Source: Marinicella meishanensis (GTDB lineage: Bacteria > Pseudomonadota > Gammaproteobacteria > Xanthomonadales > Marinicellaceae). Taken from it: a stretch of DNA of 64,000 nucleotides. Below, piece by piece: positions 1 to 64,000 of this stretch. The translations under genes and the position numbers were made by a program. The notes below the pieces were generated by a model that worked only from the letters and a program-made list of their open reading frames with translations, had not been told where the DNA came from and did no database searches. Every line of letters starts with the position of its first letter. The first letter of the stretch is position 1. The stretch lies in NCBI RefSeq assembly GCF_019931145.1, contig NZ_JAIOUV010000001.1, positions 310,001-374,000 of the forward strand. Direction: 5' to 3'.

Positions 1-46
1 ACTTCTGTGACATGTCCATTCCCCAACCAGACCCTATATTGATTTG

Positions 47-1924
47 ATGATGAACAACCCAACCCACACCAACCCCAAACCACCGATCTTGGTACAACTG
101 TTTCAGTTCTTGACCAAACCCTTCATCCTGCTGGCCAATTTCACCCGCCATTTGTTGTTGCTGCTGCTGTTTATGCTGATCGTGTATTTCTTTGTTGGCG
201 GTCACACCCTGACATTGCGCGACAACACCGCCTTGGTGTTGGCCCCCAAAGGCTTTGTGGTCGATCAATTCAGTGGTGACCCGACCTCACAAGCCATCGA
301 CAACATCCGTGGCACCGATATCCCGGAAACCCGGGTTCGGGACTTGATCAAGGCCATTGAACTGGCCACCGATGATGACCGCATCAGTGCCCTGGTGTTG
401 AACCCCGATTACATGTGGGGCGCCGGCCTGGCCAACCTCCGAGAAATCGAATACGCCATTGATCAATTCCGCTCCCAATCCAACAAACCGGTGATCGCCA
501 TGGCCACCAATTTGAGCCAAGGGCAATATTACTTTGCTTCACTGGCCGATGAAATCTTGATGGACCCGCAAGGCTTTTTGTTCTTGCAAGGTTTTGGTTC
601 TTACCGCAACTACTTCAAAGACGGCCTGGATAAGCTGGGGGTGGATGTCCACCTGTTCAAAGTGGGCGAATACAAATCAGCGGCAGAGCCATATGTGCGC
701 AATGACATGTCGCAGGCAGCCAAGGAAGCGGGGCTGCATTTTATGAATGATTTGTGGCAAACCTACCTCGAAGGTGTGGCCCAACGCCGCGGCCTGGCGG
801 TGGCTGACCTGGAAGCCATCGTCGACCAGCAAGCCCAGCGCTTGATGGCCAAAAATGGTTCGGTGGCTGACATGGCCATTGAAGCCGGCTTGGTGGACCG
901 CATCATGAAACGCAGCTTCATGCACAAACGCATCGCCGAATTCAGTTCCTTCGATGATGACAACAACCAATTTCGCGGCATTGGCTTTGAAGATTACCTG
1001 AACATGCAACTGCTGGAAGAGCCGGTGTGGGCCGATCGCGTGGCGGTGGTGGTGGCTGAAGGCACCATCCTCGGTGGTGAACAACCCGCCGGCACCATTG
1101 GCGGCGCCTCGACCAGCAACTTGTTGGAACTGGCCCGCCTGGATCCTTCGGTCAAAGCCGTGGTGTTGCGGGTCAACAGCCCCGGTGGCGGGGTCTATCC
1201 ATCGGAACAAATCCGCCGTGAAGTCGATGCCTTGAAAGTGGCGGGTAAACCGGTGGTGGTTTCCATGGGCAATGTCGCCGCTTCAGGCGGCTATTGGATC
1301 TCCATGACCGCCGACACCATTTGGGCCGATGAAGCCACCATCACCGGCTCCATTGGCATCTATGGCTTGTTGATGACCTACCCTGAATTGTTCAACAAAT
1401 TGGGCATCCACTCCGATGGTGTGGGCACCACCAAATGGGTCGGCGCCTTCAACCCGGACAAAGCGCTGGACCCAGAATTGGCTGAATTGATTCAGAGCAA
1501 CATTGAATACGGTTACCATCAATTCATTTCATCGGTGGCATCAGCCCGGAATTTGGAATTTGAAATGGTGGACCGCATTGCCCGTGGCCGGGTGTGGACC
1601 GCCAAACAAGCGCATGACCTGGGCTTGATCGATCAATTGGGTGGTTTGCAAGAAGCCGTGGCCGATGCCGCCAGTCAAGCCAACTTGGGCGATGATTACA
1701 GTTTGGTTTGGGTGGAAGAGTCTTTGAGCTTCACCGAACAGCTGCTGGTGGACTTTTTGGCCACCGCCGGTGAGCACATCGACCTCAAAAGCAATCAACA
1801 ATTGACCATGCAACAATTGCTGCAACCCTTGGCCAATGAATTGAGCCTGATCCTGTCCGCCCGACCTGGCGAGGTGCTGCAGGTGGCCCATTGTTTGTGT
1901 GATTTCAATTATTTGCCGCGCTGA
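47..1924 (+). CDS. sppA: Signal peptide peptidase SppA, 67-kDa type
   Basis: Inner-membrane serine protease of the S49 family that degrades cleaved signal peptides in the periplasm. The 625-residue product has the double-domain length of the E. coli type. It has one N-terminal membrane segment at about residues 25-50, an N-domain stretch KSAAEPYVR that carries the likely catalytic lysine, and a C-domain GNVAASGGYW block with the likely nucleophile serine, preceded by NSPGG. The start is uncertain: a TTG at 44 and ATGs at 47 and 50 are all in frame, with no clear ribosome-binding site. The last 16 bases overlap the end of the convergent glutathione transferase gene. The family assignment is firm. 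Confidence 0.93.
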   Translation: MMNNPTHTNPKPPILVQLFQFLTKPFILLANFTRHLLLLLLFMLIVYFFVGGHTLTLRDNTALVLAPKGFVVDQFSGDPTSQAIDNIRGTDIPETRVRDLIKAIELATDDDRISALVLNPDYMWGAGLANLREIEYAIDQFRSQSNKPVIAMATNLSQGQYYFASLADEILMDPQGFLFLQGFGSYRNYFKDGLDKLGVDVHLFKVGEYKSAAEPYVRNDMSQAAKEAGLHFMNDLWQTYLEGVAQRRGLAVADLEAIVDQQAQRLMAKNGSVADMAIEAGLVDRIMKRSFMHKRIAEFSSFDDDNNQFRGIGFEDYLNMQLLEEPVWADRVAVVVAEGTILGGEQPAGTIGGASTSNLLELARLDPSVKAVVLRVNSPGGGVYPSEQIRREVDALKVAGKPVVVSMGNVAASGGYWISMTADTIWADEATITGSIGIYGLLMTYPELFNKLGIHSDGVGTTKWVGAFNPDKALDPELAELIQSNIEYGYHQFISSVASARNLEFEMVDRIARGRVWTAKQAHDLGLIDQLGGLQEAVADAASQANLGDDYSLVWVEESLSFTEQLLVDFLATAGEHIDLKSNQQLTMQQLLQPLANELSLILSARPGEVLQVAHCLCDFNYLPR

Positions 1925-2520
1925 TGACCCATCGGCACAAACTGCGGCTGCGCTTGAATCGACTGCAACCAGCGCTGAATGGCACGGTATGGCGCCAAAT
2001 CAAAGCCGCCATCGGCCGCCACATGGGTGTAAGCGAACAAACACAAATCAGCCACCGTCACCCGCTCACCAGTCAAATAGGCGGTTTTTTCTAGCTGGGT
2101 TTCCATCACATCCAAAGCCCGATAACCGCCCGGGATGATCGCCTCATACTCGGCTTGGCGCTCAGCCGGCATGCCTTGATACAGCCGAATGAACCGGGCC
2201 ACCGCAATGTGTGGCTCGTGGCTGTATTGTTCGAAGAATTGCCACTGTTGCACCACAGCCAGGGCATAGGGTTCGGTCGGTAACAAAGCCGAACCATGGG
2301 CCAAATAATTGACAATGGCATTGGACTCACTGAGACAGCGGCCGTCATCCAGCACCAACAAGGGAATTTTGCCATTGGGGTTGTGCTGCAGAAATTCAGG
2401 CGTGCGGGTCTGGCCTTGCAACACATCGGTGTCGACCCATGCCAAGTCAATGCCCAACCAAGCGGCGGTGAGGGCACATTTGTAACAGTTGCCTGATCGG
2501 TGATCACCCCATAATTGCAT
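1909..2520 (-). CDS. Glutathione S-transferase family protein
   Basis: Predicted cytosolic GST of 203 residues. It has an N-terminal thioredoxin-like half (MQLWGDHRSGNCYKC, then the NGKIPLLVLDDGRCLSESNAI stretch with the conserved cis-Pro and the SES glutathione-binding turn) and an all-helical C-terminal half. I chose the start at 2520 because GSTs normally begin just before the first beta strand and a G-rich run lies about 12 bases upstream; the frame is open to an ATG at 2568. The substrate cannot be told from sequence. The gene overlaps the 3' end of sppA tail to tail. Confidence 0.85.
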   Translation of the reverse strand: MQLWGDHRSGNCYKCALTAAWLGIDLAWVDTDVLQGQTRTPEFLQHNPNGKIPLLVLDDGRCLSESNAIVNYLAHGSALLPTEPYALAVVQQWQFFEQYSHEPHIAVARFIRLYQGMPAERQAEYEAIIPGGYRALDVMETQLEKTAYLTGERVTVADLCLFAYTHVAADGGFDLAPYRAIQRWLQSIQAQPQFVPMGHQRGK

Positions 2521-2650
2521 GTCAAAAAAGCCCCCATTGAAAAGCCCATTTTCACAGAAAACCGACAAAAGTTCAGGTATTTTATTTATTCAGCCTGACC
2601 ACCTGACTGAAGTCTTCACAAAACCCGCTTGAACCGGGACTTCAGGCCCA

Positions 2651-2678
2651 TTGACATGAGCAGGTGGCGTGCTATAAT
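2651..2678 (+). promoter_or_regulatory. Consensus sigma-70 promoter for rpoH
   Basis: A perfect TTGACA at 2651-2656 and a perfect TATAAT at 2673-2678, 16 bases apart. Transcription would start near 2685 and give a leader of about 110 bases before rpoH. The match is seen directly; activity is inferred. Confidence 0.8.
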
Positions 2679-2756
2679 CGCTGTCCCGTTGCTCATTGGA
2701 GGACGGAACTTTTCTGGGTGTTTGACAGTCAAATCAAGCATCGAAATGTCTCATCA

Positions 2757-2776
2757 CATGGGCTCTAAGAGCCATG
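2757..2776 (+). promoter_or_regulatory. Leader hairpin just upstream of the rpoH ribosome-binding site
   Basis: CATGGGCTC (2757-2765) pairs with GAGCCATG (2769-2776) around a 3-base loop with one bulged G. The GGAG ribosome-binding site follows at 2784-2787. rpoH leaders in enteric bacteria are temperature-sensing; this hairpin is a candidate for a similar role, but it does not cover the ribosome-binding site by itself. Confidence 0.4.
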
Positions 2777-2795
2777 TCGGATTGGAGAAAAATTA

Positions 2796-3650
2796 ATGAC
2801 AACTGAAACCATCAAAACCTTACCCGTACCTGCGATTACTGGCTCCCTGGAGTCGTACATCAGCAGTGTCAACCAAATCCCGGTGTTGTCAGTCGAAGAA
2901 GAACGTTCACTGGCTGATAAAGTGCGGGATCACAATGACCTGGATGCCGCCCACGCCCTGGTGATGTCACACCTGCGTTTCGTGGTCTATGTGGCCAAAG
3001 GCTACTCCGGCTATGGTTTGCCTCTGGGTGACCTGATCCAAGAAGGCAACATCGGTCTGATGAAAGCCATCAAACGCTTTGATTCCACGCACAAAGTGCG
3101 CTTGGTGTCATTCGCCGTGCATTGGATCCGGGCCGAAATTCACGAATACATTTTGAAAAACTGGCGCATATTGAAAGTGGCCACCACCAAAGCGCACCGC
3201 AAATTGTTTTTCAATCTGAGAAAGAACAAAAAACGACTGGGTTGGTTCTCGCAAGAAGAAGTCAACCGGGTCGCCAAAGACCTCGATGTCAGCCCCGAAG
3301 TGGTGGTCGAAATGGAATCGCGCCTGCACGGTCAGGACGTGTCCTTCGACTTGCCCATGGATGACGACGAGGACAACAACTATTCACCACAAGCTTGGTT
3401 AACCAACAACAGCCCCACGCCCGAATCGGAGCTGATCAAGGAAACCGAAGCGGATCGCAACCACCACGCTTTGTTCAAAGGTTTGGACAAGTTGGATGAG
3501 CGTTCACATGACATCATCCAAAGCCGTTGGTTGGTTGACAAGAAAGCCACCTTACAAGAGTTGGCTGCCAAGTACGAAGTCTCAGCCGAACGCATCCGTC
3601 AACTGGAAGCGGTGGCGTTGAAGAAACTGAAAACCCAAATGGTGGCTTGA
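2796..3650 (+). CDS. rpoH: RNA polymerase heat-shock sigma factor RpoH (sigma-32)
   Basis: Alternative sigma factor directing RNA polymerase to heat-shock promoters. The 284 residues show region 2 ([32 protein letters not shown], read as consecutive motifs), the RpoH box with [15 protein letters not shown] at about residues 130-145, and region 4 with a helix-turn-helix near the C terminus ([15 protein letters not shown]). The length is typical of the family. The start has a GGAG site 9 bases upstream. A consensus sigma-70 promoter lies upstream and an intrinsic terminator follows, so it is a single-gene unit. The groESL operon at 9-11 kb carries a matching sigma-32-like promoter. Confidence 0.97.
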
Positions 3651-3672
3651 TCAAAACCATCAAAGCCGAAGA

Positions 3673-3697
3673 AGGCCGCATCAGCGGCCTTTTTTTT
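3673..3697 (+). terminator. Rho-independent terminator of rpoH
   Basis: Seven-base-pair stem AGGCCGC / GCGGCCT with an ATCA loop, followed by a run of eight T, beginning 23 bases after the rpoH stop. Confidence 0.9.
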
Positions 3698-3701
3698 GGC
3701 C

Positions 3702-4772
3702 TCAAAACAGGCTTTGTTGTTGGGGCTGGTCGGCTTGCCGGTATTGGATGCCCAATCCCAACAAACGCACCGGACACTGTTGGCGTTGCCAGGCAGTTTT
3801 GAGCAACTGCCTGAACACGTCAAGATCCAGCTGCGGATGGATTTGTTGGGCGGTGGTGGTTTGAAAATCAGCAAACTTCACTTTGACATACAAGGCTTTG
3901 ATGGCAATGTTTTGTTTGGCCTGGGCCCGATGGTGGCGCTCACCCAGCAGCTCATACAAACGGTCCACTTCAGCCAAACAAGCCGGCAAATGCGGCAGGT
4001 CTTTGAGAAAAGTGTCTTCTACACTGACCGATTTACGAACGCTGTGGGTTTGCACCGGGCGGTGATCAATGCCCCGGCACAGTTGGTACAAGGTGGTGCC
4101 AAACACGCCAAATCGATCGGTCAACTCAGTCTGCGACAGTCGTTGTAAATCGGCGCAGGTGTGCAAACCCATGGCATGCATTTTTTTCGCCGTGACCCGA
4201 CCCACACCATAGATTTTTTTGACCGGCAAAGCCTGGACAAAGCCATCGATTTGTTCCGGGGTGATGACCCATTGGCCGTTGGGCTTGTTCCAGTCACTGG
4301 CAATTTTGGCCAAAAATTTATTGGGGGCAATGCCCGCCGATGCGGTCAACCGGTGGGCTTGCCAAATGTCTTGTCTGATTTGTTGCGCCATCAAAGTGGC
4401 ACTGCCGGCACAATGTGGTGCGTCGGTGACATCCAAAAAAGCCTCATCCAAGGACAAGGGCTGAATGATCTCGGTGTATTTTTTGAATATGTCTTTGATG
4501 CCTTTGGATTCCGCTTGATAGACGGCCATGCGCACCGGTTGGATGATCAACTGTGGGCACTTTTTCACCGCTTGCGCCATTGGCATGGCCGAGTGAATGC
4601 CAAAGGCCCGGGCTTCATAGGAACAGGTGGCCACCACCCCCCGTTTGTCGGGTTGGCCACCCACTGCAATCGGTTGGCCCCGCAGGTGTGGATAATCCCG
4701 GGCTTCAATCGCCGCATAGAAACAGTCCATGTCCACATGAATGATTTTGCGGTGGGCGGTTGAATCAGGCAT
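3702..4772 (-). CDS. dinB: DNA polymerase IV (Y-family translesion polymerase)
   Basis: Error-prone polymerase that bypasses DNA lesions. The 356 residues carry the palm motifs HVDMDCFYAAIE (metal-binding Asp near residue 14) and SLDEAFLDVT (catalytic Asp-Glu near residue 105). A helix-hairpin-helix (YGVGRVTAKKMHAMGL) follows, then the little-finger domain. The last residues QQQSLF look like a beta-clamp binding motif. It is the last gene of a minus-strand run with pfp and the nucleotide-sugar dehydrogenase, 53 bases from the latter. I saw no LexA box in the short gap. Confidence 0.95.
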   Translation of the reverse strand: MPDSTAHRKIIHVDMDCFYAAIEARDYPHLRGQPIAVGGQPDKRGVVATCSYEARAFGIHSAMPMAQAVKKCPQLIIQPVRMAVYQAESKGIKDIFKKYTEIIQPLSLDEAFLDVTDAPHCAGSATLMAQQIRQDIWQAHRLTASAGIAPNKFLAKIASDWNKPNGQWVITPEQIDGFVQALPVKKIYGVGRVTAKKMHAMGLHTCADLQRLSQTELTDRFGVFGTTLYQLCRGIDHRPVQTHSVRKSVSVEDTFLKDLPHLPACLAEVDRLYELLGERHHRAQAKQNIAIKALYVKVKFADFQTTTAQQIHPQLDLDVFRQLLKTAWQRQQCPVRLLGLGIQYRQADQPQQQSLF

Positions 4773-4825
4773 GCGATCCGGCCGGCCAAATGGCCTGTGG
4801 TTGCGCGTGGCTCAGGGCTTGGGAC

Positions 4826-6088
4826 TCACAAGCGCTCATCCACCCAAGCCTCTGGCAACAAGCCTTTGAGGTCAAACAACAAGCCATCGGCCTTCAAGTA
4901 CTGCCGTGGATTGATTTCGGTGAATTGACTGTGGGCCACCGCCAACACCACCAAATCATATTGCTCAGGCTCGGGCTGGGCGATCAACGGCTGTTGCAAA
5001 ATGGCCGCTTCGGTGGGGTCAACCCAGGGATCGTAAACTTCAATCTGGGCGTGGTATTTTTGCAATTGTTCCACAATTTCAACCACCCGGGTGTTGCGCA
5101 AATCAGGGCAGTTTTCCTTAAATGTCAAACCCATGATCAGCACCCGGGCATTGACGATGTGCTTCTGGTGCAGTGCCAACAATTTCAAGATGCGCTCAGA
5201 CACATAAGCGCTCATGTTTTCATTGATGCGCCTGGCGGTGGTGATCAATTGCGGAAAGTAGCCCTTCTCTTGGGACTTGTGAATCAAGTAATAGGGGTCA
5301 ACACCGATGCAATGGCCACCAACCAAGCCGGGGGTGAACTTCAAAAAATTCCATTTGGTGGCCGCCGCTTCAATCACCTGCAACACATCAATGTCCATCT
5401 CATGGAACATCATCGACAGTTCATTCATGAAAGCGATGTTGATGTCACGCTGGGTGTTTTCGATGGCTTTGGCCGCTTCGGCCACCTGAATGGATGGGGC
5501 CAGGTGGGTGCCCGCTGTGATGATTTTTTGGTACAGGCCATCGATCGCTGCAGCGACCTCTGGGGTGGAACCTGAAACCACTTTGACGATGGATGACAAG
5601 GTGTGAACTTGGTCACCTGGGTTGATGCGTTCGGGCGAATAACCCAGATAAAAGTCCTGATTCAACACCAGACCACTGGCGGCCGTCAGGATGTCGGCAC
5701 AGACCCCTTCGGTGGCACCGGGATAGACCGTTGATTCATAAATCACGGTGGCGCCCTGGGACATCATCGATCCGACCAACTCAGACGCTTCGATCAACGG
5801 TGTCAAGTCGGGCGTGTTGTTGTCATCCACTGGGGTCGGTACGGTGATGATGAACACATTGGCCGAGTTCAAAACACTGGCGTCAGCCGAAAATCGCAAA
5901 CCGGATGCTTGTCGCAGTTGATCGCTGGTGACTTCCTGGGTGTGGTCTTGGTGGTTCTCCAACTCAGCCACCCGCTGCGGATTGATGTCATAACCCACCA
6001 CTGGGTAATGCTCAGACAAGGCCAGGGCCAGGGGCAAGCCCACATAACCCAAACCAATCACCGCGATGTTGCTGTTTTGATCAATCAT
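4826..6088 (-). CDS. UDP-N-acetylhexosamine dehydrogenase (TviB/WbpA-like nucleotide-sugar dehydrogenase)
   Basis: Oxidises the C6 hydroxyl of a UDP-sugar to a uronic acid in two NAD-dependent steps, giving precursors for surface polysaccharide. The 420-residue protein has an N-terminal NAD fold (IAVIGLGYVGLPLA), the VPTPVDDNNTPDL loop, and the catalytic-cysteine block GGHCIGVDPYYLIHK near residue 255. Similarity to the UDP-GlcNAc/GalNAc dehydrogenases of Vi antigen and O-antigen pathways is strong; the exact sugar is not certain. Its ATG follows the pfp stop codon with no gap, so translation is probably coupled. No other polysaccharide genes are nearby, which is unusual for this enzyme. Confidence 0.88.
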   Translation of the reverse strand: MIDQNSNIAVIGLGYVGLPLALALSEHYPVVGYDINPQRVAELENHQDHTQEVTSDQLRQASGLRFSADASVLNSANVFIITVPTPVDDNNTPDLTPLIEASELVGSMMSQGATVIYESTVYPGATEGVCADILTAASGLVLNQDFYLGYSPERINPGDQVHTLSSIVKVVSGSTPEVAAAIDGLYQKIITAGTHLAPSIQVAEAAKAIENTQRDINIAFMNELSMMFHEMDIDVLQVIEAAATKWNFLKFTPGLVGGHCIGVDPYYLIHKSQEKGYFPQLITTARRINENMSAYVSERILKLLALHQKHIVNARVLIMGLTFKENCPDLRNTRVVEIVEQLQKYHAQIEVYDPWVDPTEAAILQQPLIAQPEPEQYDLVVLAVAHSQFTEINPRQYLKADGLLFDLKGLLPEAWVDERL

Positions 6089-7348
6089 TCAAATGTCAAA
6101 TTTAGCCAGTTTTTGTGGCACCAGATTTTGCGTTAAACGCACATACTGGGGCAGGCCATTGTCATTGTACGGGGGATAGGCTTCGCCGACAATCAACGGT
6201 TGTAAGTATTTGCGACAGGCCTCGGTGATGCCAAAGCCGTCTTCGGTGATGTATTCACGGGGCACCATCTTCTCCACGTTGGCCAAATCTTTCAGTTCAG
6301 CGGTGGCAATTTCCCACTGGTATGGGTCGTCTTGCAGTCGCTTGATCACCGGCATCACCGAATTGCGTCCCGCCACCGCCAATTCGATGGCTTTTTCGCC
6401 CACGGCATAAGCCTGTTCCAAGTCGGTTTTGGACGCCAGGTGCCGGGCCGATCGTTGCAGGTAATCACTGATCGCGTAATGGTATTTGTAACCCAGATGG
6501 TCTTTCACCATTTGCGCAATGACCGATGCCACACCGCCCAATTGCGCGTGGCCAAAGGCGTCGGTGGTGCCGGCATCCGCCAAAAAACGCCCATCGGGGT
6601 TTCTGACCCCTTCTGAGACCACCACCGAACAGTAGCCATGGCTTTCCACCGACCATTTGACCCGTTGCAAAAACGCCGCTTGGTCAAAAGGAATTTCTGG
6701 AAACAGGATGATTTGGGGTGGTTCGTCATGGCTGTTGCCCGCCAAACCACCGGCCGCTGCGATCCAACCGGCATGCCGTCCCATGACCTCCATGATGAAC
6801 ACTTTGGTGGAACTCTCGGCCATCGATTCGACGTCCAACGAGGCTTCCATCACCGAAGTGGCGATGTACTTGGCGGTGGTACCAAAACCGGGACAGGTGT
6901 CGGTGACCGGCAAGTCATTGTCAATGGTTTTGGGCACCCCGATGCAGGTCACATCCAAACCGCGGGCTTTGGCCATCTGTGACACTTTGTATGCGGTGTC
7001 CGAGGAATCACCGCCGCCGTTGTACAAGAAGTAGCCAATGTTGTGGGCTTGGAACACATCAATCAGGCGCTCATATTCTGCCCGCTGGGCTTCCATGTCC
7101 TTGAGTTTATAGCGGCATGAACCAAACGCCCCACCAGGGGTGTGGCGCAAGGCCGCGATATCGGCATCGCTGTGTTGCGCGGTGTCCACCAACTGTTCTC
7201 GCAACACGCCGATGATGCCGTTTTTGGCACCAAACACCGTGCCCACTTGGGGATTTTTGCGGGCCGCTTCAATCACACCGCAGGCAGTGGCATTGATCAC
7301 GGCGGTGACGCCGCCTGATTGGCAGTAGAGGGCATTTTTCTGCGTCAT
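6089..7348 (-). CDS. pfp: Pyrophosphate-dependent 6-phosphofructokinase
   Basis: Interconverts fructose 6-phosphate and fructose 1,6-bisphosphate, probably with pyrophosphate as phosphoryl donor, which makes the step reversible. In the 419-residue protein the donor-site loop reads GGGDSSDTA, placing Asp where ATP enzymes have Gly, and the active-site motif is PKTIDNDL rather than PGTIDND; both are marks of PPi enzymes. MEVMGRHAGW, which binds fructose 6-phosphate, is intact. First gene of a minus-strand run with the nucleotide-sugar dehydrogenase and dinB. It is divergent from adk across a 234-base gap. Confidence 0.88.
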   Translation of the reverse strand: MTQKNALYCQSGGVTAVINATACGVIEAARKNPQVGTVFGAKNGIIGVLREQLVDTAQHSDADIAALRHTPGGAFGSCRYKLKDMEAQRAEYERLIDVFQAHNIGYFLYNGGGDSSDTAYKVSQMAKARGLDVTCIGVPKTIDNDLPVTDTCPGFGTTAKYIATSVMEASLDVESMAESSTKVFIMEVMGRHAGWIAAAGGLAGNSHDEPPQIILFPEIPFDQAAFLQRVKWSVESHGYCSVVVSEGVRNPDGRFLADAGTTDAFGHAQLGGVASVIAQMVKDHLGYKYHYAISDYLQRSARHLASKTDLEQAYAVGEKAIELAVAGRNSVMPVIKRLQDDPYQWEIATAELKDLANVEKMVPREYITEDGFGITEACRKYLQPLIVGEAYPPYNDNGLPQYVRLTQNLVPQKLAKFDI

Positions 7349-7383
7349 ATATTCAATCCTGATTGCTAATTTGGGGGTACGTA

Positions 7384-7412
7384 TTGACTAAAAGGCGTTG
7401 GGCGTGTACTGT
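7384..7412 (+). promoter_or_regulatory. Putative sigma-70 promoter for adk
   Basis: TTGACT (7384-7389), 17 bases, then TACTGT (7407-7412). It lies in the divergent pfp-adk gap and would give a leader of about 165 bases. Confidence 0.45.
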
Positions 7413-7582
7413 AGCACGTTTTTTAGCGCAAACACCCCAGGCGTTCATGTCTTTCAACTGTGGCCGCTGATTTTAACTGAAAATTAAGACCATTGCATGA
7501 AGTCTGACGGCCAATGAACCGTCCCCCCAAACCGGGTATTTGCCAAGATCTGAACCCCATAAACCATTATTGAAAACTGCTT

Positions 7583-8146
7583 ATGAGAATCGTATTACTC
7601 GGTGCGCCTGGAAGTGGCAAAGGCACGCAAGCCAAATTGATCGTTGAACAACTGCAGATCCCGCACATTTCCACCGGTGATTTGCTGCGTGGCGCCATCG
7701 CCGCCAAAACCCCTTTGGGGCTGGCCGCCAAAGAAGTCATGGACAGAGGTGACCTGGTGTCAGATGAAATTGTCCTGGGCATGCTCAAAGACCGTTTGTC
7801 TGCAGACGATGCCAGCAATGGCTTCATCCTGGACGGATTTCCTCGCAACGTGACCCAGGCTGAAATGTTGGAACAGCTGTTTCAAGAACTGAACCTGACC
7901 TTGGATCACGCCTTGTTGATCCAAGTGGACCCCGATGAAGTGGTGGCCCGCATCGCCAAACGCGCCGAAATTGAAGGCCGCACGGATGACACCGAGGATG
8001 TGGTGCGCAATCGCTTGAATGTCTACAACGAACAAACCGCTCCGGTGGCGGCGTTTTACCAACAACAAGGCATCGTCACTGAAGTGCTGGGTACCGGCAG
8101 CGTTGAAGACGTGCAAGCACGCATCCAAGCCGTTTTGCGCTTCTGA
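7583..8146 (+). CDS. adk: Adenylate kinase, short form
   Basis: Catalyses ATP + AMP to 2 ADP. The 187 residues start with the P-loop GAPGSGKGTQAK, followed by the AMP-binding stretch HISTGDLLRG and the DGFPRN motif at about residues 84-89. The lid domain is short, so this is the compact, zinc-free form common in several gammaproteobacteria and actinobacteria. No strong ribosome-binding site is visible before the ATG. It stands alone on the plus strand and converges with the small membrane protein and tusA. Confidence 0.97.
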   Translation: MRIVLLGAPGSGKGTQAKLIVEQLQIPHISTGDLLRGAIAAKTPLGLAAKEVMDRGDLVSDEIVLGMLKDRLSADDASNGFILDGFPRNVTQAEMLEQLFQELNLTLDHALLIQVDPDEVVARIAKRAEIEGRTDDTEDVVRNRLNVYNEQTAPVAAFYQQQGIVTEVLGTGSVEDVQARIQAVLRF

Positions 8147-8164
8147 TCCATTGTCTACATCCTG

Positions 8165-8189
8165 CCGGTGGCCGCTTGGCGGCCACCGG
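8165..8189. terminator. Perfect hairpin between convergent adk and the small membrane-protein gene
   Basis: An 11-bp stem CCGGTGGCCGC / GCGGCCACCGG with a TTG loop and no T-run on either side. Its position between two convergent genes suggests transcript ends, possibly in both directions, but the lack of a U-tract leaves this open. Confidence 0.4.
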
Positions 8190-8195
8190 TGGTCC

Positions 8196-8462
8196 TCACC
8201 CAATCACGGCCAACAAAGCCACCAACAGCGGCATCAACAAGGCCAGACCCCAGCATTTCATAACCACAGGAAAAGCCGGTTTTTCACGCTGGGTGTACAC
8301 ATAAATGGCATTGATGATGGCGGTCAAGGGCACGGCTAACAGGCCCAATAGATACACCCCCAAGCCGGTGAAACTGCCATCCCCTTGGGTGCCGACAACC
8401 ACTGCCCAAACCACCAACACCTGAACCAACATCGGCATCACCACCCCCCACACATACCTCAT
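8196..8462 (-). CDS. Small membrane protein of unknown function
   Basis: Eighty-eight residues with three likely membrane segments (about residues 6-24, 30-48 and 68-86). A short polar stretch YTQREKP lies between the second and third. I do not recognise the family. The start at 8462 is chosen because its ATG overlaps the tusA stop in an ATGA arrangement, which points to translational coupling with tusA; a longer frame to 8504 would lie inside tusA. Confidence 0.65.
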   Translation of the reverse strand: MRYVWGVVMPMLVQVLVVWAVVVGTQGDGSFTGLGVYLLGLLAVPLTAIINAIYVYTQREKPAFPVVMKCWGLALLMPLLVALLAVIG

Positions 8463-8713
8463 GAGGCAGCCTCCCCGGCATCGACTACCACGGCAAAGAC
8501 CCATTGATCACTGGCTTCACTGATTTTTTCCAAACCATGGCCAAAGCGTTCGCACCAGATGGCAAAATCCAGCTCGGCATGGGGGTCGGTCACGGTGATG
8601 TGCACCACCGCGCCAGCAGACAAGGGCTTGACGGCTTGTTTGAGCATGGACAAGGGCTGTGGGCACAACAAGCCTGTGGCGTCAATCAACGGTGTGTTGG
8701 ATGGGTCATTCAT
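8459..8713 (-). CDS. TusA-family sulfurtransferase
   Basis: Small cytosolic sulfur carrier of 84 residues in the SirA/TusA/YedF fold. The hallmark N-terminal motif LLCPQPL is present near residue 15, with the cysteine that would hold a persulfide. Members deliver sulfur to tRNA thiolation or other acceptors; which one applies here is not clear. I set the start at 8713, just before the first strand (LIDATGL), because the longer frame reads through a terminator-like hairpin. Its stop overlaps the start of the next membrane-protein gene by four bases. Confidence 0.85.
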   Translation of the reverse strand: MNDPSNTPLIDATGLLCPQPLSMLKQAVKPLSAGAVVHITVTDPHAELDFAIWCERFGHGLEKISEASDQWVFAVVVDAGEAAS

Positions 8714-8780
8714 GCTGTGATTGTAAGGCTTGATTGGGAGGATGCAAGTGGCAGGCCTGATTTTCCAGGACCCCAAATGC

Positions 8781-8809
8781 AAAAGACCGCCTCGTGGGGC
8801 GGTCTTTTT
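8781..8809. terminator. Bidirectional-looking intrinsic terminator
   Basis: Eleven-base-pair stem AAAAGACCGCC / GGCGGTCTTTT with a 6-base loop and T-runs on both strands. It lies upstream of tusA on the minus strand, so it would insulate tusA from anything transcribed from the groEL side. Confidence 0.7.
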
Positions 8810-8984
8810 GGGCCTTGAGATCAAGAAAGGGGGAAAAGGGTGTGTGTGAGCTTGATCTCAACCTTGGTACCCAGTTTACGCTTCCCCTCAGACATTAATG
8901 TGATGGCGCTCACAATTTCCAAAGTAATTGGATTTTTTTCTGTACTTTTGCTGGCAACCCAAATCCTGCCATCCACTTGACCAC

Positions 8985-9014
8985 AAAAAAGCCCTGGGTA
9001 TAACCAGGGCTTTT
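8985..9014 (-). terminator. Rho-independent terminator of groESL
   Basis: Stem CCAGGGCTTTT / AAAAGCCCTGG (arms 9004-9014 and 8987-8997), loop of six bases, followed on the minus strand by a T-run. It begins 27 bases past the groEL stop. Confidence 0.85.
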
Positions 9015-9040
9015 GACATACCATCGATGGTGCGGCTGGC

Positions 9041-10977
<1,937 letters not shown>

Positions 10978-11296
10978 TATCGAACTCCTTAAAAATAAAA
11001 TTTATAGTAATACAGTTAACTAATACGAAGAAGCGCCATGGGTGCTTGGTCCATAACGCCTCGGTTGGTGTGACATGTGGGGTTGGCAAAATTGAATTCA
11101 AGTCAATATCCACAGATTTTCTTGATTTTCTTGCATTCTGTCTCGCCGAACCAAATGCCAATGCACTGTCAGCGGTTTTTGGCTGGTGCTGGGCTTGATC
11201 TAACGGCGCCTCCCATGGTCAACCACCGGTGTTGCAACGGCGGACTGGGTCCATCACCACACACCCTGCAGGGCGCTTCAGACTGACCTCTGACAC
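10978..11296. other. groES upstream region
   Basis: A 319-base gap. It holds the groES ribosome-binding site, an AT-rich leader and the sigma-32-like promoter (11073-11102). I see no CIRCE element. From 11103 to 11296 I see no gene; a 69-codon plus-strand frame there has no ribosome-binding site or recognisable content. Confidence 0.6.
11073..11102 (-). promoter_or_regulatory. Sigma-32-type heat-shock promoter for groESL
   Basis: On the minus strand CTTGAA (11102-11097) is followed after 14 bases by CCCCACATGT (11082-11073). This fits the known sigma-32 pattern of CTTGAA, 11-16 bases, CCCCATnT. It would give a leader of roughly 90 bases. Confidence 0.75.
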
Positions 11297-11524
11297 ATGT
11301 TGTTGGCCGCCGGTTTTGCTTTAATGGTTGGTAGTTCAATGCCCCAGTACCACATGTCTTTGCTCAGTTTGGCTTATTTCATGACCTTAACCCCAGCCTT
11401 GTTGTTGGCCGCCATCTTAATCAAGCGCAGCACCCACCAACAACCGGGGCGGATCCTGGCTGTTCTGGTTTTGATGATGACCTACCTTATCATGGGCATG
11501 AAAACAACCGGAGACATGCATTGA
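11297..11524 (+). CDS. Small hydrophobic membrane protein, first gene of the 11.3-14.8 kb cluster
   Basis: Seventy-five residues with three hydrophobic stretches (about 1-14, 20-42 and 52-68). No family is recognised. Its TGA overlaps the TTG start of the protease gene, which is the main reason to think it is translated. It may be a membrane partner of the downstream secreted proteins, but that rests only on position. Confidence 0.5.
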   Translation: MLLAAGFALMVGSSMPQYHMSLLSLAYFMTLTPALLLAAILIKRSTHQQPGRILAVLVLMMTYLIMGMKTTGDMH

Positions 11525-12225
11525 AACTGAACACCATCCTGTTGTTGGCTTTGTGCAGTTGTCCAGCGGTGGCGACTGAGCGCTACAGCGGTGCCAACCA
11601 CATCCAATTCCAACACAGCGAAAAACCCTTTGTGGGCAGTGGCTTTTTGTTGCAGCACGGTCAACAGGTCTATGCCGTCACTGCCAAACACGTGCTGTTT
11701 GAAACCATGGACCAGGGCATTGACCACATCAACATTGACGGCCAGGTCACGCAATGGCAACTCAAACCATTCAATGAAGACACCGGTGTCGTGACCCTCG
11801 GCAAACTGTTGAATGCCAACCCAGCCGAAGCCCTGGATATGGCGGTGTTGGCCGATGATTGGCTGTTGTTCGCCGTCAAAGAAAACCACTCCCGCTTGCA
11901 GCCTTTGCGGTTGGCCGACGAGGCACCACAAGCGGGTGATGAGCTGGTCACCCATGGCTGCACCTACCAAAGTCAAGCCACGTGTCATCAAGACCGCTTC
12001 AAGGGTCACTTTGTGCGCATGGAAGGTGACAATTTGTTGCTCAAGTTGAACGATGCCGAACCCGGCACCTTGCGTGGATTGAGTGGAGCGCCGGTGTTGA
12101 ATGCCGCGGGTGAAGTGGTGGGCATTGTGTCCAACGTGTTACCCGATCCTGACGGCGGTCACTATTTTGCCCCCTTTGGCACAGGGCCGCTGAAATCCTT
12201 TTTGCTGGACGAGTCTACAAAATGA
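11521..12225 (+). CDS. Secreted trypsin-like serine protease
   Basis: Predicted periplasmic or secreted protease of 234 residues. It has a signal peptide (MKLNTILLLALCSCPAVA, cleavage after about residue 19) and a chymotrypsin-fold triad: His in AVTAKHV (about residue 57), Asp in LDMAVLADD (about 106) and Ser in GLSGAPVLN (about 184). The start is TTG, supported by the signal peptide and by its overlap with the preceding stop. It overlaps the next gene by four bases (ATGA). Two Cys in the HGCTYQSQATCH stretch could form a disulfide. The substrate is unknown. Confidence 0.8.
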   Translation: MKLNTILLLALCSCPAVATERYSGANHIQFQHSEKPFVGSGFLLQHGQQVYAVTAKHVLFETMDQGIDHINIDGQVTQWQLKPFNEDTGVVTLGKLLNANPAEALDMAVLADDWLLFAVKENHSRLQPLRLADEAPQAGDELVTHGCTYQSQATCHQDRFKGHFVRMEGDNLLLKLNDAEPGTLRGLSGAPVLNAAGEVVGIVSNVLPDPDGGHYFAPFGTGPLKSFLLDESTK

Positions 12226-13496
12226 AGCGCTTGGTTTTGGCTCTGCTTGGTTTGATGGCTGGCTCGACCGTTGCGCCAGAACCGGCGCAGCAGGAAACCA
12301 TCAGCTGGTCGGCACTGGCTCAGCAAGCCCAATCATTGAATATACCCAGCCCCAGACTGGATTTTGCCGCGGTTTTGCAACAGCGCGGAACAGCGGAAGA
12401 CCACGCCGTTGCACTCAAGCGGCTGCAAAGGGTCCAAGCCCAAGCCAACACGTTCGTCCCCCAATCATGGTGCGAGGCCCGTGCCTGGGATGACTTGGTG
12501 TTCAGACTGGAAACCCAACAATTGCGTTATCAATTGATGCAGTCGGCAGCCCAACAGTCGCCAGTGGCGGCCTATGCCGGCCGGGTTCATGCCTTACCCC
12601 AGGGGGCTCTGTGGTACCGCTATTTGACCCGGTGGTGGTTGGGCGCCGAGGTGTCGGCCGATGCCTTGTATGCGATGGGCGAACAGACTTTTACCGAAGC
12701 CATCGCGGCACTGCGTCAAACAGCCAAGGTTGACAACCAGCCCATGATTGACAGCCGCCAAGATATCGCCATCCAAGCCCAGCTGCGTGCCAGCGCGGCC
12801 CGGGTTGAGCAGAACCTGGATCGGCTGTTTCACCCCATGCCGGGGGTGTCCCAACCGGCATTCGCCCGCTCACCCTTGGGTCCTGAGTTCAGTGCCCCCG
12901 GGCATTACGGCAACAACACCATCTACTACAACCCATTACAGGACGCCTTTGATCTGGCCCAGTTGGATTGGCTGTATATCCACGAAGGCATACCAGGACA
13001 TCACTTACAACAACAAATGAGGCGGCTGCACCCACTGTGCCCCGACGTGTCTTCAAGCTCGCCACAAATGGCCTTCATTGAAGGGTGGGCCGCCTACACC
13101 GAAACCCTGGGTCATGACATGGGCTGGTACCGGGATCAAGCCAGCCAAGCCTATGCCCTCCGCTGGGCATCGTTGCGGGCCATGCGGGTGATGATTGATG
13201 TGGGCATCCATGCCCGCGGCTGGACCGATGCCGAAGCCAGACAACATTGGCAGCGTCATTTCCCCGAGGGGGCCGATGTGATGGAACGGGAAATACAACG
13301 CATCAAGCGTTGGCCCATGCAAGTCATCACCTATGTCTATGGCATGAATCAAATCAAACACAGCTTATCAAAACAGGCCGCCAGGCCAGATTTTGATCTC
13401 AGAACTTTTCACCACCAACTGTTGGGGCTGAGCCACTTTCCGCTGCAAGCCTTAACCCATTTGGACAGTTACCAACCGGAGGCCCACCATGAATAA
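12222..13496 (+). CDS. DUF885-family zinc metallopeptidase, exported
   Basis: Protein of 424 residues with a signal peptide (first 18-20 residues) and the DUF885 core: HEGIPGHHLQ at about residue 255 as the HExxH-like zinc site, and EGWAAYTE about 40 residues later with the third ligand. DUF885 proteins resemble carboxypeptidases and dipeptidases of the gluzincin clan, usually about 570-600 residues, so this one is shorter at the N-terminal side. It overlaps its neighbours at both ends. A second DUF885 gene begins at 63402. Confidence 0.85.
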   Translation: MKRLVLALLGLMAGSTVAPEPAQQETISWSALAQQAQSLNIPSPRLDFAAVLQQRGTAEDHAVALKRLQRVQAQANTFVPQSWCEARAWDDLVFRLETQQLRYQLMQSAAQQSPVAAYAGRVHALPQGALWYRYLTRWWLGAEVSADALYAMGEQTFTEAIAALRQTAKVDNQPMIDSRQDIAIQAQLRASAARVEQNLDRLFHPMPGVSQPAFARSPLGPEFSAPGHYGNNTIYYNPLQDAFDLAQLDWLYIHEGIPGHHLQQQMRRLHPLCPDVSSSSPQMAFIEGWAAYTETLGHDMGWYRDQASQAYALRWASLRAMRVMIDVGIHARGWTDAEARQHWQRHFPEGADVMEREIQRIKRWPMQVITYVYGMNQIKHSLSKQAARPDFDLRTFHHQLLGLSHFPLQALTHLDSYQPEAHHE

Positions 13497-14823
13497 ATTG
13501 TTTTTCTTGTTGCTGTTGTGCAGCACCTGGCTCAACGCCACCGAGCTCAAACCCAGCCCACTCATGGGCATCCAAGTGCAGGCCAACCCCACAGGTGGCG
13601 GGGTTGAAATCTTGCGTGTGTTGCCCGACAGCACCGGCTCAGCACTGGGTTTAAGCCAAGGTGACGTGGTGCTGCAGATCAACCACACAGCCATCAACAG
13701 CCCACAAGACCTGGTCAGCAAGATCCGCACTTTGGCAGTGGGCGATGCCCTCAAAGTGGCGGTCAAGCAAGGGCCAGAGACGCAAACCCTGAGCGGTGAA
13801 CTGCTGGGTCGCCCACCTGAACAACACCCCGACTTTGCCGTGGTTTATGACCAAGTCACTGTGGGCCAAAACCACTTGCGCAGCATGGTCTATAAGCCGC
13901 ATGACTTGAAACCCGGCCAACGCCTGCCGGCTTTGTATTACATCCAGGGCTATACCTGCGGCTCGGTGGACCACAGCCCGTTCATGCAATTGACATTGCA
14001 ACAACTGCTGAATGAGGTGGTGTTGAATGGCTTTGTGGTTTACAAGGTTGAGAAATTTGGGGTCGGTGATTCGGTCGGTCCTTTGCGCTGTGACCAAGTG
14101 GATTTCAGCACCGAATTGACCGGCTTTGCCGCCGGGCTCCAGGCTTTGCAGGCTTATGACTTTGTCGATCCGCAACGGGTCTATGTGTTCGGTCACTCAC
14201 TGGGTGGTTTGGTGGCTCCACTGCTGGCCCAAAAACATCAATTGAAAGGCCTGTCGGTTTATGGGTCGGTGGTTGAGCCTTGGTATGATTATTTGTTGAA
14301 AATTTTCGGTGAACAAGCGCAGCTGTTTGGCACCGATGCCGAGACCGCCGCCAACAACGAGAAACTGATTCAACCGCTGTTGCACGCTTGGTTAAAAACC
14401 GATCGCCATTGGGACGACATCGTGGCCGATCCACAATATGCCGCCGCCCTGGAGTCCGGTCTGATGCCCCACAGCGGCGACCAGGTATTCAACCGCCACC
14501 ACAGCTTCTTTAAAGACCTGAACCAATATGATTTCAAACAAGCTTGGGCCAACTACCCAGGCGCTGTGCTGGCCATGCACGGCGAATACGACATCCAGGC
14601 CATCAATGCCGATTGGCTCAAAGACATTGCCCAGGCCGCACCCCAGGCGGTGACCCAAATCATCCCCCAATCAGAACACAGCCTGATGCGTTATGAGTCG
14701 CGTGAGGCGCTGATGACCGCCATGCAAACCGGCACATTCAGCCCCGCCAACCCAGGCGACCATTACAGCCATGAAGTGGCCAAAACCTTGCTGGCTTGGC
14801 TGAAAAAAACCGAAAAGAATTGA
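13489..14823 (+). CDS. Exported PDZ-domain / alpha-beta hydrolase fusion
   Basis: Protein of 444 residues: signal peptide (about 1-17), a PDZ domain (about 25-100, with VLPDSTGSALGLSQGDVVLQINH), then an alpha/beta-hydrolase domain with nucleophile elbow FGHSLGG at about residue 242 and a C-terminal His in PQSEHSLM. PDZ domains bind C-terminal or unfolded peptide ends, so the hydrolase may act on peptides or esters brought in by it. This domain pairing occurs in gammaproteobacterial S9-like or esterase proteins. It overlaps the DUF885 stop by eight bases and ends the four-gene cluster. Confidence 0.8.
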   Translation: MNKLFFLLLLCSTWLNATELKPSPLMGIQVQANPTGGGVEILRVLPDSTGSALGLSQGDVVLQINHTAINSPQDLVSKIRTLAVGDALKVAVKQGPETQTLSGELLGRPPEQHPDFAVVYDQVTVGQNHLRSMVYKPHDLKPGQRLPALYYIQGYTCGSVDHSPFMQLTLQQLLNEVVLNGFVVYKVEKFGVGDSVGPLRCDQVDFSTELTGFAAGLQALQAYDFVDPQRVYVFGHSLGGLVAPLLAQKHQLKGLSVYGSVVEPWYDYLLKIFGEQAQLFGTDAETAANNEKLIQPLLHAWLKTDRHWDDIVADPQYAAALESGLMPHSGDQVFNRHHSFFKDLNQYDFKQAWANYPGAVLAMHGEYDIQAINADWLKDIAQAAPQAVTQIIPQSEHSLMRYESREALMTAMQTGTFSPANPGDHYSHEVAKTLLAWLKKTEKN

Positions 14824-14908
14824 TATGATCGGCCCATCACCGCCAACTGATTGCGGTGTTGGGTTAACCATTCAGGACGCCCTTAAATGGCTGTGATCAA
14901 TGCCCGCA

Positions 14909-15676
14909 TCAAGACCGCAAACCGATGCCTTTGTGCAGGATGTACCAGGAACAGAAGCCCAGGATCAAAACAAAGGCAATAATGATGCCATAGGCCACAC
15001 CCAAGTTGATGTCACTGACACCCAAAAAGCCGTAGCGGAAGGTGTTGACCATGTACAACACAGGATTGATCAAAGAGACTTTCTGCCAAAAATCCGGCAA
15101 CAAGGTGATGGAGTAAAACACCCCGCCCAAATAGGTCAAGGGGGTCAGCACAAAGGTCGGAATGATGGCGATGTCATCGAATTTGTTGGCAAAGGCGGCA
15201 TTGATGAAGCCACCCAGCGAAAAGACGATGGAGGTCAAGACCACGGTGGACAGGATGATCCACACATTGTGCACCTGGATGTCGGTGAAGAACAATGAGA
15301 TCAAGGTCACGATCAAACCCACCGATAAACCACGAAACAGGCTGCCACTGACGTAACCGGCCAAAATGGCCCAGTTCGGCATCGGCGAGACCAACAGCTC
15401 TTCCACGTGTTTGGCAAATTTGGCGCCAAAAAACGACGACACCATGTTGCCATAGGAACTGGTGATCACCGCCATCATCACCAGGCCGGGAACGATGAAG
15501 GACATGTAGTCAAAACCACCCATTTCGCCGATGCGCGAGCCGATCAAGTTGCCAAAGATCACGAAGTACAAGGTCATGGTGATGGCCGGAGGCAACAGGG
15601 TTTGAGACCAGATGCGGATGATGCGCGTGACTTCTTTGCGCAACAGGGTTTTGATGCCGATGTAGGTGGTGCTCAT
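14909..15676 (-). CDS. yadH: ABC-2 type transporter permease (YadH-like)
   Basis: Inner-membrane permease of 255 residues with six predicted membrane segments and the ABC-2 signature region around SPMPNWAILAGYVSG. It closely resembles the YadH family, which pairs with YadG in an exporter of unknown cargo. Its start overlaps the stop of the ATPase gene by four bases, so the two are co-translated. Confidence 0.9.
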   Translation of the reverse strand: MSTTYIGIKTLLRKEVTRIIRIWSQTLLPPAITMTLYFVIFGNLIGSRIGEMGGFDYMSFIVPGLVMMAVITSSYGNMVSSFFGAKFAKHVEELLVSPMPNWAILAGYVSGSLFRGLSVGLIVTLISLFFTDIQVHNVWIILSTVVLTSIVFSLGGFINAAFANKFDDIAIIPTFVLTPLTYLGGVFYSITLLPDFWQKVSLINPVLYMVNTFRYGFLGVSDINLGVAYGIIIAFVLILGFCSWYILHKGIGLRS

Positions 15677-16596
15677 GCTTGACCTCCATTGTTTTCGATC
15701 ATTTTGACAAACAGCTCTTCCAGGCGATTGGCTTTGTTGCGCATGGATGAGACTTGGTAACCCGCTTGATCAATGGTTTTGAACACGCTGTTGAGGTTTT
15801 TCGATTTGGGCACGTCCAATTCAATTGAACAATCGTCTTTGTGCACCGCGCCCAAAGCCTGTAACAAGGCGTCATCCGGGTGGTGGTCCAGGTCAAAGAT
15901 GAAAGTCTCCACATCCAGGGTTTTTAACAATTCCTTGATGGTGGTGTTGCGCACGATTTCACCGTGGTCGATGATGGCGATGTTTTTACAAAGCTGTTCG
16001 GCTTCTTCCAAGTAATGGGTGGTGAGGATGATGGTGGTGCCTTGTTCGGCAATCTCTTCCACAAACGACCACATGGAACGGCGGATCTCGATGTCGACCC
16101 CGGCAGTCGGCTCATCCAGGATCAACAATTTCGGCTCGTTGACCATCGCCCGCGCAATCATCAAGCGGCGCTTCATGCCTCCTGACAGGCCCCGCGATAC
16201 GCTGTCTTTCTTGTCCCACAGTTGCAGCTGCTTGAGATACTTTTCGGTGCGGACCAAGGCCTCTTCGCGCGGCACGCCATAGTAACCGGCTTGATTGGCG
16301 ACGATGTCGACTGGCTTCTCAAACATGTTGAAGTTGAATTCCTGCGGCACCAAACCGATCATCGATTTGACCGCCTGACGGTCGCTGTACAGGTCTTTGC
16401 CGAACACCTTGACCTCACCCGAAGTGGCATTGACCAAGGAGGCGATGATGCCGATCATGGTCGACTTGCCAGCACCGTTGGGTCCCAACAAGGCAAAGAT
16501 TTCTCCGGCGTTGACGGTGAGGTCCACCCCTTTGAGGGCTTGGGTACCGTCTTTGTAGGTTTTGACCAGGTTGTTGATGGCTAAAGCTGTTTCCAT
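15673..16596 (-). CDS. yadG: ABC transporter ATP-binding protein (YadG-like)
   Basis: ATPase subunit of 307 residues with Walker A GPNGAGKST (about residues 38-46), signature LSGGMKRRL (about 138), Walker B LLILDEPTAGVD and switch His in LTTHYLEEAE. The C-terminal 80 residues are the extension typical of ABC-2 ATPases. It is first in the yadGH pair and divergent from the rubredoxin gene. Confidence 0.92.
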   Translation of the reverse strand: METALAINNLVKTYKDGTQALKGVDLTVNAGEIFALLGPNGAGKSTMIGIIASLVNATSGEVKVFGKDLYSDRQAVKSMIGLVPQEFNFNMFEKPVDIVANQAGYYGVPREEALVRTEKYLKQLQLWDKKDSVSRGLSGGMKRRLMIARAMVNEPKLLILDEPTAGVDIEIRRSMWSFVEEIAEQGTTIILTTHYLEEAEQLCKNIAIIDHGEIVRNTTIKELLKTLDVETFIFDLDHHPDDALLQALGAVHKDDCSIELDVPKSKNLNSVFKTIDQAGYQVSSMRNKANRLEELFVKMIENNGGQA

Positions 16597-16616
16597 AAAT
16601 CACTCGATTTTAGCGG

Positions 16617-16644
16617 TTGATTTTTCTCAGTTTGACCGTATATT
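16617..16644 (+). promoter_or_regulatory. Putative sigma-70 promoter for the rubredoxin gene
   Basis: TTGATT (16617-16622), 16 bases, TATATT (16639-16644), 27 bases before the rubredoxin ATG. It lies in the 75-base gap from yadG. Confidence 0.5.
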
Positions 16645-16671
16645 GGCTCCATCTGAATCTCTTTGGACACC

Positions 16672-16842
16672 ATGGAAACTGAGTACAAAAAATACATTTG
16701 TGTTGTCTGCGGCCTGATCTACGACGAAGCCGATGGTTGGCCCGATGACGGCATTGAGCCCGGGACCCGCTGGGAAGACGTGCCAGAAACCTGGATGTGT
16801 CCCGATTGCGGCGTCACCAAAGAAGATTTCGAACTCCTCTGA
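16672..16842 (+). CDS. Rubredoxin
   Basis: Small iron-sulfur electron carrier of 56 residues. Two Cys-x2-Cys knuckles, [13 protein letters not shown] and [13 protein letters not shown], bind a single iron, and the [16 protein letters not shown] middle is canonical. In aerobic bacteria such rubredoxins feed alkane hydroxylases or reduce oxygen- and peroxide-handling enzymes. No partner reductase or hydroxylase lies beside it. It stands alone between yadG and the MerC-like gene. Confidence 0.96.
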
Positions 16843-16889
16843 GCCGCGGCTTGGCTGTGCCCAAGCCCAATCATCCCAAATCCAGCCCA

Positions 16890-17264
16890 TCACTGGGCGG
16901 CTGGCAGGCATTGCATGCGGCGGTAATTGCGCCAATGCGCCAGCACCATGAAGGTGCCGCCGACCACAAACAGCGCCGACTCCGTCAGCACGCTGACTTG
17001 GTTCTCCAGCAGGGTGGCGGTCAGCAAAAAGCCGTAACCGAGCACACAAAACAGAATCACTTTCTTGTCATGGTGGCGTTGCCAGCCGCGTGAAAACGAC
17101 CACAAAGCAATCACCCCGATCACCGTCATCCAAATCCACCCATGACCAAAGTGCGCCCAACTGGGCACCACCGCTGACAAACTCAGCAAGATCGGCAGCA
17201 TGGCACACTGAATGGCGCACAGTCCAGACAGGAACATACCGAGTTTATCCGCGAACGATTTCAT
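16890..17264 (-). CDS. MerC-domain integral membrane protein
   Basis: Protein of 124 residues with four predicted membrane helices. The first carries a Cys-x3-Cys pair in LSGLCAIQCAMLP, the feature that links it to MerC mercury transporters. There is no mer operon here (no merA, merP or merR), so this is a chromosomal MerC-like protein and a role in metal uptake is only a family guess. Confidence 0.78.
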   Translation of the reverse strand: MKSFADKLGMFLSGLCAIQCAMLPILLSLSAVVPSWAHFGHGWIWMTVIGVIALWSFSRGWQRHHDKKVILFCVLGYGFLLTATLLENQVSVLTESALFVVGGTFMVLAHWRNYRRMQCLPAAQ

Positions 17265-17430
17265 GGTTGAAGCAAGGGCAGGTGTACAAATGCAAGATGA
17301 TACCAGATATGGGTTGTTTTCGAACAGTCACAAGTCAAGTCTGCACAAAAGCAGTAAAAAGTTACCACCTGCATTCCACCCCCCGCGACCAGACCATCGT
17401 GTACAATAGCCCTTTTGTTTGCCAAGTCTC

Positions 17431-18135
17431 ATGAACAGCAACCACTACCCCGCAGAAATCAAACAATTCGATGGTCAGGCGGCTTTTTGGTGGGACCCCA
17501 ATGGCCCCTTCAAAACCCTGCACCAAATCAACCCCGTGCGCCTGCAATACATCACCGAACGGGTGGCCTTGAACGACCAACAGGTGTTGGATGTGGGTTG
17601 TGGTGGCGGCATTCTGGCCGAAGCTTTGGCCCAAGCCGGTGCCCACGTGACCGGGTTGGACTTGTCTGCCGCTTCATTGGCAACGGCCAAAATGCACCTG
17701 CACGAATCGGGGCTGCAGGTGGATTACCAAAACCTGAGCATCGAAGACTTTGCAGCGGCCCAGCCCGCCAGTCAGGACGTGGTCTGTTGTTTGGAAATGT
17801 TGGAACACGTGCCGGATCCCGGCAGCATTTTGGCGGCCTGCGTGGCGGCCTTGAAGCCTGGCGGCTGGTTGTTTTTATCGACCCTGAACCGCCACCCCAA
17901 GGCCATGTTGCTGGGCATCTTTGCCGCTGAACACCTGCTGCAAATCGTGCCCAAGGGCACCCACCATTTCGAACAGTTCATCAAACCCTCGGAGTTGGTC
18001 AAAATGCTGCAAGCACACCCGGTGACGATCCAGGACCTGACCGGCATGCGTTACAACCCGCTCACCCAATCGGCGGCGCTGGACCCAGAGGATTTGGACA
18101 TCAACTACTTTGTGGCGGCCCAGAAAAACGCTTGA
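17431..18135 (+). CDS. ubiG: Ubiquinone biosynthesis O-methyltransferase UbiG
   Basis: SAM-dependent enzyme that methylates two hydroxyls in ubiquinone synthesis, working at the inner face of the membrane. The 234 residues have SAM motif I LDVGCGGGILAEAL near residue 52 and the UbiG-typical N terminus (EIKQFDGQAAFWWDPNGPF) and C-terminal segment TGMRYNPL. The ATG at 17431 is preferred over a TTG four codons upstream. Its TGA lies two bases before the gph ATG. Confidence 0.95.
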   Translation: MNSNHYPAEIKQFDGQAAFWWDPNGPFKTLHQINPVRLQYITERVALNDQQVLDVGCGGGILAEALAQAGAHVTGLDLSAASLATAKMHLHESGLQVDYQNLSIEDFAAAQPASQDVVCCLEMLEHVPDPGSILAACVAALKPGGWLFLSTLNRHPKAMLLGIFAAEHLLQIVPKGTHHFEQFIKPSELVKMLQAHPVTIQDLTGMRYNPLTQSAALDPEDLDINYFVAAQKNA

Positions 18136-18137
18136 TC

Positions 18138-18797
18138 ATGGACCGCTACCAAGCCATTTTGTTTGATTTGGACGGCACCCTGATCGACACCGCTATTGAC
18201 ATGATCCATGCCCTGGCTCAATTGGCCGACAAGCATGGCATGGACCACACCTTGAATGTGTCTGAATTTCGCCAATACATTTCCCAAGGTGCGGTGGCGC
18301 TGGTCAAATCGGTGTTCAATGATCCACCACAGCAGCAACTGGAAACCCTGCGACAAGAATACCTGGTGATTTACCAACAGCAGCTGAACACCCACAGCCA
18401 TTTGTTTGATGGGGTGGCGGGTTTGATCGACCACTTGGACCAACAGGACATTCCATGGGGCATCGTCACCAACAAACCTTCCTGGTTGGCCAAACCCATC
18501 GTGCAGCACATCCGTGCTTTGAAAAACAGCCGCATCCTGGTGTGTGCCGATGAAGTCGGCAGCAGCAAACCCAGCCCGCAACCGTTGCTGCAAGCGGCCG
18601 CCAACATGGACTTGAACCACGCGGCCACTTTATACCTGGGCGACGCCCGCTCCGATGTCGAAGCCGCCCACGCCGCCGGCATGTCATCCGGCATCGCCTT
18701 ATGGGGATACTTGGCCCCCGAAGATGACCCCAAACAGTGGTCAGCCCACCACCACTTTGCCAGCCCAGTGGATTTGTTGCCGCATTTTATGGGTTGA
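18138..18797 (+). CDS. gph: Phosphoglycolate phosphatase-like HAD hydrolase
   Basis: HAD-superfamily phosphatase of 219 residues. Motif I is FDLDGTLID (nucleophile Asp), motif II IVTNKPS, motif III lysine in SSKPSPQP and motif IV LGDARSDVEAA. The order ubiG-gph is common in gammaproteobacteria and supports Gph, which clears 2-phosphoglycolate, although MupP-type sugar phosphatases look similar and also sit next to ubiG. ATG at 18138. Confidence 0.85.
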   Translation: MDRYQAILFDLDGTLIDTAIDMIHALAQLADKHGMDHTLNVSEFRQYISQGAVALVKSVFNDPPQQQLETLRQEYLVIYQQQLNTHSHLFDGVAGLIDHLDQQDIPWGIVTNKPSWLAKPIVQHIRALKNSRILVCADEVGSSKPSPQPLLQAAANMDLNHAATLYLGDARSDVEAAHAAGMSSGIALWGYLAPEDDPKQWSAHHHFASPVDLLPHFMG

Positions 18798-18837
18798 GCT
18801 CTGTGCTTGTTCAAGGCTTGCAAAGCCTGCCCATGAG

Positions 18838-18887
18838 AAGACACTGTTTATATCGACTTACCGGCGAAAGCCGGTTCCCAGTGTCTT
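18838..18887. repeat. Nested hairpin / REP-like element after gph
   Basis: Outer arms AAGACACTG (18838-18846) and CAGTGTCTT (18879-18887) enclose a CCGGC-GAAA-GCCGG hairpin (18861-18874). It could serve as the gph terminator, since TTTT follows the outer arm. The inner GAAA-tetraloop hairpin looks like a repetitive extragenic palindrome. Confidence 0.6.
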
Positions 18888-19068
18888 TTGGCAAGAACCA
18901 AATATTATGTCAATTGGCAAATTTAAAGCGCATACGCAAGACGCTGGATTGCGGCCTTCGCTGCTAAGACGATGGTTTAAGTTGTCAAAGTGAAGTAAGC
19001 CAAATACCCATTGAATGACATTGAATGCGGGCCCTGTTTTCACCAGTGGCAGGCTTTCGCCGGTAAGT
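18856..19068. repeat. Inverted-repeat pair flanking about 180 bases
   Basis: ACTTACCGGCGAAAGCC (18856-18872) recurs as its exact reverse complement at 19052-19068. The interior holds no convincing gene. It may be a pair of opposed REP copies or a small non-autonomous element. Confidence 0.6.
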
Positions 19069-19089
19069 TGACATTAAAAGCTGCTTGAT

Positions 19090-19302
19090 TCAATCCCGTT
19101 CATCTGCCGGCTTATAACGAAACAACTCATCGTGGATGCGTTGGGCCATGGCGACGATTTCTTGTGGGGTTTTCTGCCAGACTTCGGCCGTGGCGCATAG
19201 GCCAGCGGTGATTTGGATCATGGCTTGTTCGCCCACGCCAATGCCTTTTTTGTGGATGCCACCGATGTTTTGTGGGTGGACCGGGTTACTGGGGTGTTGC
19301 AT
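19090..19302 (-). CDS. Hypothetical protein
   Basis: Seventy residues starting MQHPSNPVHPQNIGG, with a predicted helical C-terminal half (TPQEIVAMAQRIHDELFRY). No signal peptide, membrane segment or known motif. The longer frame starts at 19347; I chose 19302 arbitrarily as the next Met. It is kept because the composition is protein-like, but the evidence is thin. Confidence 0.4.
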   Translation of the reverse strand: MQHPSNPVHPQNIGGIHKKGIGVGEQAMIQITAGLCATAEVWQKTPQEIVAMAQRIHDELFRYKPADERD

Positions 19303-19387
19303 GTTGACTCCGGCCTGTTCCTCAGGCGCTGTTTTGATGGACCCCATATTGTAGCCAAAAAACCACGCACGCCTTGTGAAGAAGGTC

Positions 19388-20236
19388 TCAATGGCTGGTT
19401 GATTCAGCCGCCAATTGACTGAACAAGGTCAGCAAAGGCTGGGCCAACTGGGCCTGAGACTCTGGGCTCAAGGTGTGGTCATCATCCAACACCAAATGCC
19501 GGTGCTCATGGGGATGATCACTCAATTGCTGCATCAATTCTTCAGCCATCGCGGTGGAGGGCCAGATGTGATCCTGTTCCACCGACACCAACAAAATGGG
19601 TCCGTTGATCATGTGCACCGGCAGGCGGGCCTGGGTGGCTTGGTTGGTTTGCAAAGCCCGCTGGGCCCGTTGCCAGGTGGTTTGGTCCCCGGCCGGAGGC
19701 AAGGTCAAGGTGGCCACATCTTCGCCCCCCAAGGTCCAAGCCACGGACCCACGTTGTCCCTGCCAGGCCACTGAGGATGGTACCAAAGCGGCCACTGCCT
19801 GGATGCGGGGGTCATGGGCGGCGGCCAAGATGGCCAGTTCCGTGCCACGTGACACCGCTAAAACCCCAACGCCGGCAGTTTGCACATTGGGTTGAGCCAA
19901 CAACCAATCAATGCCTTGACTGACCGTTTCCACCGGGACCCGATCCAAAGTGCTTGACCTGCCTGGGGCATTGAAATAAGCCAAGGCCAACACCACAAAA
20001 CCAGCTTTTGCCAGTTGCTCGGCATACACTTGATTCAATCTGCCACCGGAACCACCCAGCACGATGATGGCAGGAACGGGTTGTTCATGGTCGGTTGGGA
20101 GATACAAACGACCCACCACCTCTGGGGTGTCCACACTTTTTGCCTTGTACTTGTTGTCTGCCGAAGAGCCTGTTGATACCCCCAGCATCAACGACCACAA
20201 CATCAACCAAGGCAATGGCTTGTTAATTTGTTTCAT
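19388..20236 (-). CDS. Exported alpha/beta hydrolase, BAAT / acyl-CoA thioesterase C-terminal type
   Basis: Protein of 282 residues with a signal peptide from MKQINKPLPW (about 1-24). It has the alpha/beta-hydrolase core: IIVLGGSGGRLN as oxyanion region, nucleophile Ser in LAVSRGTELA, and a late Asp/His in VEQDHIWPS and DDDHTL. This resembles the C-terminal domain of bile-acid-CoA:amino acid N-acyltransferases, which in bacteria is a hydrolase of unclear substrate. The start at 20236 is chosen for the signal peptide; the frame is open to 20281. Confidence 0.75.
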   Translation of the reverse strand: MKQINKPLPWLMLWSLMLGVSTGSSADNKYKAKSVDTPEVVGRLYLPTDHEQPVPAIIVLGGSGGRLNQVYAEQLAKAGFVVLALAYFNAPGRSSTLDRVPVETVSQGIDWLLAQPNVQTAGVGVLAVSRGTELAILAAAHDPRIQAVAALVPSSVAWQGQRGSVAWTLGGEDVATLTLPPAGDQTTWQRAQRALQTNQATQARLPVHMINGPILLVSVEQDHIWPSTAMAEELMQQLSDHPHEHRHLVLDDDHTLSPESQAQLAQPLLTLFSQLAAESTSH

Positions 20237-20322
20237 GTTGTCCATCCAATCATCGATTTGCATGCCCCACAGCCAAATCATGCGGCTCAGTCATGAGCCC
20301 GATGATCAAACGGACATGCCGG

Positions 20323-20799
20323 TTAGTTTTTGACTTTGATGTGATCTGCACAAGCAGTCAATGACAAGCCCTTCGAGTCACAAAATGCCATGACATTTTG
20401 AGAAATCCACTGAAATTTATGCTCTCCAAACCCCGTTCTTGATGGCGTTTCATTGCGGTTGGTTGGGGGTTCAATGGCCACACATTGAAAAGCCATGCCC
20501 TGGTAGTCAATGCTGTTGCCTTCCTCAATGATGGCCGGTTCCAGAAACGGATCCGCAGGTGGTTGCTTGATCCTTTCTTCCAGCGGTATGCTGGCTGTAC
20601 TGGGCTCACAACAACCTGGCTTGTGAGACATGAATGACGATCCACAGGCACCCAGTGCATTGGTTAAATTCAAGGCGTTGCCTGCTTTGATTTCTGCCGC
20701 CGTTAAATAGTAAACATCTGGCTGCTTCGCAGCGCCTGTTTGGTAACTGAGCAAAGCGCTCAATGCGGCGCTGATGACGTGGTGGTTTTTGGCTTTCAT
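20323..20799 (-). CDS. Hypothetical exported protein
   Basis: Protein of 158 residues with a plausible signal peptide (MKAKNHHVISAALSALLSYQTGAA). It has several cysteines (CGSS, GCCEP, FQCVA, FCDS, ACAD) that could form disulfides. No family recognised. The start at 20799 fits the signal peptide; two further Met lie upstream in frame. Confidence 0.5.
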   Translation of the reverse strand: MKAKNHHVISAALSALLSYQTGAAKQPDVYYLTAAEIKAGNALNLTNALGACGSSFMSHKPGCCEPSTASIPLEERIKQPPADPFLEPAIIEEGNSIDYQGMAFQCVAIEPPTNRNETPSRTGFGEHKFQWISQNVMAFCDSKGLSLTACADHIKVKN

Positions 20800-20989
20800 G
20801 GGTGACATGGGACTTGACATCAATGCCATATTTTAGGGTCATATTAATCTGAATAACATGTTTTTTGTGGGTAACATTCAGTGCTGGCATTGACCGTTAT
20901 TTAGACCGAATTGAACACGTCATGGTCGAAAAACCCCTGCCGCCCATTTAGGCTATAATGATTTAAACCTGAGTTCAAAAAACACCAAT

Positions 20990-22135
20990 ATGGCTTTGTC
21001 AGACGTCGATTTGATCAACATCAGTCAATTCCTCATCAGCCTGATGATGACGGTGGTGTTTTTGTTGGCCTGGCGCATCATGGAAAAAAAGACCTATGTG
21101 TTGATGTGGTCTTTGTTCTATGTGTTTGCTGCGGTCAATGGCATCCTCAACGCCATCAACGACCTGTTTCCAGATCGCAACCTGTATTGGGTGGTGGTCA
21201 ATGGTGTGTCCCTGCTGACCCAAGCACTGGCCCTGGCCGGTTTTCGCATGCGTGCCGGACGACGGCCATTTCCGCCTATGATCATGGCTTATTTCTTGTT
21301 GGTCGAACTGTTGGTGGTGGTGTTCACCTATTGGCAACCGCACATGGGCCTGCGCATGGTGTTCATTCCTTTCAGTGGCGCGGTGGTGGTGTTCGCCATT
21401 GTGCGGGAAATCGCCCGCACCGAAAGCCGACTCCGCACCGCGGAAATCAGTGCCATGGTGTTGTTTGCCTTGTATGCCGTGGTGCAATTGACCAGCGGCA
21501 CCCTGGCTTTGTTGCAAGGGGCTGCAAGGAATGAGCACTGGCTGAGTCTGTATTCCCAAGTCAACTTTTTGTTCATGCCCGCCTTCTTTGCTGGTCTGGG
21601 ACTGTTCACCCTGTTGATTTTGGTTGATGATTTGGCCAGCAAGCTGAAACACCAGGCGATCACTGATTACCTGACTGGTTTGCTCAATCGGCGCGGCTTC
21701 AAACAACAGGCCGAAGCCCTGATCCAACAACAAGACAAACTGGGTAAAAACCTGGCGGTGATCGTCGCCGACATCGATCATTTCAAAAAAATCAATGATC
21801 AGTATGGCCACCAAGTCGGCGACGAGGTGTTGAAAGAGGTCTCCATGTGGATGAACAAACTGTTGTTGCCACCCTCGGTGATGGGCCGCACCGGCGGTGA
21901 AGAATTTGCCGTTGTGGTGCCGGTGGCCGACCTGAAAGAAGCCGGACAACTGGCCGAACACTTGCGGCTGCAGCTGTCCGAACAGAGCCACAAAACCAAC
22001 GCCAAGTTGCGTATCACCGGCAGCTTTGGGGTGGCCCTGATCCACGACCAGCTGGAAAGCGCCCTGATCCAAGCCGATCATGCCATGTACCAAGCCAAAG
22101 CCCAGGGCCGCGACCGGGTGGTGCTGGCCGCCTGA
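20990..22135 (+). CDS. Membrane-bound diguanylate cyclase (GGDEF)
   Basis: Makes cyclic-di-GMP, which switches cells toward attached life. The 381-residue protein has six or seven predicted membrane helices (about 8-215) forming a sensor region of no named type, then a GGDEF domain. DYLTGLLNRRGF opens the domain, DIDHFKKINDQYGH supplies a metal-binding Asp, and GGEEF at about residue 304 is an active A-site. There is no RxxD before the GGEEF, so product inhibition at the I-site is not expected. A TATAAT lies at 20954-20959, but I see no good -35 box. Confidence 0.93.
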   Translation: MALSDVDLINISQFLISLMMTVVFLLAWRIMEKKTYVLMWSLFYVFAAVNGILNAINDLFPDRNLYWVVVNGVSLLTQALALAGFRMRAGRRPFPPMIMAYFLLVELLVVVFTYWQPHMGLRMVFIPFSGAVVVFAIVREIARTESRLRTAEISAMVLFALYAVVQLTSGTLALLQGAARNEHWLSLYSQVNFLFMPAFFAGLGLFTLLILVDDLASKLKHQAITDYLTGLLNRRGFKQQAEALIQQQDKLGKNLAVIVADIDHFKKINDQYGHQVGDEVLKEVSMWMNKLLLPPSVMGRTGGEEFAVVVPVADLKEAGQLAEHLRLQLSEQSHKTNAKLRITGSFGVALIHDQLESALIQADHAMYQAKAQGRDRVVLAA

Positions 22136-22921
22136 AACCCACCGCAACCGATCTGCGCCGCCATCATCATCCCATATCACCGTTTGAGAAAAAACCCACC
22201 CTGGAGCGGCGACTTCAGTCGCCGATTGCCGCAGGCACACAGAAGGATAAAAGTGGCTACCTGTTTCGACTTTCTTGTAATCAAAAAGGATCATCAACAC
22301 CAATCATCCATTAAAGAGCTGCATGGTTAAAGTTTATTTCTATGGGTGGACTCAAACCTTCATGTTCATGGTGCTGATTACATCGACTGAAGTCGATGCT
22401 CCAAAAGAATGTACCCACCCTGGAGTGGCGACTTCAGTCGCCGACTGCCGCAGGCACTTTTGAATAAGAACTGTTTCAGCTGCAACATCTCCCTTGCGAC
22501 AAGGACAGCCAAAAAACCGATCAACTTTTTCGGGCTTTATCATTGAGGGCTTAATGCTGGCAACCAAACACAAACCATTAAGCTCTCATTGTTTAATTCA
22601 TCGACTGAAGTCGATGCTCCAAAAGAATGCAGCCACCCTGGAACGGCGACTTCAGTCGCCAACTGCCGCAGGCACACACCACCCTGTTTATGGTGCTGCT
22701 TATCTCGACAGCAGTCGATGCTGCTTAAAAACACCGTCATTTTTTTCGACCATCGATCCAAATTATTGACAGCCTGAAGCGGTGAATGCCGCAAGACTTT
22801 CTGACGGCTACCAAATAAAGTGGGGGGCATTGGATTTATCAGGAACAACGTCGGCTGGAATCGACAACCCTTGTTTCCCCTTTTGCAGGGGTGTTGGTTT
22901 CAGTCTGCGTTTTAGCCAACC
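22136..22921. repeat. REP/BIME array upstream of the tyrosine transposase
   Basis: No gene seen in 786 bases. It holds copies of one palindromic unit in both orientations. The forward form GGAGCGGCGACTTCAGTCGC, often followed by a TGCCGCAGGCAC tail, lies at 22203-22238, 22422-22457 and 22640-22675. The reverse form CATCGACTGAAGTCGATGCT lies at 22381-22402 and 22599-22620. Two decayed copies are at 22703-22724 and 22769-22798. Reverse and forward copies sit 19 bases apart, as in BIMEs. Confidence 0.9.
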
Positions 22922-23434
22922 GTGAAAAGACCGTTGCCACATTTCAGTCAGATCAATGCCCTTCAGTTTGTCACCTTTCGGACCCTGGACAGTGTCGATG
23001 AGTTTGTCCGCTTGATGCAAGAATCAGAGCTGGACGAGTCCAACAAACAATTTGGCATCGATCAATACCTCGACCATTCTGACTCAGGCCGGATACTGGA
23101 TGCCGACCTCATTGATTTGACCCAACTGTATTGCCACAACCTGAGCCCAGAGTATTATCAACTGATCGCCCTGTCGGTGATGCCCAACCACGTGCACATC
23201 TTGTTTGAGCAACGGCAAGACTTGGATGTGATCATGCAAAAACTCAAAGGCGGCTTGGCCCGCTTGATCAACAAACGCCTGCAGTGGTCCGGCCCCTTGT
23301 GGGAAAAGAATTATTTCGACAAAGCCATCCGCTCTGAGCGTCACTTTCGCAGCACCTACCGCTACATCAAAAACAACGCCGTTGCCGCCGGCTTGGCCGA
23401 TGCCGATCGGCGGTTTTGGGGGCTTTATGGGTGA
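22922..23434 (+). mobile_element. REP-associated tyrosine transposase (RAYT, IS200/IS605-related Y1 HUH nuclease)
   Basis: Protein of 170 residues with the HUH motif MPNHVHILF at about residue 88 and a likely catalytic Tyr in STYRYIKNNAVAAGL near residue 144. The ALQFVTFRTLDS N terminus and WSGPLWEKNYFDK segment are typical of RAYTs. These are single-copy, domesticated relatives of IS200 transposases thought to mobilise REP/BIME sequences. The start is GTG. REP-type palindromes flank it on both sides, the classic RAYT arrangement. Confidence 0.9.
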
Positions 23435-23485
23435 TGACCATGATCGCAAACGCCAATCCGACCTTTGGATTGATCGTGATTTTTT

Positions 23486-23540
23486 CATCGACTGAAGTCG
23501 ATGCTCCAAAAATTTCCTGGAGCGGCGACTTCAGTCGCCG
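23486..23540. repeat. BIME pair downstream of the RAYT gene
   Basis: Reverse copy at 23486-23507 and forward copy at 23519-23540, 11 bases apart, directly after the transposase gene. Confidence 0.88.
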
Positions 23541-23577
23541 TAAAGCAAAGGGAGTTTAAGATGCCACGACCAAGCAA

Positions 23578-24117
23578 TCAACCCTGGATAAGCGCACCGT
23601 TTTTTATGTCCAGTTGGTATGGCTCTTGGTTGAAATCAATCACCTCTATGTGACTTTCATGAACCGCTAATCCTTCGGTCAATATGTCTTTGCCGCTGAA
23701 AGACCAAATTAATTTACCAGTAAATGAAACCTTTGAGACGGCCATTTCACCATGTACCAACAAACCCATTTCGTCAGGGGACAGGTAAATGTCAAAACAA
23801 GTCGCCTCATCAACTTGCTTGTGCCACAACAACTGTAAATCAGGAAGCGATAAACCAACCAATTGATCACCGATGCCAACAAATAAGCTGGTTTGATGAA
23901 TCATGGCCGACTGCTGAGACACGCCCGTTGCACCTCCAGCAGCAAAGATCAGACAATCAAACCGACCATCAAGCTCAACCCCATAGATTACAGAAGGTTG
24001 GTAATTGGGCGCCAATTGATGCTGCTTTGAATACCGTTTTAAATGATCATTTGAACCTGATGTGTCATGCGATTCTTGATTGATTGTTATTGAATGGTTG
24101 CCTGCTTCAAAATTCAT
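23578..24117 (-). CDS. Hypothetical cytosolic protein with beta-propeller-like repeats
   Basis: Protein of 179 residues without signal peptide. Repeated strands such as TSLFVGIGDQLVGLSLPDL, MGLLVHGEMAVSKVSF and GKLIWSFSGKDIL resemble blades of PQQ/WD-type propellers, but it is too short for a full ring. No family assigned. It lies within the REP field, between two repeat copies. Confidence 0.55.
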   Translation of the reverse strand: MNFEAGNHSITINQESHDTSGSNDHLKRYSKQHQLAPNYQPSVIYGVELDGRFDCLIFAAGGATGVSQQSAMIHQTSLFVGIGDQLVGLSLPDLQLLWHKQVDEATCFDIYLSPDEMGLLVHGEMAVSKVSFTGKLIWSFSGKDILTEGLAVHESHIEVIDFNQEPYQLDIKNGALIQG

Positions 24118-24211
24118 CCACAGCTCCTAAAAGTTGCAATAATTTCGGCTGTCGAAAACAGTTTATCATCCAAAGTTTGGGCTTGCATCTGGCTTACTAT
24201 TTTGAACAACA

Positions 24212-24233
24212 CATCGACTGAAGTCGATGCGCC
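24212..24233. repeat. Single REP copy, reverse orientation
   Basis: CATCGACTGAAGTCGATGCG with one change from the array copies, just after the stop of the oxidoreductase gene. Confidence 0.85.
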
Positions 24234-24244
24234 AAAAGTCGTCT

Positions 24245-25210
24245 TCAATCGTCCATGGTGATGACGACACTGCCTTTCTTGTGTCCCGTATCGACATATT
24301 CATGCGCTTTAACAATGTGCTCGATGGGGTACACCCGATCGACCACTGGATTGAAATCACCGTTGAGGACCTGAATTTTAAGGAACGTCAAATTCGCTTT
24401 ATTTTCCCATGCCACGCCACTGATCAATTTGGCGTTGAAAATGGCTGATATGTTGGTGGGCAGGTCCGCCACAATGGCGATTACTTTTCCCCGCTCTTTC
24501 AGCATGTTTTGACAACGTGACAGCGGCAGATTGCCCACCGCATCCAAGATGAAGTCAAATTCAGCTGAGATGGCATCGAGGTCCGTTTGGGTGTAGTCAA
24601 TGACCTGATTGGCGCCCAGGGATTTGACCAGCTTCATGTTACCGGTGCTGCAAACCGCGGTGATGTTCGCCCCCAGGTATTTGGCCACCTGAATCGATGC
24701 GGTGCCCACCGACCCAGAAGCCCCATTGATGAGGATGGTTTGACCCGCTTTAAGTTGCGCTTTTTGTTTCAAGAAATGTATCGCTGTCAGTCCACCAAAT
24801 AAAGAGGCCACAGCTTCTTGGTGACTGATTTCAACGGGCAATTTGACCATCACCGCTTTTTCAGGCAGACACAGGTACTCGGCATGGGCACCCAATTGCA
24901 TGCCTGTCGAACCAAAAACCCGGTCGCCCGCTTTGAATGACTTGACCCCATTACCAACGAATTTGACCACCCCAGAAAATTCCATACCAGGGATCGTTTT
25001 TCGTGGTTTGAACCAACCGAAAGCCAATCGGGTCAATAGCCTGAAACCCTGAGGCACATTCAAGGCACGAATCCGGGCATCTCCTGCGGTGACTGTGCTG
25101 GCGTGAACTTTGATCAAAACCTCATTGCTTTTCGGCCGCGGCTGATCGGCATCGGAGAACCGCAATGCATCTGCCGGTTTACCATATGTTTCCCACAGCG
25201 CTGCTTTCAA
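24245..25210 (-). CDS. NADPH:quinone reductase-like medium-chain oxidoreductase
   Basis: Zinc-independent MDR-family enzyme of 321 residues. MKAALWETYGKPADALRF is a typical start. The GroES-like catalytic domain covers about 1-125. The nucleotide-binding segment is ILINGASGSVGTASIQVAKYLG near residue 158. The cysteines of zinc alcohol dehydrogenases are absent. It probably reduces quinones or reactive enones with NADPH; the substrate is not known. It lies alone between REP copies. Confidence 0.85.
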   Translation of the reverse strand: MKAALWETYGKPADALRFSDADQPRPKSNEVLIKVHASTVTAGDARIRALNVPQGFRLLTRLAFGWFKPRKTIPGMEFSGVVKFVGNGVKSFKAGDRVFGSTGMQLGAHAEYLCLPEKAVMVKLPVEISHQEAVASLFGGLTAIHFLKQKAQLKAGQTILINGASGSVGTASIQVAKYLGANITAVCSTGNMKLVKSLGANQVIDYTQTDLDAISAEFDFILDAVGNLPLSRCQNMLKERGKVIAIVADLPTNISAIFNAKLISGVAWENKANLTFLKIQVLNGDFNPVVDRVYPIEHIVKAHEYVDTGHKKGSVVITMDD

Positions 25211-25334
25211 GTTTCACCCCCTGGTGGGTTGTTTGAATCAATAACTAAAATCCTATCACATCATTGGGCCCATATTTGGGGCCCAATTCACAGCCTGTGA
25301 ATCATGCAGTGGTGTCAGGACCGTCTTTCATTTG

Positions 25335-25355
25335 TAGCGGCGACTTCAGTCGCCG
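25335..25355. repeat. Single REP copy, forward orientation
   Basis: TAGCGGCGACTTCAGTCGCC core, just after the stop end of the frameshifted gene's 3' flank. Confidence 0.82.
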
Positions 25356-25379
25356 AACGACCTTACTTGAGCCCTGGGT

Positions 25380-25770
25380 TTAATCTGGTTTCTGCCACAA
25401 TGTCGTCAGGTTTGTTGCCAATGGCGGATGAACAATCTTGGGCCTCCATTGATCCAATCGGGGAAAACCAGGGATGTGCTTGGGCAACGAATCCATCAAT
25501 TCAGTGAAACCCGTCATGTCCTCTGAGATTTCAATTTCCAGACCAGACTGATATTCAAACAACACCCTGATTTGATCCATGATCCATGGCCAGCAAGTCC
25601 AGTTTATATGCTGTCACTTTCACCAATTGGTCCCATGGTTCTGCTTGCACCACCAACCCGCCATCAAGCATTTGAAACGCTTGATGGGTAATCACAATTT
25701 TTTCGCCTTCTTTTTTGCTCATGGTTTGGGTGTGGTTGATGTGTTCATTGTGCCATGTTTTGGCTGACAT
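25380..25770 (-). pseudogene. Frameshifted small protein gene (7-bp duplication)
   Basis: Two minus-strand frames together make one protein-like product. The first gives MSAKTWHNEHINHT... ending VTAYKLDLLAMDHG; the second resumes as MDQIRVLFEY and ends LATNLTTLWQKPD. They meet at a tandem duplication of GATCCAT (25574-25580 and 25581-25587). Removing one copy restores a continuous frame reading AYKLDLLAMDQIRVLFEY. The restored protein, about 128 residues, resembles widespread small bacterial proteins containing AYKxDL, EISE-GF and PPxxxN-T-LW motifs; I cannot name the family. Either a recent inactivation or a phase-variable switch. Confidence 0.7.
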
Positions 25771-25825
25771 GACGCCACCAATAACCACTGCAGATTCAAC
25801 GTAAGTCAGGTTTGTGGGGGTGTCA

Positions 25826-25903
25826 CATCGACTGAAGTCGATGCTCCGGGGGGGCTGGTTCTTACTTGGAGCGGTGACTTCAGTCGCCGAGTGCCGCAGG
25901 CAC
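25826..25903. repeat. BIME pair between the broken gene and glcB
   Basis: Reverse copy at 25826-25847 and forward copy with GCAGGCAC tail at 25868-25903, 20 bases apart. This is the rightmost copy of the field that starts at 22.2 kb. Confidence 0.88.
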
Positions 25904-25925
25904 GTTGTTTTTGAGGTAAAGCCGA

Positions 25926-25950
25926 AGGAGCGGGTGCCAAGGCCGCTCCT
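25926..25950 (-). terminator. Hairpin after glcB
   Basis: AGGAGCGG (25926-25933) and CCGCTCCT (25943-25950) form an 8-bp stem 10 bases past the glcB stop. No strong T-run follows on the minus strand. Confidence 0.35.
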
Positions 25951-25959
25951 GTTGGTGGC

Positions 25960-28167
25960 TCAGCCTTTGGCTTTCAGTCGCAGGCGGTAAGCGTGCAGCA
26001 AGGGTTCGGTGTAACCGGAGGGTTGTTCCTGGCCTATGAACACCAGGTCCAAGGCGGCTTGGTAGGCGGTGTTGTTCGCCAGGTCAGCGGCCATGGCTTG
26101 GTAGGCGGGGTCACCGGCGTTTTGTTGGTCGACCACTGCGGCCATGCGGGCGAAGGTGTCTTTGACTTGTTGCTCGGTGCAAATGCCGTGGACCAGCCAG
26201 TTACAGATGTGTTGACTGGAGATGCGCAAGGTGGCGCGGTCTTCCATCAGGCCGACGTTGTTGATGTCGGGCACTTTGGAACAACCCACACCCTGATCGA
26301 CCCAACGCACCACATAGCCGAGGATGCCTTGGGCGTTGTTGTCCAGCTCGCGTTGGATTTGTTCGGCGGTCAAAGCGGCCGGATCGGCGCACAGCGGGAT
26401 GGTCAGGATGTCGTTCAAATCGGCCCGTGCTCGGTCTTTGAGCAGTGCTTGCACGTCAAACACGTTGATTTGGTGGTAGTGCATGGCGTGCAAGGTGGCG
26501 CCGTTGGGAGAGGGCACCCAGGCACAGTTGGCGCCGGCTTCGGGGTGTTCGGTTTTGGTGGTCATCATTTTGGCCATTTCATCGGGCATGGCCCACATGC
26601 CTTTGCCGATTTGGGCGATGCCAGTGAAGCCGCATTCCAAGCCAATGTCCACGTTCCAGTTTTCATAAGCAGCGATCCAGGGCATGGCTTTGATCTCGGC
26701 TTTGGGCGCCATCGGGCCCAACAGCATGCTGGTGTGGATTTCATCACCGGTGCGGTCCAAAAAGCCGGTGTTGATGAACACGATGCGGTCTTTCACCTGG
26801 CGGATGCACTCTTTCAAGTTCACTGTGGTGCGGCGCTCTTCATCCATCACGCCGATTTTGATGGTGTGTCGTGGCAGGCCTAACTCATCTTCCACCCGAT
26901 CAAACAGGGTGTTGGCAAAGGCCGCTTCTTCCGGCCCGTGCATTTTCGGTTTGACGATGTAGACGCTGCCGGTGCGGGAGTTGCGCAAAGGGCCCAGTTG
27001 ACGCAAATCATGCATCGCCACCAGCACACTGACCATCGCGTCCATGATGCCTTCAGGCACCTCGTTGCCGCCAGCATCCATGATCGCCGGGTTGGTCATC
27101 AAGTGGCCGACATTGCGGCAAAACAACAGGCTGCGACCATGCAGGGTGAGTGGCGAGCCATCCAAGGCTTTGAATGCTTTGTCCGGTGCCGCCACCCGGG
27201 TCATGGGCCGGCCGCCTTTGTCAAAGGTGTCTTGTAAATCACCACGCATCAAACCCAACCAATTGCGGTACACGCCGACCTTGTCTTCGCCGTCGACCGC
27301 TGCCACGGAATCCTCGAAATCCTGGATGGTGGTCACCGCCGCTTCCAAGGTCAGGTCTTTGACCCCGGCTGGATCGGTTTGGCCAATGACCGAGTCGCGA
27401 TCAATCTCAATGATCACATGCAGGTCATGGTGTTTGAGCACCACTTGACTCGGCTGGCTGGCCTCGCCATTGAAGCCGACCGCCAAACCTGGGTCTTTTA
27501 GCGGGCTGGTTTGACCATCTGCCAAAGTCACCAACAACTGTTGCTCGCTGATCTCATAAGCCGTGGCCTGGTGATGGCTGCCTTGTTGCAAAGGAAAGTG
27601 TTGGTCGAGAAAGTCACGGCCATATTCGATCACTTTTTGACCCCGCACGGGGTTGTAGCCGGTGCCTTTCTCGGCGCCACCGGCCTCAGCAATCACGTCG
27701 GTGCCATACAAAGCGTCATACAAAGAACCCCACCGGGCATTGGTGGCATTCAAAGCAAAGCGGGCATTGGAAGTCGGCACCACCAATTGCGGCCCGGCTT
27801 GTTGGGCGATTTCGGCATCGACATTCGCTGTACCGATGCGGAATGCCGGCCCTTCCTCAACCAGGTAGCCGATGGCCTTTAAATGGTCGGCATAAGCCGC
27901 TAGATCGAATGAATCGCGGTTTTTCATCAGCCATTGGTCTAAGTTGGCTTGCAGCGCCTCGCGTTTTTTGAGAAGTTTTTGGTTGATCGGAGCCAGGTCC
28001 TGAATCACCGCAGCCATTGACGACCAAAATTGATCGGGGCTGATGGGCAGCTCGGGTAAGACCTCTGTTTCAATGAATTCGACCAACAAGGGATCGACTG
28101 ACAAGGCGGCACGGTGCTGGTAATTAGGGTGGTCGTTGGTGGTATTCAATTCTGCGTTTTGGGTCAT
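25960..28167 (-). CDS. glcB: Malate synthase G
   Basis: Condenses glyoxylate with acetyl-CoA to malate, completing the glyoxylate shunt with isocitrate lyase. At 735 residues it is the long G-type enzyme, not the shorter A-type usually linked to aceA. It shows [23 protein letters not shown], the [18 protein letters not shown] region, the [14 protein letters not shown] block with active-site residues, and [14 protein letters not shown]. It is divergent from aceA across 271 bases with palindromic sites, so the two are probably regulated together. Confidence 0.97.
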
Positions 28168-28186
28168 TTTGGGTCCTGGATGGCGG

Positions 28187-28266
28187 GAGATTCGAGACGA
28201 AACCTTTTTATTTTATATCAGGTTTTTAGACTAAAAACTCTAATTCTGGCAATTTTTAGACGAAAG
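28187..28266. promoter_or_regulatory. Three repeated operator-like sites between glcB and aceA
   Basis: A perfect palindrome GTTTTTAG-A-CTAAAAAC covers 28222-28238. Related sites are TTTTTAGACGAAAG (28253-28266) and TTCGAGACGAAAC (28191-28203). Their centres at about 28197, 28230 and 28260 are 33 and 30 bases apart, near three helical turns. They are likely binding sites for a dimeric regulator of the glyoxylate shunt. Confidence 0.55.
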
Positions 28267-28438
28267 TATGAAAAAAATAATTTTTCTCAAAAAGTAGCAA
28301 AAAAGTGTTTAAAAGTCATGAAAATGCTCTTAATATTCGTGAACGCGTTATTCAAACGTTTGTTTGACTGACCCCGACTTTTATTCATTATTCAACAAAA
28401 ACGGTTTTTAACCACAAAACACAAGCAGGACTTTTATC

Positions 28439-30034
28439 ATGTCAAATTACCAAACAGAAGTGCAATCAGCCGATGGACTCATCAAGGACCACCAGTCTCC
28501 CTGGTCAGCCATCAACCCTGAATACGTCGCTCGAATGAAACTGCAAAATCGATTCAAAACAGGTTTGGACATTGCCAAGTACACCGCCGCCATCATGCGC
28601 AAAGACATGCAAGATTATGACCTCGATTCAGCCAACTACACCCAATCGCTCGGTTGTTGGCACGGTTTCATCGGTCAACAAAAAATGATCGCGGTGAAAA
28701 AACACCACGGCACCACCGACAAGCGCTATTTGTACCTTTCTGGTTGGATGATCGCCGCCCTGCGTTCCGAATTTGGTCCACTGCCCGACCAATCCATGCA
28801 TGAGAAAACCAGCGTCCCGGCGCTCATCAAAGAACTGTATGACTTCCTCAAACAAGCCGACGCCCGTGAACTGCGTGGCTTGTTCAAAGATCTGGATGAC
28901 GCCAAGGGCGCTGGTGATCAAATCAAAGCCCAACGCACCCAAGAAGCCATCGACAACTTCCAAACCCATGTGGTGCCGATCATTGCCGACATCGATGCCG
29001 GTTTTGGTAACGAAGAGGCGACTTACTTGCTGGCCAAGAAAATGATCGAAGCCGGTGCTTGTGCGATTCAAATCGAAAACCAGGTGTCCGATGAAAAACA
29101 ATGCGGCCACCAAGACGGCAAAGTGACCGTGCCGCATGCCGACTTCCTGGCCAAGATCCGCGCCGTGCGTTACGCCTTCTTGGAGCTCGGGGTTGATGAT
29201 GGCGTGATCGTGGCCCGCACCGATTCTTTGGGCGCCGGCCTGACCAAACAAATCGCCGTGACCCAGGAGCCAGGTGATTTGGGCGATCAATACAACGCCT
29301 TCCTGGATTGCGATGCGATTGCCGCTGAGGACCTCAAGAACGGTGACGTGGTGATCAAACAAAACGGTCAGTTGGTCAAACCCAAGCGCTTGGCCAGTGG
29401 TTTGTTCCAATTCAAACCCGGCACCGGTGAAGACCGCTGCGTGCTCGACTGCATCACCAGCCTGCAAAACGGCGCCGACCTGTTGTGGATCGAAACCGCC
29501 ACCCCGCATGTGGGTCAAATCGGCGGCATGGTCAAACGCATCCGTGAAGTGATCCCCAATGCCAAACTGGTGTACAACAACTCACCGTCATTCAACTGGA
29601 CCCTGAACTTCCGCCAGCAGGCTTATGACGCCATGCTCGAAGCCGGCGAAGACGTCAGCGCCTACGAACGCGACCAGCTGATGGACGTGAAATACGACGA
29701 CACCGCTTTGGGCCAAAAAGCCGATCAAATGATCCAGGCCTTCCAACGCGATGGTTCGCGAGAAGCCGGCATCTTCCACCACCTGATCACCTTACCCACT
29801 TATCACACCGCCGCCTTGTCCACCGACCAATTGGCCAAAGGCTACTACGGCGAAGCCGGCATGTTGGCCTACGTGGCCGGGGTGCAGCGCAAAGAAATCC
29901 GCGAAGGTTTGGCCTGTGTCAAACACCAGGACATGGCCGGTTCCAACATCGGTGACGACCACAAAGAGTACTTCTCTGGTGAGGCGGCCCTGAAAGCCTC
30001 CGGCGCCGACAACACCATGAATCAATTCGACTGA
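28439..30034 (+). CDS. aceA: Isocitrate lyase, long form
   Basis: Cleaves isocitrate to succinate and glyoxylate, letting the cell grow on acetate or fatty acids. The 531 residues match the longer isocitrate lyase class found in Pseudomonas and Acinetobacter rather than the 434-residue E. coli form. Visible motifs are the catalytic-cysteine loop DEKQCGHQDGKVTVPH (about residue 220), DIDAGFGNEEA for metal binding, and NNSPSFNWT near residue 380. An AGGA lies 10 bases before the ATG. A strong terminator follows. Confidence 0.95.
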   Translation: MSNYQTEVQSADGLIKDHQSPWSAINPEYVARMKLQNRFKTGLDIAKYTAAIMRKDMQDYDLDSANYTQSLGCWHGFIGQQKMIAVKKHHGTTDKRYLYLSGWMIAALRSEFGPLPDQSMHEKTSVPALIKELYDFLKQADARELRGLFKDLDDAKGAGDQIKAQRTQEAIDNFQTHVVPIIADIDAGFGNEEATYLLAKKMIEAGACAIQIENQVSDEKQCGHQDGKVTVPHADFLAKIRAVRYAFLELGVDDGVIVARTDSLGAGLTKQIAVTQEPGDLGDQYNAFLDCDAIAAEDLKNGDVVIKQNGQLVKPKRLASGLFQFKPGTGEDRCVLDCITSLQNGADLLWIETATPHVGQIGGMVKRIREVIPNAKLVYNNSPSFNWTLNFRQQAYDAMLEAGEDVSAYERDQLMDVKYDDTALGQKADQMIQAFQRDGSREAGIFHHLITLPTYHTAALSTDQLAKGYYGEAGMLAYVAGVQRKEIREGLACVKHQDMAGSNIGDDHKEYFSGEAALKASGADNTMNQFD

Positions 30035-30063
30035 TGACTCCCTCGTTCAGTTGTTGATACCAG

Positions 30064-30085
30064 CCCCGCTTCGGCGGGGTTTTTT
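30064..30085 (+). terminator. Rho-independent terminator of aceA
   Basis: CCCCGC-TTCG-GCGGGG stem with a tetraloop and six T, 30 bases after the aceA stop. Confidence 0.93.
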
Positions 30086-30104
30086 GTGGCTGGACGCAAA
30101 TGAT

Positions 30105-30539
30105 TCAGGAGACGTGTTTTTCCATGTAATAAAACCGTTCGTCTTCGCTGATCGTGGCAAAACCGGCTCTGTGGTAGAGGCGGCAAGCTGGGCTTACTTT
30201 CAACACCCTCAGGGCCAGGGTGGTTGCGCTATTTTTTACAGCCTGTTTCCCAGCATATTCGATGGCTTGGGCCCCCAAGCCTTGATTTTGGCGCACCGAA
30301 AGGACTTGAAGATCGCGGATGACACAACATTGATTGTCAAATTCGATCCTCAATGCGCCAACAACCTCATCGTTGTCCAAGATGTCCCAATTTTCTAGAT
30401 TGGCAATCTGCCCCCGGATCATTGCTTCGTCCCAGTCAGGCGCAAATTTCTCGTAATAAACCCGCATGTTTTCATGGGTCAGTTTTGCTGAGGCCTGTAT
30501 GTCCTCACACAATTGATACGTGATCACTGCATTCTCCAA
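30105..30539 (-). CDS. GNAT-family N-acetyltransferase
   Basis: Protein of 144 residues with the GNAT core. The acetyl-CoA binding loop reads VRQNQGLGAQAIEYAG (Q/RxxGxG/A form) at about residues 82-97, preceded by the VIRDLQVLS strand and followed by ACRLYHRAGFATI. Substrate unknown. It converges on aceA across its terminator. Confidence 0.82.
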   Translation of the reverse strand: MENAVITYQLCEDIQASAKLTHENMRVYYEKFAPDWDEAMIRGQIANLENWDILDNDEVVGALRIEFDNQCCVIRDLQVLSVRQNQGLGAQAIEYAGKQAVKNSATTLALRVLKVSPACRLYHRAGFATISEDERFYYMEKHVS

Positions 30540-30562
30540 TCAATCAATTAACAGCATCCATC

Positions 30563-30598
30563 ATGGGCCAAGCCCATCTTTCGGATTTTTATGAAAAT
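30563..30598. repeat. Two short palindromes after the 30.6 kb gene
   Basis: ATGGGC-CAA-GCCCAT (30563-30577) and GGATTTT-TATG-AAAATCC (30581-30598). The first motif recurs as GGTGGGC-CAA-GCCCACC at 33966-33982 and in decayed form near 33918. Confidence 0.55.
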
Positions 30599-30603
30599 CC
30601 TTC

Positions 30604-30885
30604 TTAGGCTTCTGCAGGACGCCAGTAGATACCTTTTCCGTCTGCCACAGCCAAGTAACCCCATTGGTCATCCTTGACAACTGTGCCGTGAAACATGATG
30701 TCCGCAGGTTGGCCATTCTCGTCTTCATCAGCGCCACCATTGAACGAAAACCGCATGCCAACTGCCTGTTCCGGTGTTAGCCCCAATCTTTCCAAATCGG
30801 CAAAAGAGCCAACTGTCAATCGATAGCTTTTTACACCCACTCCCGCATTGAGGTCACAAAAGATTTCTGGCAACAGCTTGGTCAT
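30604..30885 (-). CDS. Hypothetical protein
   Basis: Protein of 93 residues, soluble, acidic, with strands such as SYRLTVGSFADLERLGLTPEQAVGMRF and WGYLAVADGKGIYW. No signal peptide or family recognised. The two-part pattern (a residue-rich turn GADEDENGQPAD in the middle) looks like a small folded domain. Next to a mobile element on its 5' side. Confidence 0.55.
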   Translation of the reverse strand: MTKLLPEIFCDLNAGVGVKSYRLTVGSFADLERLGLTPEQAVGMRFSFNGGADEDENGQPADIMFHGTVVKDDQWGYLAVADGKGIYWRPAEA

Positions 30886-30981
30886 ATTTCGTTAAACCTC
30901 AAAAAATGCCAAAACAGCAAATCCAATCCAATGTTTTGTTGGTGTTACTCGTGGTTTCATCTCTTAATCAGTGAATACTTT

Positions 30982-32219
30982 GGGACAGACACCCCATAAA
31001 AGAATTCTTACACATCGATCAGGGCTTTGCCACAGATAAAATCCACAGAAATGTTCAAAATCATGGTTTTGAAAGGAGAAAACCATGGGTCTGGCCAGGA
31101 AATACCAAATATGTGTAGATGAAACGCCCTATTATCATGTGGTGAGTCGATGTGTGCGAAGGGCGTTTTTGTGTGGTGACGACCATACCACAGGTCGGTC
31201 ATTCGAGCACCGCAGAAAATGGGTGGTGGATCGGATGAAGTTCTTGGCCAAACTGTTCGCATTGGACATCTGCGCTTATGCCATCATGTCGAATCACTTT
31301 CACATCGTTCTGAAGGTCAATTCAACCCAAGATTGGTCGGATAAGCGGGTGTTGATGACTTGGGCTGGGTTGTTTGATCTACCGCTGCTGTGTGAGCGGT
31401 ATGTCAGGGGTGATCAGATGAGTAATCCTGAGTTGGAATTCGTCATCATTAAGGCTGATGAGTACCGCAAGCGGTTGATGGACATTTCATGGTTTATGAA
31501 AACCCTGAATGAGTACATAGCGAGGCGAGCCAACATTGAAGATGGCTGCACCGGTCACTTCTGGGAAAGTCGCTTCAAAAGCCAGGCACTGCTGGATGAA
31601 AGGGCACTGCTGACCTGTATGGCTTATGTTGATTTAAACCCCATCAGGGCTGCTATGGCCAAAACACCAGAGCAGTCAGATTACACTTCCATTCAAGATC
31701 GCATCAACAACGAAAACACCAGACTGATTGGTTTCGGAAAGGGCGACAAAGATCTGCCTTTTTCACTTTCAGGATATTTAGAATTGGTCGATTATTCAGG
31801 CCGAGCCATCCTGGAAAACAAGCGTGGATATACCCCTGAAAACTTACCTTCCATCCTCGACAGACTTGGGCTCAACCCAGATACCTGGATGGATGAGCTT
31901 AAAGGATTCAAATCGGTGGGTTTTTCAGCAGTTGGCACCGTTGATCAACTGAAAGATTTCTGTCGTCAAGTCGGTAAGAAATTCGCTTTAGGATTAAGAT
32001 TAAAAACCGTTCTGGAATAGCGCTCAATCCATCAAGTCCCCATTAGCAGATCCTGTCTGCCACCGGCCTGCTTATTTCTAAACAGGCAAAATCAACCAAA
32101 CTCCATCAACATCCTTCTAAACTGACGACTTCGGATTTTCAGTTCCAGAAAATCCCAGTTAAATTAAGAAAAACCCAGTTCAATTTCTCAAGCTGGCTTT
32201 TCTAAAAAGTGTGTGTCCC
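30982..32219 (+). mobile_element. Putative IS200/RAYT-like element with short inverted ends
   Basis: GGGACAGACAC at 30982-30992 is matched in inverted form, 10 of 11 bases, by GTGTGTGTCCC at 32209-32219 and again at 32296-32306. The transposase gene 31085-32020 lies between. The boundaries are inferred from these ends only; no target duplication is visible. Confidence 0.5.
31085..32020 (+). CDS. IS200-like Y1 HUH transposase
   Basis: Protein of 311 residues with HUH motif IMSNHFHIVLK at about residue 72 and a catalytic-Tyr helix TCMAYVDLNPIRAAMA at about residue 180. The N-terminal YYHVVSRCVRRAF is typical of the larger transposase_17 group. The C-terminal 100 residues are an extension of unknown role. 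A GGAG lies about 8 bases before the ATG. Distinct from the 170-residue RAYT at 22.9 kb. Confidence 0.88.
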   Translation: MGLARKYQICVDETPYYHVVSRCVRRAFLCGDDHTTGRSFEHRRKWVVDRMKFLAKLFALDICAYAIMSNHFHIVLKVNSTQDWSDKRVLMTWAGLFDLPLLCERYVRGDQMSNPELEFVIIKADEYRKRLMDISWFMKTLNEYIARRANIEDGCTGHFWESRFKSQALLDERALLTCMAYVDLNPIRAAMAKTPEQSDYTSIQDRINNENTRLIGFGKGDKDLPFSLSGYLELVDYSGRAILENKRGYTPENLPSILDRLGLNPDTWMDELKGFKSVGFSAVGTVDQLKDFCRQVGKKFALGLRLKTVLE

Positions 32220-32317
32220 TTAGTATTATCTCCAGAAAATCCCAGTTAAATTAAGAAAAACCCAGTTCAATTTCTCAAGCTGGCTTTTCTAAAAAGTGTG
32301 TGTCCCTTAGTATTATC
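32144..32317. repeat. 87-bp perfect tandem duplication at the element end / toxin tail
   Basis: Bases 32144-32230 and 32231-32317 are the same 87-base unit, beginning TCCAGAAAATCCCAG and ending with GTATTATC. Each copy includes the GTGTGTGTCCC end motif of the adjacent element. The second copy supplies the last codons and stop of the toxin gene. Confidence 0.92.
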
Positions 32318-32620
32318 TGCACGATCATTCAAAATGAAATTTCGCAGTAATCGTTCACTGCGCATAACATAAAGTATAAATACCTGGTTTCCCTCTAGGC
32401 GATAGAAGATACGACAAGGGCCAACAACAATTTCGCGATAGCGCGAATCTTCAAGCCCTTCTGGGACTTTACCGGAAAGCGGAAACTCTTTTAAACGTTT
32501 TACAGAATCGAATACCTGAGTCACCAGTTTTTTTGCTGCAACTGGTTTGTCCAATGCAATGTATTCGGCTATCTCGTCAAGGTCTTCCAATGCGGGCTCA
32601 GTCCATATTATCTGAGCCAT
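32267..32620 (-). CDS. RelE/ParE-family toxin
   Basis: Toxin component of 117 residues: MAQIIWTEPALEDLDEIAEYIALDKP and the GPCRIFYRLEGNQVFILYVMRSERLL core are typical of this superfamily (ribosome-dependent RNase or gyrase inhibitor). The family is usually about 90-105 residues. The last 15 or so (NTKGHTLFRKASLRN) come from the 87-bp repeat, so the native end was probably replaced by an element insertion. It overlaps the antitoxin gene by 13 bases. Confidence 0.85.
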   Translation of the reverse strand: MAQIIWTEPALEDLDEIAEYIALDKPVAAKKLVTQVFDSVKRLKEFPLSGKVPEGLEDSRYREIVVGPCRIFYRLEGNQVFILYVMRSERLLRNFILNDRADNTKGHTLFRKASLRN

Positions 32621-32865
32621 TTACTCATTTTCTCTTCTGCTTCCGATTCAGCATAAACTTGACCTTGAAATACAGCCTTTTCTCCTCGAGCAATACCTTC
32701 CAGAATACACATTCGCTTTTGCATTTGCTCGTAATCTTCGACATCCAAAAGATATGCAGAAGGCTTACCGTGTTCAGTAATTAACACAGGTTCTTTAGAC
32801 GAGTGAAGGTCAGCTAAAATTTTTGTGGCTTGCCTTTTTAATGTGGTTACAAGTTCTATTTTCAT
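32608..32865 (-). CDS. Phd/YefM-family antitoxin
   Basis: Antitoxin of 85 residues. The N-terminal half holds the DNA-binding fold (LKRQATKILADLHSSKEPVLITEHGKPSAYLLDVEDYEQM, read as separate motifs). The C-terminal half is acidic and would wrap the toxin. It precedes and overlaps the toxin gene, the usual order, and should repress the pair. Confidence 0.87.
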   Translation of the reverse strand: MKIELVTTLKRQATKILADLHSSKEPVLITEHGKPSAYLLDVEDYEQMQKRMCILEGIARGEKAVFQGQVYAESEAEEKMSKWLR

Positions 32866-32913
32866 AAAAGTGATACTATTCTATCACTCCGTGGTTTGCA
32901 ATGATAATTTACA

Positions 32914-32985
32914 GATAACGCCCGCATATGCGGCTGGTTTGAAGCGCAGCGGAATACCAGTCCGACAACATGCGCTTGTTGGGTA
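32914..32985 (-). other. Integron attC-like recombination site (orphan)
   Basis: On the minus strand the site opens with ACCCAAC (RYYYAAC-type core), continues AAGCGCATG, contains an imperfect inner stem (ACTGGT with ACCAG), and closes with ATGCGGGCGTTAT. This matches the layout of chromosomal attC sites ending in GGGCGTTA. It lies about 80 bases past the stop of the 33.1-33.8 kb gene in the orientation expected for a gene cassette. No integrase or second attC is seen. Confidence 0.6.
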
Positions 32986-33063
32986 TTTTTCTCGCCATTT
33001 AAAAATGGCTCTGTATGCAGTCATGTATGATGGGACCTGCCCATCAAACAGCATCACCGCATG

Positions 33064-33798
33064 CTAACCAACCCACTTTGCCAGGGTAATAACCATGTAG
33101 GTGAAACCATTGTCACTGGGCGTGCGATAAACCCCAATTGCATTCAAATGTTTAGCCAACACCGACGTCATTTCCCAACCATCAACCTCTGTGGCAGCGT
33201 ATCGCCCAGCCACCAATTGTTTTAAACCCAGCTCTTCACCCAATTCCTTAATTTCCCGAGATGACGACTTCACGATCTCAGACAAACTGTTGTTTACCCA
33301 GGCCCACATCCAAGTATTGGACGAGGTAGAAAAAGTCCCCGAAAATTGAATGTCCGCTTCAACTTGAGGCTTGCCGTTGTGAGAAAATACCAACTTGGCG
33401 GTTTCTTGATACCAATCCCAACGTTCATGTTCGTCGACTTTGTATTCAGAAAGAAATGCCTCATGCCTGGGCTCAATAAAACTGAAACTTGATCGAACCA
33501 AATCATGAAAAATTTCTTCATCTTGGACCCAATTCCTGTCACGAACATCTTCATAGCATCTTGAACACAAAACTTTTATGTCGGCGAATTTTTCAAATTT
33601 TCCAGTCCACCCACCTTCGGCATCCAAAACCTTGTCACATTCATCACACCAAGCATCAGGGCATAAATCATCTGGATTTTCAGGGTCATAAGCTAAGTTA
33701 AAACCCAATTTTTCACCCTCAACCAAATGCCTACAAAGAAAAGTGACATTGGTTTTTCCGTGGCGACTGCACTCTATTTGATGTTCAGAATCACTCAT
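33064..33798 (-). CDS. DUF6882-like protein with N-terminal zinc ribbon
   Basis: Protein of 244 residues. The N-terminal third has CSRHGK, LCRHL, CDECDK and CSRCYED, likely zinc-binding pairs. The C-terminal part has FSGTFSTSSNTWMWAWVNNSL, like the core of DUF6882 proteins. Function unknown. It reads as the gene of a possible integron cassette, since an attC-like site follows it. Many such proteins sit in accessory regions. Confidence 0.6.
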   Translation of the reverse strand: MSDSEHQIECSRHGKTNVTFLCRHLVEGEKLGFNLAYDPENPDDLCPDAWCDECDKVLDAEGGWTGKFEKFADIKVLCSRCYEDVRDRNWVQDEEIFHDLVRSSFSFIEPRHEAFLSEYKVDEHERWDWYQETAKLVFSHNGKPQVEADIQFSGTFSTSSNTWMWAWVNNSLSEIVKSSSREIKELGEELGLKQLVAGRYAATEVDGWEMTSVLAKHLNAIGVYRTPSDNGFTYMVITLAKWVG

Positions 33799-34069
33799 GA
33801 TTTTCGGCTGGTTTGTTAATTAATGTTTATGGATTCATTGACGTTCTGAATGAGCTGAATCACCTTTTTGAACCACTATTATCAGCGCAAGCAAGAAACC
33901 ACGATATTAACACAGGTCCTGAATGATGGGCCAAGTCATGCGGGATGGGCTCTTAGCGCGCTGATGGTGGGCCAAGCCCACCCCACAATTCTTCAAAGGA
34001 AATTTTTGAATGGCTGGGTTTTTGCTGAATGGCTCTCGATGTTGGTTATAATGAAACGCAAGCGAGCCG
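33799..34069. other. Gap before the kinase gene with short palindromes
   Basis: Contains GGTGGGC-CAA-GCCCACC (33966-33982) and a related broken copy at about 33918-33945, same family as the one at 30.56 kb. A TATAAT at 34047-34052 lies close to the kinase start but has no good -35 box. No gene seen. Confidence 0.45.
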
Positions 34070-37063
34070 TTGTCGTCCTTTGACCCCGTGAAAAAAACCG
34101 AAGAGACCAAAGTCCTGTTACAGCAAGCCTTGGGCATGAGCACCCAGGAGCGGACGGTGTTGTTGGAGCAAATTGATGACACCGACATCCGGTCTCAGGT
34201 GGAGACTTTGTTGGCCGATGAGGCGCAGTTGGCCGCTTATTTGGCGCCCAACCAACCGGCGGCTTCAACGGCCCAGTTGGCAGCAAAAGTGGCGACCATT
34301 GAGCCAGGGACCCTGATCAAGCGCATCCGCATCATCAAGCTGTTGGGCCAGGGTGGCATGGGTGCGGTGTATTTGGGGTTTGATGAAAAGCTGGAGCGGC
34401 AGGTGGCGGTGAAGTCGATCCGTCCGGAACACCTGAAAAACCCCGCCACCCAGCAACGCTTTGTGCGCGAAGCGCAGATCCTGTCGAAGATCAACCACCC
34501 GTCGATTTGCCAATTGTATGACTACATGGAAACGCCTGAGGGTGATTTTCTGGTGTTGGAATACATCAAGGGCAAACCACTGTATCAGGTGCCGTTGAAC
34601 GACACGCAAAAACTGACCTTGATGGCCGAGTTGGCCAGTGCTTTGGCGGTGGCCCATGAGCACGGCATCGTGCACCGGGACTTGAAGCCCGACAACATCA
34701 TGATCACCGAACAGGGTCAACTCAAGGTGTTGGATTTTGGCATCGCCCAATCCTTGGCCCAGCCCAAAGCCACTGATCAACCAGGCCCTGAACAAAGCGA
34801 TCAAACAAACACCCAAAGCGACCAGCAACTGACCCAACAAGGTTCCTTGGTCGGCACCATCCGTTACATGAGTCCGGAACAAGCCAAAGGCCAGGCCATC
34901 GACACCGCCAGTGATTTGTACGCCTTGGGCATCATCGCGCAGGAGGTGTTCAGTCACCAGGCGGCCTATCAGGTGATGGAAACCAAACAACTGCTGGCCG
35001 ATGTGCAACAGGGCAAACGCTTGCAGCCGGATGGTTTGCCAGAACCGCTGTCCGGCTTGTTGCAACAGCTGACCCAGCTTGAGCCACAGGCGCGGCCCAC
35101 AGCCACCGAAGCCGCCGAGCACTTCACCGAGATCTTGTTGGCCCCCAAGCGGCGTCGGCAAAAACGCCTGAAGTGGGCAGTGACGTCCGGCATCTTGGTA
35201 CTGGTGGCGGTGATGCTGTGGCAATGGCTGCAAATCGGTAACCAGGAACAACGCAACCAATTGGTCAATGAATACGAAAACCAAATTAATGACCTGGTGC
35301 GCCAAGCCGAACAAATTTATGTGCTGCCGATTCATCCGGTGGGTGAAGAAATCGGCCTGATCTTGCAGCAAGGTGAAAGCCTGTATGCCGACATTGACCA
35401 AGACCCAACTTTATCCACAGCCGAAAAGAATCGCTTGATGGGCCTGATCATGCTGCGCGCTGAGTACTATGCCGAGGCCATTCCGCTGTTGACCCAAGGT
35501 CAGGCCGAAAGCCCCTTGCTGGCCGAAGCCTGGACCAAGCTGTACATCGAAAAAGCCTCAGAATTCTCCGACCAACACGGTTATGAACAGGCCATGCAAG
35601 ACCCCGACTTGCAACAAAATTACCTGCAACCGGCCCTGCAATACATCGCCCTGGCACAGCAAGACACTGGCCAGGAAGACCCCTTGCTCAGGGCTTTTGC
35701 CTTGAGTCAAACCGAGTCTTTGGATGCCGGCTTGGCCGCGGTCAATGAGCTGCTGGCCGAGAAGCAATGGAACAAAGACGCGGTCAACCTCAAAGCCCTG
35801 ATCTTGTCGGCATCGATGCAAAACGCCGAACAAAAGGGACAGTGGGCGGCGGCCAAAGAGTATGCCTTGATGACCGCCGAAACCTATCAACGATCAACCC
35901 AAATGGCGCGCAGTTACCCACCAGGATACGACAGCCTTTGTTACACCTATTTTAATTTAATGGCCGATGGCATCCAGCGCAGCGGCGAGCAGGTGGCACA
36001 GTTCGCTGAACAGGGCATCGAAGCCTGTGACAACGCCCTGCAAACCTTGCCTGAAAACCGCTATCCCAAATTCTTGTTGTCGCGCCTCCACTTGATGCAA
36101 GGGCGCTGGGCCATGGTCCATGGTGGTGATGTTGCGGCCTCGCTGGAACAAGCCAAACATTGGAACCAACAGGTCGGCCCGATGGCCGACCTATTCAGTT
36201 TCACCTGGACCCAGGCGCTGATTGTCGCCACCGAAGCCAACGTGCACATGCTGCGCGGTGAATCGGCCCTGGCCAAGCTGGAGCAGGTGGTGTCGTGGTT
36301 TGAACAGCTGCTGGTGGTGGACAGCCCCTATCGGCCGTTCGTGGTCAGTGATTTCCTGTATGTGTTGGCGCAACAGGCCGCGGAAATGATCCGCCAAGGG
36401 CAAGACCCCACGGCGGTTATCGAACGGGCCCAGACTGTGTTCGAAGAAATTTTGTTGACCCCGGATTTGTTGGTCAGCGAACAGCGGGGCTTGATCAACA
36501 ACATGGCGCAGATGAAAGGGGTGCAGCTGCGTCAGGCCTTCGATCAGGGGCAAAACATCCAAGCGCTTGGACAAGAGCTGCTGGCGCTGTTGAATCCAGC
36601 CGACAACCAATTGGTCAACGACCCCCATCAGCTGGTGAATTTGACCAACACCCATTTGTTGTTGGCCGAACACCTGCGGCGCGGGCAACGGCCATTCCAA
36701 ACCCACCTGACCCAAGCCGAACAACACCTGGTCCAAGCCCGCGCAGTTAACCAAGTCGATCCCGGCATAAAACTGAGCTGGGCCATGCTGCTGACCCTGC
36801 AAAACCACACGGCTGGGCAAGATTACCAGGAGGCCAATGATTTGTTTGCCCAAGTGTTGGCCGATTACCCGCCCAACCCTTATTTCCATCAGCTGTGGGC
36901 CAGAAGCCTGATGGTGCAAGCCCAAGGTCTGGGCACGGCGCCTCAACAAGACCTGTTGGACCAAGCCACGGCACAAATCAACGCCGCTTTGGCCATCGAT
37001 GCCAACAACCCATCATTGTTAGCCACCCAAGGCGAAATTCAGGCATTGCAAGCGACGCCTTGA
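34070..37063 (+). CDS. Transmembrane eukaryotic-like Ser/Thr protein kinase with TPR-like extracytoplasmic region
   Basis: Protein of 997 residues. The kinase domain spans about 85-355: glycine loop GQGGMGAVYLG (93), VAVK lysine (115), HRDLKPDN (202-209) and DFG (222-224), all intact, so it should be active. A membrane helix lies at about 365-385, and some 600 residues of helical, TPR-like repeats follow. This is the layout of bacterial PknB-type kinases with helical sensor regions. The start is non-ATG: TTG at 34070 or GTG at 34088. It is followed after 29 bases by thrC, which may be co-transcribed. Confidence 0.9.
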   Translation: MSSFDPVKKTEETKVLLQQALGMSTQERTVLLEQIDDTDIRSQVETLLADEAQLAAYLAPNQPAASTAQLAAKVATIEPGTLIKRIRIIKLLGQGGMGAVYLGFDEKLERQVAVKSIRPEHLKNPATQQRFVREAQILSKINHPSICQLYDYMETPEGDFLVLEYIKGKPLYQVPLNDTQKLTLMAELASALAVAHEHGIVHRDLKPDNIMITEQGQLKVLDFGIAQSLAQPKATDQPGPEQSDQTNTQSDQQLTQQGSLVGTIRYMSPEQAKGQAIDTASDLYALGIIAQEVFSHQAAYQVMETKQLLADVQQGKRLQPDGLPEPLSGLLQQLTQLEPQARPTATEAAEHFTEILLAPKRRRQKRLKWAVTSGILVLVAVMLWQWLQIGNQEQRNQLVNEYENQINDLVRQAEQIYVLPIHPVGEEIGLILQQGESLYADIDQDPTLSTAEKNRLMGLIMLRAEYYAEAIPLLTQGQAESPLLAEAWTKLYIEKASEFSDQHGYEQAMQDPDLQQNYLQPALQYIALAQQDTGQEDPLLRAFALSQTESLDAGLAAVNELLAEKQWNKDAVNLKALILSASMQNAEQKGQWAAAKEYALMTAETYQRSTQMARSYPPGYDSLCYTYFNLMADGIQRSGEQVAQFAEQGIEACDNALQTLPENRYPKFLLSRLHLMQGRWAMVHGGDVAASLEQAKHWNQQVGPMADLFSFTWTQALIVATEANVHMLRGESALAKLEQVVSWFEQLLVVDSPYRPFVVSDFLYVLAQQAAEMIRQGQDPTAVIERAQTVFEEILLTPDLLVSEQRGLINNMAQMKGVQLRQAFDQGQNIQALGQELLALLNPADNQLVNDPHQLVNLTNTHLLLAEHLRRGQRPFQTHLTQAEQHLVQARAVNQVDPGIKLSWAMLLTLQNHTAGQDYQEANDLFAQVLADYPPNPYFHQLWARSLMVQAQGLGTAPQQDLLDQATAQINAALAIDANNPSLLATQGEIQALQATP

Positions 37064-37092
37064 GGCGGTATGGTGGGAGTTTTGGACCGCCC

Positions 37093-38319
37093 ATGACCCA
37101 ACTCAACCCCCATTTATCCCACCTGACCTGCACGTATTGTGGCCAACAATACCCTTTGGATGAGCCGATGAACCTGTGCCCACATGACCAGCGCCCGGTG
37201 CAGATGGTGTACGACACCGAAGCCATCAAAAACACCGACTGGTACCACCCTGAACGCAAGGACCTGTGGCGCTTTGCCGGTTTGCTGCCGATCAGCGAAG
37301 GCTTTGTGTCACTCGGTGAGGGGCACACCCCGCTGCTGAACCACTCGGACCACCCCTTGGCCCAGGCCCATGGTTTTGAGCTGTTCATCAAAGACGAGGG
37401 CAAAGGCCACCCGGGTTATGGCCAAAACCCAACCTTGAGTTTCAAAGACCGGGGCATGGCGGTGGTGGTCAACATGGCGCGGCATTATGGCCTGAGTCGC
37501 TTGGCGGTGCCGACCCAGGGCAATGCCGGGGATTCTTTGGCTTACTACGCCAACCAAATGGGCCTGGGCGCCGCCATCATCATGCCAGATGACACACCGA
37601 TGCCAATCCAGGGCAGTGTCGCAGCCTTGTCCTTCCACAACCCCGACATCGAGTTGGCCATGGTGCAGGGCACCATCAAGGAAGCCGGGGTGTTGATGAA
37701 AGAGCACTACCTACCACACGGCTATTTCAATGTCGCCACCTTTCAGGAACCCGGCTGGCGCATCGATGGCAAGAAAACCATGGGCTTGGAATTGGCCGAG
37801 CCCAATGCCCTGTCAGACGCTTGGCAGTTACCGGATGTGATCCTCTACCCAACCGGTGGTGGCACCGGCATTTTGGGCATGTGGAAAGCCTTTGATGAGT
37901 TGCAAGGAATGGGCCTGATCGGGGCCGAACGGCCGAAAGTCATTGCGGTGCAGTCCAGCGCCACGCCACCGGTGGCCCATGCCTTCGAACACGACTTGTT
38001 TGAACCGGAGCCGACCGACGCCGGACACACCCTGGCCGTGGGCCTGAATGTGGCCGGTGGCGTGGGTCACTTCAAGGTGTTGGAGATCATCCGCCAAAGT
38101 GGCGGGGGCGCTTTGACCATTGATGAGGCCGCGATGGCCGACCACCTGCGCACCACCTGGCAACAACACCATTGGTGGCTGTGCCCTGAAGGCGCGGCTT
38201 GTTTGGCCGCCTTGCAGCCCGCAGTGGATGCCGGTTTGATTCAGCCAAGTGATCAAGTGGTGGTGTTCAACACCGGTTCCTTTGAAAAATACCTGCCTGA
38301 GGTACGGCATTTGTTGTGA
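37093..38319 (+). CDS. thrC: Threonine synthase
   Basis: PLP enzyme converting O-phosphohomoserine to threonine. The 408 residues begin with a short zinc-ribbon-like segment (TCTYCGQQYPLDE...LCPHDQ), then the fold-II PLP domain: Schiff-base Lys in LSFKDRGMAV (about residue 120), PTQGNAGDSLAYYA, and the glycine loop YPTGGGTGI. The ATG at 37093 is chosen because it begins at the zinc ribbon; the frame stays open further upstream inside the kinase gene. A cysteate-synthase-like activity is possible but less likely. Confidence 0.85.
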   Translation: MTQLNPHLSHLTCTYCGQQYPLDEPMNLCPHDQRPVQMVYDTEAIKNTDWYHPERKDLWRFAGLLPISEGFVSLGEGHTPLLNHSDHPLAQAHGFELFIKDEGKGHPGYGQNPTLSFKDRGMAVVVNMARHYGLSRLAVPTQGNAGDSLAYYANQMGLGAAIIMPDDTPMPIQGSVAALSFHNPDIELAMVQGTIKEAGVLMKEHYLPHGYFNVATFQEPGWRIDGKKTMGLELAEPNALSDAWQLPDVILYPTGGGTGILGMWKAFDELQGMGLIGAERPKVIAVQSSATPPVAHAFEHDLFEPEPTDAGHTLAVGLNVAGGVGHFKVLEIIRQSGGGALTIDEAAMADHLRTTWQQHHWWLCPEGAACLAALQPAVDAGLIQPSDQVVVFNTGSFEKYLPEVRHLL

Positions 38320-38358
38320 CCGCCGCCAGCTGACTCTGGCCACATTTCACCGGTCATC

Positions 38359-38418
38359 TCACACGGCATATCACACCGCATATCACACCGCATTTCACAC
38401 CGCATTCCGGGCCGCATT
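38359..38418. repeat. 12-bp tandem repeat spanning the ppc stop codon
   Basis: Four consecutive 12-base units of the form TCACACCGCATT, with small changes, cover 38359-38406, and a decayed fifth covers 38407-38418. On the minus strand each full unit reads AAT/TAT GCG GTG TGA, so each carries the same in-frame stop. Confidence 0.9.
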
Positions 38419-40965
38419 GATGTTGCCGTACAGCGAGCGGGTCACCAGTTTTTCATAGGCGGCCAACAGATCTGCTTGTGGTTCGGCCTTGGCTTGCAGC
38501 TGTTTGATGCGTTGCAAAGCATGTTGTTGAATGGTCAACAGTGGCAAGACGATGGCCTCGCGTTCGCGGATTGACCATTGGCGCATCGGCTGATCGGCCA
38601 GCGGTTCATTGACCCCGGCGATGACCAGCAATTGCTGTTGACTTTGTTCAAATTCATCATTGATCACGGACCAGAAAGTCCCAAATTCCGGGTCTGCTTG
38701 CAAGTAGGCCGTCAACGGCATGAACGATTTGGCAATCGACATCAGGCTGTTGTCGACCAGGGCTTTGAAGTAACCTGATTGCTGGTAGAGTTGGGCCAAG
38801 GCGGCCGGTCCCTCAGACTGGGTCAATTCGGCACAGGCATGACCCACACCGTAATAACCCAGCACGTTTTGTTTCAGTTGGCTCCAGGCACCGACAAATG
38901 GAATGGCGCGCAAATCCTCGAAGCGCAAGCCCTCACCCGGGTTGCGTTTGGTCGGCCGGCTGCCGATGTTGGTCATGCCGTAGTATTTCAGGGTGCTGAC
39001 CCGTTCCAGGTAGGGCAGGAATTGGGGGTGTTGTTTGAACCGTTGGTAATGGTCCAAGCTCAATTCAGCCAGTTGTTGTAACTGTTGGCGGCTGGCGGAA
39101 TCCCAACCGGTTTTGGCTGGAAACAGGCGGCTGGAGAGACCGGCACTGAGCAACTGTTCCAGGTTGTGTTGGGCCGATAAGGGGTGGCCAAAGTTGGCGG
39201 AAATGGTTTGGCCTTGGATGGTCAGCTGGGTGGCGTGGTTGGCAATGGCCGGGCTTTGTGTGGCATAAAACTTATGCGTGGCGCCACCACCACGGGCCGG
39301 TGGTCCACCGCGACCATCAAAAAAGACCACCTGGATGCCGGCTTCTTCAAACACTTCGCTCAATGCCTCTTTGGCCTGGACAATGGCCCAATTGGCGGCC
39401 AAATAACCACCGTCTTTGGTGCCATCGGAAAAACCCAGCATGATGGTTTGTCGTTGCTGCCGCCGCCGCAGGTGTTGCCGGTAACCTTCATCTTGCAACA
39501 GTTGGGCCATGATGCCAGGGGCTTGCGCCAGGTCTTCAATGGTCTCAAACAATGGCACCACATCGGCGCTGGGCTGTGGCCAGCCAGCCAAGCGGAACAA
39601 AGCCAACACCTCCAACACATTGAGCGCACTTTGGCAGTTGCTGATGATGTAGCGGTTGGCGCCGAATTCACCGTTTTGGGCTTGAATCTGTTGCATGGCC
39701 TGGATGCTGGCCACCGTGTCCTGTGCCACCGCCGTGCTCAATTGATCAGGCGCCACGGTTTGCTCGATGGCAGCCAAAGCCGCGGCTTGAGCAGCTGGTG
39801 CCAGGTCCTGATATGCAGCTGGCAGGGCCATGGTGTCACGGGCAATTCCAAGCATCACCTGGTGGTGGATCCGAGAATCCTGGCGCACATCCAAAGTGGC
39901 AAAATACAATCCAAAACATTTGATCTGATTGATCAAGCCGTGCACCAAGTCGGCATACAAGCCATGATGCCGCTCATTGATCAGTGCCAAAATTGCCTGC
40001 AGTTCATCGACCAGCTGAGCGGCGGTCAAGTCATGCGTTTGATCAGTCAGGTAAGCCGCCTGATACAAGCTTTTTTCCAAGGCCTCAACCCGTTGGATCA
40101 CGCCGCGAAAGGTCAGTCTTTTTTTCAGCTCCCTGAGGTCGCGGTGGTAGCACTTGAGCACACTGCGGTGCAAGCGATCGGCCACTTTCAGGGTGGTGCT
40201 GGCATCCACAAAGGGGTTGCCATCGCGGTCACCACCGGGCCAGAAACCCAACTCGATGAAGGCGTTGTCGGGCAGCGCTTGGTTTGGGTAGATGTGCTGG
40301 CTGATGCGCTTGATGATGGCTTTGACCGTGTCATAAAAAACGTTTTCCAAATACCAAATCAAGCTCACCGCTTCATCAAATGGGGTGGGTTTGCTTTGGC
40401 TGAACAGCGGCGTTTGACCCAGCTGTTGCAGCAAGGCTTCGGTGGTGGCGAAGTCATTGGCTTGGATCGCTTGGCTGAGGTCGGTCATGATGCCCAGCAC
40501 CGGACCCGGATAAAACTGCGTGGGGTGGGCGGTCAACACCACCCGCACCCGGTGTTCCGAAAGGATGTCTTGCAAGGCCGCGCTGCGCTCGGTTTGGGCC
40601 GCCCGTGAGGCCAAGTGGGTGAGGCTGCCCGGGCCATCCAACTCGTGGGTGTGGGCAAAGGCGGCTTCCTCCACGGCATCGAACAAGACGATTTGCCGCT
40701 CGATGTACTGCACGCACTTGAACAACAGGTTCAGTTGTTGCTCCTCGGCGTCGAGCTTGCCTTGTTGTTGGAAAAACCGCTGCATGATTTGCTGCGGGCT
40801 GAGGCCGGCTTGGTAGCCTTGTTCACAGGCATGACTCAAGAACGGCAACAACACCCCGGTTTGGTAGACCGCATCAAACGGCAGGTTCAAAAACAGGCTG
40901 TTGTTGACCTGGAATTTATTCAGTACATGGTGGCGATAATTGTTCAGTGTTGGGTGCTGTGCCAT
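38395..40965 (-). CDS. ppc: Phosphoenolpyruvate carboxylase
   Basis: Carboxylates PEP to oxaloacetate, refilling the TCA cycle. The 856 residues match the bacterial family. The N-terminal catalytic His lies in VVLTAHPTQ, close to the usual TAHPTE but with Gln in place of Glu. GFWPGGDRDGNP, GYSDGTKD-like GFSDGTKDGGY and FFDGRGGPPARGG blocks are intact. The C terminus ends RNAV instead of the usual RNTG and falls in a 12-bp tandem repeat. Converges on thrC. Confidence 0.95.
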   Translation of the reverse strand: MAQHPTLNNYRHHVLNKFQVNNSLFLNLPFDAVYQTGVLLPFLSHACEQGYQAGLSPQQIMQRFFQQQGKLDAEEQQLNLLFKCVQYIERQIVLFDAVEEAAFAHTHELDGPGSLTHLASRAAQTERSAALQDILSEHRVRVVLTAHPTQFYPGPVLGIMTDLSQAIQANDFATTEALLQQLGQTPLFSQSKPTPFDEAVSLIWYLENVFYDTVKAIIKRISQHIYPNQALPDNAFIELGFWPGGDRDGNPFVDASTTLKVADRLHRSVLKCYHRDLRELKKRLTFRGVIQRVEALEKSLYQAAYLTDQTHDLTAAQLVDELQAILALINERHHGLYADLVHGLINQIKCFGLYFATLDVRQDSRIHHQVMLGIARDTMALPAAYQDLAPAAQAAALAAIEQTVAPDQLSTAVAQDTVASIQAMQQIQAQNGEFGANRYIISNCQSALNVLEVLALFRLAGWPQPSADVVPLFETIEDLAQAPGIMAQLLQDEGYRQHLRRRQQRQTIMLGFSDGTKDGGYLAANWAIVQAKEALSEVFEEAGIQVVFFDGRGGPPARGGGATHKFYATQSPAIANHATQLTIQGQTISANFGHPLSAQHNLEQLLSAGLSSRLFPAKTGWDSASRQQLQQLAELSLDHYQRFKQHPQFLPYLERVSTLKYYGMTNIGSRPTKRNPGEGLRFEDLRAIPFVGAWSQLKQNVLGYYGVGHACAELTQSEGPAALAQLYQQSGYFKALVDNSLMSIAKSFMPLTAYLQADPEFGTFWSVINDEFEQSQQQLLVIAGVNEPLADQPMRQWSIREREAIVLPLLTIQQHALQRIKQLQAKAEPQADLLAAYEKLVTRSLYGNINAARNAV

Positions 40966-41114
40966 GGGTCAAATGCATTGCTGGTAGACCGAATATATTA
41001 CGTGTTGGTACAAAACAAGGCAATCAGACCTTAAGCCCAAATGTCTAAATAACGCTCCAAGTGTTTGACAAATCATGATTTTGCGGAAAAAATAAAAGAA
41101 AAACAGAGGGAATT

Positions 41115-42821
41115 ATGCGTACATTATTTCTCATCACAATGGTGCTTTTTTCAGATTGGTTGTGGGCCGGTGAGGCCGACATCGGCGTCGGCGTGCGCTT
41201 ATTCCAAAGCCGCATCATCACCGGTGACTTGGCCAAAATGGAAATCACCGTACGCAATCAGGGCCCTGACAGTGCCCAAGGGGTGCGCTTCAACCTGGAC
41301 GTGACCCAAGGGCTGTTCAGTGACATCACCACCACCGCCACAGGCCCGTGTCAGATCAACGTGGAACAAGGCGCCATCCGCTGTCAAAACATCGGTGATT
41401 TTGCCGCCGGCCAAGAAAAGGTGCTGTTGGTGCGGGTGCAACTGGAACAACAAGAAATGCCCGACAACCTGGTGTTGGCCGCTGAAGTGACCTCTGACAG
41501 CAACGACCCCAACCCCGGCAACAACACCCAAACCATTGTCTTCAATGTCAGTCCGCTGCCCAACATAGATGAATACGCCAATGGCATGCTGACCAACATG
41601 CCCGAAGCCCGTAAAAAACGCTTTCTGCGGGCGGCACAGGTGTTGGGGGCCTACTGTTCCGGCGAACTCATTCACACCCGCCTGGAAGGGGTTTGTGATG
41701 ACCTGTTGCAACAAGCCGAGCTGGGTGACTTCGAAACCATCACCCGGGTGTTGAGCTGGATGCGGCCGCGCAACACCGTGCACCAGGCGCGCAATTCAAC
41801 CAAATTGGTTGCCTCACAACTGTCCAACCTGGGACAGCGCATGGCGCAGCTGCGGGCTGGCATCAGTGGTTTCACCGCCGCCGATTTGCAATTGGACAAT
41901 GGCCAGGCCGCTTTGCCGCTGTCGATGTTGGCCTATCAAGAGGACAACGGCCCAGCCGAGAGTTTTGTCTCTCCCTGGGGCTTTTTCATCAACGGCAGTT
42001 TGACCACCGGCGATTTCAGTTATGCCGATGAGGTCAATGACGGCTTTGATTTTGATTCCGACAGCCTCAGTGCCGGGGTCGATTACCGCTTTTCCAACCG
42101 CTTTGTGTTGGGCGCCGCGGTGGGCTACAACCAAATGGATTCCAACACCGGCGCTGGGGTGCGCATGGAATCCGAGGGGGCCAGTGTCAGTTTGTATGGC
42201 CTGTTCACCCCCACCGAAAACTTTTATCTGGACACCCGCGTCAGTTTTGCCCGTCCCGACGTCAGGCAGCGGCGCATTGAGTTGTTCAACTTGATTGATG
42301 AGGTGGTGAGCATCGAAGCCATCGGTGAAACCCAATCGGAACAATTCACCGTCGCCGCCAGTGCCGGTTATAACTTCAACAAAGGCGCCTGGAACTGGTC
42401 GCCCTACATCACCGCCGAATACGTCAATAACCAGCTCGACGAATTCGCCGAAACCGGCGCCGGCGGCTGGAACATTTTCTATGCCGAGCAAGACTTCAAG
42501 GCACTCAAATACAATTTGGGTTTCATCGTGTCCCGGGCCATCAGCACCCGCAATGGGGTGTTGTCTCCACAACTCAGCTGGCAACATAATTACGAAGATC
42601 AGGATGACGGCGTGATGGCCATGCGCTTGATTGGCATGCCGGTCGATGAGTTGTTCAATGTGGAAACCAATTTCACCGAAAGTTCCTACAGCCAGGCCAG
42701 TGTGGGGCTCACCTGGATCACGGCCAACGGCAAAATGTTTTACCTGCGCTACAGTCGCCTGTTCGGCTTGAGGAATTTCAAACAGCACACCGCCAGTGTC
42801 GGTGCGCGGTTCGAATTTTAG
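41115..42821 (+). CDS. Outer-membrane autotransporter-type beta-barrel with DUF11-like N-terminal domain
   Basis: Protein of 568 residues. A signal peptide (about 1-18) precedes a beta-sandwich domain (about 20-145) like DUF11 repeats (MEITVRNQGPDSAQGVRF, SDPNPGNNTQTI-like end). A helical linker with Cys pair follows, then a C-terminal barrel of about 290 residues with alternating strands and terminal Phe (SVGARFEF). It resembles autotransporter barrels without a long passenger. Likely surface-exposed; function unknown. TTGACA lies at 41065-41070 with only a weak -10 box. Confidence 0.8.
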   Translation: MRTLFLITMVLFSDWLWAGEADIGVGVRLFQSRIITGDLAKMEITVRNQGPDSAQGVRFNLDVTQGLFSDITTTATGPCQINVEQGAIRCQNIGDFAAGQEKVLLVRVQLEQQEMPDNLVLAAEVTSDSNDPNPGNNTQTIVFNVSPLPNIDEYANGMLTNMPEARKKRFLRAAQVLGAYCSGELIHTRLEGVCDDLLQQAELGDFETITRVLSWMRPRNTVHQARNSTKLVASQLSNLGQRMAQLRAGISGFTAADLQLDNGQAALPLSMLAYQEDNGPAESFVSPWGFFINGSLTTGDFSYADEVNDGFDFDSDSLSAGVDYRFSNRFVLGAAVGYNQMDSNTGAGVRMESEGASVSLYGLFTPTENFYLDTRVSFARPDVRQRRIELFNLIDEVVSIEAIGETQSEQFTVAASAGYNFNKGAWNWSPYITAEYVNNQLDEFAETGAGGWNIFYAEQDFKALKYNLGFIVSRAISTRNGVLSPQLSWQHNYEDQDDGVMAMRLIGMPVDELFNVETNFTESSYSQASVGLTWITANGKMFYLRYSRLFGLRNFKQHTASVGARFEF

Positions 42822-43042
42822 GAAGGGTCCAATGAAAGCAGAACCCGCCTTCTGGTGTGGGCAAGAAGTCGCAGCTCACACAGTCATTGGACAGGGCACA
42901 TGATAGAAAACCACCAGTGAAGATCGCGTCAAAAACCCACTGATCACCCACTTTTCCCCCGATAAGGACTTTTGGCACTGTTGCGCCAAGGTTTGACCCG
43001 GCAACATGATTGGCCCAATTATTTGATCAACAGAGGTTTGCA

Positions 43043-45199
43043 ATGAAACCAATGAAAAAAGCCACATGGCTGATCACCGGGCTGGCCCTGGCCACTTCGC
43101 TGACTGTCACGGCCCAACCCCAAACTGAACAAGCCGCTGCCAACCCACTGTTGGCTGAATGGACCGGCCCCTATGGTGGCGTACCCGCCTTTGACAAAAT
43201 GGATTTGAAATATGTCCCCGAGGCCTTTGATGTGGCCATGGCTGAAAATTTGGCGGACTACGACAAAATTGCCAACAACCCCGAACCCGCGACCTTCGAG
43301 AACACCATCGTCGCGATGGAAGCCGCCGGCGAAAAACTGGGTCGGGCGTTCACCTATTTCGGCATTTGGAGCAGCAACCTGTCCAGCCCCGAAGTGCGCA
43401 AATTACAAATGGAATATTCACCCAAATTTTCCGAGATGAGCTCAAAAATCTCGCAAAACAAAAAATTGTTTGAACGGGTCAAAAAGGTTTATGAGGATTC
43501 TTTGAAAAACCCCTTGGATCCCGAAGCCCAACGCTTGGTGCTGGGCGCCTATGAAGGCTTTGCCATGAATGGCGCCAACCTGGATGAGTTTTCCAAAAAG
43601 CGCTATGCAGAAATCAACAAAGAATTGTCCACCTTGTACACCAACTTCGCCAACAACGTGTTGCATGACGAAGAAAACTACGTCACCTTCCTGAACAAGG
43701 ACCAACTCAGCGGCCTGCCTGAGTCCTTGGTCAAAGCCGCGGCCCAAGCCGCCAAAGAAAAGGACCAAGAAGGTCAATACGCGATCACCAACACGCGCTC
43801 ATCCATGGACCCGTTTTTGACCTATTCTGATGAACGTGAATTACGCAAAAAAGTGTGGACCAATTACTATTCTCGTGGTGACAACGGCGATGAGTACGAC
43901 AACAATGAAAACATCGCCAAAATCCTGCAGTTGCGTCGCGAGCGGGTTGAGCTGTTGGGGCACAAAAATTACCCCGAATGGCGTTTGCAAAACCGCATGG
44001 CCAAGACCCCAGAACGTGCCATGGAATTAATGGAAGCGGTGTGGCCTGCGGCCATTGCTCGGGTCAAAGAAGAAGTGGCCGACATGCAGGCCGTGGCTAA
44101 CGAATTGGGCCATGGCATCACCATTGAACCATGGGACTACCGTTATTACGCCGAAAAAGTGCGGCAGAAAAAGTACGATTTGGACTCCAACGAGGTGAAA
44201 CAATACCTGCAATTGGACAACCTGCGTGAAGCCATGTTCTTTGTCGCTGGAGAGCTGTTCAATTACCAATTCACTGCCTTAGAAGAAGGTAAAGTGCCGG
44301 TTTATCACCCCGATGTCAAAGTGTGGGATGTGACCGACAAAACCAGCGGTGAGCACATTGGCTTGTGGTACCTGGATCCATTTGCCCGTGCCGGCAAGCG
44401 TTCCGGCGCCTGGGCCAGTCAGTACCGCACCCATGAGTCGTACAATGACAAAATCACCGTGTTGTCATCCAACAACTCGAACTTCATCAAACCCGCTCCC
44501 GGTGAGCCGGTGTTGATTTCTTGGGATGATGCCAACACCTTCTTCCATGAGTTTGGACATGCTTTGCACTTCTTGTCATCCAATGTGAAATACCCCAGCT
44601 CCAATGGTGGGGTGCGTGATTACACCGAGTTCCAATCACAGTTGCTGGAGCGCTGGTTATCGACCGATGAAGTGATCAACAAGTACATGAAACACCACAA
44701 AACCGGTGAAGTAATTCCCAAAGAACTGATCGCCAAAATCAAAAAGGCCGCCACCTTCAACCAGGGTTTTGCCACCACCGAATACCTGGCCTCGGCCTTG
44801 ATTGACATGAAAATTCACATGGCCGATCCCAAAGGCATCGATGTCGATGCGTTTGAACGCGATACCCTGAAAGCCTTGGGCATGCCCGATGAATTGGTGA
44901 TGCGCCACCGCACGCCGCATTTTGGTCACGTGTTCTCAGGAGAGGGTTATGCCACGGCTTACTATGGTTACATGTGGGCCGACGTGCTGACTTCTGACGC
45001 GGCCGAAGCGTTTGAACAAGCCCCCGGCGGTTACTACGACAAGGACATGGCCAACAAGTTGGTTAAATACCTGTTTGCCCCGCGCAACGCCATGGATCCG
45101 GCCGAAGCCTACCGCAAGTTCCGAGGCCGCGATGCCAGCATCGATGCTTTGATGCGCGACCGTGGATTCCCGGTGCCGGAGAAAAAAGCCCAACCCTGA
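43043..45199 (+). CDS. dcp: Peptidyl-dipeptidase Dcp, M3 family, exported
   Basis: Zinc metallopeptidase of 718 residues removing dipeptides from peptide C termini. It has a signal peptide (MKPMKKATWLITGLALATSLTVTA-type, cleavage after about residue 25) and the zinc site FFHEFGHALH at about residue 505 (HExxH), with the downstream Glu helix in DYTEFQSQLLE. M3 enzymes of this length are Dcp or oligopeptidase A; the export signal favours Dcp. The ATG at 43043 has an AGAGG about 6 bases upstream. Confidence 0.92.
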   Translation: MKPMKKATWLITGLALATSLTVTAQPQTEQAAANPLLAEWTGPYGGVPAFDKMDLKYVPEAFDVAMAENLADYDKIANNPEPATFENTIVAMEAAGEKLGRAFTYFGIWSSNLSSPEVRKLQMEYSPKFSEMSSKISQNKKLFERVKKVYEDSLKNPLDPEAQRLVLGAYEGFAMNGANLDEFSKKRYAEINKELSTLYTNFANNVLHDEENYVTFLNKDQLSGLPESLVKAAAQAAKEKDQEGQYAITNTRSSMDPFLTYSDERELRKKVWTNYYSRGDNGDEYDNNENIAKILQLRRERVELLGHKNYPEWRLQNRMAKTPERAMELMEAVWPAAIARVKEEVADMQAVANELGHGITIEPWDYRYYAEKVRQKKYDLDSNEVKQYLQLDNLREAMFFVAGELFNYQFTALEEGKVPVYHPDVKVWDVTDKTSGEHIGLWYLDPFARAGKRSGAWASQYRTHESYNDKITVLSSNNSNFIKPAPGEPVLISWDDANTFFHEFGHALHFLSSNVKYPSSNGGVRDYTEFQSQLLERWLSTDEVINKYMKHHKTGEVIPKELIAKIKKAATFNQGFATTEYLASALIDMKIHMADPKGIDVDAFERDTLKALGMPDELVMRHRTPHFGHVFSGEGYATAYYGYMWADVLTSDAAEAFEQAPGGYYDKDMANKLVKYLFAPRNAMDPAEAYRKFRGRDASIDALMRDRGFPVPEKKAQP

Positions 45200-45224
45200 C
45201 TCAATTGATTGAGTCCTTTGCAGG

Positions 45225-45252
45225 AAAGCCTCGGTCCATCCGGGGCTTTTTT
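45225..45252 (+). terminator. Rho-independent terminator of dcp
   Basis: Ten-base-pair stem AAAGCCTCGG / CCGGGGCTTT with one G-T pair, then six T, 25 bases after the dcp stop. Confidence 0.85.
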
Positions 45253-45258
45253 GTGGCT

Positions 45259-45639
45259 TCAGGCCGGTAACCGCGCGGTCACTTCGATTTCTATTTTCAT
45301 CTTGTCATCCAACAAACCCACCACCATCATGGTGGCTGCCGGGCGGCTGTCGCTGAGGTATTGACGCAGCACTGGGGCACAGCGGGCGAAATCGTCTTTG
45401 TCAGGCAGCAAGTAATGGATTCGCACCACATCGTGCAAACCGCAGCCGGCCGCTGACAAAGCAAGTTTGATGTTTTCAAAGCATTGTTCGGTTTGTGTAA
45501 CGACGTCTTCGCTGATGGTCATGGTCGCATAATCGTAGCCGGTGGTGCCTGAGACAAACACATATTGGCCATCAATCACGGCCCGGGAATACGCGTACTC
45601 GGCTTCGAAGGCTGAACCGCTGGAGATTTGTTTTTTCAT
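45259..45639 (-). CDS. RidA-family protein
   Basis: Protein of 126 residues in the YjgF/RidA fold, with VIDGQYVFVSGTTGYDY, TEQCFENIKLALSAAGCGL and the C-terminal segment KIEIEVTARLPA. The classic arginine that binds the imine is not where RidA proper has it (SRPAATMMVVG has Arg in the right area). Family members deaminate reactive enamines. It is separate from the amnD-like RidA in the kynurenine operon. Confidence 0.85.
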   Translation of the reverse strand: MKKQISSGSAFEAEYAYSRAVIDGQYVFVSGTTGYDYATMTISEDVVTQTEQCFENIKLALSAAGCGLHDVVRIHYLLPDKDDFARCAPVLRQYLSDSRPAATMMVVGLLDDKMKIEIEVTARLPA

Positions 45640-45700
45640 GGCTGTGCCTGATTTGAGTTGGCCTCATTAAACCACCTTTGTGGTTGTTCGGGCACTTTTT

Positions 45701-45729
45701 TTGCCAGTCTCAGGGCCATGCATTACAAT
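45701..45729 (+). promoter_or_regulatory. Sigma-70 promoter for the PepSY gene
   Basis: TTGCCA (45701-45706), 17 bases, TACAAT (45724-45729). It supports a start at ATG 45754, since the upstream part of the open frame would lie before the transcript. Confidence 0.65.
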
Positions 45730-45753
45730 GCGGCTTTTGTCTTGGAGCATCCC

Positions 45754-46461
45754 ATGCGTCCACAATTGTTGTTTCGAAAAATTCACCGTTGGCTTGGTTT
45801 GATCCTGGGCCTGCAAATCCTGCTGTGGTTCCTCAGCGGCTTTTTCATGAGCTGGATGCCGATTGAGCAGGTGCGAGGCAGTCATTTGTGGCAACCGGCC
45901 CAGAGCAGCCCTTTGCCTGCGGTCACCATCGATGGGGCCAAGGTCCAGGCCGCGATTCCTGAATCGGTGCAATCCATGGTGGTCAAAACTTGGTTGCAAC
46001 GGCCGGTGATTGAAGCCACCACGGCGCATGGAACTTGGTTGTTGGATGCCCAAAACCATGCCTTGATCACACCCCTGAATGAACAACAGGCCAGGGCGGT
46101 GGTGGCCGAACGCTTGCGCCCACCGTTACAGATCCTGGCGGTCCAATGGTTGGATGAGGTGCCTGCTGAAGCCCGGGGCCGTCAAGCGCCGTTGTGGCAA
46201 GTGCAGTTGTCAGGACCGGAAAATCCACGGGTTTATGTTTCGCCCAGCACCGGTGACATCGTCGCCACCCGCACTGACCGCTGGCGCTGGTTTGACTTTT
46301 TGTGGATGCTGCACATCATGGACTATGATGAGCGGGAAGATTTCAACCACCCCTTGTTGTACCTCACCGCCGGTTCTGCCTTGCTGTTCACCTTGAGCGG
46401 GGTGGTGTTGTTGGTTTTTTCATTCCGCAACCGACAACGCCGACGACAAGCCACTTCTTGA
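45754..46461 (+). CDS. PepSY-domain membrane protein
   Basis: Protein of 235 residues with an N-terminal membrane helix (FRKIHRWLGLILGLQILLWFLSG, in parts), a periplasmic region with PepSY-like folds (VYVSPSTGDIVATRTDRWRWFDFLWMLHIMDY), and a C-terminal helix (LTAGSALLFTLSGVVLLVF). The pattern resembles short relatives of PiuB/iron-reductase PepSY proteins. Two genes downstream are on the same strand; function not known. Confidence 0.8.
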   Translation: MRPQLLFRKIHRWLGLILGLQILLWFLSGFFMSWMPIEQVRGSHLWQPAQSSPLPAVTIDGAKVQAAIPESVQSMVVKTWLQRPVIEATTAHGTWLLDAQNHALITPLNEQQARAVVAERLRPPLQILAVQWLDEVPAEARGRQAPLWQVQLSGPENPRVYVSPSTGDIVATRTDRWRWFDFLWMLHIMDYDEREDFNHPLLYLTAGSALLFTLSGVVLLVFSFRNRQRRRQATS

Positions 46462-46507
46462 TGGCTTTGTGGTATCCTGATTTCAACCATTAAAAAGGGG
46501 ATCTCAC

Positions 46508-46858
46508 ATGAAACATGTTTATTTACTGGGCCTGTTGTTGGGCCTGTCCAGTGCCGCCAATGCGCGACTCAGTTGTGATGAATTGGATGAGTTGGCCGCC
46601 AGTTTGGATGACTTGGCTGAAGCCATGTCCGTGGTGGATGACATTGGGGTCAATTCGACCTTGGATGGGGCCTTGGGTGACGTCACCGAAGCCTTATCGG
46701 TGGTGGCTGCGGTCGAAAATGACGCCCGCTTGACCCGCTGGATTGCCGATTTGAATCTGGCGTGGGAGGAGATGGAGCGGGAAGACTTCGAAGCCTCTTT
46801 GGATGACATCATAGATCGCCTGGATGAACTGGGCGAACGCGACTGCAGCGGTTGGTGA
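46508..46858 (+). CDS. Small exported acidic helical protein
   Basis: Protein of 116 residues with a signal peptide (MKHVYLLGLLLGLSSAANA). The mature part is rich in Asp, Glu and Leu with heptad-like spacing (ELDELAASLDDLAEAM, DDIIDRLDELGERDC), and Cys at each end could pair. AAGGGG lies before the ATG. No family recognised. Confidence 0.65.
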   Translation: MKHVYLLGLLLGLSSAANARLSCDELDELAASLDDLAEAMSVVDDIGVNSTLDGALGDVTEALSVVAAVENDARLTRWIADLNLAWEEMEREDFEASLDDIIDRLDELGERDCSGW

Positions 46859-46880
46859 TGATCACTTGATGAACCAGGCA

Positions 46881-46909
46881 TCAGGGGGCCGTTCAACACC
46901 GCCCCCTGA
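46881..46909. terminator. Hairpin between convergent genes
   Basis: TCAGGGGGC (46881-46889) pairs with GCCCCCTGA (46901-46909) around an 11-base loop; no T-run. Confidence 0.35.
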
Positions 46910-46924
46910 AGGCACCAGCCTGGA

Positions 46925-48658
46925 TCACTGCACGGTGATGGTTTGTTCAGCCAACACCAAACGTTTGCGGCCTTGCAACACATACCTGACTTTGTATTGA
47001 CCTGCTTGCTCAGGCATCGTCAACTGGCCTTGTCCGGGGTTTTGTTCGGTGTAAAAGTAGGTGATCTCACCATACAGGGTGTGGCGATCGGCCGGCATCA
47101 AGTCAACATAATCGCCCTGGCGGTTGGGGCCAGTCCATTGCACCTGAATGGTGCTGCCAGGCGCCGCCGTGCCGGGCAGCGCCAAAATGGCGGGCACCGC
47201 AGTGACGGTGATCGGCTCACTGGCCAACACCTGGCGGTCTTTTGATCCTTGCATCACAAAGCGAATTTGGTACTCACCGGGTTCCACAGGCATCAATAAT
47301 TCACCACTTTCCGGGTTGTGTTCTAAGTAAAAATAACTGATTTCACCGTAGGTGTGGGTGTACCCTTGTTTCACCACATCGATGTAGCCGCCTGCATTGT
47401 TTGGTCCGCTCCAATTGACCGTTATTTTGGCCGCCACTTCAGCCTGTGGTTGAAATGCCAAAGTCACCGCTGAGGCCTCAACTTCAACGGGAATGCGGTG
47501 CAGGATTTGGCGACCATCCGGCGCTTCCATTACATAGCGGACATCATATTTACCCGGTGCCGCGGGGGCATTGATGGTCCCAGTTGGACCCACATTGGTA
47601 TAGAAGTAGCCCAATTCACCATAGGTTCGCTGATCACCTCGTTTCACCAAATCAACATAGTCACCATTGCGGTTGGGGCCTTGCCAAGTGACCTCAAAGG
47701 CGCTGGCCGCAGCCACTTTCGCCGGTGCCAATAACGACACATCACTGTCAACCACTTGCATTGGGGCCCGGGCCAAAATGTGTTTTTGCTTGGGGCCCTG
47801 CCAAATGTAGCGCAGCTCGTATTCTCCCACTTGCCCCGGGGCCCTCAGTTGCGCCGGACTGCCGGTGTTGGCCCATTGATAAGCCAACTCACCATAGACC
47901 CGATCATCACCCACCGGCACCACATCAATGTAGTCCTGCTCTCCGGCAGGTCCCGTCCATTTGACGGCAAAACCGGCACCAATGACCACCGGCTCGCTGG
48001 GCGACAGCACCTCAGCCGTGGGCAACTCAACCGTGGCCACCGGTTCTTCAGCGGCCAACACCACCTGCTGCAGTGCCTGATTCAGGCTCTGGGCATCGGC
48101 GGCAGGAAGGTAACGGCCACCGGTGATGTCGGCCATGCAAGACAGTTGTTTGCCTTGGTCGGCACTCAAACCAAAGCCCACCACATGGGCGGTGAAATCA
48201 ACACCCAGTTGTTCCAATTCAGCCGCCACGGCACAAGGATCGCGGTCACAAGTTTCCACCCCATCGGTGATCAGCACCACCGTGGCTTGGTTCTCGGTGT
48301 ATTTCAAAGAATCTGCCGCCATCACCACCGCTTGGCTCAGCGGGGTTTTGCCTTTGGGTTGCAGTTGCTGAACTTGGGCGGCAATGGCCTGGGCGGTGCC
48401 CGCGGCCGGCTCGACCAAGGTTTCGATGTCCGCACAATCGCCTTTGCGTCGGTGTCCATAAGCCATCAAGCCCACCGTTTGCTCGGCGGCAAAGCCTTGG
48501 CTGATGGTGCTGACCGCATCGCGGGCGATTTCGATTTTGGTGACGCCGTCAATTTGTCCCCACATGGACCCTGAGGCGTCAAACACCAATATGGTGTCGG
48601 GGTTGGCCCAAACGGCCGGCGTGGCCATTGCCAGGCAACAGAAGGTGATTTTTTTCAT
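46925..48658 (-). CDS. Exported von Willebrand factor A protein with four tandem beta-domains
   Basis: Protein of 577 residues. After a signal peptide (about 1-19) comes a VWA domain (about 20-200) with MIDAS motif DASGSMWG and ITDGVETCDRDPC. Four repeats of about 90 residues follow, each with a pattern F-V-W-GPN--GDYVDLV then YGE--YFYT then G-Y--RYVMQG-R--LA. It is likely periplasmic or surface-bound and may bind a metal-dependent partner. The start at 48658 fits the signal peptide. Confidence 0.85.
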   Translation of the reverse strand: MKKITFCCLAMATPAVWANPDTILVFDASGSMWGQIDGVTKIEIARDAVSTISQGFAAEQTVGLMAYGHRRKGDCADIETLVEPAAGTAQAIAAQVQQLQPKGKTPLSQAVVMAADSLKYTENQATVVLITDGVETCDRDPCAVAAELEQLGVDFTAHVVGFGLSADQGKQLSCMADITGGRYLPAADAQSLNQALQQVVLAAEEPVATVELPTAEVLSPSEPVVIGAGFAVKWTGPAGEQDYIDVVPVGDDRVYGELAYQWANTGSPAQLRAPGQVGEYELRYIWQGPKQKHILARAPMQVVDSDVSLLAPAKVAAASAFEVTWQGPNRNGDYVDLVKRGDQRTYGELGYFYTNVGPTGTINAPAAPGKYDVRYVMEAPDGRQILHRIPVEVEASAVTLAFQPQAEVAAKITVNWSGPNNAGGYIDVVKQGYTHTYGEISYFYLEHNPESGELLMPVEPGEYQIRFVMQGSKDRQVLASEPITVTAVPAILALPGTAAPGSTIQVQWTGPNRQGDYVDLMPADRHTLYGEITYFYTEQNPGQGQLTMPEQAGQYKVRYVLQGRKRLVLAEQTITVQ

Positions 48659-48894
48659 GGCATTGATCTCTGAATTGAAAGGCCACCATTGTGTCGCAAC
48701 CGCCACCGATTCTCAACCGCCGGTGCGGCAAATGTGCGACAGGGCGCACTCCCAAACAGCGCCTGGTTCAAGTGGGGTTCAGTTTGCGCAGAACGTCTGC
48801 CAACAAGCCTGCTCAAACATCTTTTTGACTATTGTCAAACTCCTCAATTAACGGTTTTTTTACAATGCAGTTTTCACAACCAATGAGACCTATC

Positions 48895-49563
48895 ATGAAA
48901 AAAATTCTGACCACCGCTTTGGCCCTGATGAGCTTGAATACCTTCGCTGTTGAACAAGGTGATTGGCTGTTGCACCTGCGGGTGATCAACGTCGGACCGA
49001 ATGACGACAGTTCAGTGATTCGGGTGGATGGTACCGGCGTGGCCGGCACCGGCGTAAGGGTGGACGAAGGGCAGTCGCTGGACATCTCTTTGGGCTACAT
49101 GTTCACCGACAAATGGGCGGTTGAACTGTTGGCGGACTTGAGCTCCAAACACGATGTGTCCGCCTATGGCCTGTCCAGCTTGGGCGTACCCGATGGCACC
49201 GACGTGGTGGAAGTCAACACCCTGCCACCCACCTTGTTCTTGCAATATCAATTCAACCCCACTGGCGACATCCGGCCTTATGCCGGGGTGGGTCTGAATT
49301 TCACCACCTTCTTGAATGACGAATTGACACCCGCGGCCAAAGAAGTGTTGGGTGCCAGCAACCTGAGCCTGGATAATTCGGTTGGATTGGCTGCCCAATT
49401 CGGCATTGATTGGGCCTTACAGAATAACTGGTCATTCAACATCGATGTGAAATACGCCAACATCGAAACCGAAGCCACTTTTGACACCGCCATCGGCCGG
49501 GCTTCGGTGGATGTGGACATCAACCCCATCGTGTTTGGCATTGGCTTCGGCAAAACATTCTGA
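48895..49563 (+). CDS. ompW: OmpW-family outer-membrane protein
   Basis: Small eight-stranded barrel of 222 residues with signal peptide MKKILTTALALMSLNTFA. The OmpW features are GDWLLHLRVINVGPND near the start, the LPPTLFLQYQF and RPYAGVGLNFT strands, and the terminal Phe in FGIGFGKTF. Such proteins are thought to pass small hydrophobic molecules. The start at 48895 is chosen for the signal peptide. A terminator follows. Confidence 0.93.
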   Translation: MKKILTTALALMSLNTFAVEQGDWLLHLRVINVGPNDDSSVIRVDGTGVAGTGVRVDEGQSLDISLGYMFTDKWAVELLADLSSKHDVSAYGLSSLGVPDGTDVVEVNTLPPTLFLQYQFNPTGDIRPYAGVGLNFTTFLNDELTPAAKEVLGASNLSLDNSVGLAAQFGIDWALQNNWSFNIDVKYANIETEATFDTAIGRASVDVDINPIVFGIGFGKTF

Positions 49564-49591
49564 TCAACACACTCCCTTTATTTTTGTGCTT

Positions 49592-49616
49592 GGGCCCACC
49601 TTTGGGCCCTTTTTTT
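49592..49616 (+). terminator. Rho-independent terminator of ompW
   Basis: GGGCCC (49592-49597) pairs with GGGCCC (49604-49609) around a 6-base loop, followed by a T-run to 49616. Confidence 0.8.
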
Positions 49617-49626
49617 GGCCCTTTTA

Positions 49627-49640
49627 TGACCAATTGGTCA
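49627..49640. promoter_or_regulatory. TetR-type operator O1
   Basis: Perfect palindrome TGACCAATTGGTCA. Its centre is 32 bases, about three helical turns, from O2, which would suit cooperative binding. Confidence 0.8.
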
Positions 49641-49657
49641 AATAATTGATTTTTTTG

Positions 49658-49686
49658 TTGACCGAGCGGTCATAAATCAATACAAT
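49658..49686 (+). promoter_or_regulatory. tetR promoter overlapping operator O2
   Basis: TTGACC (49658-49663), 17 bases, TACAAT (49681-49686). The -35 box is the left arm of O2. The start site would be near 49693, right at the ATG 49694, implying a leaderless or near-leaderless mRNA. Confidence 0.6.
49659..49672. promoter_or_regulatory. TetR-type operator O2
   Basis: TGACCGAGCGGTCA, the same GACC-N4-GGTC form as O1 and O3. It covers the putative tetR -35 box. Confidence 0.8.
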
Positions 49687-49693
49687 GCCCATC

Positions 49694-50296
49694 ATGACAG
49701 TAGGCAGACCGCGCAAAATTGATCCAGACATCATCCTTGAGAACGCCATGCAGGTGTTCTGGGAAAAAGGCTATGAAGGCAGCAGCATGGCTGACATCAT
49801 GCGCGCCACTGGTATGCACAAAGGCAGTCTGTATCAAACCTTTGGCGACAAAAAATCTTTGTTCATGGCCGCTTTGGAGCGGTATTTGGACGGCATGTTT
49901 GTCGAACAACAACAAATCATCAAAACCCATGACGACCCGACCGCTGCCATCCGAGCGGTGTTGTTTCACTTGTTGGAATACGCCCACATCAACGACCAGG
50001 GCGGGCAACAACAACGCGGTTGTATGGCGGTGAATTCCTTGGTAGACAGCGCCCCATACGACGATGACATCTGTCAGTTGTTGGAACAAAAGAAACAACG
50101 CATGATTGGTTCCATGGTGCAAGTGATTGAACAAATCCAAGCTGCCAACCCGCAACAGCTGACCCGTCCGGTGGAGGTGGTCACTGCCCTGATTGGGGTG
50201 GCCATGGAAGGTTTGAGCATCGAGATGAAAAACAACATGGATCCGGATATGGCCAAAGCCGTGCTGGATCAACAGTTACAATTACTGGGCATCTGA
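49694..50296 (+). CDS. TetR-family transcriptional repressor
   Basis: Regulator of 200 residues. N-terminal helix-turn-helix: GRPRKIDPDIILENAMQVF, then ADIMRATGMHKGSLYQTFGDKKSLF at about 30-55. The C-terminal ligand-binding half includes RGCMAVNS. It likely represses itself and the transporter gene downstream through three matching palindromes (49627, 49659, 50315). I prefer ATG 49694 over ATG 49685, since the latter overlaps the -10 box. Confidence 0.9.
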   Translation: MTVGRPRKIDPDIILENAMQVFWEKGYEGSSMADIMRATGMHKGSLYQTFGDKKSLFMAALERYLDGMFVEQQQIIKTHDDPTAAIRAVLFHLLEYAHINDQGGQQQRGCMAVNSLVDSAPYDDDICQLLEQKKQRMIGSMVQVIEQIQAANPQQLTRPVEVVTALIGVAMEGLSIEMKNNMDPDMAKAVLDQQLQLLGI

Positions 50297-50314
50297 TTTT
50301 TTTTGCCTATTTTT

Positions 50315-50328
50315 TGACCGATTGGTCA
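50315..50328. promoter_or_regulatory. TetR-type operator O3 before the transporter gene
   Basis: TGACCGATTGGTCA, one arm like O2 and one like O1. TTGACC (50314-50319) again overlaps it and would be a -35 box, with a weak TACACA at 50337-50342. Confidence 0.78.
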
Positions 50329-50356
50329 TAAACAACTACACAAAAAGAGGTATCAC

Positions 50357-53300
50357 ATGAGCCGTTATTTCCAAGCCATTGATCGATTTGCCAGCCAACT
50401 GGCCCAATTCACCACCAGCCACCGCTTGTGGGTCCTCATGATCAGCCTGATGCTGGTGATGTTGGCCGGTTCAGGCGGCCGCTTTTTGGATTTCTCCACC
50501 GATTACCGCGACTTCTTTTCGGAGTCCAACCCTGAATTGCAAGCCTTTGATGACTTGCAAAACACCTACAGCAAAAACGACAACATCCTGTTTGTGTTGA
50601 AACCCAAGTCCCAGCAGGTGTTCAGCAACGACACTTTGGCGGCGGTGGAATGGTTGACCGAAGCTTCCTGGCAGATCCCCTACACCCAGCGGGTCGATTC
50701 ATTGTCCAACTTCCAACACACCCGCGGGGTGGATGACGATTTGATCGTGGAAGACTTGGTGACCGACGCCCGCAGTCTGAGCGCTGAACAACTGGACGCC
50801 ATCGAACAGGTGGCGCTGCACGAACCCCTGATCCATCGGCAACTGGTCAACGACAACCAACAACTCACGGCGGTGGTGGTGACCTTGAACTTCCCCCAAC
50901 AAAATGTCCAAGAGGTGCCCGAAGCGGTGGCCGAAGCGCGGAGCTTGAAAGCCCAACTGCTGGAACAGCATCCCGAAATGGACGTGTACATCAGTGGTGT
51001 GGCCATGTTGAACAACGCCTTTGCCGAAGCCGGATTTGGTGACATGGGCAGCTTGGTGCCGCTGATGTTTTTGGTGATCATGCTGATGACCTGGGTCATC
51101 ATGCGCTCATTCACCGCCACCCTGGCCACCTTGGTGGTGGTGATGCTGTCGTCCATGTTTGCCATGGGACTGGCCGGCTATTTTGGCATCAAACTGACCC
51201 CGATCGCCGGTTCTGCGCCGACCATCATCTTGACTTTGGCGATTGCCGACTCTTTGCACATCTTGATCACTTTGAAGAATTTGATGCGCGACGGCATGGA
51301 AAAATCACGAGCCATCATCGAAGCCGTGCGGGTCAATTTCTTGCCCGTTACCATCACCTCACTGACCACCATCATCGGCTTTTTGGCCTTGAATTTTTCA
51401 GATTCACCGCCGTTTTGGCATTTGGGCAACATCACCGCGATGGGCATTTTCGCAGCGTGGATCTTGTCCTTGACTTTGTTGCCGGTGTTGATCAGCTGGC
51501 TGCCTTTTCGGGTCAAACCACGGGCGGCTGACGACTTGACCCTGATGGATCGTTTGGGCCAGTTTGTGGTGCGTTACCCCAAACAATTGATCGCCGTGCT
51601 GGGCTTATCGACCCTGATCCTGATCAGCTTCATTCCACGCATTGAATTGAATGACCAATGGTCCGAATACTTTGATGATTCGATCCAATTCAGACAAGAC
51701 ACCGACGAAGTGGTCAAACATTTTGGCATTTATCCAGTGGAGTTTTCACTGCCAGCCAAAGGCCCCAATCAAATTGCCGATCCCGAATACCTGGCGCACT
51801 TGGAACGTTTCAGTGAATACCTCAAGCAACAAGAGCATGTGACCCATGTGTACGCCTTTTCCGACATCATCAAGCGCTTGAACAAGAACTTACACGCCGA
51901 TGACCCGGACCATTATGCCATCCCTGACAACCATGAATTGGCCGCTCAATACCTGTTGTTGTATGAGATGTCTTTGCCGTTCGGTCTGGATTTGAACGAC
52001 CGCGTGAACATCGACAAATCAGCCACGCGGGTCACCGCCACATTGGCCAACACCTCCACCGCTCAGACCAAAATCATGCTGGAAAACGCCCAACAGTGGA
52101 TCCAAACCAACTTGCCTGACTACATGCACGCGACCTTACCCACCAGTGCCCAAGTGATGTTCACCTACATCGCCGAACGCAACGTCTTCAACATGGTTGG
52201 CGGCACCGTCGGCGCCATCGTGCTGATCTCGCTGATCTTGATGGTGTCATTGATGAGTTGGCGCCTGGGCTTGTTGAGTCTGATCCCCAATGGCTTGCCC
52301 ATCTTGGCCACCTTTGGCACCTGGGCTCTGTTGGTGGGCGAAGTGGGCTTTTCGGTGGCCACCGTGGCTTCCATTTCACTGGGCATCATTGTTGATGACA
52401 CGGTGCATTTTCTGTCCAAGTATGTGCGGGCGCGGAATGAAAAAGGCCTGGATGCCGCCGCCTCAGTCCAATATGCCTATCGCAATGTGGGTCTGGCCAT
52501 TTTGGTCAACACCGCGATCCTCACCGTGGGCTTTTTGGTGCTGACCACATCGTCATTCAAAATCAATTTCGACATGGGCATGCTGACCGCCATCGCCATT
52601 GTCTTTGCTTTGTTGCTGGATTTCTTGCTGTTACCGGCTTTGCTGGTCTTTTTTGATCGCAAACCGGCCACCCAACCATCTGTTAACCCCTCTGGAGGAA
52701 CCCCCATGAAACCCGTAAAAACCGCTGCCGCCATGGCCGCCGTGCTGCTGTTCAGCAGCTTCGGCTCGGTCGCCGCGCAAGACCTCAACCTGGAAAGTGC
52801 CGATCCGGTGCTCAAAGGCCACGCCATTTCGGCCCGTTCGGACCGCTCAGATCGCGGCTTTGCCGACAGTGAAGTGGACGTCACCATGGTGTTGAAGAAC
52901 GCCGCCGGGCAGGAAACCGCCCGCTCCATGACCTTCACCACCTTGGAAGTCGCTGATGAAGACCTTGGCGACAAAAGCCTGGTGCTGTTCAACACCCCCA
53001 AAGACGTCGAGGGCACGGCATTGTTGTCCCACGCCAAGATGGTCAAACCCGATGACCAATGGTTGTTCTTGCCGGCCTTGAAACGGGTCAAACGCATTTC
53101 GTCGAAAAACAAATCAGGCCCTTTTGTGGGATCGGAGTTTGCCTTTGAAGACTTCACCGCCACCGAGTTGAACAAATATGATTACCTGTGGTTGCGCACC
53201 GAAGCCTGTGGCGATTTGGTCTGTGACGTGGTGCAACGCACACCCCGCTATGAGCATTCGGGCTACACCAAACAAATCGCCTGGATCGACCAAACCGATC

Positions 53301-53521
53301 ACCAACTGCGCCAAGTCGAATTTTATGACCGCCGCGACAGCCTGTTGAAAACCCTCACGCTCAGCGATTACCGCAGTTACGATGGCATTTGGCGCAGCCA
53401 CCGCCTGTCGATGTTGAACCACACCAATGGCAAAAGCACCGATTTGCACTATGGTGACTACACCTTCAAGGTCGGCTTGGGTGACCATGATTTTGTCAAA
53501 GGCAAACTGACCGAACTTTAA
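50357..53521 (+). CDS. RND/MMPL transporter fused in frame to a LolA-like outer-membrane lipoprotein-sorting protein
   Basis: Predicted product of 1054 residues. Residues 1-783 form an RND/MMPL exporter: a first helix at about 22-40, a periplasmic loop, a 5-helix bundle (about 225-390), a second loop, and a last helix bundle (about 615-760) with the SLGIIVDDTVHFLSKY motif. From Met 784 (base 52706) the sequence is a complete second protein: signal peptide KPVKTAAAMAAVLLFSSFG... and a LolA/LppX-type fold (KRVKRISSKNKSGPFVGSEFAFEDF). GGAGG lies just before that Met. No stop lies between the two. It may be translated as one chain and also from the inner start. Confidence 0.85.
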   Translation: MSRYFQAIDRFASQLAQFTTSHRLWVLMISLMLVMLAGSGGRFLDFSTDYRDFFSESNPELQAFDDLQNTYSKNDNILFVLKPKSQQVFSNDTLAAVEWLTEASWQIPYTQRVDSLSNFQHTRGVDDDLIVEDLVTDARSLSAEQLDAIEQVALHEPLIHRQLVNDNQQLTAVVVTLNFPQQNVQEVPEAVAEARSLKAQLLEQHPEMDVYISGVAMLNNAFAEAGFGDMGSLVPLMFLVIMLMTWVIMRSFTATLATLVVVMLSSMFAMGLAGYFGIKLTPIAGSAPTIILTLAIADSLHILITLKNLMRDGMEKSRAIIEAVRVNFLPVTITSLTTIIGFLALNFSDSPPFWHLGNITAMGIFAAWILSLTLLPVLISWLPFRVKPRAADDLTLMDRLGQFVVRYPKQLIAVLGLSTLILISFIPRIELNDQWSEYFDDSIQFRQDTDEVVKHFGIYPVEFSLPAKGPNQIADPEYLAHLERFSEYLKQQEHVTHVYAFSDIIKRLNKNLHADDPDHYAIPDNHELAAQYLLLYEMSLPFGLDLNDRVNIDKSATRVTATLANTSTAQTKIMLENAQQWIQTNLPDYMHATLPTSAQVMFTYIAERNVFNMVGGTVGAIVLISLILMVSLMSWRLGLLSLIPNGLPILATFGTWALLVGEVGFSVATVASISLGIIVDDTVHFLSKYVRARNEKGLDAAASVQYAYRNVGLAILVNTAILTVGFLVLTTSSFKINFDMGMLTAIAIVFALLLDFLLLPALLVFFDRKPATQPSVNPSGGTPMKPVKTAAAMAAVLLFSSFGSVAAQDLNLESADPVLKGHAISARSDRSDRGFADSEVDVTMVLKNAAGQETARSMTFTTLEVADEDLGDKSLVLFNTPKDVEGTALLSHAKMVKPDDQWLFLPALKRVKRISSKNKSGPFVGSEFAFEDFTATELNKYDYLWLRTEACGDLVCDVVQRTPRYEHSGYTKQIAWIDQTDHQLRQVEFYDRRDSLLKTLTLSDYRSYDGIWRSHRLSMLNHTNGKSTDLHYGDYTFKVGLGDHDFVKGKLTEL

Positions 53522-53536
53522 TTCATCCTTTTTGTA

Positions 53537-54787
53537 ATGAAAACCATGTCACTCCGATCCAATACCCACAGGGAATCACTCTTGGGATTTTATCCCTCTC
53601 CAAGAGTGGGCTTGATGTTGATCTTACTCACGCTCAGCTGTGTCCTCCCTGCACAGTCCGAGGAAGTTGATTTCTCGATTGATATTGGCCTGGAAACCAG
53701 GGGGTTCTTCGCGGACCCCTTGCTTTCTATCCAGGACCACGAATTCAATGCCTCTGTGTCGGTGCTGCCTGCATGGCAATGGCGCTCGGCAGACCGCAAA
53801 CACCGCTTCAATGCCGCGATTTTCATGCGCTGGGACCAACAAGATGATGAACGCAGCCACCTGGATGTGCGGGAGTTGTATTGGTCCTACAGTGATCGGG
53901 CATGGACCACCACGGTGGGTATCAACAAAGTGTTCTGGGGTGTCACCGAGTCGGTGCACCTGGTCGACGTGATCAACCAAACCGATTTGGTTGAGGACTT
54001 GGATCAAGAAGACAAACTCGGCCAACCCATGCTGCAAATCAGTCGCCAACAAAACTGGGGGCGGTTGGATTTGTTCGTCTTACCGCATTTTCGTGAACGG
54101 ACTTTCCCTGGTGCCAAGGGCCGTTTTGGCTTCGGGGTGCCAATCAGCGATGAGGCACTTTACGAATCTTCGGCCGAACAATCCCACACCGATGTGGCCT
54201 TGCGGTATTCGCACTATTTTGGTGACTTGGATGTCGGCTTGTATGGCTTTGTCGGCACCAACCGCGAACCCTTGTTGCTGCCCAGCGATGACGGCAGTCA
54301 ATGGCAGCCTTATTACCAACAAATGAATCAGTTGGGGGTGGATTTACAATACACCACCGACGCCTGGCTGTGGAAACTGGAAGCCATCTTTCGCGACACC
54401 GAAACCGATCAATTTTGGGCCGCGGTGGGCGGTTTTGAATACACCTTCTACCAGATCAACGACGGCGCAGCCGACTTGGGGGTGCTGCTCGAATACCAAT
54501 TCGATGACCGGGATCTGACCAGCGCCCCGACGCTGGCCGACAATGACTTATTTTTGGCCGCCCGTTGGGCCTTGAATGATGCCAAGGACAGCAGCGTGTT
54601 GGGCGGCTTCAGTCACGACCTCGACACCGGTTCCACCTTCATCAACATCGAAGCCGAAACCCGCCTGACCGATCACCTAACGGCTGACTTGCGGGTGCGG
54701 CTGTTCACCAACACCGACCCTGCAGACCCGGCCTTTGTGTTCAGTCGCAATGATTATGTGCAGCTGGGCCTGAATTGGTTTTTTTGA
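53537..54787 (+). CDS. Outer-membrane beta-barrel protein of the transporter locus
   Basis: Protein of 416 residues with a signal peptide (hydrophobic core LMLILLTLSCVLPAQS at about 26-41, with an unusually long N-region; a Met at 53615 could be the true start). It has many amphipathic strands with aromatic ends and a terminal Phe (LGLNWFF). It resembles DUF1302-like barrels that accompany RND and DUF1329/LolA-type proteins in other gammaproteobacteria. It follows the fusion gene by 15 bases, so it is likely in the same operon and forms the outer-membrane partner. Confidence 0.8.
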   Translation: MKTMSLRSNTHRESLLGFYPSPRVGLMLILLTLSCVLPAQSEEVDFSIDIGLETRGFFADPLLSIQDHEFNASVSVLPAWQWRSADRKHRFNAAIFMRWDQQDDERSHLDVRELYWSYSDRAWTTTVGINKVFWGVTESVHLVDVINQTDLVEDLDQEDKLGQPMLQISRQQNWGRLDLFVLPHFRERTFPGAKGRFGFGVPISDEALYESSAEQSHTDVALRYSHYFGDLDVGLYGFVGTNREPLLLPSDDGSQWQPYYQQMNQLGVDLQYTTDAWLWKLEAIFRDTETDQFWAAVGGFEYTFYQINDGAADLGVLLEYQFDDRDLTSAPTLADNDLFLAARWALNDAKDSSVLGGFSHDLDTGSTFINIEAETRLTDHLTADLRVRLFTNTDPADPAFVFSRNDYVQLGLNWFF

Positions 54788-55041
54788 CGCGATCAAGACA
54801 CCACCAGGCTTTTTTTCAAGACGGTTGTCACGTTCAAGACCAGGTTCTCAAAATATATTGAATTTTTATATGGTTTCTTTTGAAACTAATAATATACAAC
54901 AATATCAACAACATACACGTTGTTTATTTTTAACGTTAACGAAATGTTAACTTTTTTCAACGGCTTTTATTTTTGATTTGCTAAATTAGTGGCCATCGCA
55001 TCACTCGGTGCGTGTTTATTAATAACTTTCAGGAGATTATT
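54788..55041. other. AT-rich upstream region of the BON gene
   Basis: A very AT-rich stretch (about 54840-55000) with the palindrome-rich segment TTAACGTTAACGAAATGTTAAC near 54931-54952. It probably holds the BON gene promoter and regulatory sites. No gene is seen. An AGGAG at 55031-55035 serves the BON gene. Confidence 0.45.
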
Positions 55042-55665
55042 ATGAAAACGAAAACAGACAAGTTATCAAAAGCCATTAAATCTACATTTTTAGCCGCGAC
55101 TCTTGCTGTTTCATCCATGGCCACCGCAGGTGGTAATGACCAATACACCACTGATGAAAAGTTGAGAGACGCCTGGTTGGACGGTAAAGTCGAAACCGCG
55201 CTGTTGATCAACCGCCACTTGAACAATTTCACCATCGACACCGATGTGAAAAACAATGTGGCCTATTTATCAGGTACGGTGAATTCAGAAGTTGACCGCG
55301 AATTGGCGGCAGAGATTGCCCGTTCAATTGAAGGCGTGACTTCGGTGGACAATGACATCATCGTGAAAAAGCCTGAAGAGGCCACTGACGCTTTGCATGT
55401 CACCCATGAGCATGAGTCGGTTAAAACCAGAAGCTTTGGCACCTGGTACGACGATGCCACCACCACTGCATCCATTAAATCAGAATTGTTGTTTAATGAC
55501 GACACATCAGGTTTAGATGTGAATGTTGACACTGCTTTTGGGGTGGTTACCTTGAACGGTGTTGTAGAAACTGCCGCTGAAAAAGACTTGATTGAGCAGA
55601 TCGCGGAAAACACGCCTGGCGTGAAACAAGTGAACAGCGAAATCGAAGTTGACAGCAACTCATAA
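55042..55665 (+). CDS. Periplasmic double-BON-domain protein (OsmY-like)
   Basis: Protein of 207 residues with signal peptide (about 1-27). Two BON domains cover about 45-110 (TDVKNNVAYLSGTVNSEVDRELAAEIAR) and 140-205 (VDTAFGVVTLNGVVETAAEKDLIEQIAE). BON domains bind lipid surfaces and occur in envelope stress proteins such as OsmY. A strong ribosome-binding site precedes it. DUF1328 follows on the same strand. Confidence 0.9.
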   Translation: MKTKTDKLSKAIKSTFLAATLAVSSMATAGGNDQYTTDEKLRDAWLDGKVETALLINRHLNNFTIDTDVKNNVAYLSGTVNSEVDRELAAEIARSIEGVTSVDNDIIVKKPEEATDALHVTHEHESVKTRSFGTWYDDATTTASIKSELLFNDDTSGLDVNVDTAFGVVTLNGVVETAAEKDLIEQIAENTPGVKQVNSEIEVDSNS

Positions 55666-55753
55666 GCAGTCCATTCATGATCGGTGCGGGGCTGAGGTCC
55701 CGCACTTAGATTCTGATTTGATCCTTCACATCTGAACAACACGAGGTTTTATT

Positions 55754-55912
55754 ATGTTAAATTGGGCACTGATCTTTTTAGTCATCGCTTTGGTTGCAGC
55801 CATCTTTGGTTTTGGCGGCATCGCCGGCACCGCTGCAGGCATTGCGAAAATCATTTTCTTTGTCTTTCTGGTCCTGATGATTTTGTCTTTTGCCAGACAT
55901 GTCCTCAGCTAG
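55754..55912 (+). CDS. DUF1328 small membrane protein (YtjA-like)
   Basis: Protein of 52 residues with two membrane helices ([19 protein letters not shown] and [19 protein letters not shown]) joined by a glycine-rich turn GGIAGTAAG. This is the DUF1328/YtjA family, often next to BON or CsbD stress genes. A GAGG lies upstream, and an intrinsic terminator follows. Confidence 0.92.
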
Positions 55913-55935
55913 ATAACGGCAACAGCCTGAACATA

Positions 55936-55961
55936 AAACCTCACAATCGTGGGGTTTTTTT
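55936..55961 (+). terminator. Rho-independent terminator after DUF1328
   Basis: AAACCTCAC / GTGGGGTTT stem with an AATC loop and a T-run to about 55961. Confidence 0.85.
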
Positions 55962-55972
55962 GTGCCAACAGT

Positions 55973-56761
55973 TCACGATGGTACGGCATAATCCTGTTGC
56001 TGTACGCGATCCACGCCACACTCCAAATCACTGATCCAATCCAAAAACTCACCAATCATGTTGGCACCTTTGAAGGCCAAGCCATGTTGCGGCACGATCA
56101 TCTCGACATCCAGTTGTTTCACCATTCTGGCCCACAACCGGGTGGCTTTGTTAGAACACATGTAGCGCCGATGAAAGCCTTGCATCAAGGGGATGTGGGC
56201 GGCAAAATCAGTCACCAAGGCCGCCCCTGAATCATCACCGATGGAGGCACCCATATCGCCAGAAAACAATATTTTGCTGATGGGGTCATACAGTTGAAAG
56301 TTACCCACCGAATGCAAAAAGTGGGCGGGCAAAATGACCAACTCACTGTCACCAAATGGCAGGCGCATGCCCCGGTCAGGAATCGACACCACCCGGTCGT
56401 TGAAGTCGCCCACCTGCTTGTCCACATGCGCAGACAACAAATGGGGCAAGAACCGGTCCCACAGCTTGGACACCAACACCTGACAACCGCTGTTGATCAT
56501 CCAGCGATCGATCGAGGCGATGATGTCCGGGTCCTGGTGAGACGCGAAAATGTAATTCAATTTTTTCGGGTTGATGTAGCGGGTGATGGCGATGTTCAAC
56601 GGGATGTAGGTCAAATCACCACCGGGGTCCAACAACAAGGTGTGCTCGCCATGAACAATCAAAAACTGATTGGCTTGCACCCCCTGTCCAGTGACCAAAT
56701 CGGTGAAGGCCAGGCAATAATGATCGCCGTGGCGATACAACACTTCGGGTTTTCCAGACAT
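55973..56761 (-). CDS. MBL-fold protein of the oxygen-binding di-iron (ODP) type
   Basis: Protein of 262 residues. It has the metallo-beta-lactamase fold but with SHQDPDI in place of HxHxDH, then HFLHSVGNF, SGDMG and PQHG. These are the ligands seen in flavodiiron and ODP-type proteins that bind a di-iron pair and oxygen. No flavodoxin domain. The start at 56761 has AAAGGGGG about 7 bases upstream; the frame is open to 56812. It may sense oxygen or redox state. Confidence 0.75.
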   Translation of the reverse strand: MSGKPEVLYRHGDHYCLAFTDLVTGQGVQANQFLIVHGEHTLLLDPGGDLTYIPLNIAITRYINPKKLNYIFASHQDPDIIASIDRWMINSGCQVLVSKLWDRFLPHLLSAHVDKQVGDFNDRVVSIPDRGMRLPFGDSELVILPAHFLHSVGNFQLYDPISKILFSGDMGASIGDDSGAALVTDFAAHIPLMQGFHRRYMCSNKATRLWARMVKQLDVEMIVPQHGLAFKGANMIGEFLDWISDLECGVDRVQQQDYAVPS

Positions 56762-56827
56762 GGGTTTTCCCCCTTTGAGTAAACCCATATATTCGCACAT
56801 GTACACAAACAATGTGCTTGATTGATG

Positions 56828-58642
56828 TCAAACTTGTGCGTTGTTCTCTTTGATCAGGCCAATCACTTTCCACCCAGCGGCCACTTGATCGCTGATTTCC
56901 GAATGGGTGAATACCTTCAGGGTCTTGCCGCCAGGTGATACCGCAAACATCGGAATGACCTGTTTGCCGTGTTTGGCCAAATAGTCTGTCACGGTGAATT
57001 CTTCGGTCAACAAGGTGGTTTTGATTTGCGCCCCTTGGCCCAACCAGCTGGCCAGTTTGGCATAGGTCACCTCTTTGCCAAACAAATGACGGGCCAGGCC
57101 TTCTTGGGCAACGCTGTGTTTTTCGCCTTTGCCCTTGTCCTCGCCTTTCAACACATAAATGTGGGCCCGACCAAATTCATTTTTGTAACGGGTGGCGGCC
57201 AACAGATTCAAATCTTGGTTCATGGAAACCGCCAACAGTTTGCCCACCCCGATCAAGTCGAGGTGTTGGTCGGCATGTTCTGACACCACATTGCCATAGT
57301 AGGTCTTGATGTCTTTCATGCGGGCTTCGCGGATGTAACGCCAATGTGAATCACTGACCATGCATTCAAAGCCATGGCTGTTCAAAGCCTGGGCAATGGC
57401 AATGGCCACCGGATTACTGCCGACCATCAAAATGCCTTTGGCTTCGCTGCTGGACACCCCCAACTTATTGGCCAAGATACCGGCAGTGGCGGATTGAAAC
57501 ACCACCGTGCCAATGATCACCATAAAAGTCAGTGACACCAACAAGGGGGCGTCGGCATAGCCTTGTTGTTCCAGTTTCAAGGCAAACAAAGCCGAGACTG
57601 CGGCGGCCACGATGCCCCGGGGGGCAATCCAGGACAGGATGATCTTTTCTTTCAAATCCAGTTCCGAACCCCAGGTGGAAATGAACACTTTCAGCGGTCT
57701 GGCGACAAATTGCACCACTAAAAAAAGAAAAATCGACAACCAACCGATCTGCATGAAAGCGTCCCAGTCCAGTCGCGCCGCCAGGATGATGAACAAGCCC
57801 GAGATCAACAACACCGTCAGACTTTCCTTGAAATTCAAGATGTCTTCAATCGGCGTGTTTTTGCTGTTGGCCAGCCACATGCCCATCACCGTCACGGTCA
57901 ACAAACCGGACTCATGGGCCAAGAAGTCGGAAAACGCAAACACCGCAAACACCAAGGTCAGGGTGAACACATTGTGCAGGTATTCGGGCAGCCAATGGCG
58001 GCGCAAAATCAAGCCCAACAAGGCACCGGCCACCCCGCCCAACACACAGCCGATCAATAAGATCCAGCCAAAATCCAACAGCACTTCCAGTAAACCAGCC
58101 GCGCCACCTTGGGTGGAAATGATGAAATTGAACACCAACACCGCCAGCAAGGCGCCCAAGGGATCAATGACGATGCCTTCCCAGCGCAACACGTTGGCCA
58201 CTTTTTTATTCAGTTTCAATATGCGCAACATCGGCACAATCACAGTCGGGCCGGTGACCACCACCAAAGAACCAAACAACAAAGACAGCTGCCAGGACAA
58301 ATCGAGGAGGTAGCGGGTGGCCACGGCAATCACCAGCCAGGTGATCAACATGCCCACCGAAACCATGCGCCGCACCACCGATTCGAGGCCCCGAATCTGC
58401 GAAAAGTTCAGGGTCAAGGCCCCTTCAAACAGGATCACCGCCACCGCCAGCGACACCATTGGAAACAGCAGGTCACCAAAGATCAGGTCGGGATCGATCA
58501 AACCCGTAACCGGCTTGCCCAACACGATGCCCAACAACAGCAACAACAAAATCGAGGGCAGTTTCAGCCACCAAGCGGCCCATTGGGCCAAAGAGCCCAA
58601 AATGCCGATGATGGCCAATGCCAACATCAAATGTTCGGTCAT
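56828..58642 (-). CDS. CPA-type cation/proton antiporter with C-terminal TrkA-N/TrkA-C domains
   Basis: Protein of 604 residues: an N-terminal antiporter domain with about 12 helices (1-400), then a nucleotide-binding TrkA-N domain (GILMVGSNPVAIAIAQAL, about 405-520) and a C-terminal TrkA-C-like part. It likely exchanges Na+ or K+ for protons and is gated by NAD(H) or a nucleotide. It overlaps the TerC gene by four bases, which suggests co-translation. Confidence 0.88.
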   Translation of the reverse strand: MTEHLMLALAIIGILGSLAQWAAWWLKLPSILLLLLLGIVLGKPVTGLIDPDLIFGDLLFPMVSLAVAVILFEGALTLNFSQIRGLESVVRRMVSVGMLITWLVIAVATRYLLDLSWQLSLLFGSLVVVTGPTVIVPMLRILKLNKKVANVLRWEGIVIDPLGALLAVLVFNFIISTQGGAAGLLEVLLDFGWILLIGCVLGGVAGALLGLILRRHWLPEYLHNVFTLTLVFAVFAFSDFLAHESGLLTVTVMGMWLANSKNTPIEDILNFKESLTVLLISGLFIILAARLDWDAFMQIGWLSIFLFLVVQFVARPLKVFISTWGSELDLKEKIILSWIAPRGIVAAAVSALFALKLEQQGYADAPLLVSLTFMVIIGTVVFQSATAGILANKLGVSSSEAKGILMVGSNPVAIAIAQALNSHGFECMVSDSHWRYIREARMKDIKTYYGNVVSEHADQHLDLIGVGKLLAVSMNQDLNLLAATRYKNEFGRAHIYVLKGEDKGKGEKHSVAQEGLARHLFGKEVTYAKLASWLGQGAQIKTTLLTEEFTVTDYLAKHGKQVIPMFAVSPGGKTLKVFTHSEISDQVAAGWKVIGLIKENNAQV

Positions 58643-59454
58643 GCTTTTTCCTTCAAGGTCTCAGACAGTTTGGGTGTTTTGGCGATTTTTATTCGGTTCA
58701 GCTTATTCGAGTACCGACCGCGCACGATTTCCGAAATGACCAAAATCACGATGACAAAATAGAACGTGGCTTTGCTCATTTGGGTGATTTCATGGCCAAA
58801 GAATTTCAGGTGGGCGATGTGGCCGCCCTCGGAAATCAACATCACACCGACGATGAACAGGATGAACAAACCCAAGATTTCATACATGCGATTGCGTTGC
58901 AAGAAATCGGCAATGGTGTCGGCCAACCACACCATCAACAAGGCGCCGATGATGATGGCGGTGGCCATCACCACGTAATTATCGGTCAAGGCCATGGCGC
59001 TGAGGATGGAATCAAAGGAAAACACCACATTCATGGTCACGATCAAGGTCAAAGCCATTCCGAATGAGGTCTTCTTGCTTTGCTCTTGATCGGCGTGCTC
59101 TTCCAACAGCATCATGTGCCAGATTTCTTTGGTCGCGGTGTAAATGATGAATGCCCCACCGAGCAGCACCACCACGGCACGCAGGTTGAACGAACCTTCG
59201 ACCACCCCTTGCCAGGCCAAGGTGAACAACGGTTCGGTGAAATAACTGAGCAGTTTGAGCAGCAAGAACAACAAAATCAAGCGGAATCCGACCGCCATCC
59301 AAATCCCGGTCTTGCGCAATTTCGACTGCTTGTCCGGCTCGACCCGTTTGGATTCAATGATGATGTACAGCAGGTTGTCAAAACCCAGCACGGCTTGCAG
59401 CATGATCAACATGCCCAAGGTCAATAAATTCTCTATGGTGAACAATCCTTCCAT
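58639..59454 (-). CDS. TerC-family membrane protein
   Basis: Integral membrane protein of 271 residues with seven to eight helices and the TerC motifs GFDNLLYIIIES and VFSFDSILSAMAL, each with conserved acidic residues inside the membrane. Family members are linked to tellurite resistance and to manganese or calcium export. Paired with the antiporter downstream, it points to ion homeostasis. Confidence 0.9.
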   Translation of the reverse strand: MEGLFTIENLLTLGMLIMLQAVLGFDNLLYIIIESKRVEPDKQSKLRKTGIWMAVGFRLILLFLLLKLLSYFTEPLFTLAWQGVVEGSFNLRAVVVLLGGAFIIYTATKEIWHMMLLEEHADQEQSKKTSFGMALTLIVTMNVVFSFDSILSAMALTDNYVVMATAIIIGALLMVWLADTIADFLQRNRMYEILGLFILFIVGVMLISEGGHIAHLKFFGHEITQMSKATFYFVIVILVISEIVRGRYSNKLNRIKIAKTPKLSETLKEKA

Positions 59455-59523
59455 TGTGACCCTCTTGATTGAAATGACTTCATTGTTAACTTTGGCCGGG
59501 GCTTTTTCAAGCAGAAATCTGCC

Positions 59524-60384
59524 TCAAGTTTTGGCAGGACCCACACGCAACACCAAATAGCTGCCACCCAGGACCAAGCCAGCGGCGATGGCCAGGCGCC
59601 AAGTCACCAATTCATGATTAAACAAGACGCCACCGATGGCCGCCAACACCGGCACCAACAACTGCAGGACCCCCGCTTGCAAGGTGTTCCAATGGGGCAA
59701 CACCGCATACCAAATGGCGTAGCCCAAACCCGAGGTCAAAGCGCCTGAGGCCACCGCCAAACCCACGCCGGTGAGGCTCCAGGCGTTCGGGGTGAACTGC
59801 CACCAGCACAACAGCACCACCCACGGCAAAGACCACAAGAAATTGCGGCTGGTGTCCAACAGTGGCTGGGCCGAACTCCGCCCCAACAACGTGTATCCAC
59901 CCCAGGCGATGCCGCTGAGCATCATCAACAAACCGGCGGCCAAGGTGGGGCTGCCCCAAGCGGGCAACAGCAAATACCCCAAACCCACAAAGGCCAACAC
60001 CAAACCCAACCATTCTCCTGCAGCCGGTCGATGGCCTTGAATGAAACCGGCCATCAACAAAGTGAGTTGCACCGCAGCAAACAGAATCAGTGCGCCACTG
60101 CCGGTGTCCAGCACCCGATAGGCCACCGAAAAGGCCAACGCATAGACAAACAAAAACAAGGAACCGGCGAGGGTTGAGCTAGTGGGGCGGCGACACAACC
60201 GCTGGCGGTTGTTGGTTTTCAACAAACACAAGAATGTCAACATCACCGCTCCGGCCAGCAAACGAATGGCGGTGAAACCGGCGGCATCAATCAAGCCCCC
60301 GGCCAAGGCCCAACGGTTCAACACCGAGTTGCCAGCAAAGGCCAGCAAAGCCAATGCCGTGAGCAACCACAGACGGGGTTTCAT
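59524..60384 (-). CDS. EamA/DMT-family transporter, last gene of the kynurenine operon
   Basis: Membrane protein of 286 residues with ten predicted helices in two EamA repeats (about 5-135 and 150-280). Its ATG overlaps the stop of the cyclase gene by four bases, so it belongs to the operon. Its substrate could be tryptophan, kynurenine or a breakdown product, in either direction; this is inferred from position. Confidence 0.85.
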   Translation of the reverse strand: MKPRLWLLTALALLAFAGNSVLNRWALAGGLIDAAGFTAIRLLAGAVMLTFLCLLKTNNRQRLCRRPTSSTLAGSLFLFVYALAFSVAYRVLDTGSGALILFAAVQLTLLMAGFIQGHRPAAGEWLGLVLAFVGLGYLLLPAWGSPTLAAGLLMMLSGIAWGGYTLLGRSSAQPLLDTSRNFLWSLPWVVLLCWWQFTPNAWSLTGVGLAVASGALTSGLGYAIWYAVLPHWNTLQAGVLQLLVPVLAAIGGVLFNHELVTWRLAIAAGLVLGGSYLVLRVGPAKT

Positions 60385-61184
60385 CGCTGATTGGTGTCCA
60401 GGCGATACAGCAATGGATTGCTGGGCACGGCGTTGAGGTTCAAGCGGGGCAATTGCAGGTTCAACAAATAGGCACCGTCTTTGATCTCATTGGGCACATA
60501 TACCATTTCGGTGATGGTTTTGTGCTTGAATTGCTCAGCCGTGGTCGCGTGTGACCCAGGCTCGATGTTCCAAAACAAACGGTGGTTGTTCAACACCCCA
60601 TCATCATGCAACCGGTCCACCGAGGGCAGATCGACCAACAGGTGTTCAATGGCGGTTTCGTTGACCAACCAGTGCATCGCTTCATGGCTGAAAAAAGCCG
60701 GCTGAATGTCTTGCCCATAGCGGTGTGAAAGCTTGGCCTGGGTATTGGGTAAGGTCCTGATAATCAACGCTTTTACACCTGCATGTAAATTTTTCTTTAC
60801 GGGTGTCAACTGGTATCGGCAGATCACTTTGTCACCCGGCTCCAAGGGCGGTGAATAGGTGTCCATGCTGACATGGCTGACCGGTTCCAGGGTCAGCAAA
60901 TGGGCCAACATCAACGGTTGTTTCACCACCTCATGCGGCGGCACCAATTCATCAATCACGTGCGAAATGCTTTCGGTGTGGGTGCCGTTGCAATGGGGGT
61001 TGAAAGTCACCGATGGCGCGTTGCATGAACCGCCTTGGGTGGTGTCGCCAATGAAGCCGCCGGCTTGCATCGGTTCAGCATGGGCCATGGCGGCCCCAAA
61101 ATGGTTCGGCTGTGGACCGCCGGCAAAGTCCATGGCAATGGCAATGGACGCCGGCGGGGTTTTGAAATCGATGCGTTGAGCCAT
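60381..61184 (-). CDS. Cyclase-family hydrolase, probably a kynurenine formamidase-like enzyme
   Basis: Protein of 267 residues in the cyclase (KynB-like) superfamily. The signature metal site is HCNGTHTESISHV, a variant of HxGTHxDxPxH. LIIRTLPN and FSHEAMHWLV follow. KynB opens N-formylkynurenine in tryptophan breakdown. Typical bacterial KynB is about 210 residues and has a stricter motif, so another cyclic-amide or lactone substrate in the pathway is possible. The start at 61184 overlaps the ACMSD stop by one base. Confidence 0.75.
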   Translation of the reverse strand: MAQRIDFKTPPASIAIAMDFAGGPQPNHFGAAMAHAEPMQAGGFIGDTTQGGSCNAPSVTFNPHCNGTHTESISHVIDELVPPHEVVKQPLMLAHLLTLEPVSHVSMDTYSPPLEPGDKVICRYQLTPVKKNLHAGVKALIIRTLPNTQAKLSHRYGQDIQPAFFSHEAMHWLVNETAIEHLLVDLPSVDRLHDDGVLNNHRLFWNIEPGSHATTAEQFKHKTITEMVYVPNEIKDGAYLLNLQLPRLNLNAVPSNPLLYRLDTNQR

Positions 61185-62194
61185 CAGACAAACTGCGACC
61201 GGTCCAGCTGCAACCACTCCAGCGCGGTGCCGGCCAGCATGCGGGCTTTGGTCTCATCACTGTAGGGCATCGAGTGAATCAGTTTGCCCGGTTGCAACTC
61301 ACCCAGAGGAAACGGGTAATCGGTGCCCAGCGCCAAGCGATCAGCGCCCATCAGCTTAACGATGTAATCCAGCACCCCGGGTTCATGCACCAAGGTGTCC
61401 AGGTATATTTGTTTCAGGTATTTGCGCGGGTTGTGCGGGTTGTCCACCGCCACCAGGTCCGGCCTGACTTCAAAGCCATGCTCAATGCGGCCAATGCTGG
61501 CCGGAAACCCGCCACCGCCGTGGGCAAAGGCGATGCGCAAATTGGGCAACCGTTCCAGCACCCCACCAAAAATCATCGAGCAAATGGCCAAAGAGGTTTC
61601 GGCCGGCATGCCCACCAACCAGGGCAACCAGTATTTTTCCATTTGCTTTTTGCCCACCATGTCCCACGGATGTACGAAAATGGCCGCACCCAGTTCTTCG
61701 GCAGCGGCAAACACATCAAACAATTCCGGGGCATTCAAATTCCAATCGTTCACATGTGAACCAATTTGCACGCCAGCCAAGCCCAATTCCTTGACACAGC
61801 GTTCCAATTCTTTGATCGCCAGGTCCGGCGCCTGCATCGGCAAGGTGCCCAAACCGACCAAACGGCGGGGGTCGGTGGCCACTTTTTGCGCCATGTCGTC
61901 ATTCAAAAACCGCGACAAATCATGGGTGTCTTGGGGTTTGGCCCAATAACAAAACATCACCGGCACGGTCGACAACACCTGCACATGCACCCCGTGTTGG
62001 TCACATTCTTGCAGCCGCACATGCGGGTCCCAACAATTGGACTCAATGTCGCGAAAGTGCTTGCCGTCTTGCATCATGCGGGCACAACCGCAGCCGGTGT
62101 GCTCCAATTGCACGAAGCCACCGTACCCATAACGGTCACGCAAGTTGGGCCAGTTCTCAGGCAGGATGTGGGTGTGGATGTCGATGGTCAGCAT
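61184..62194 (-). CDS. 2-amino-3-carboxymuconate-6-semialdehyde decarboxylase (ACMSD)
   Basis: Zinc amidohydrolase-fold decarboxylase of 336 residues acting after 3-hydroxyanthranilate dioxygenase. Zinc ligands: HTH in DIHTHILPE at about residue 8, His in FVHPWDMVG, and Asp in LGTDYPFPLG near residue 290; AFAHGGGGFP is typical. It diverts the ring-opened product from quinolinate (NAD) to 2-aminomuconate (energy). The ATG at 62194 overlaps the upstream stop by one base. Confidence 0.93.
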   Translation of the reverse strand: MLTIDIHTHILPENWPNLRDRYGYGGFVQLEHTGCGCARMMQDGKHFRDIESNCWDPHVRLQECDQHGVHVQVLSTVPVMFCYWAKPQDTHDLSRFLNDDMAQKVATDPRRLVGLGTLPMQAPDLAIKELERCVKELGLAGVQIGSHVNDWNLNAPELFDVFAAAEELGAAIFVHPWDMVGKKQMEKYWLPWLVGMPAETSLAICSMIFGGVLERLPNLRIAFAHGGGGFPASIGRIEHGFEVRPDLVAVDNPHNPRKYLKQIYLDTLVHEPGVLDYIVKLMGADRLALGTDYPFPLGELQPGKLIHSMPYSDETKARMLAGTALEWLQLDRSQFV

Positions 62195-62736
62195 CAAAGA
62201 TCCAGCTTGTTGGTGGCTGGCATCACCGTGCCGCACCGGTCACAGGTGCGGGCATCTTCGTCACCAAAAAACCGCTCAAACACCGGAAAGAAATCTTTTT
62301 CGATGTCTTCCAGGGTGAAGTATTCTTCATACAATTTTTGGTTGCAGTTTTCACAGAACCACATCAAGCCATCTTTTTCATGCAGCAGTCGCTTGCGCTC
62401 CACCACCAAGCCAATGGAGTTGGCAAAGCGCACCGGCGAATGCGGCATCCGCGGTGGCAACAAAAACACTTCGCCAGCCTTGATGGGATAATCCACCACT
62501 TGGCCATTTTGTTGGGTTTTCAACAACATCTCACCTTCCAGCTGGTAAAAAAATTCCGGACCCTCATCATAATGGTAGTCGCGCCGGCCATTGGGCCCAC
62601 CCACCACCATGACGATGAAGTCATCCTCTTCGAACACTTGTTTGTTACACACCGGCGGCTTGAGTTGATCGCGGTGGGCTTCGATCCAGCCCTTGAAATC
62701 AAACGGCGGCATGGGTTTGGCGTTGGTGGTTTTCAT
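62194..62736 (-). CDS. nbaC: 3-hydroxyanthranilate 3,4-dioxygenase
   Basis: Ring-opening Fe(II) dioxygenase of 180 residues. The cupin iron site is [17 protein letters not shown] (His, Glu) and RMPHSPVRF (His). The bacterial-type C-terminal rubredoxin-like site has CENCN and CDRCG. It forms 2-amino-3-carboxymuconate semialdehyde, the substrate of the next gene. Its start overlaps the amnD-like stop (ATGA). Confidence 0.95.
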
Positions 62737-63170
62737 GCGGTTTCCCCAGTCTTGTCGTTGCTCATGTTGGCTATACATTTTAACTCAATGGCAATCGGCG
62801 TTGGCAGCTTGTTGATTTCCACCGTGGTGCGACACGGTTGGTTGCTGGCAAAATATTCGGTATAAACCCGGTTGTAGGTGGCAAAGTCATCGTCCATGTT
62901 GGTCAAAAACACCGTCACATCGACCAAATCATCCCAGCTCGCACCGCTGGCCTCCAGCACCAACCGCACGTTATCAAAGACACTGCGACATTGGGTTTCG
63001 ATGCAATACGAGGTCACATTGCCCCCTTCATCCAACACCACCCCAGGAATGTCTTGGCTGCCTTTTTGCCGTGGACCCACCCCCGACAAAAACAACAAAT
63101 TGCCCACTTGACGGGCATGCGGATACAACCCCACGGGATCGGGTGCTTGGTTGGCCATGACTTTTTTCAT
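62733..63170 (-). CDS. RidA-family 2-aminomuconate deaminase
   Basis: Protein of 145 residues in the RidA fold, with [52 protein letters not shown] and the Cys-rich end [22 protein letters not shown]. This subfamily removes the amino group of 2-aminomuconate in the lower kynurenine (nba-type) pathway. It is first in a five-gene operon with overlapping starts and stops. Confidence 0.85.
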
Positions 63171-63258
63171 TTTTTGATTCTCTCGCTTGTGTTGTGCTGG
63201 ACAATGAATGGCGCGGCATTCACAATGTTTGATTTCATTGGCTCAGAGGAGACACCCC

Positions 63259-63405
63259 ATGCTTGGTTTCATCACACTCGGCACCAACGACCTGGATGCT
63301 GCATCAAGATTTTACGACAGCCTGTTTGCTGAAATCAATGTCAGCCAGGTCGCACAGTTAACCACCCATTGGGCCCAACACACCCACTCAAGGAGTCTGC
63401 CATGA
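63259..63405 (+). pseudogene. Truncated VOC/glyoxalase-family gene fragment
   Basis: A 48-codon frame beginning MLGFITLGTNDLDAASRFYDSLFAEI matches the first strand and helix of VOC-fold (glyoxalase/bleomycin-resistance) proteins, then turns into unrelated residues and stops inside the next gene's start. The normal length is about 120-130 residues, so about three-quarters is missing. It may be a decayed gene or a regulatory leader. Confidence 0.55.
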
Positions 63406-64000
63406 TCAAGAAAATTCTGAAAATTTTGGGTGGCTTGTTGTTGGTGGTGGTGTTGCTGGCTTCGGCGTTCTTTGTTCATGTGTGGTATTTCAAACCCTAT
63501 GACATCAATTTGTTCTTCGGGCGCACGGCCCTGCAATTTGCCTTGCAAAGCCCTGAAACATTGAGTTCAGTTCGGGTGTTGGAACAGTTTGGCCTGGATG
63601 GCCACAACGCCGAACTGGACGACGCCAGCCTGGCAGCGGGTGACCGCACCCTGGAACAAATGCTCAAAGCCCACGAAACCCTGCTGTCCTATACCGATGA
63701 GGATTTGGAACCCGCCGATAAAATGTCCAAAGACGTGATGTTGTCTTTGTTGGACATCATGGTAGAAGGCCAACGGTTTCGGTTTCATAATTATCCGGTG
63801 AATCAACTGTTCGGGGTACAAAATGGTTTTCCCTCTTTCATGGAGAGCACCCACCAAATCGACGATGTGGGCGATGCCGAAGATTACCTCAGCCGCCTGT
63901 CCAAAGTGGGGGTTAAATTTGATCAGGTGCTGGAAGGCTTGCGCCACCGCGAAAACCTGGGCATCTTACCACCCCAGTTTGTGGTGACCAAGGTGTTGGA
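63402..64000 (+). CDS. DUF885-family protein, N-terminal part (cut by window end)
   Basis: Starts MIKKILKILGGLLLVVVLLASAFFVHV, an N-terminal membrane anchor, followed by the helical N-terminal domain of DUF885 metallopeptidases (ARxLEQMLKAHETLLSY-like, LLDIMVEGQRFRFHNYPVNQ, FPSFMESTHQIDDVGDAEDYLSRLS). The zinc-binding part would lie beyond 64000. AAGGAG is present upstream. A second, shorter DUF885 gene is at 12.2 kb. Confidence 0.82.
   Translation, partial: MIKKILKILGGLLLVVVLLASAFFVHVWYFKPYDINLFFGRTALQFALQSPETLSSVRVLEQFGLDGHNAELDDASLAAGDRTLEQMLKAHETLLSYTDEDLEPADKMSKDVMLSLLDIMVEGQRFRFHNYPVNQLFGVQNGFPSFMESTHQIDDVGDAEDYLSRLSKVGVKFDQVLEGLRHRENLGILPPQFVVTKVL

Follow-up and report, generated by a model that had tools for sequence, protein, structure and literature searches.

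Exporters of the MMPL type and LolA-like domains have been described in one protein in Thalassolituus oleivorans, where TOL_3187 carries both and is induced on the alkane n-C28 (PMC6304351). As far as the available text of that report goes, proteomics of strain MIL-1 shows TOL_3187/TOL_3188 up 42-fold on n-C28, and TOL_3187 is proposed there to export the porin (PMC6304351), a role that we consider less likely than lipid transport. In Castellaniella defragrans, the AmeABCD system is linked to apolar monoterpenes in the accessible part of its description (PMC6394551), and A1S_0116 of Acinetobacter baumannii is placed, in the portions of two papers open to us, in the synthesis or export of a lipopeptide (PMC7997844, PMC5376624). 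The accessible part of PMC8277102 yielded no MMPL-LolA fusion. Because a fusion of these two domains is already in print, the gene analyzed here counts as a variation on a known arrangement.

The gene lies in a window of 64,000 nucleotides from Marinicella meishanensis (contig NZ_JAIOUV010000001.1, positions 310,001 to 374,000), to which all unqualified coordinates refer. It occupies 50357-53521 of the plus strand, from an ATG at 50357 to a TAA at 53519-53521, and encodes 1054 amino acids without internal stop; the initial annotation had read straight through from an exporter to Met784, and did so correctly. The exporter part (approximately residues 1-767; 50357-52657, plus strand) matches the MMPL profile PF03176 in two stretches of the fused protein (131.2 bits against a cut-off of 20.5; E 5.5e-38). 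An AlphaFold2 model of the fused chain, built from 85 of the 128 available alignment rows, has a mean pLDDT of 90.7 overall, and the exporter portion matches the folds of MmpL4/5, MmpL3, HpnN and NPC1-type proteins, so that the MMPL domains are combined with the RND fold of an MMPL-type RND transporter. The acidic residues expected of such a transporter are also present: D298, D680 and D681, which we take to be the proton-relay residues of TM4 and TM10, are conserved in 39/48, 47/47 and 45/47, respectively, of the rows that have a residue at the position. The score against the HAE3 subfamily model TIGR00921 is 157.7 bits, below the NCBIfam cut-off of 351.9, making the exporter HAE3-like at most. 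Identification as an HpnN hopanoid transporter (TIGR03480, 95.1 against 751.85; NF052374, 36 against 1100) or as a BstA sterol transporter (NF045600, 31 against 1400) was rejected on the same type of cut-off.

Between exporter and carrier lies a stop-free linker (52658-52705, plus strand, by sequence reading), near the end of which a GGAGG is found at 52694-52698, 7 bases 5' of the ATG for Met784 (52706-52708). This Met opens what reads, from the sequence and from comparison of the junctions, as a retained signal peptide (52706-52777), with a likely signal peptidase I site, judged by motif, at SVA-A or VAA-Q after residue 806 or 807. The carrier domain follows at 52778-53518. It matches PF17131 (LolA_like) over residues 872-1052 with 188.3 bits (gathering score, 30; E 1.3e-55), and its model superimposes on 3bk5 with a TM score of 0.94 normalised by the target, at 46% identity. 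The Shine-Dalgarno sequence, the signal peptide and the LolA-like domain had all been pointed out in the initial annotation and are located where it placed them. In the AlphaFold2 model, the junction (residues 777-812) falls below a pLDDT of 50 and contains a helix at residues 790-802 only; low pLDDT at a signal peptide is no proof of cutting.

The open junction is found in seven genomes, from four families in all: that of the window (G000; 15 contigs, 98% complete) and six relatives, several of the seven being metagenome bins. Identity to the window protein is 78% in G009 and G015, 68% in G025 and G160, 61% in G036 and 60% in G483; the G015 gene is cut at its 5' side by a contig end, G160 corresponds to record L039, and G483 belongs to another order. 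Since the open junction is common to relatives, the joining of pump and carrier genes in this ORF is real and inherited, and the claim that it is a natural fusion with its start signals kept gains the support of all seven genomes. The distribution of the fused gene is patchy. Only G009 and G015, out of 17 further genomes in the genus, have a match with an E-value of at most 1e-40, and no extra member of the close fused clade was found among the genomes around G483, G036, G129 and G160 (2, 4, 43 and 39 genomes, respectively). Two further fusions suggested by open-frame lengths, in G802 and G1036, were discarded when direct reading found a stop between the parts.

Among the loci listed (up to 30 per search, identical copies counted once), the close family is represented by 71 exporter rows, of which 7 are fused, 57 are split and 7 have no LolA ORF in the locus (L040, L013, at a contig edge, L070, L072, L075, L084 and L111); on reading, L040 is split, with a carrier start that overlaps the exporter and is out of frame. 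The statement that related loci hold two genes is therefore right for 57 of the 71 rows and wrong for the closest relatives. In a 72-row tree, into which the contig-edge row L043 was put by hand, the seven fused rows fall in one group of 10 (SH-aLRT 96) together with two rows truncated at contig ends and one split row, G148 (L045/L121), which is 64-66% identical and in which the parts are separated by a stop and some 320 bases. A more careful analysis of 21 rows recovers the same group (bootstrap 84, SH-aLRT 97); in that tree two state changes suffice, and a constraint placing the fused and contig-edge rows in one clade was not rejected (p-AU 0.223). The simplest reading of these trees, though not a proved one, would be a single fusion plus one split row.

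The start signals inside the gene were compared with those of other internal Met codons. At Met784 the pairing energy with the 16S tail is -9.3 kcal/mol, a value equalled by none of the gene's 31 other internal Mets. The first Met after the LPALL motif of the exporter opens a signal peptide in 7/7 fused genes, and pairing at this Met amounts to -7.1 kcal/mol in G009, G015, G036 and G483, -6.4 in G025 and -3.9 in G160. A junction Shine-Dalgarno sequence of -6.4 kcal/mol or stronger is thus present in 6/7 fused genes against 9/193 control Mets of the same genes, the seven being kin and the counts accordingly not independent. The internal Shine-Dalgarno sequence of G160 is weak (3/25 other Mets are equally strong), and other Mets equal the junction Met once in G015 and twice each in G036 and G483. 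The gene probably yields a pair of products, one long and one short. An internal start kept in a fusion of this kind was not found in the literature, as represented by the accessible text of open-licence papers.

A second, more distant set of fusions comprises nine proteins of 1043-1221 codons (G019, G030, a second copy in G036, G047, G063, G909, G128, G732 and L139 of A. baumannii), which are 23-27% identical to the window protein where identities are listed; G047 and G063 are near relatives. The A. baumannii frame (L139, 2485-6132) has an extra N-terminal Polyketide_cyc2 domain and is next to a gene that, judged by eye, resembles NRPS genes. None of the nine has a convincing internal start, that is, a start codon with a purine-rich Shine-Dalgarno sequence, in the stretch from the last exporter helix to the core of the signal peptide. 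The better candidates, in the second G036 copy, G047, G909, L139 and G732, lie 40-58 codons 5' of the carrier domain, close to the end of the last exporter helix. As the junctions of the two families differ, the sequences suggest that the families were joined separately.

Common to the junctions of both families is a short hydrophobic core with a signal peptidase I-like site. Cut sites were judged by motif, partly by eye and without a trained predictor, and in 4 of the 16 proteins (G015, the second G036 copy, G909 and L139) the automatically placed core was off target and a narrower stretch was set by hand. A loose signal peptidase I motif follows the core in 15/16 fused proteins against 38/94 control flanks, taken from six other in-to-out helices; the sole miss is the first G036 copy, whose motif falls just outside the counted stretch. 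The strict AxA form is found in 6/16 against 5/94. The loose motif is also frequent after particular other helices (11/15 after TM3, 10/16 after TM9) and by itself is a weak test. By eye, the sites of the distant family read SFA-Q, ANA-Q, AYA-D, ASA-A, AQA-D, VKA-N, SHA-D and AHA-D. Cutting of the long product itself is the simplest explanation for a site that is kept in the distant family, which has no convincing internal start. Members of the close family could keep the site for the internally started product only.

The fused gene is the second of a cassette that begins with a TetR-family regulator (49685-50296, plus strand; PF00440, E 4.7e-13) and continues with a third component at 53537-54787 (plus strand), a predicted outer-membrane beta-barrel by its model and conserved position. 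A TetR homologue is upstream in 5/5 other fused loci with upstream DNA, and a barrel homologue follows the fused gene in 6/6 others (G009, G036, G160, G483, G025 and G015). The barrel protein gave no Pfam match; its model is of moderate confidence (pLDDT 73), the best PDB matches being porins and AlgE at a TM score of about 0.5. Its listed ATG, 15 bases past the fused-gene stop, is preceded by no Shine-Dalgarno-like site, so that the gene may need translational coupling or another start. In eight of the distant fused loci (G063 left out), a protein of 403-437 aa starts at most 44 bases past the fused gene, and its C-terminal end resembles those of outer-membrane proteins. Three further observations concern the surroundings. 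The genome of the window also holds, on contig 15 (L133, 115000-125000), a split paralogous set, in which an exporter frame of 840 aa, a LolA-like protein of 259 aa and a protein of 448 aa follow one another. The closest full-length relative, L038, has a second TetR-like ORF (3641-4060; 47% identical to the window's TetR) upstream of the intact one, perhaps a partial duplicate. Finally, the minus strand of the window encodes at 46925-48706 a 593-aa protein, 63% conserved in L038, whose N-terminus looks von Willebrand-like by eye, with repeats behind it.

The explanation that we hold to be the best, and regard as just about probable, is that an inherited fusion supplies both a pump and a free carrier, through cutting as well as internal initiation, within a three-part cassette. 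The long product would be inserted with its second signal peptide as an N-in helix. We infer that signal peptidase I could cut this peptide and so free the carrier, and that ribosomes in vivo might also start at Met784, using the kept Shine-Dalgarno sequence, to provide additional free carrier. The three components would then form a proton-driven route by which a very hydrophobic, lipid-like molecule passes between the inner and the outer membrane, the direction and the substrate being likewise ones that we infer. The same ingredients allow a stricter formulation, conceivable although somewhat doubtful, in which the gene has two outputs, a polyprotein cut by signal peptidase I and a carrier started internally, and in which the distant family would rely on cutting alone. 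If this were true, there would be at least one carrier per pump (a 1:1 minimum), and the surplus of carrier could be adjusted.

A stable tether, the form that the initial annotation foresaw for a fused product, is rather unlikely. Left uncut, the second signal peptide would act as a 13th membrane helix and hold the LolA domain beside the pump, with cargo passed on locally. The topology allows it, since the C-terminus of the exporter is expected in the cytoplasm and an N-in helix would follow. Furthermore, 8 rows of the 10-row group have a readable junction and 7 of these, 60-78% identical to the window protein, are open, which, for few and related rows, leans towards a useful long product; fusion is also seen in the second, distant family. 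However, the signal peptidase I-like motif occurs in both fused families, the core is short, with a 13-residue helix of low confidence, and a carrier unable to leave would presumably make a poor shuttle to an outer-membrane barrel. We favour, from the sequences, a pump with a released carrier, whether by internal initiation, cutting or both, over a permanent tether.

The long product might instead be incidental, a tolerated by-product of a frame change in an overlap, with the carrier made almost only from the internal start. The strong Shine-Dalgarno sequence and Met have been kept, and the group includes one split row, G148. Moreover, the carrier start, taken as the candidate with the best Shine-Dalgarno sequence, lies within the exporter's end in 29/57 split pairs, which makes fusion a small step: where the two overlap, a minor change of frame in the exporter tail would carry translation past the old stop and join the frames, leaving the carrier's Shine-Dalgarno sequence and ATG untouched. 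In L087, L063, L064 and L067 the carrier start precedes the end of the exporter stop by 11-32 bases; the near rows L014, L045, L068 and L091 have no overlap of exporter and carrier. In 4/7 fused genes (G000, G015, G036 and G483) the first stop in the linker's +1 frame is the TGA contained in an ATGA whose ATG is the internal start, the arrangement expected from a former 4-base overlap; this sign is only suggestive, because any second codon beginning with A yields ATGA. Two points make an incidental long product quite unlikely: the 7/8 open junctions persist even though the linkers, 15-20 codons from LPALL to the Met, differ in length and sequence, and the distant fusions show no convincing internal start. 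An argument for selection, based on the lack of any stop in 121 linker codons (against 13 stops in the other two frames) and on whole-codon lengths, was dropped, both being true by definition of rows chosen for openness. Lastly, an error of sequencing or assembly near 52680, with loss of a stop or a shift of frame, is practically impossible: the TAA at 52684-52686 does exist, in another frame as had been noted, but the junction is open in six more genomes, and a shared error is excluded because their linkers differ in sequence and length.

That one chain joins a LolA-like carrier to a pump of RND type from a lipid-transporter family supports the view that both form, with the barrel, one trans-envelope route, and the parts point to a very hydrophobic compound crossing the envelope. 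Split relatives, fusions with an internal start and fusions without one make up a natural set that bears on whether the carrier has to be free or may remain tethered. Cutting at an internal signal peptide is established for FbcH of Bradyrhizobium, a cytochrome b/c1 polyprotein; the likeness is one of the proposed processing logic, the proteins being unrelated and the cutting here a conjecture. Among the literature matches listed for bacterial polyproteins cut at an internal signal peptide, most were viral or unrelated and none concerned FbcH. The distant fused MMPL-LolA proteins, including that of A. baumannii, which from its context is perhaps A1S_0116, have the same domain order as the window protein. 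AmeABCD, in the accessible part of its report, likewise unites an HAE3 RND pump, a periplasmic protein of the LolA superfamily and an outer-membrane protein in one cassette, but has them as separate genes of the DUF1329 and DUF1302 families with an additional periplasmic protein, AmeC (PMC6394551). The T. oleivorans system, whose available text contains no discussion of the junction, an internal start or cleavage, shares with the window both the joining of pump and carrier in one protein and the downstream porin (PMC6304351).
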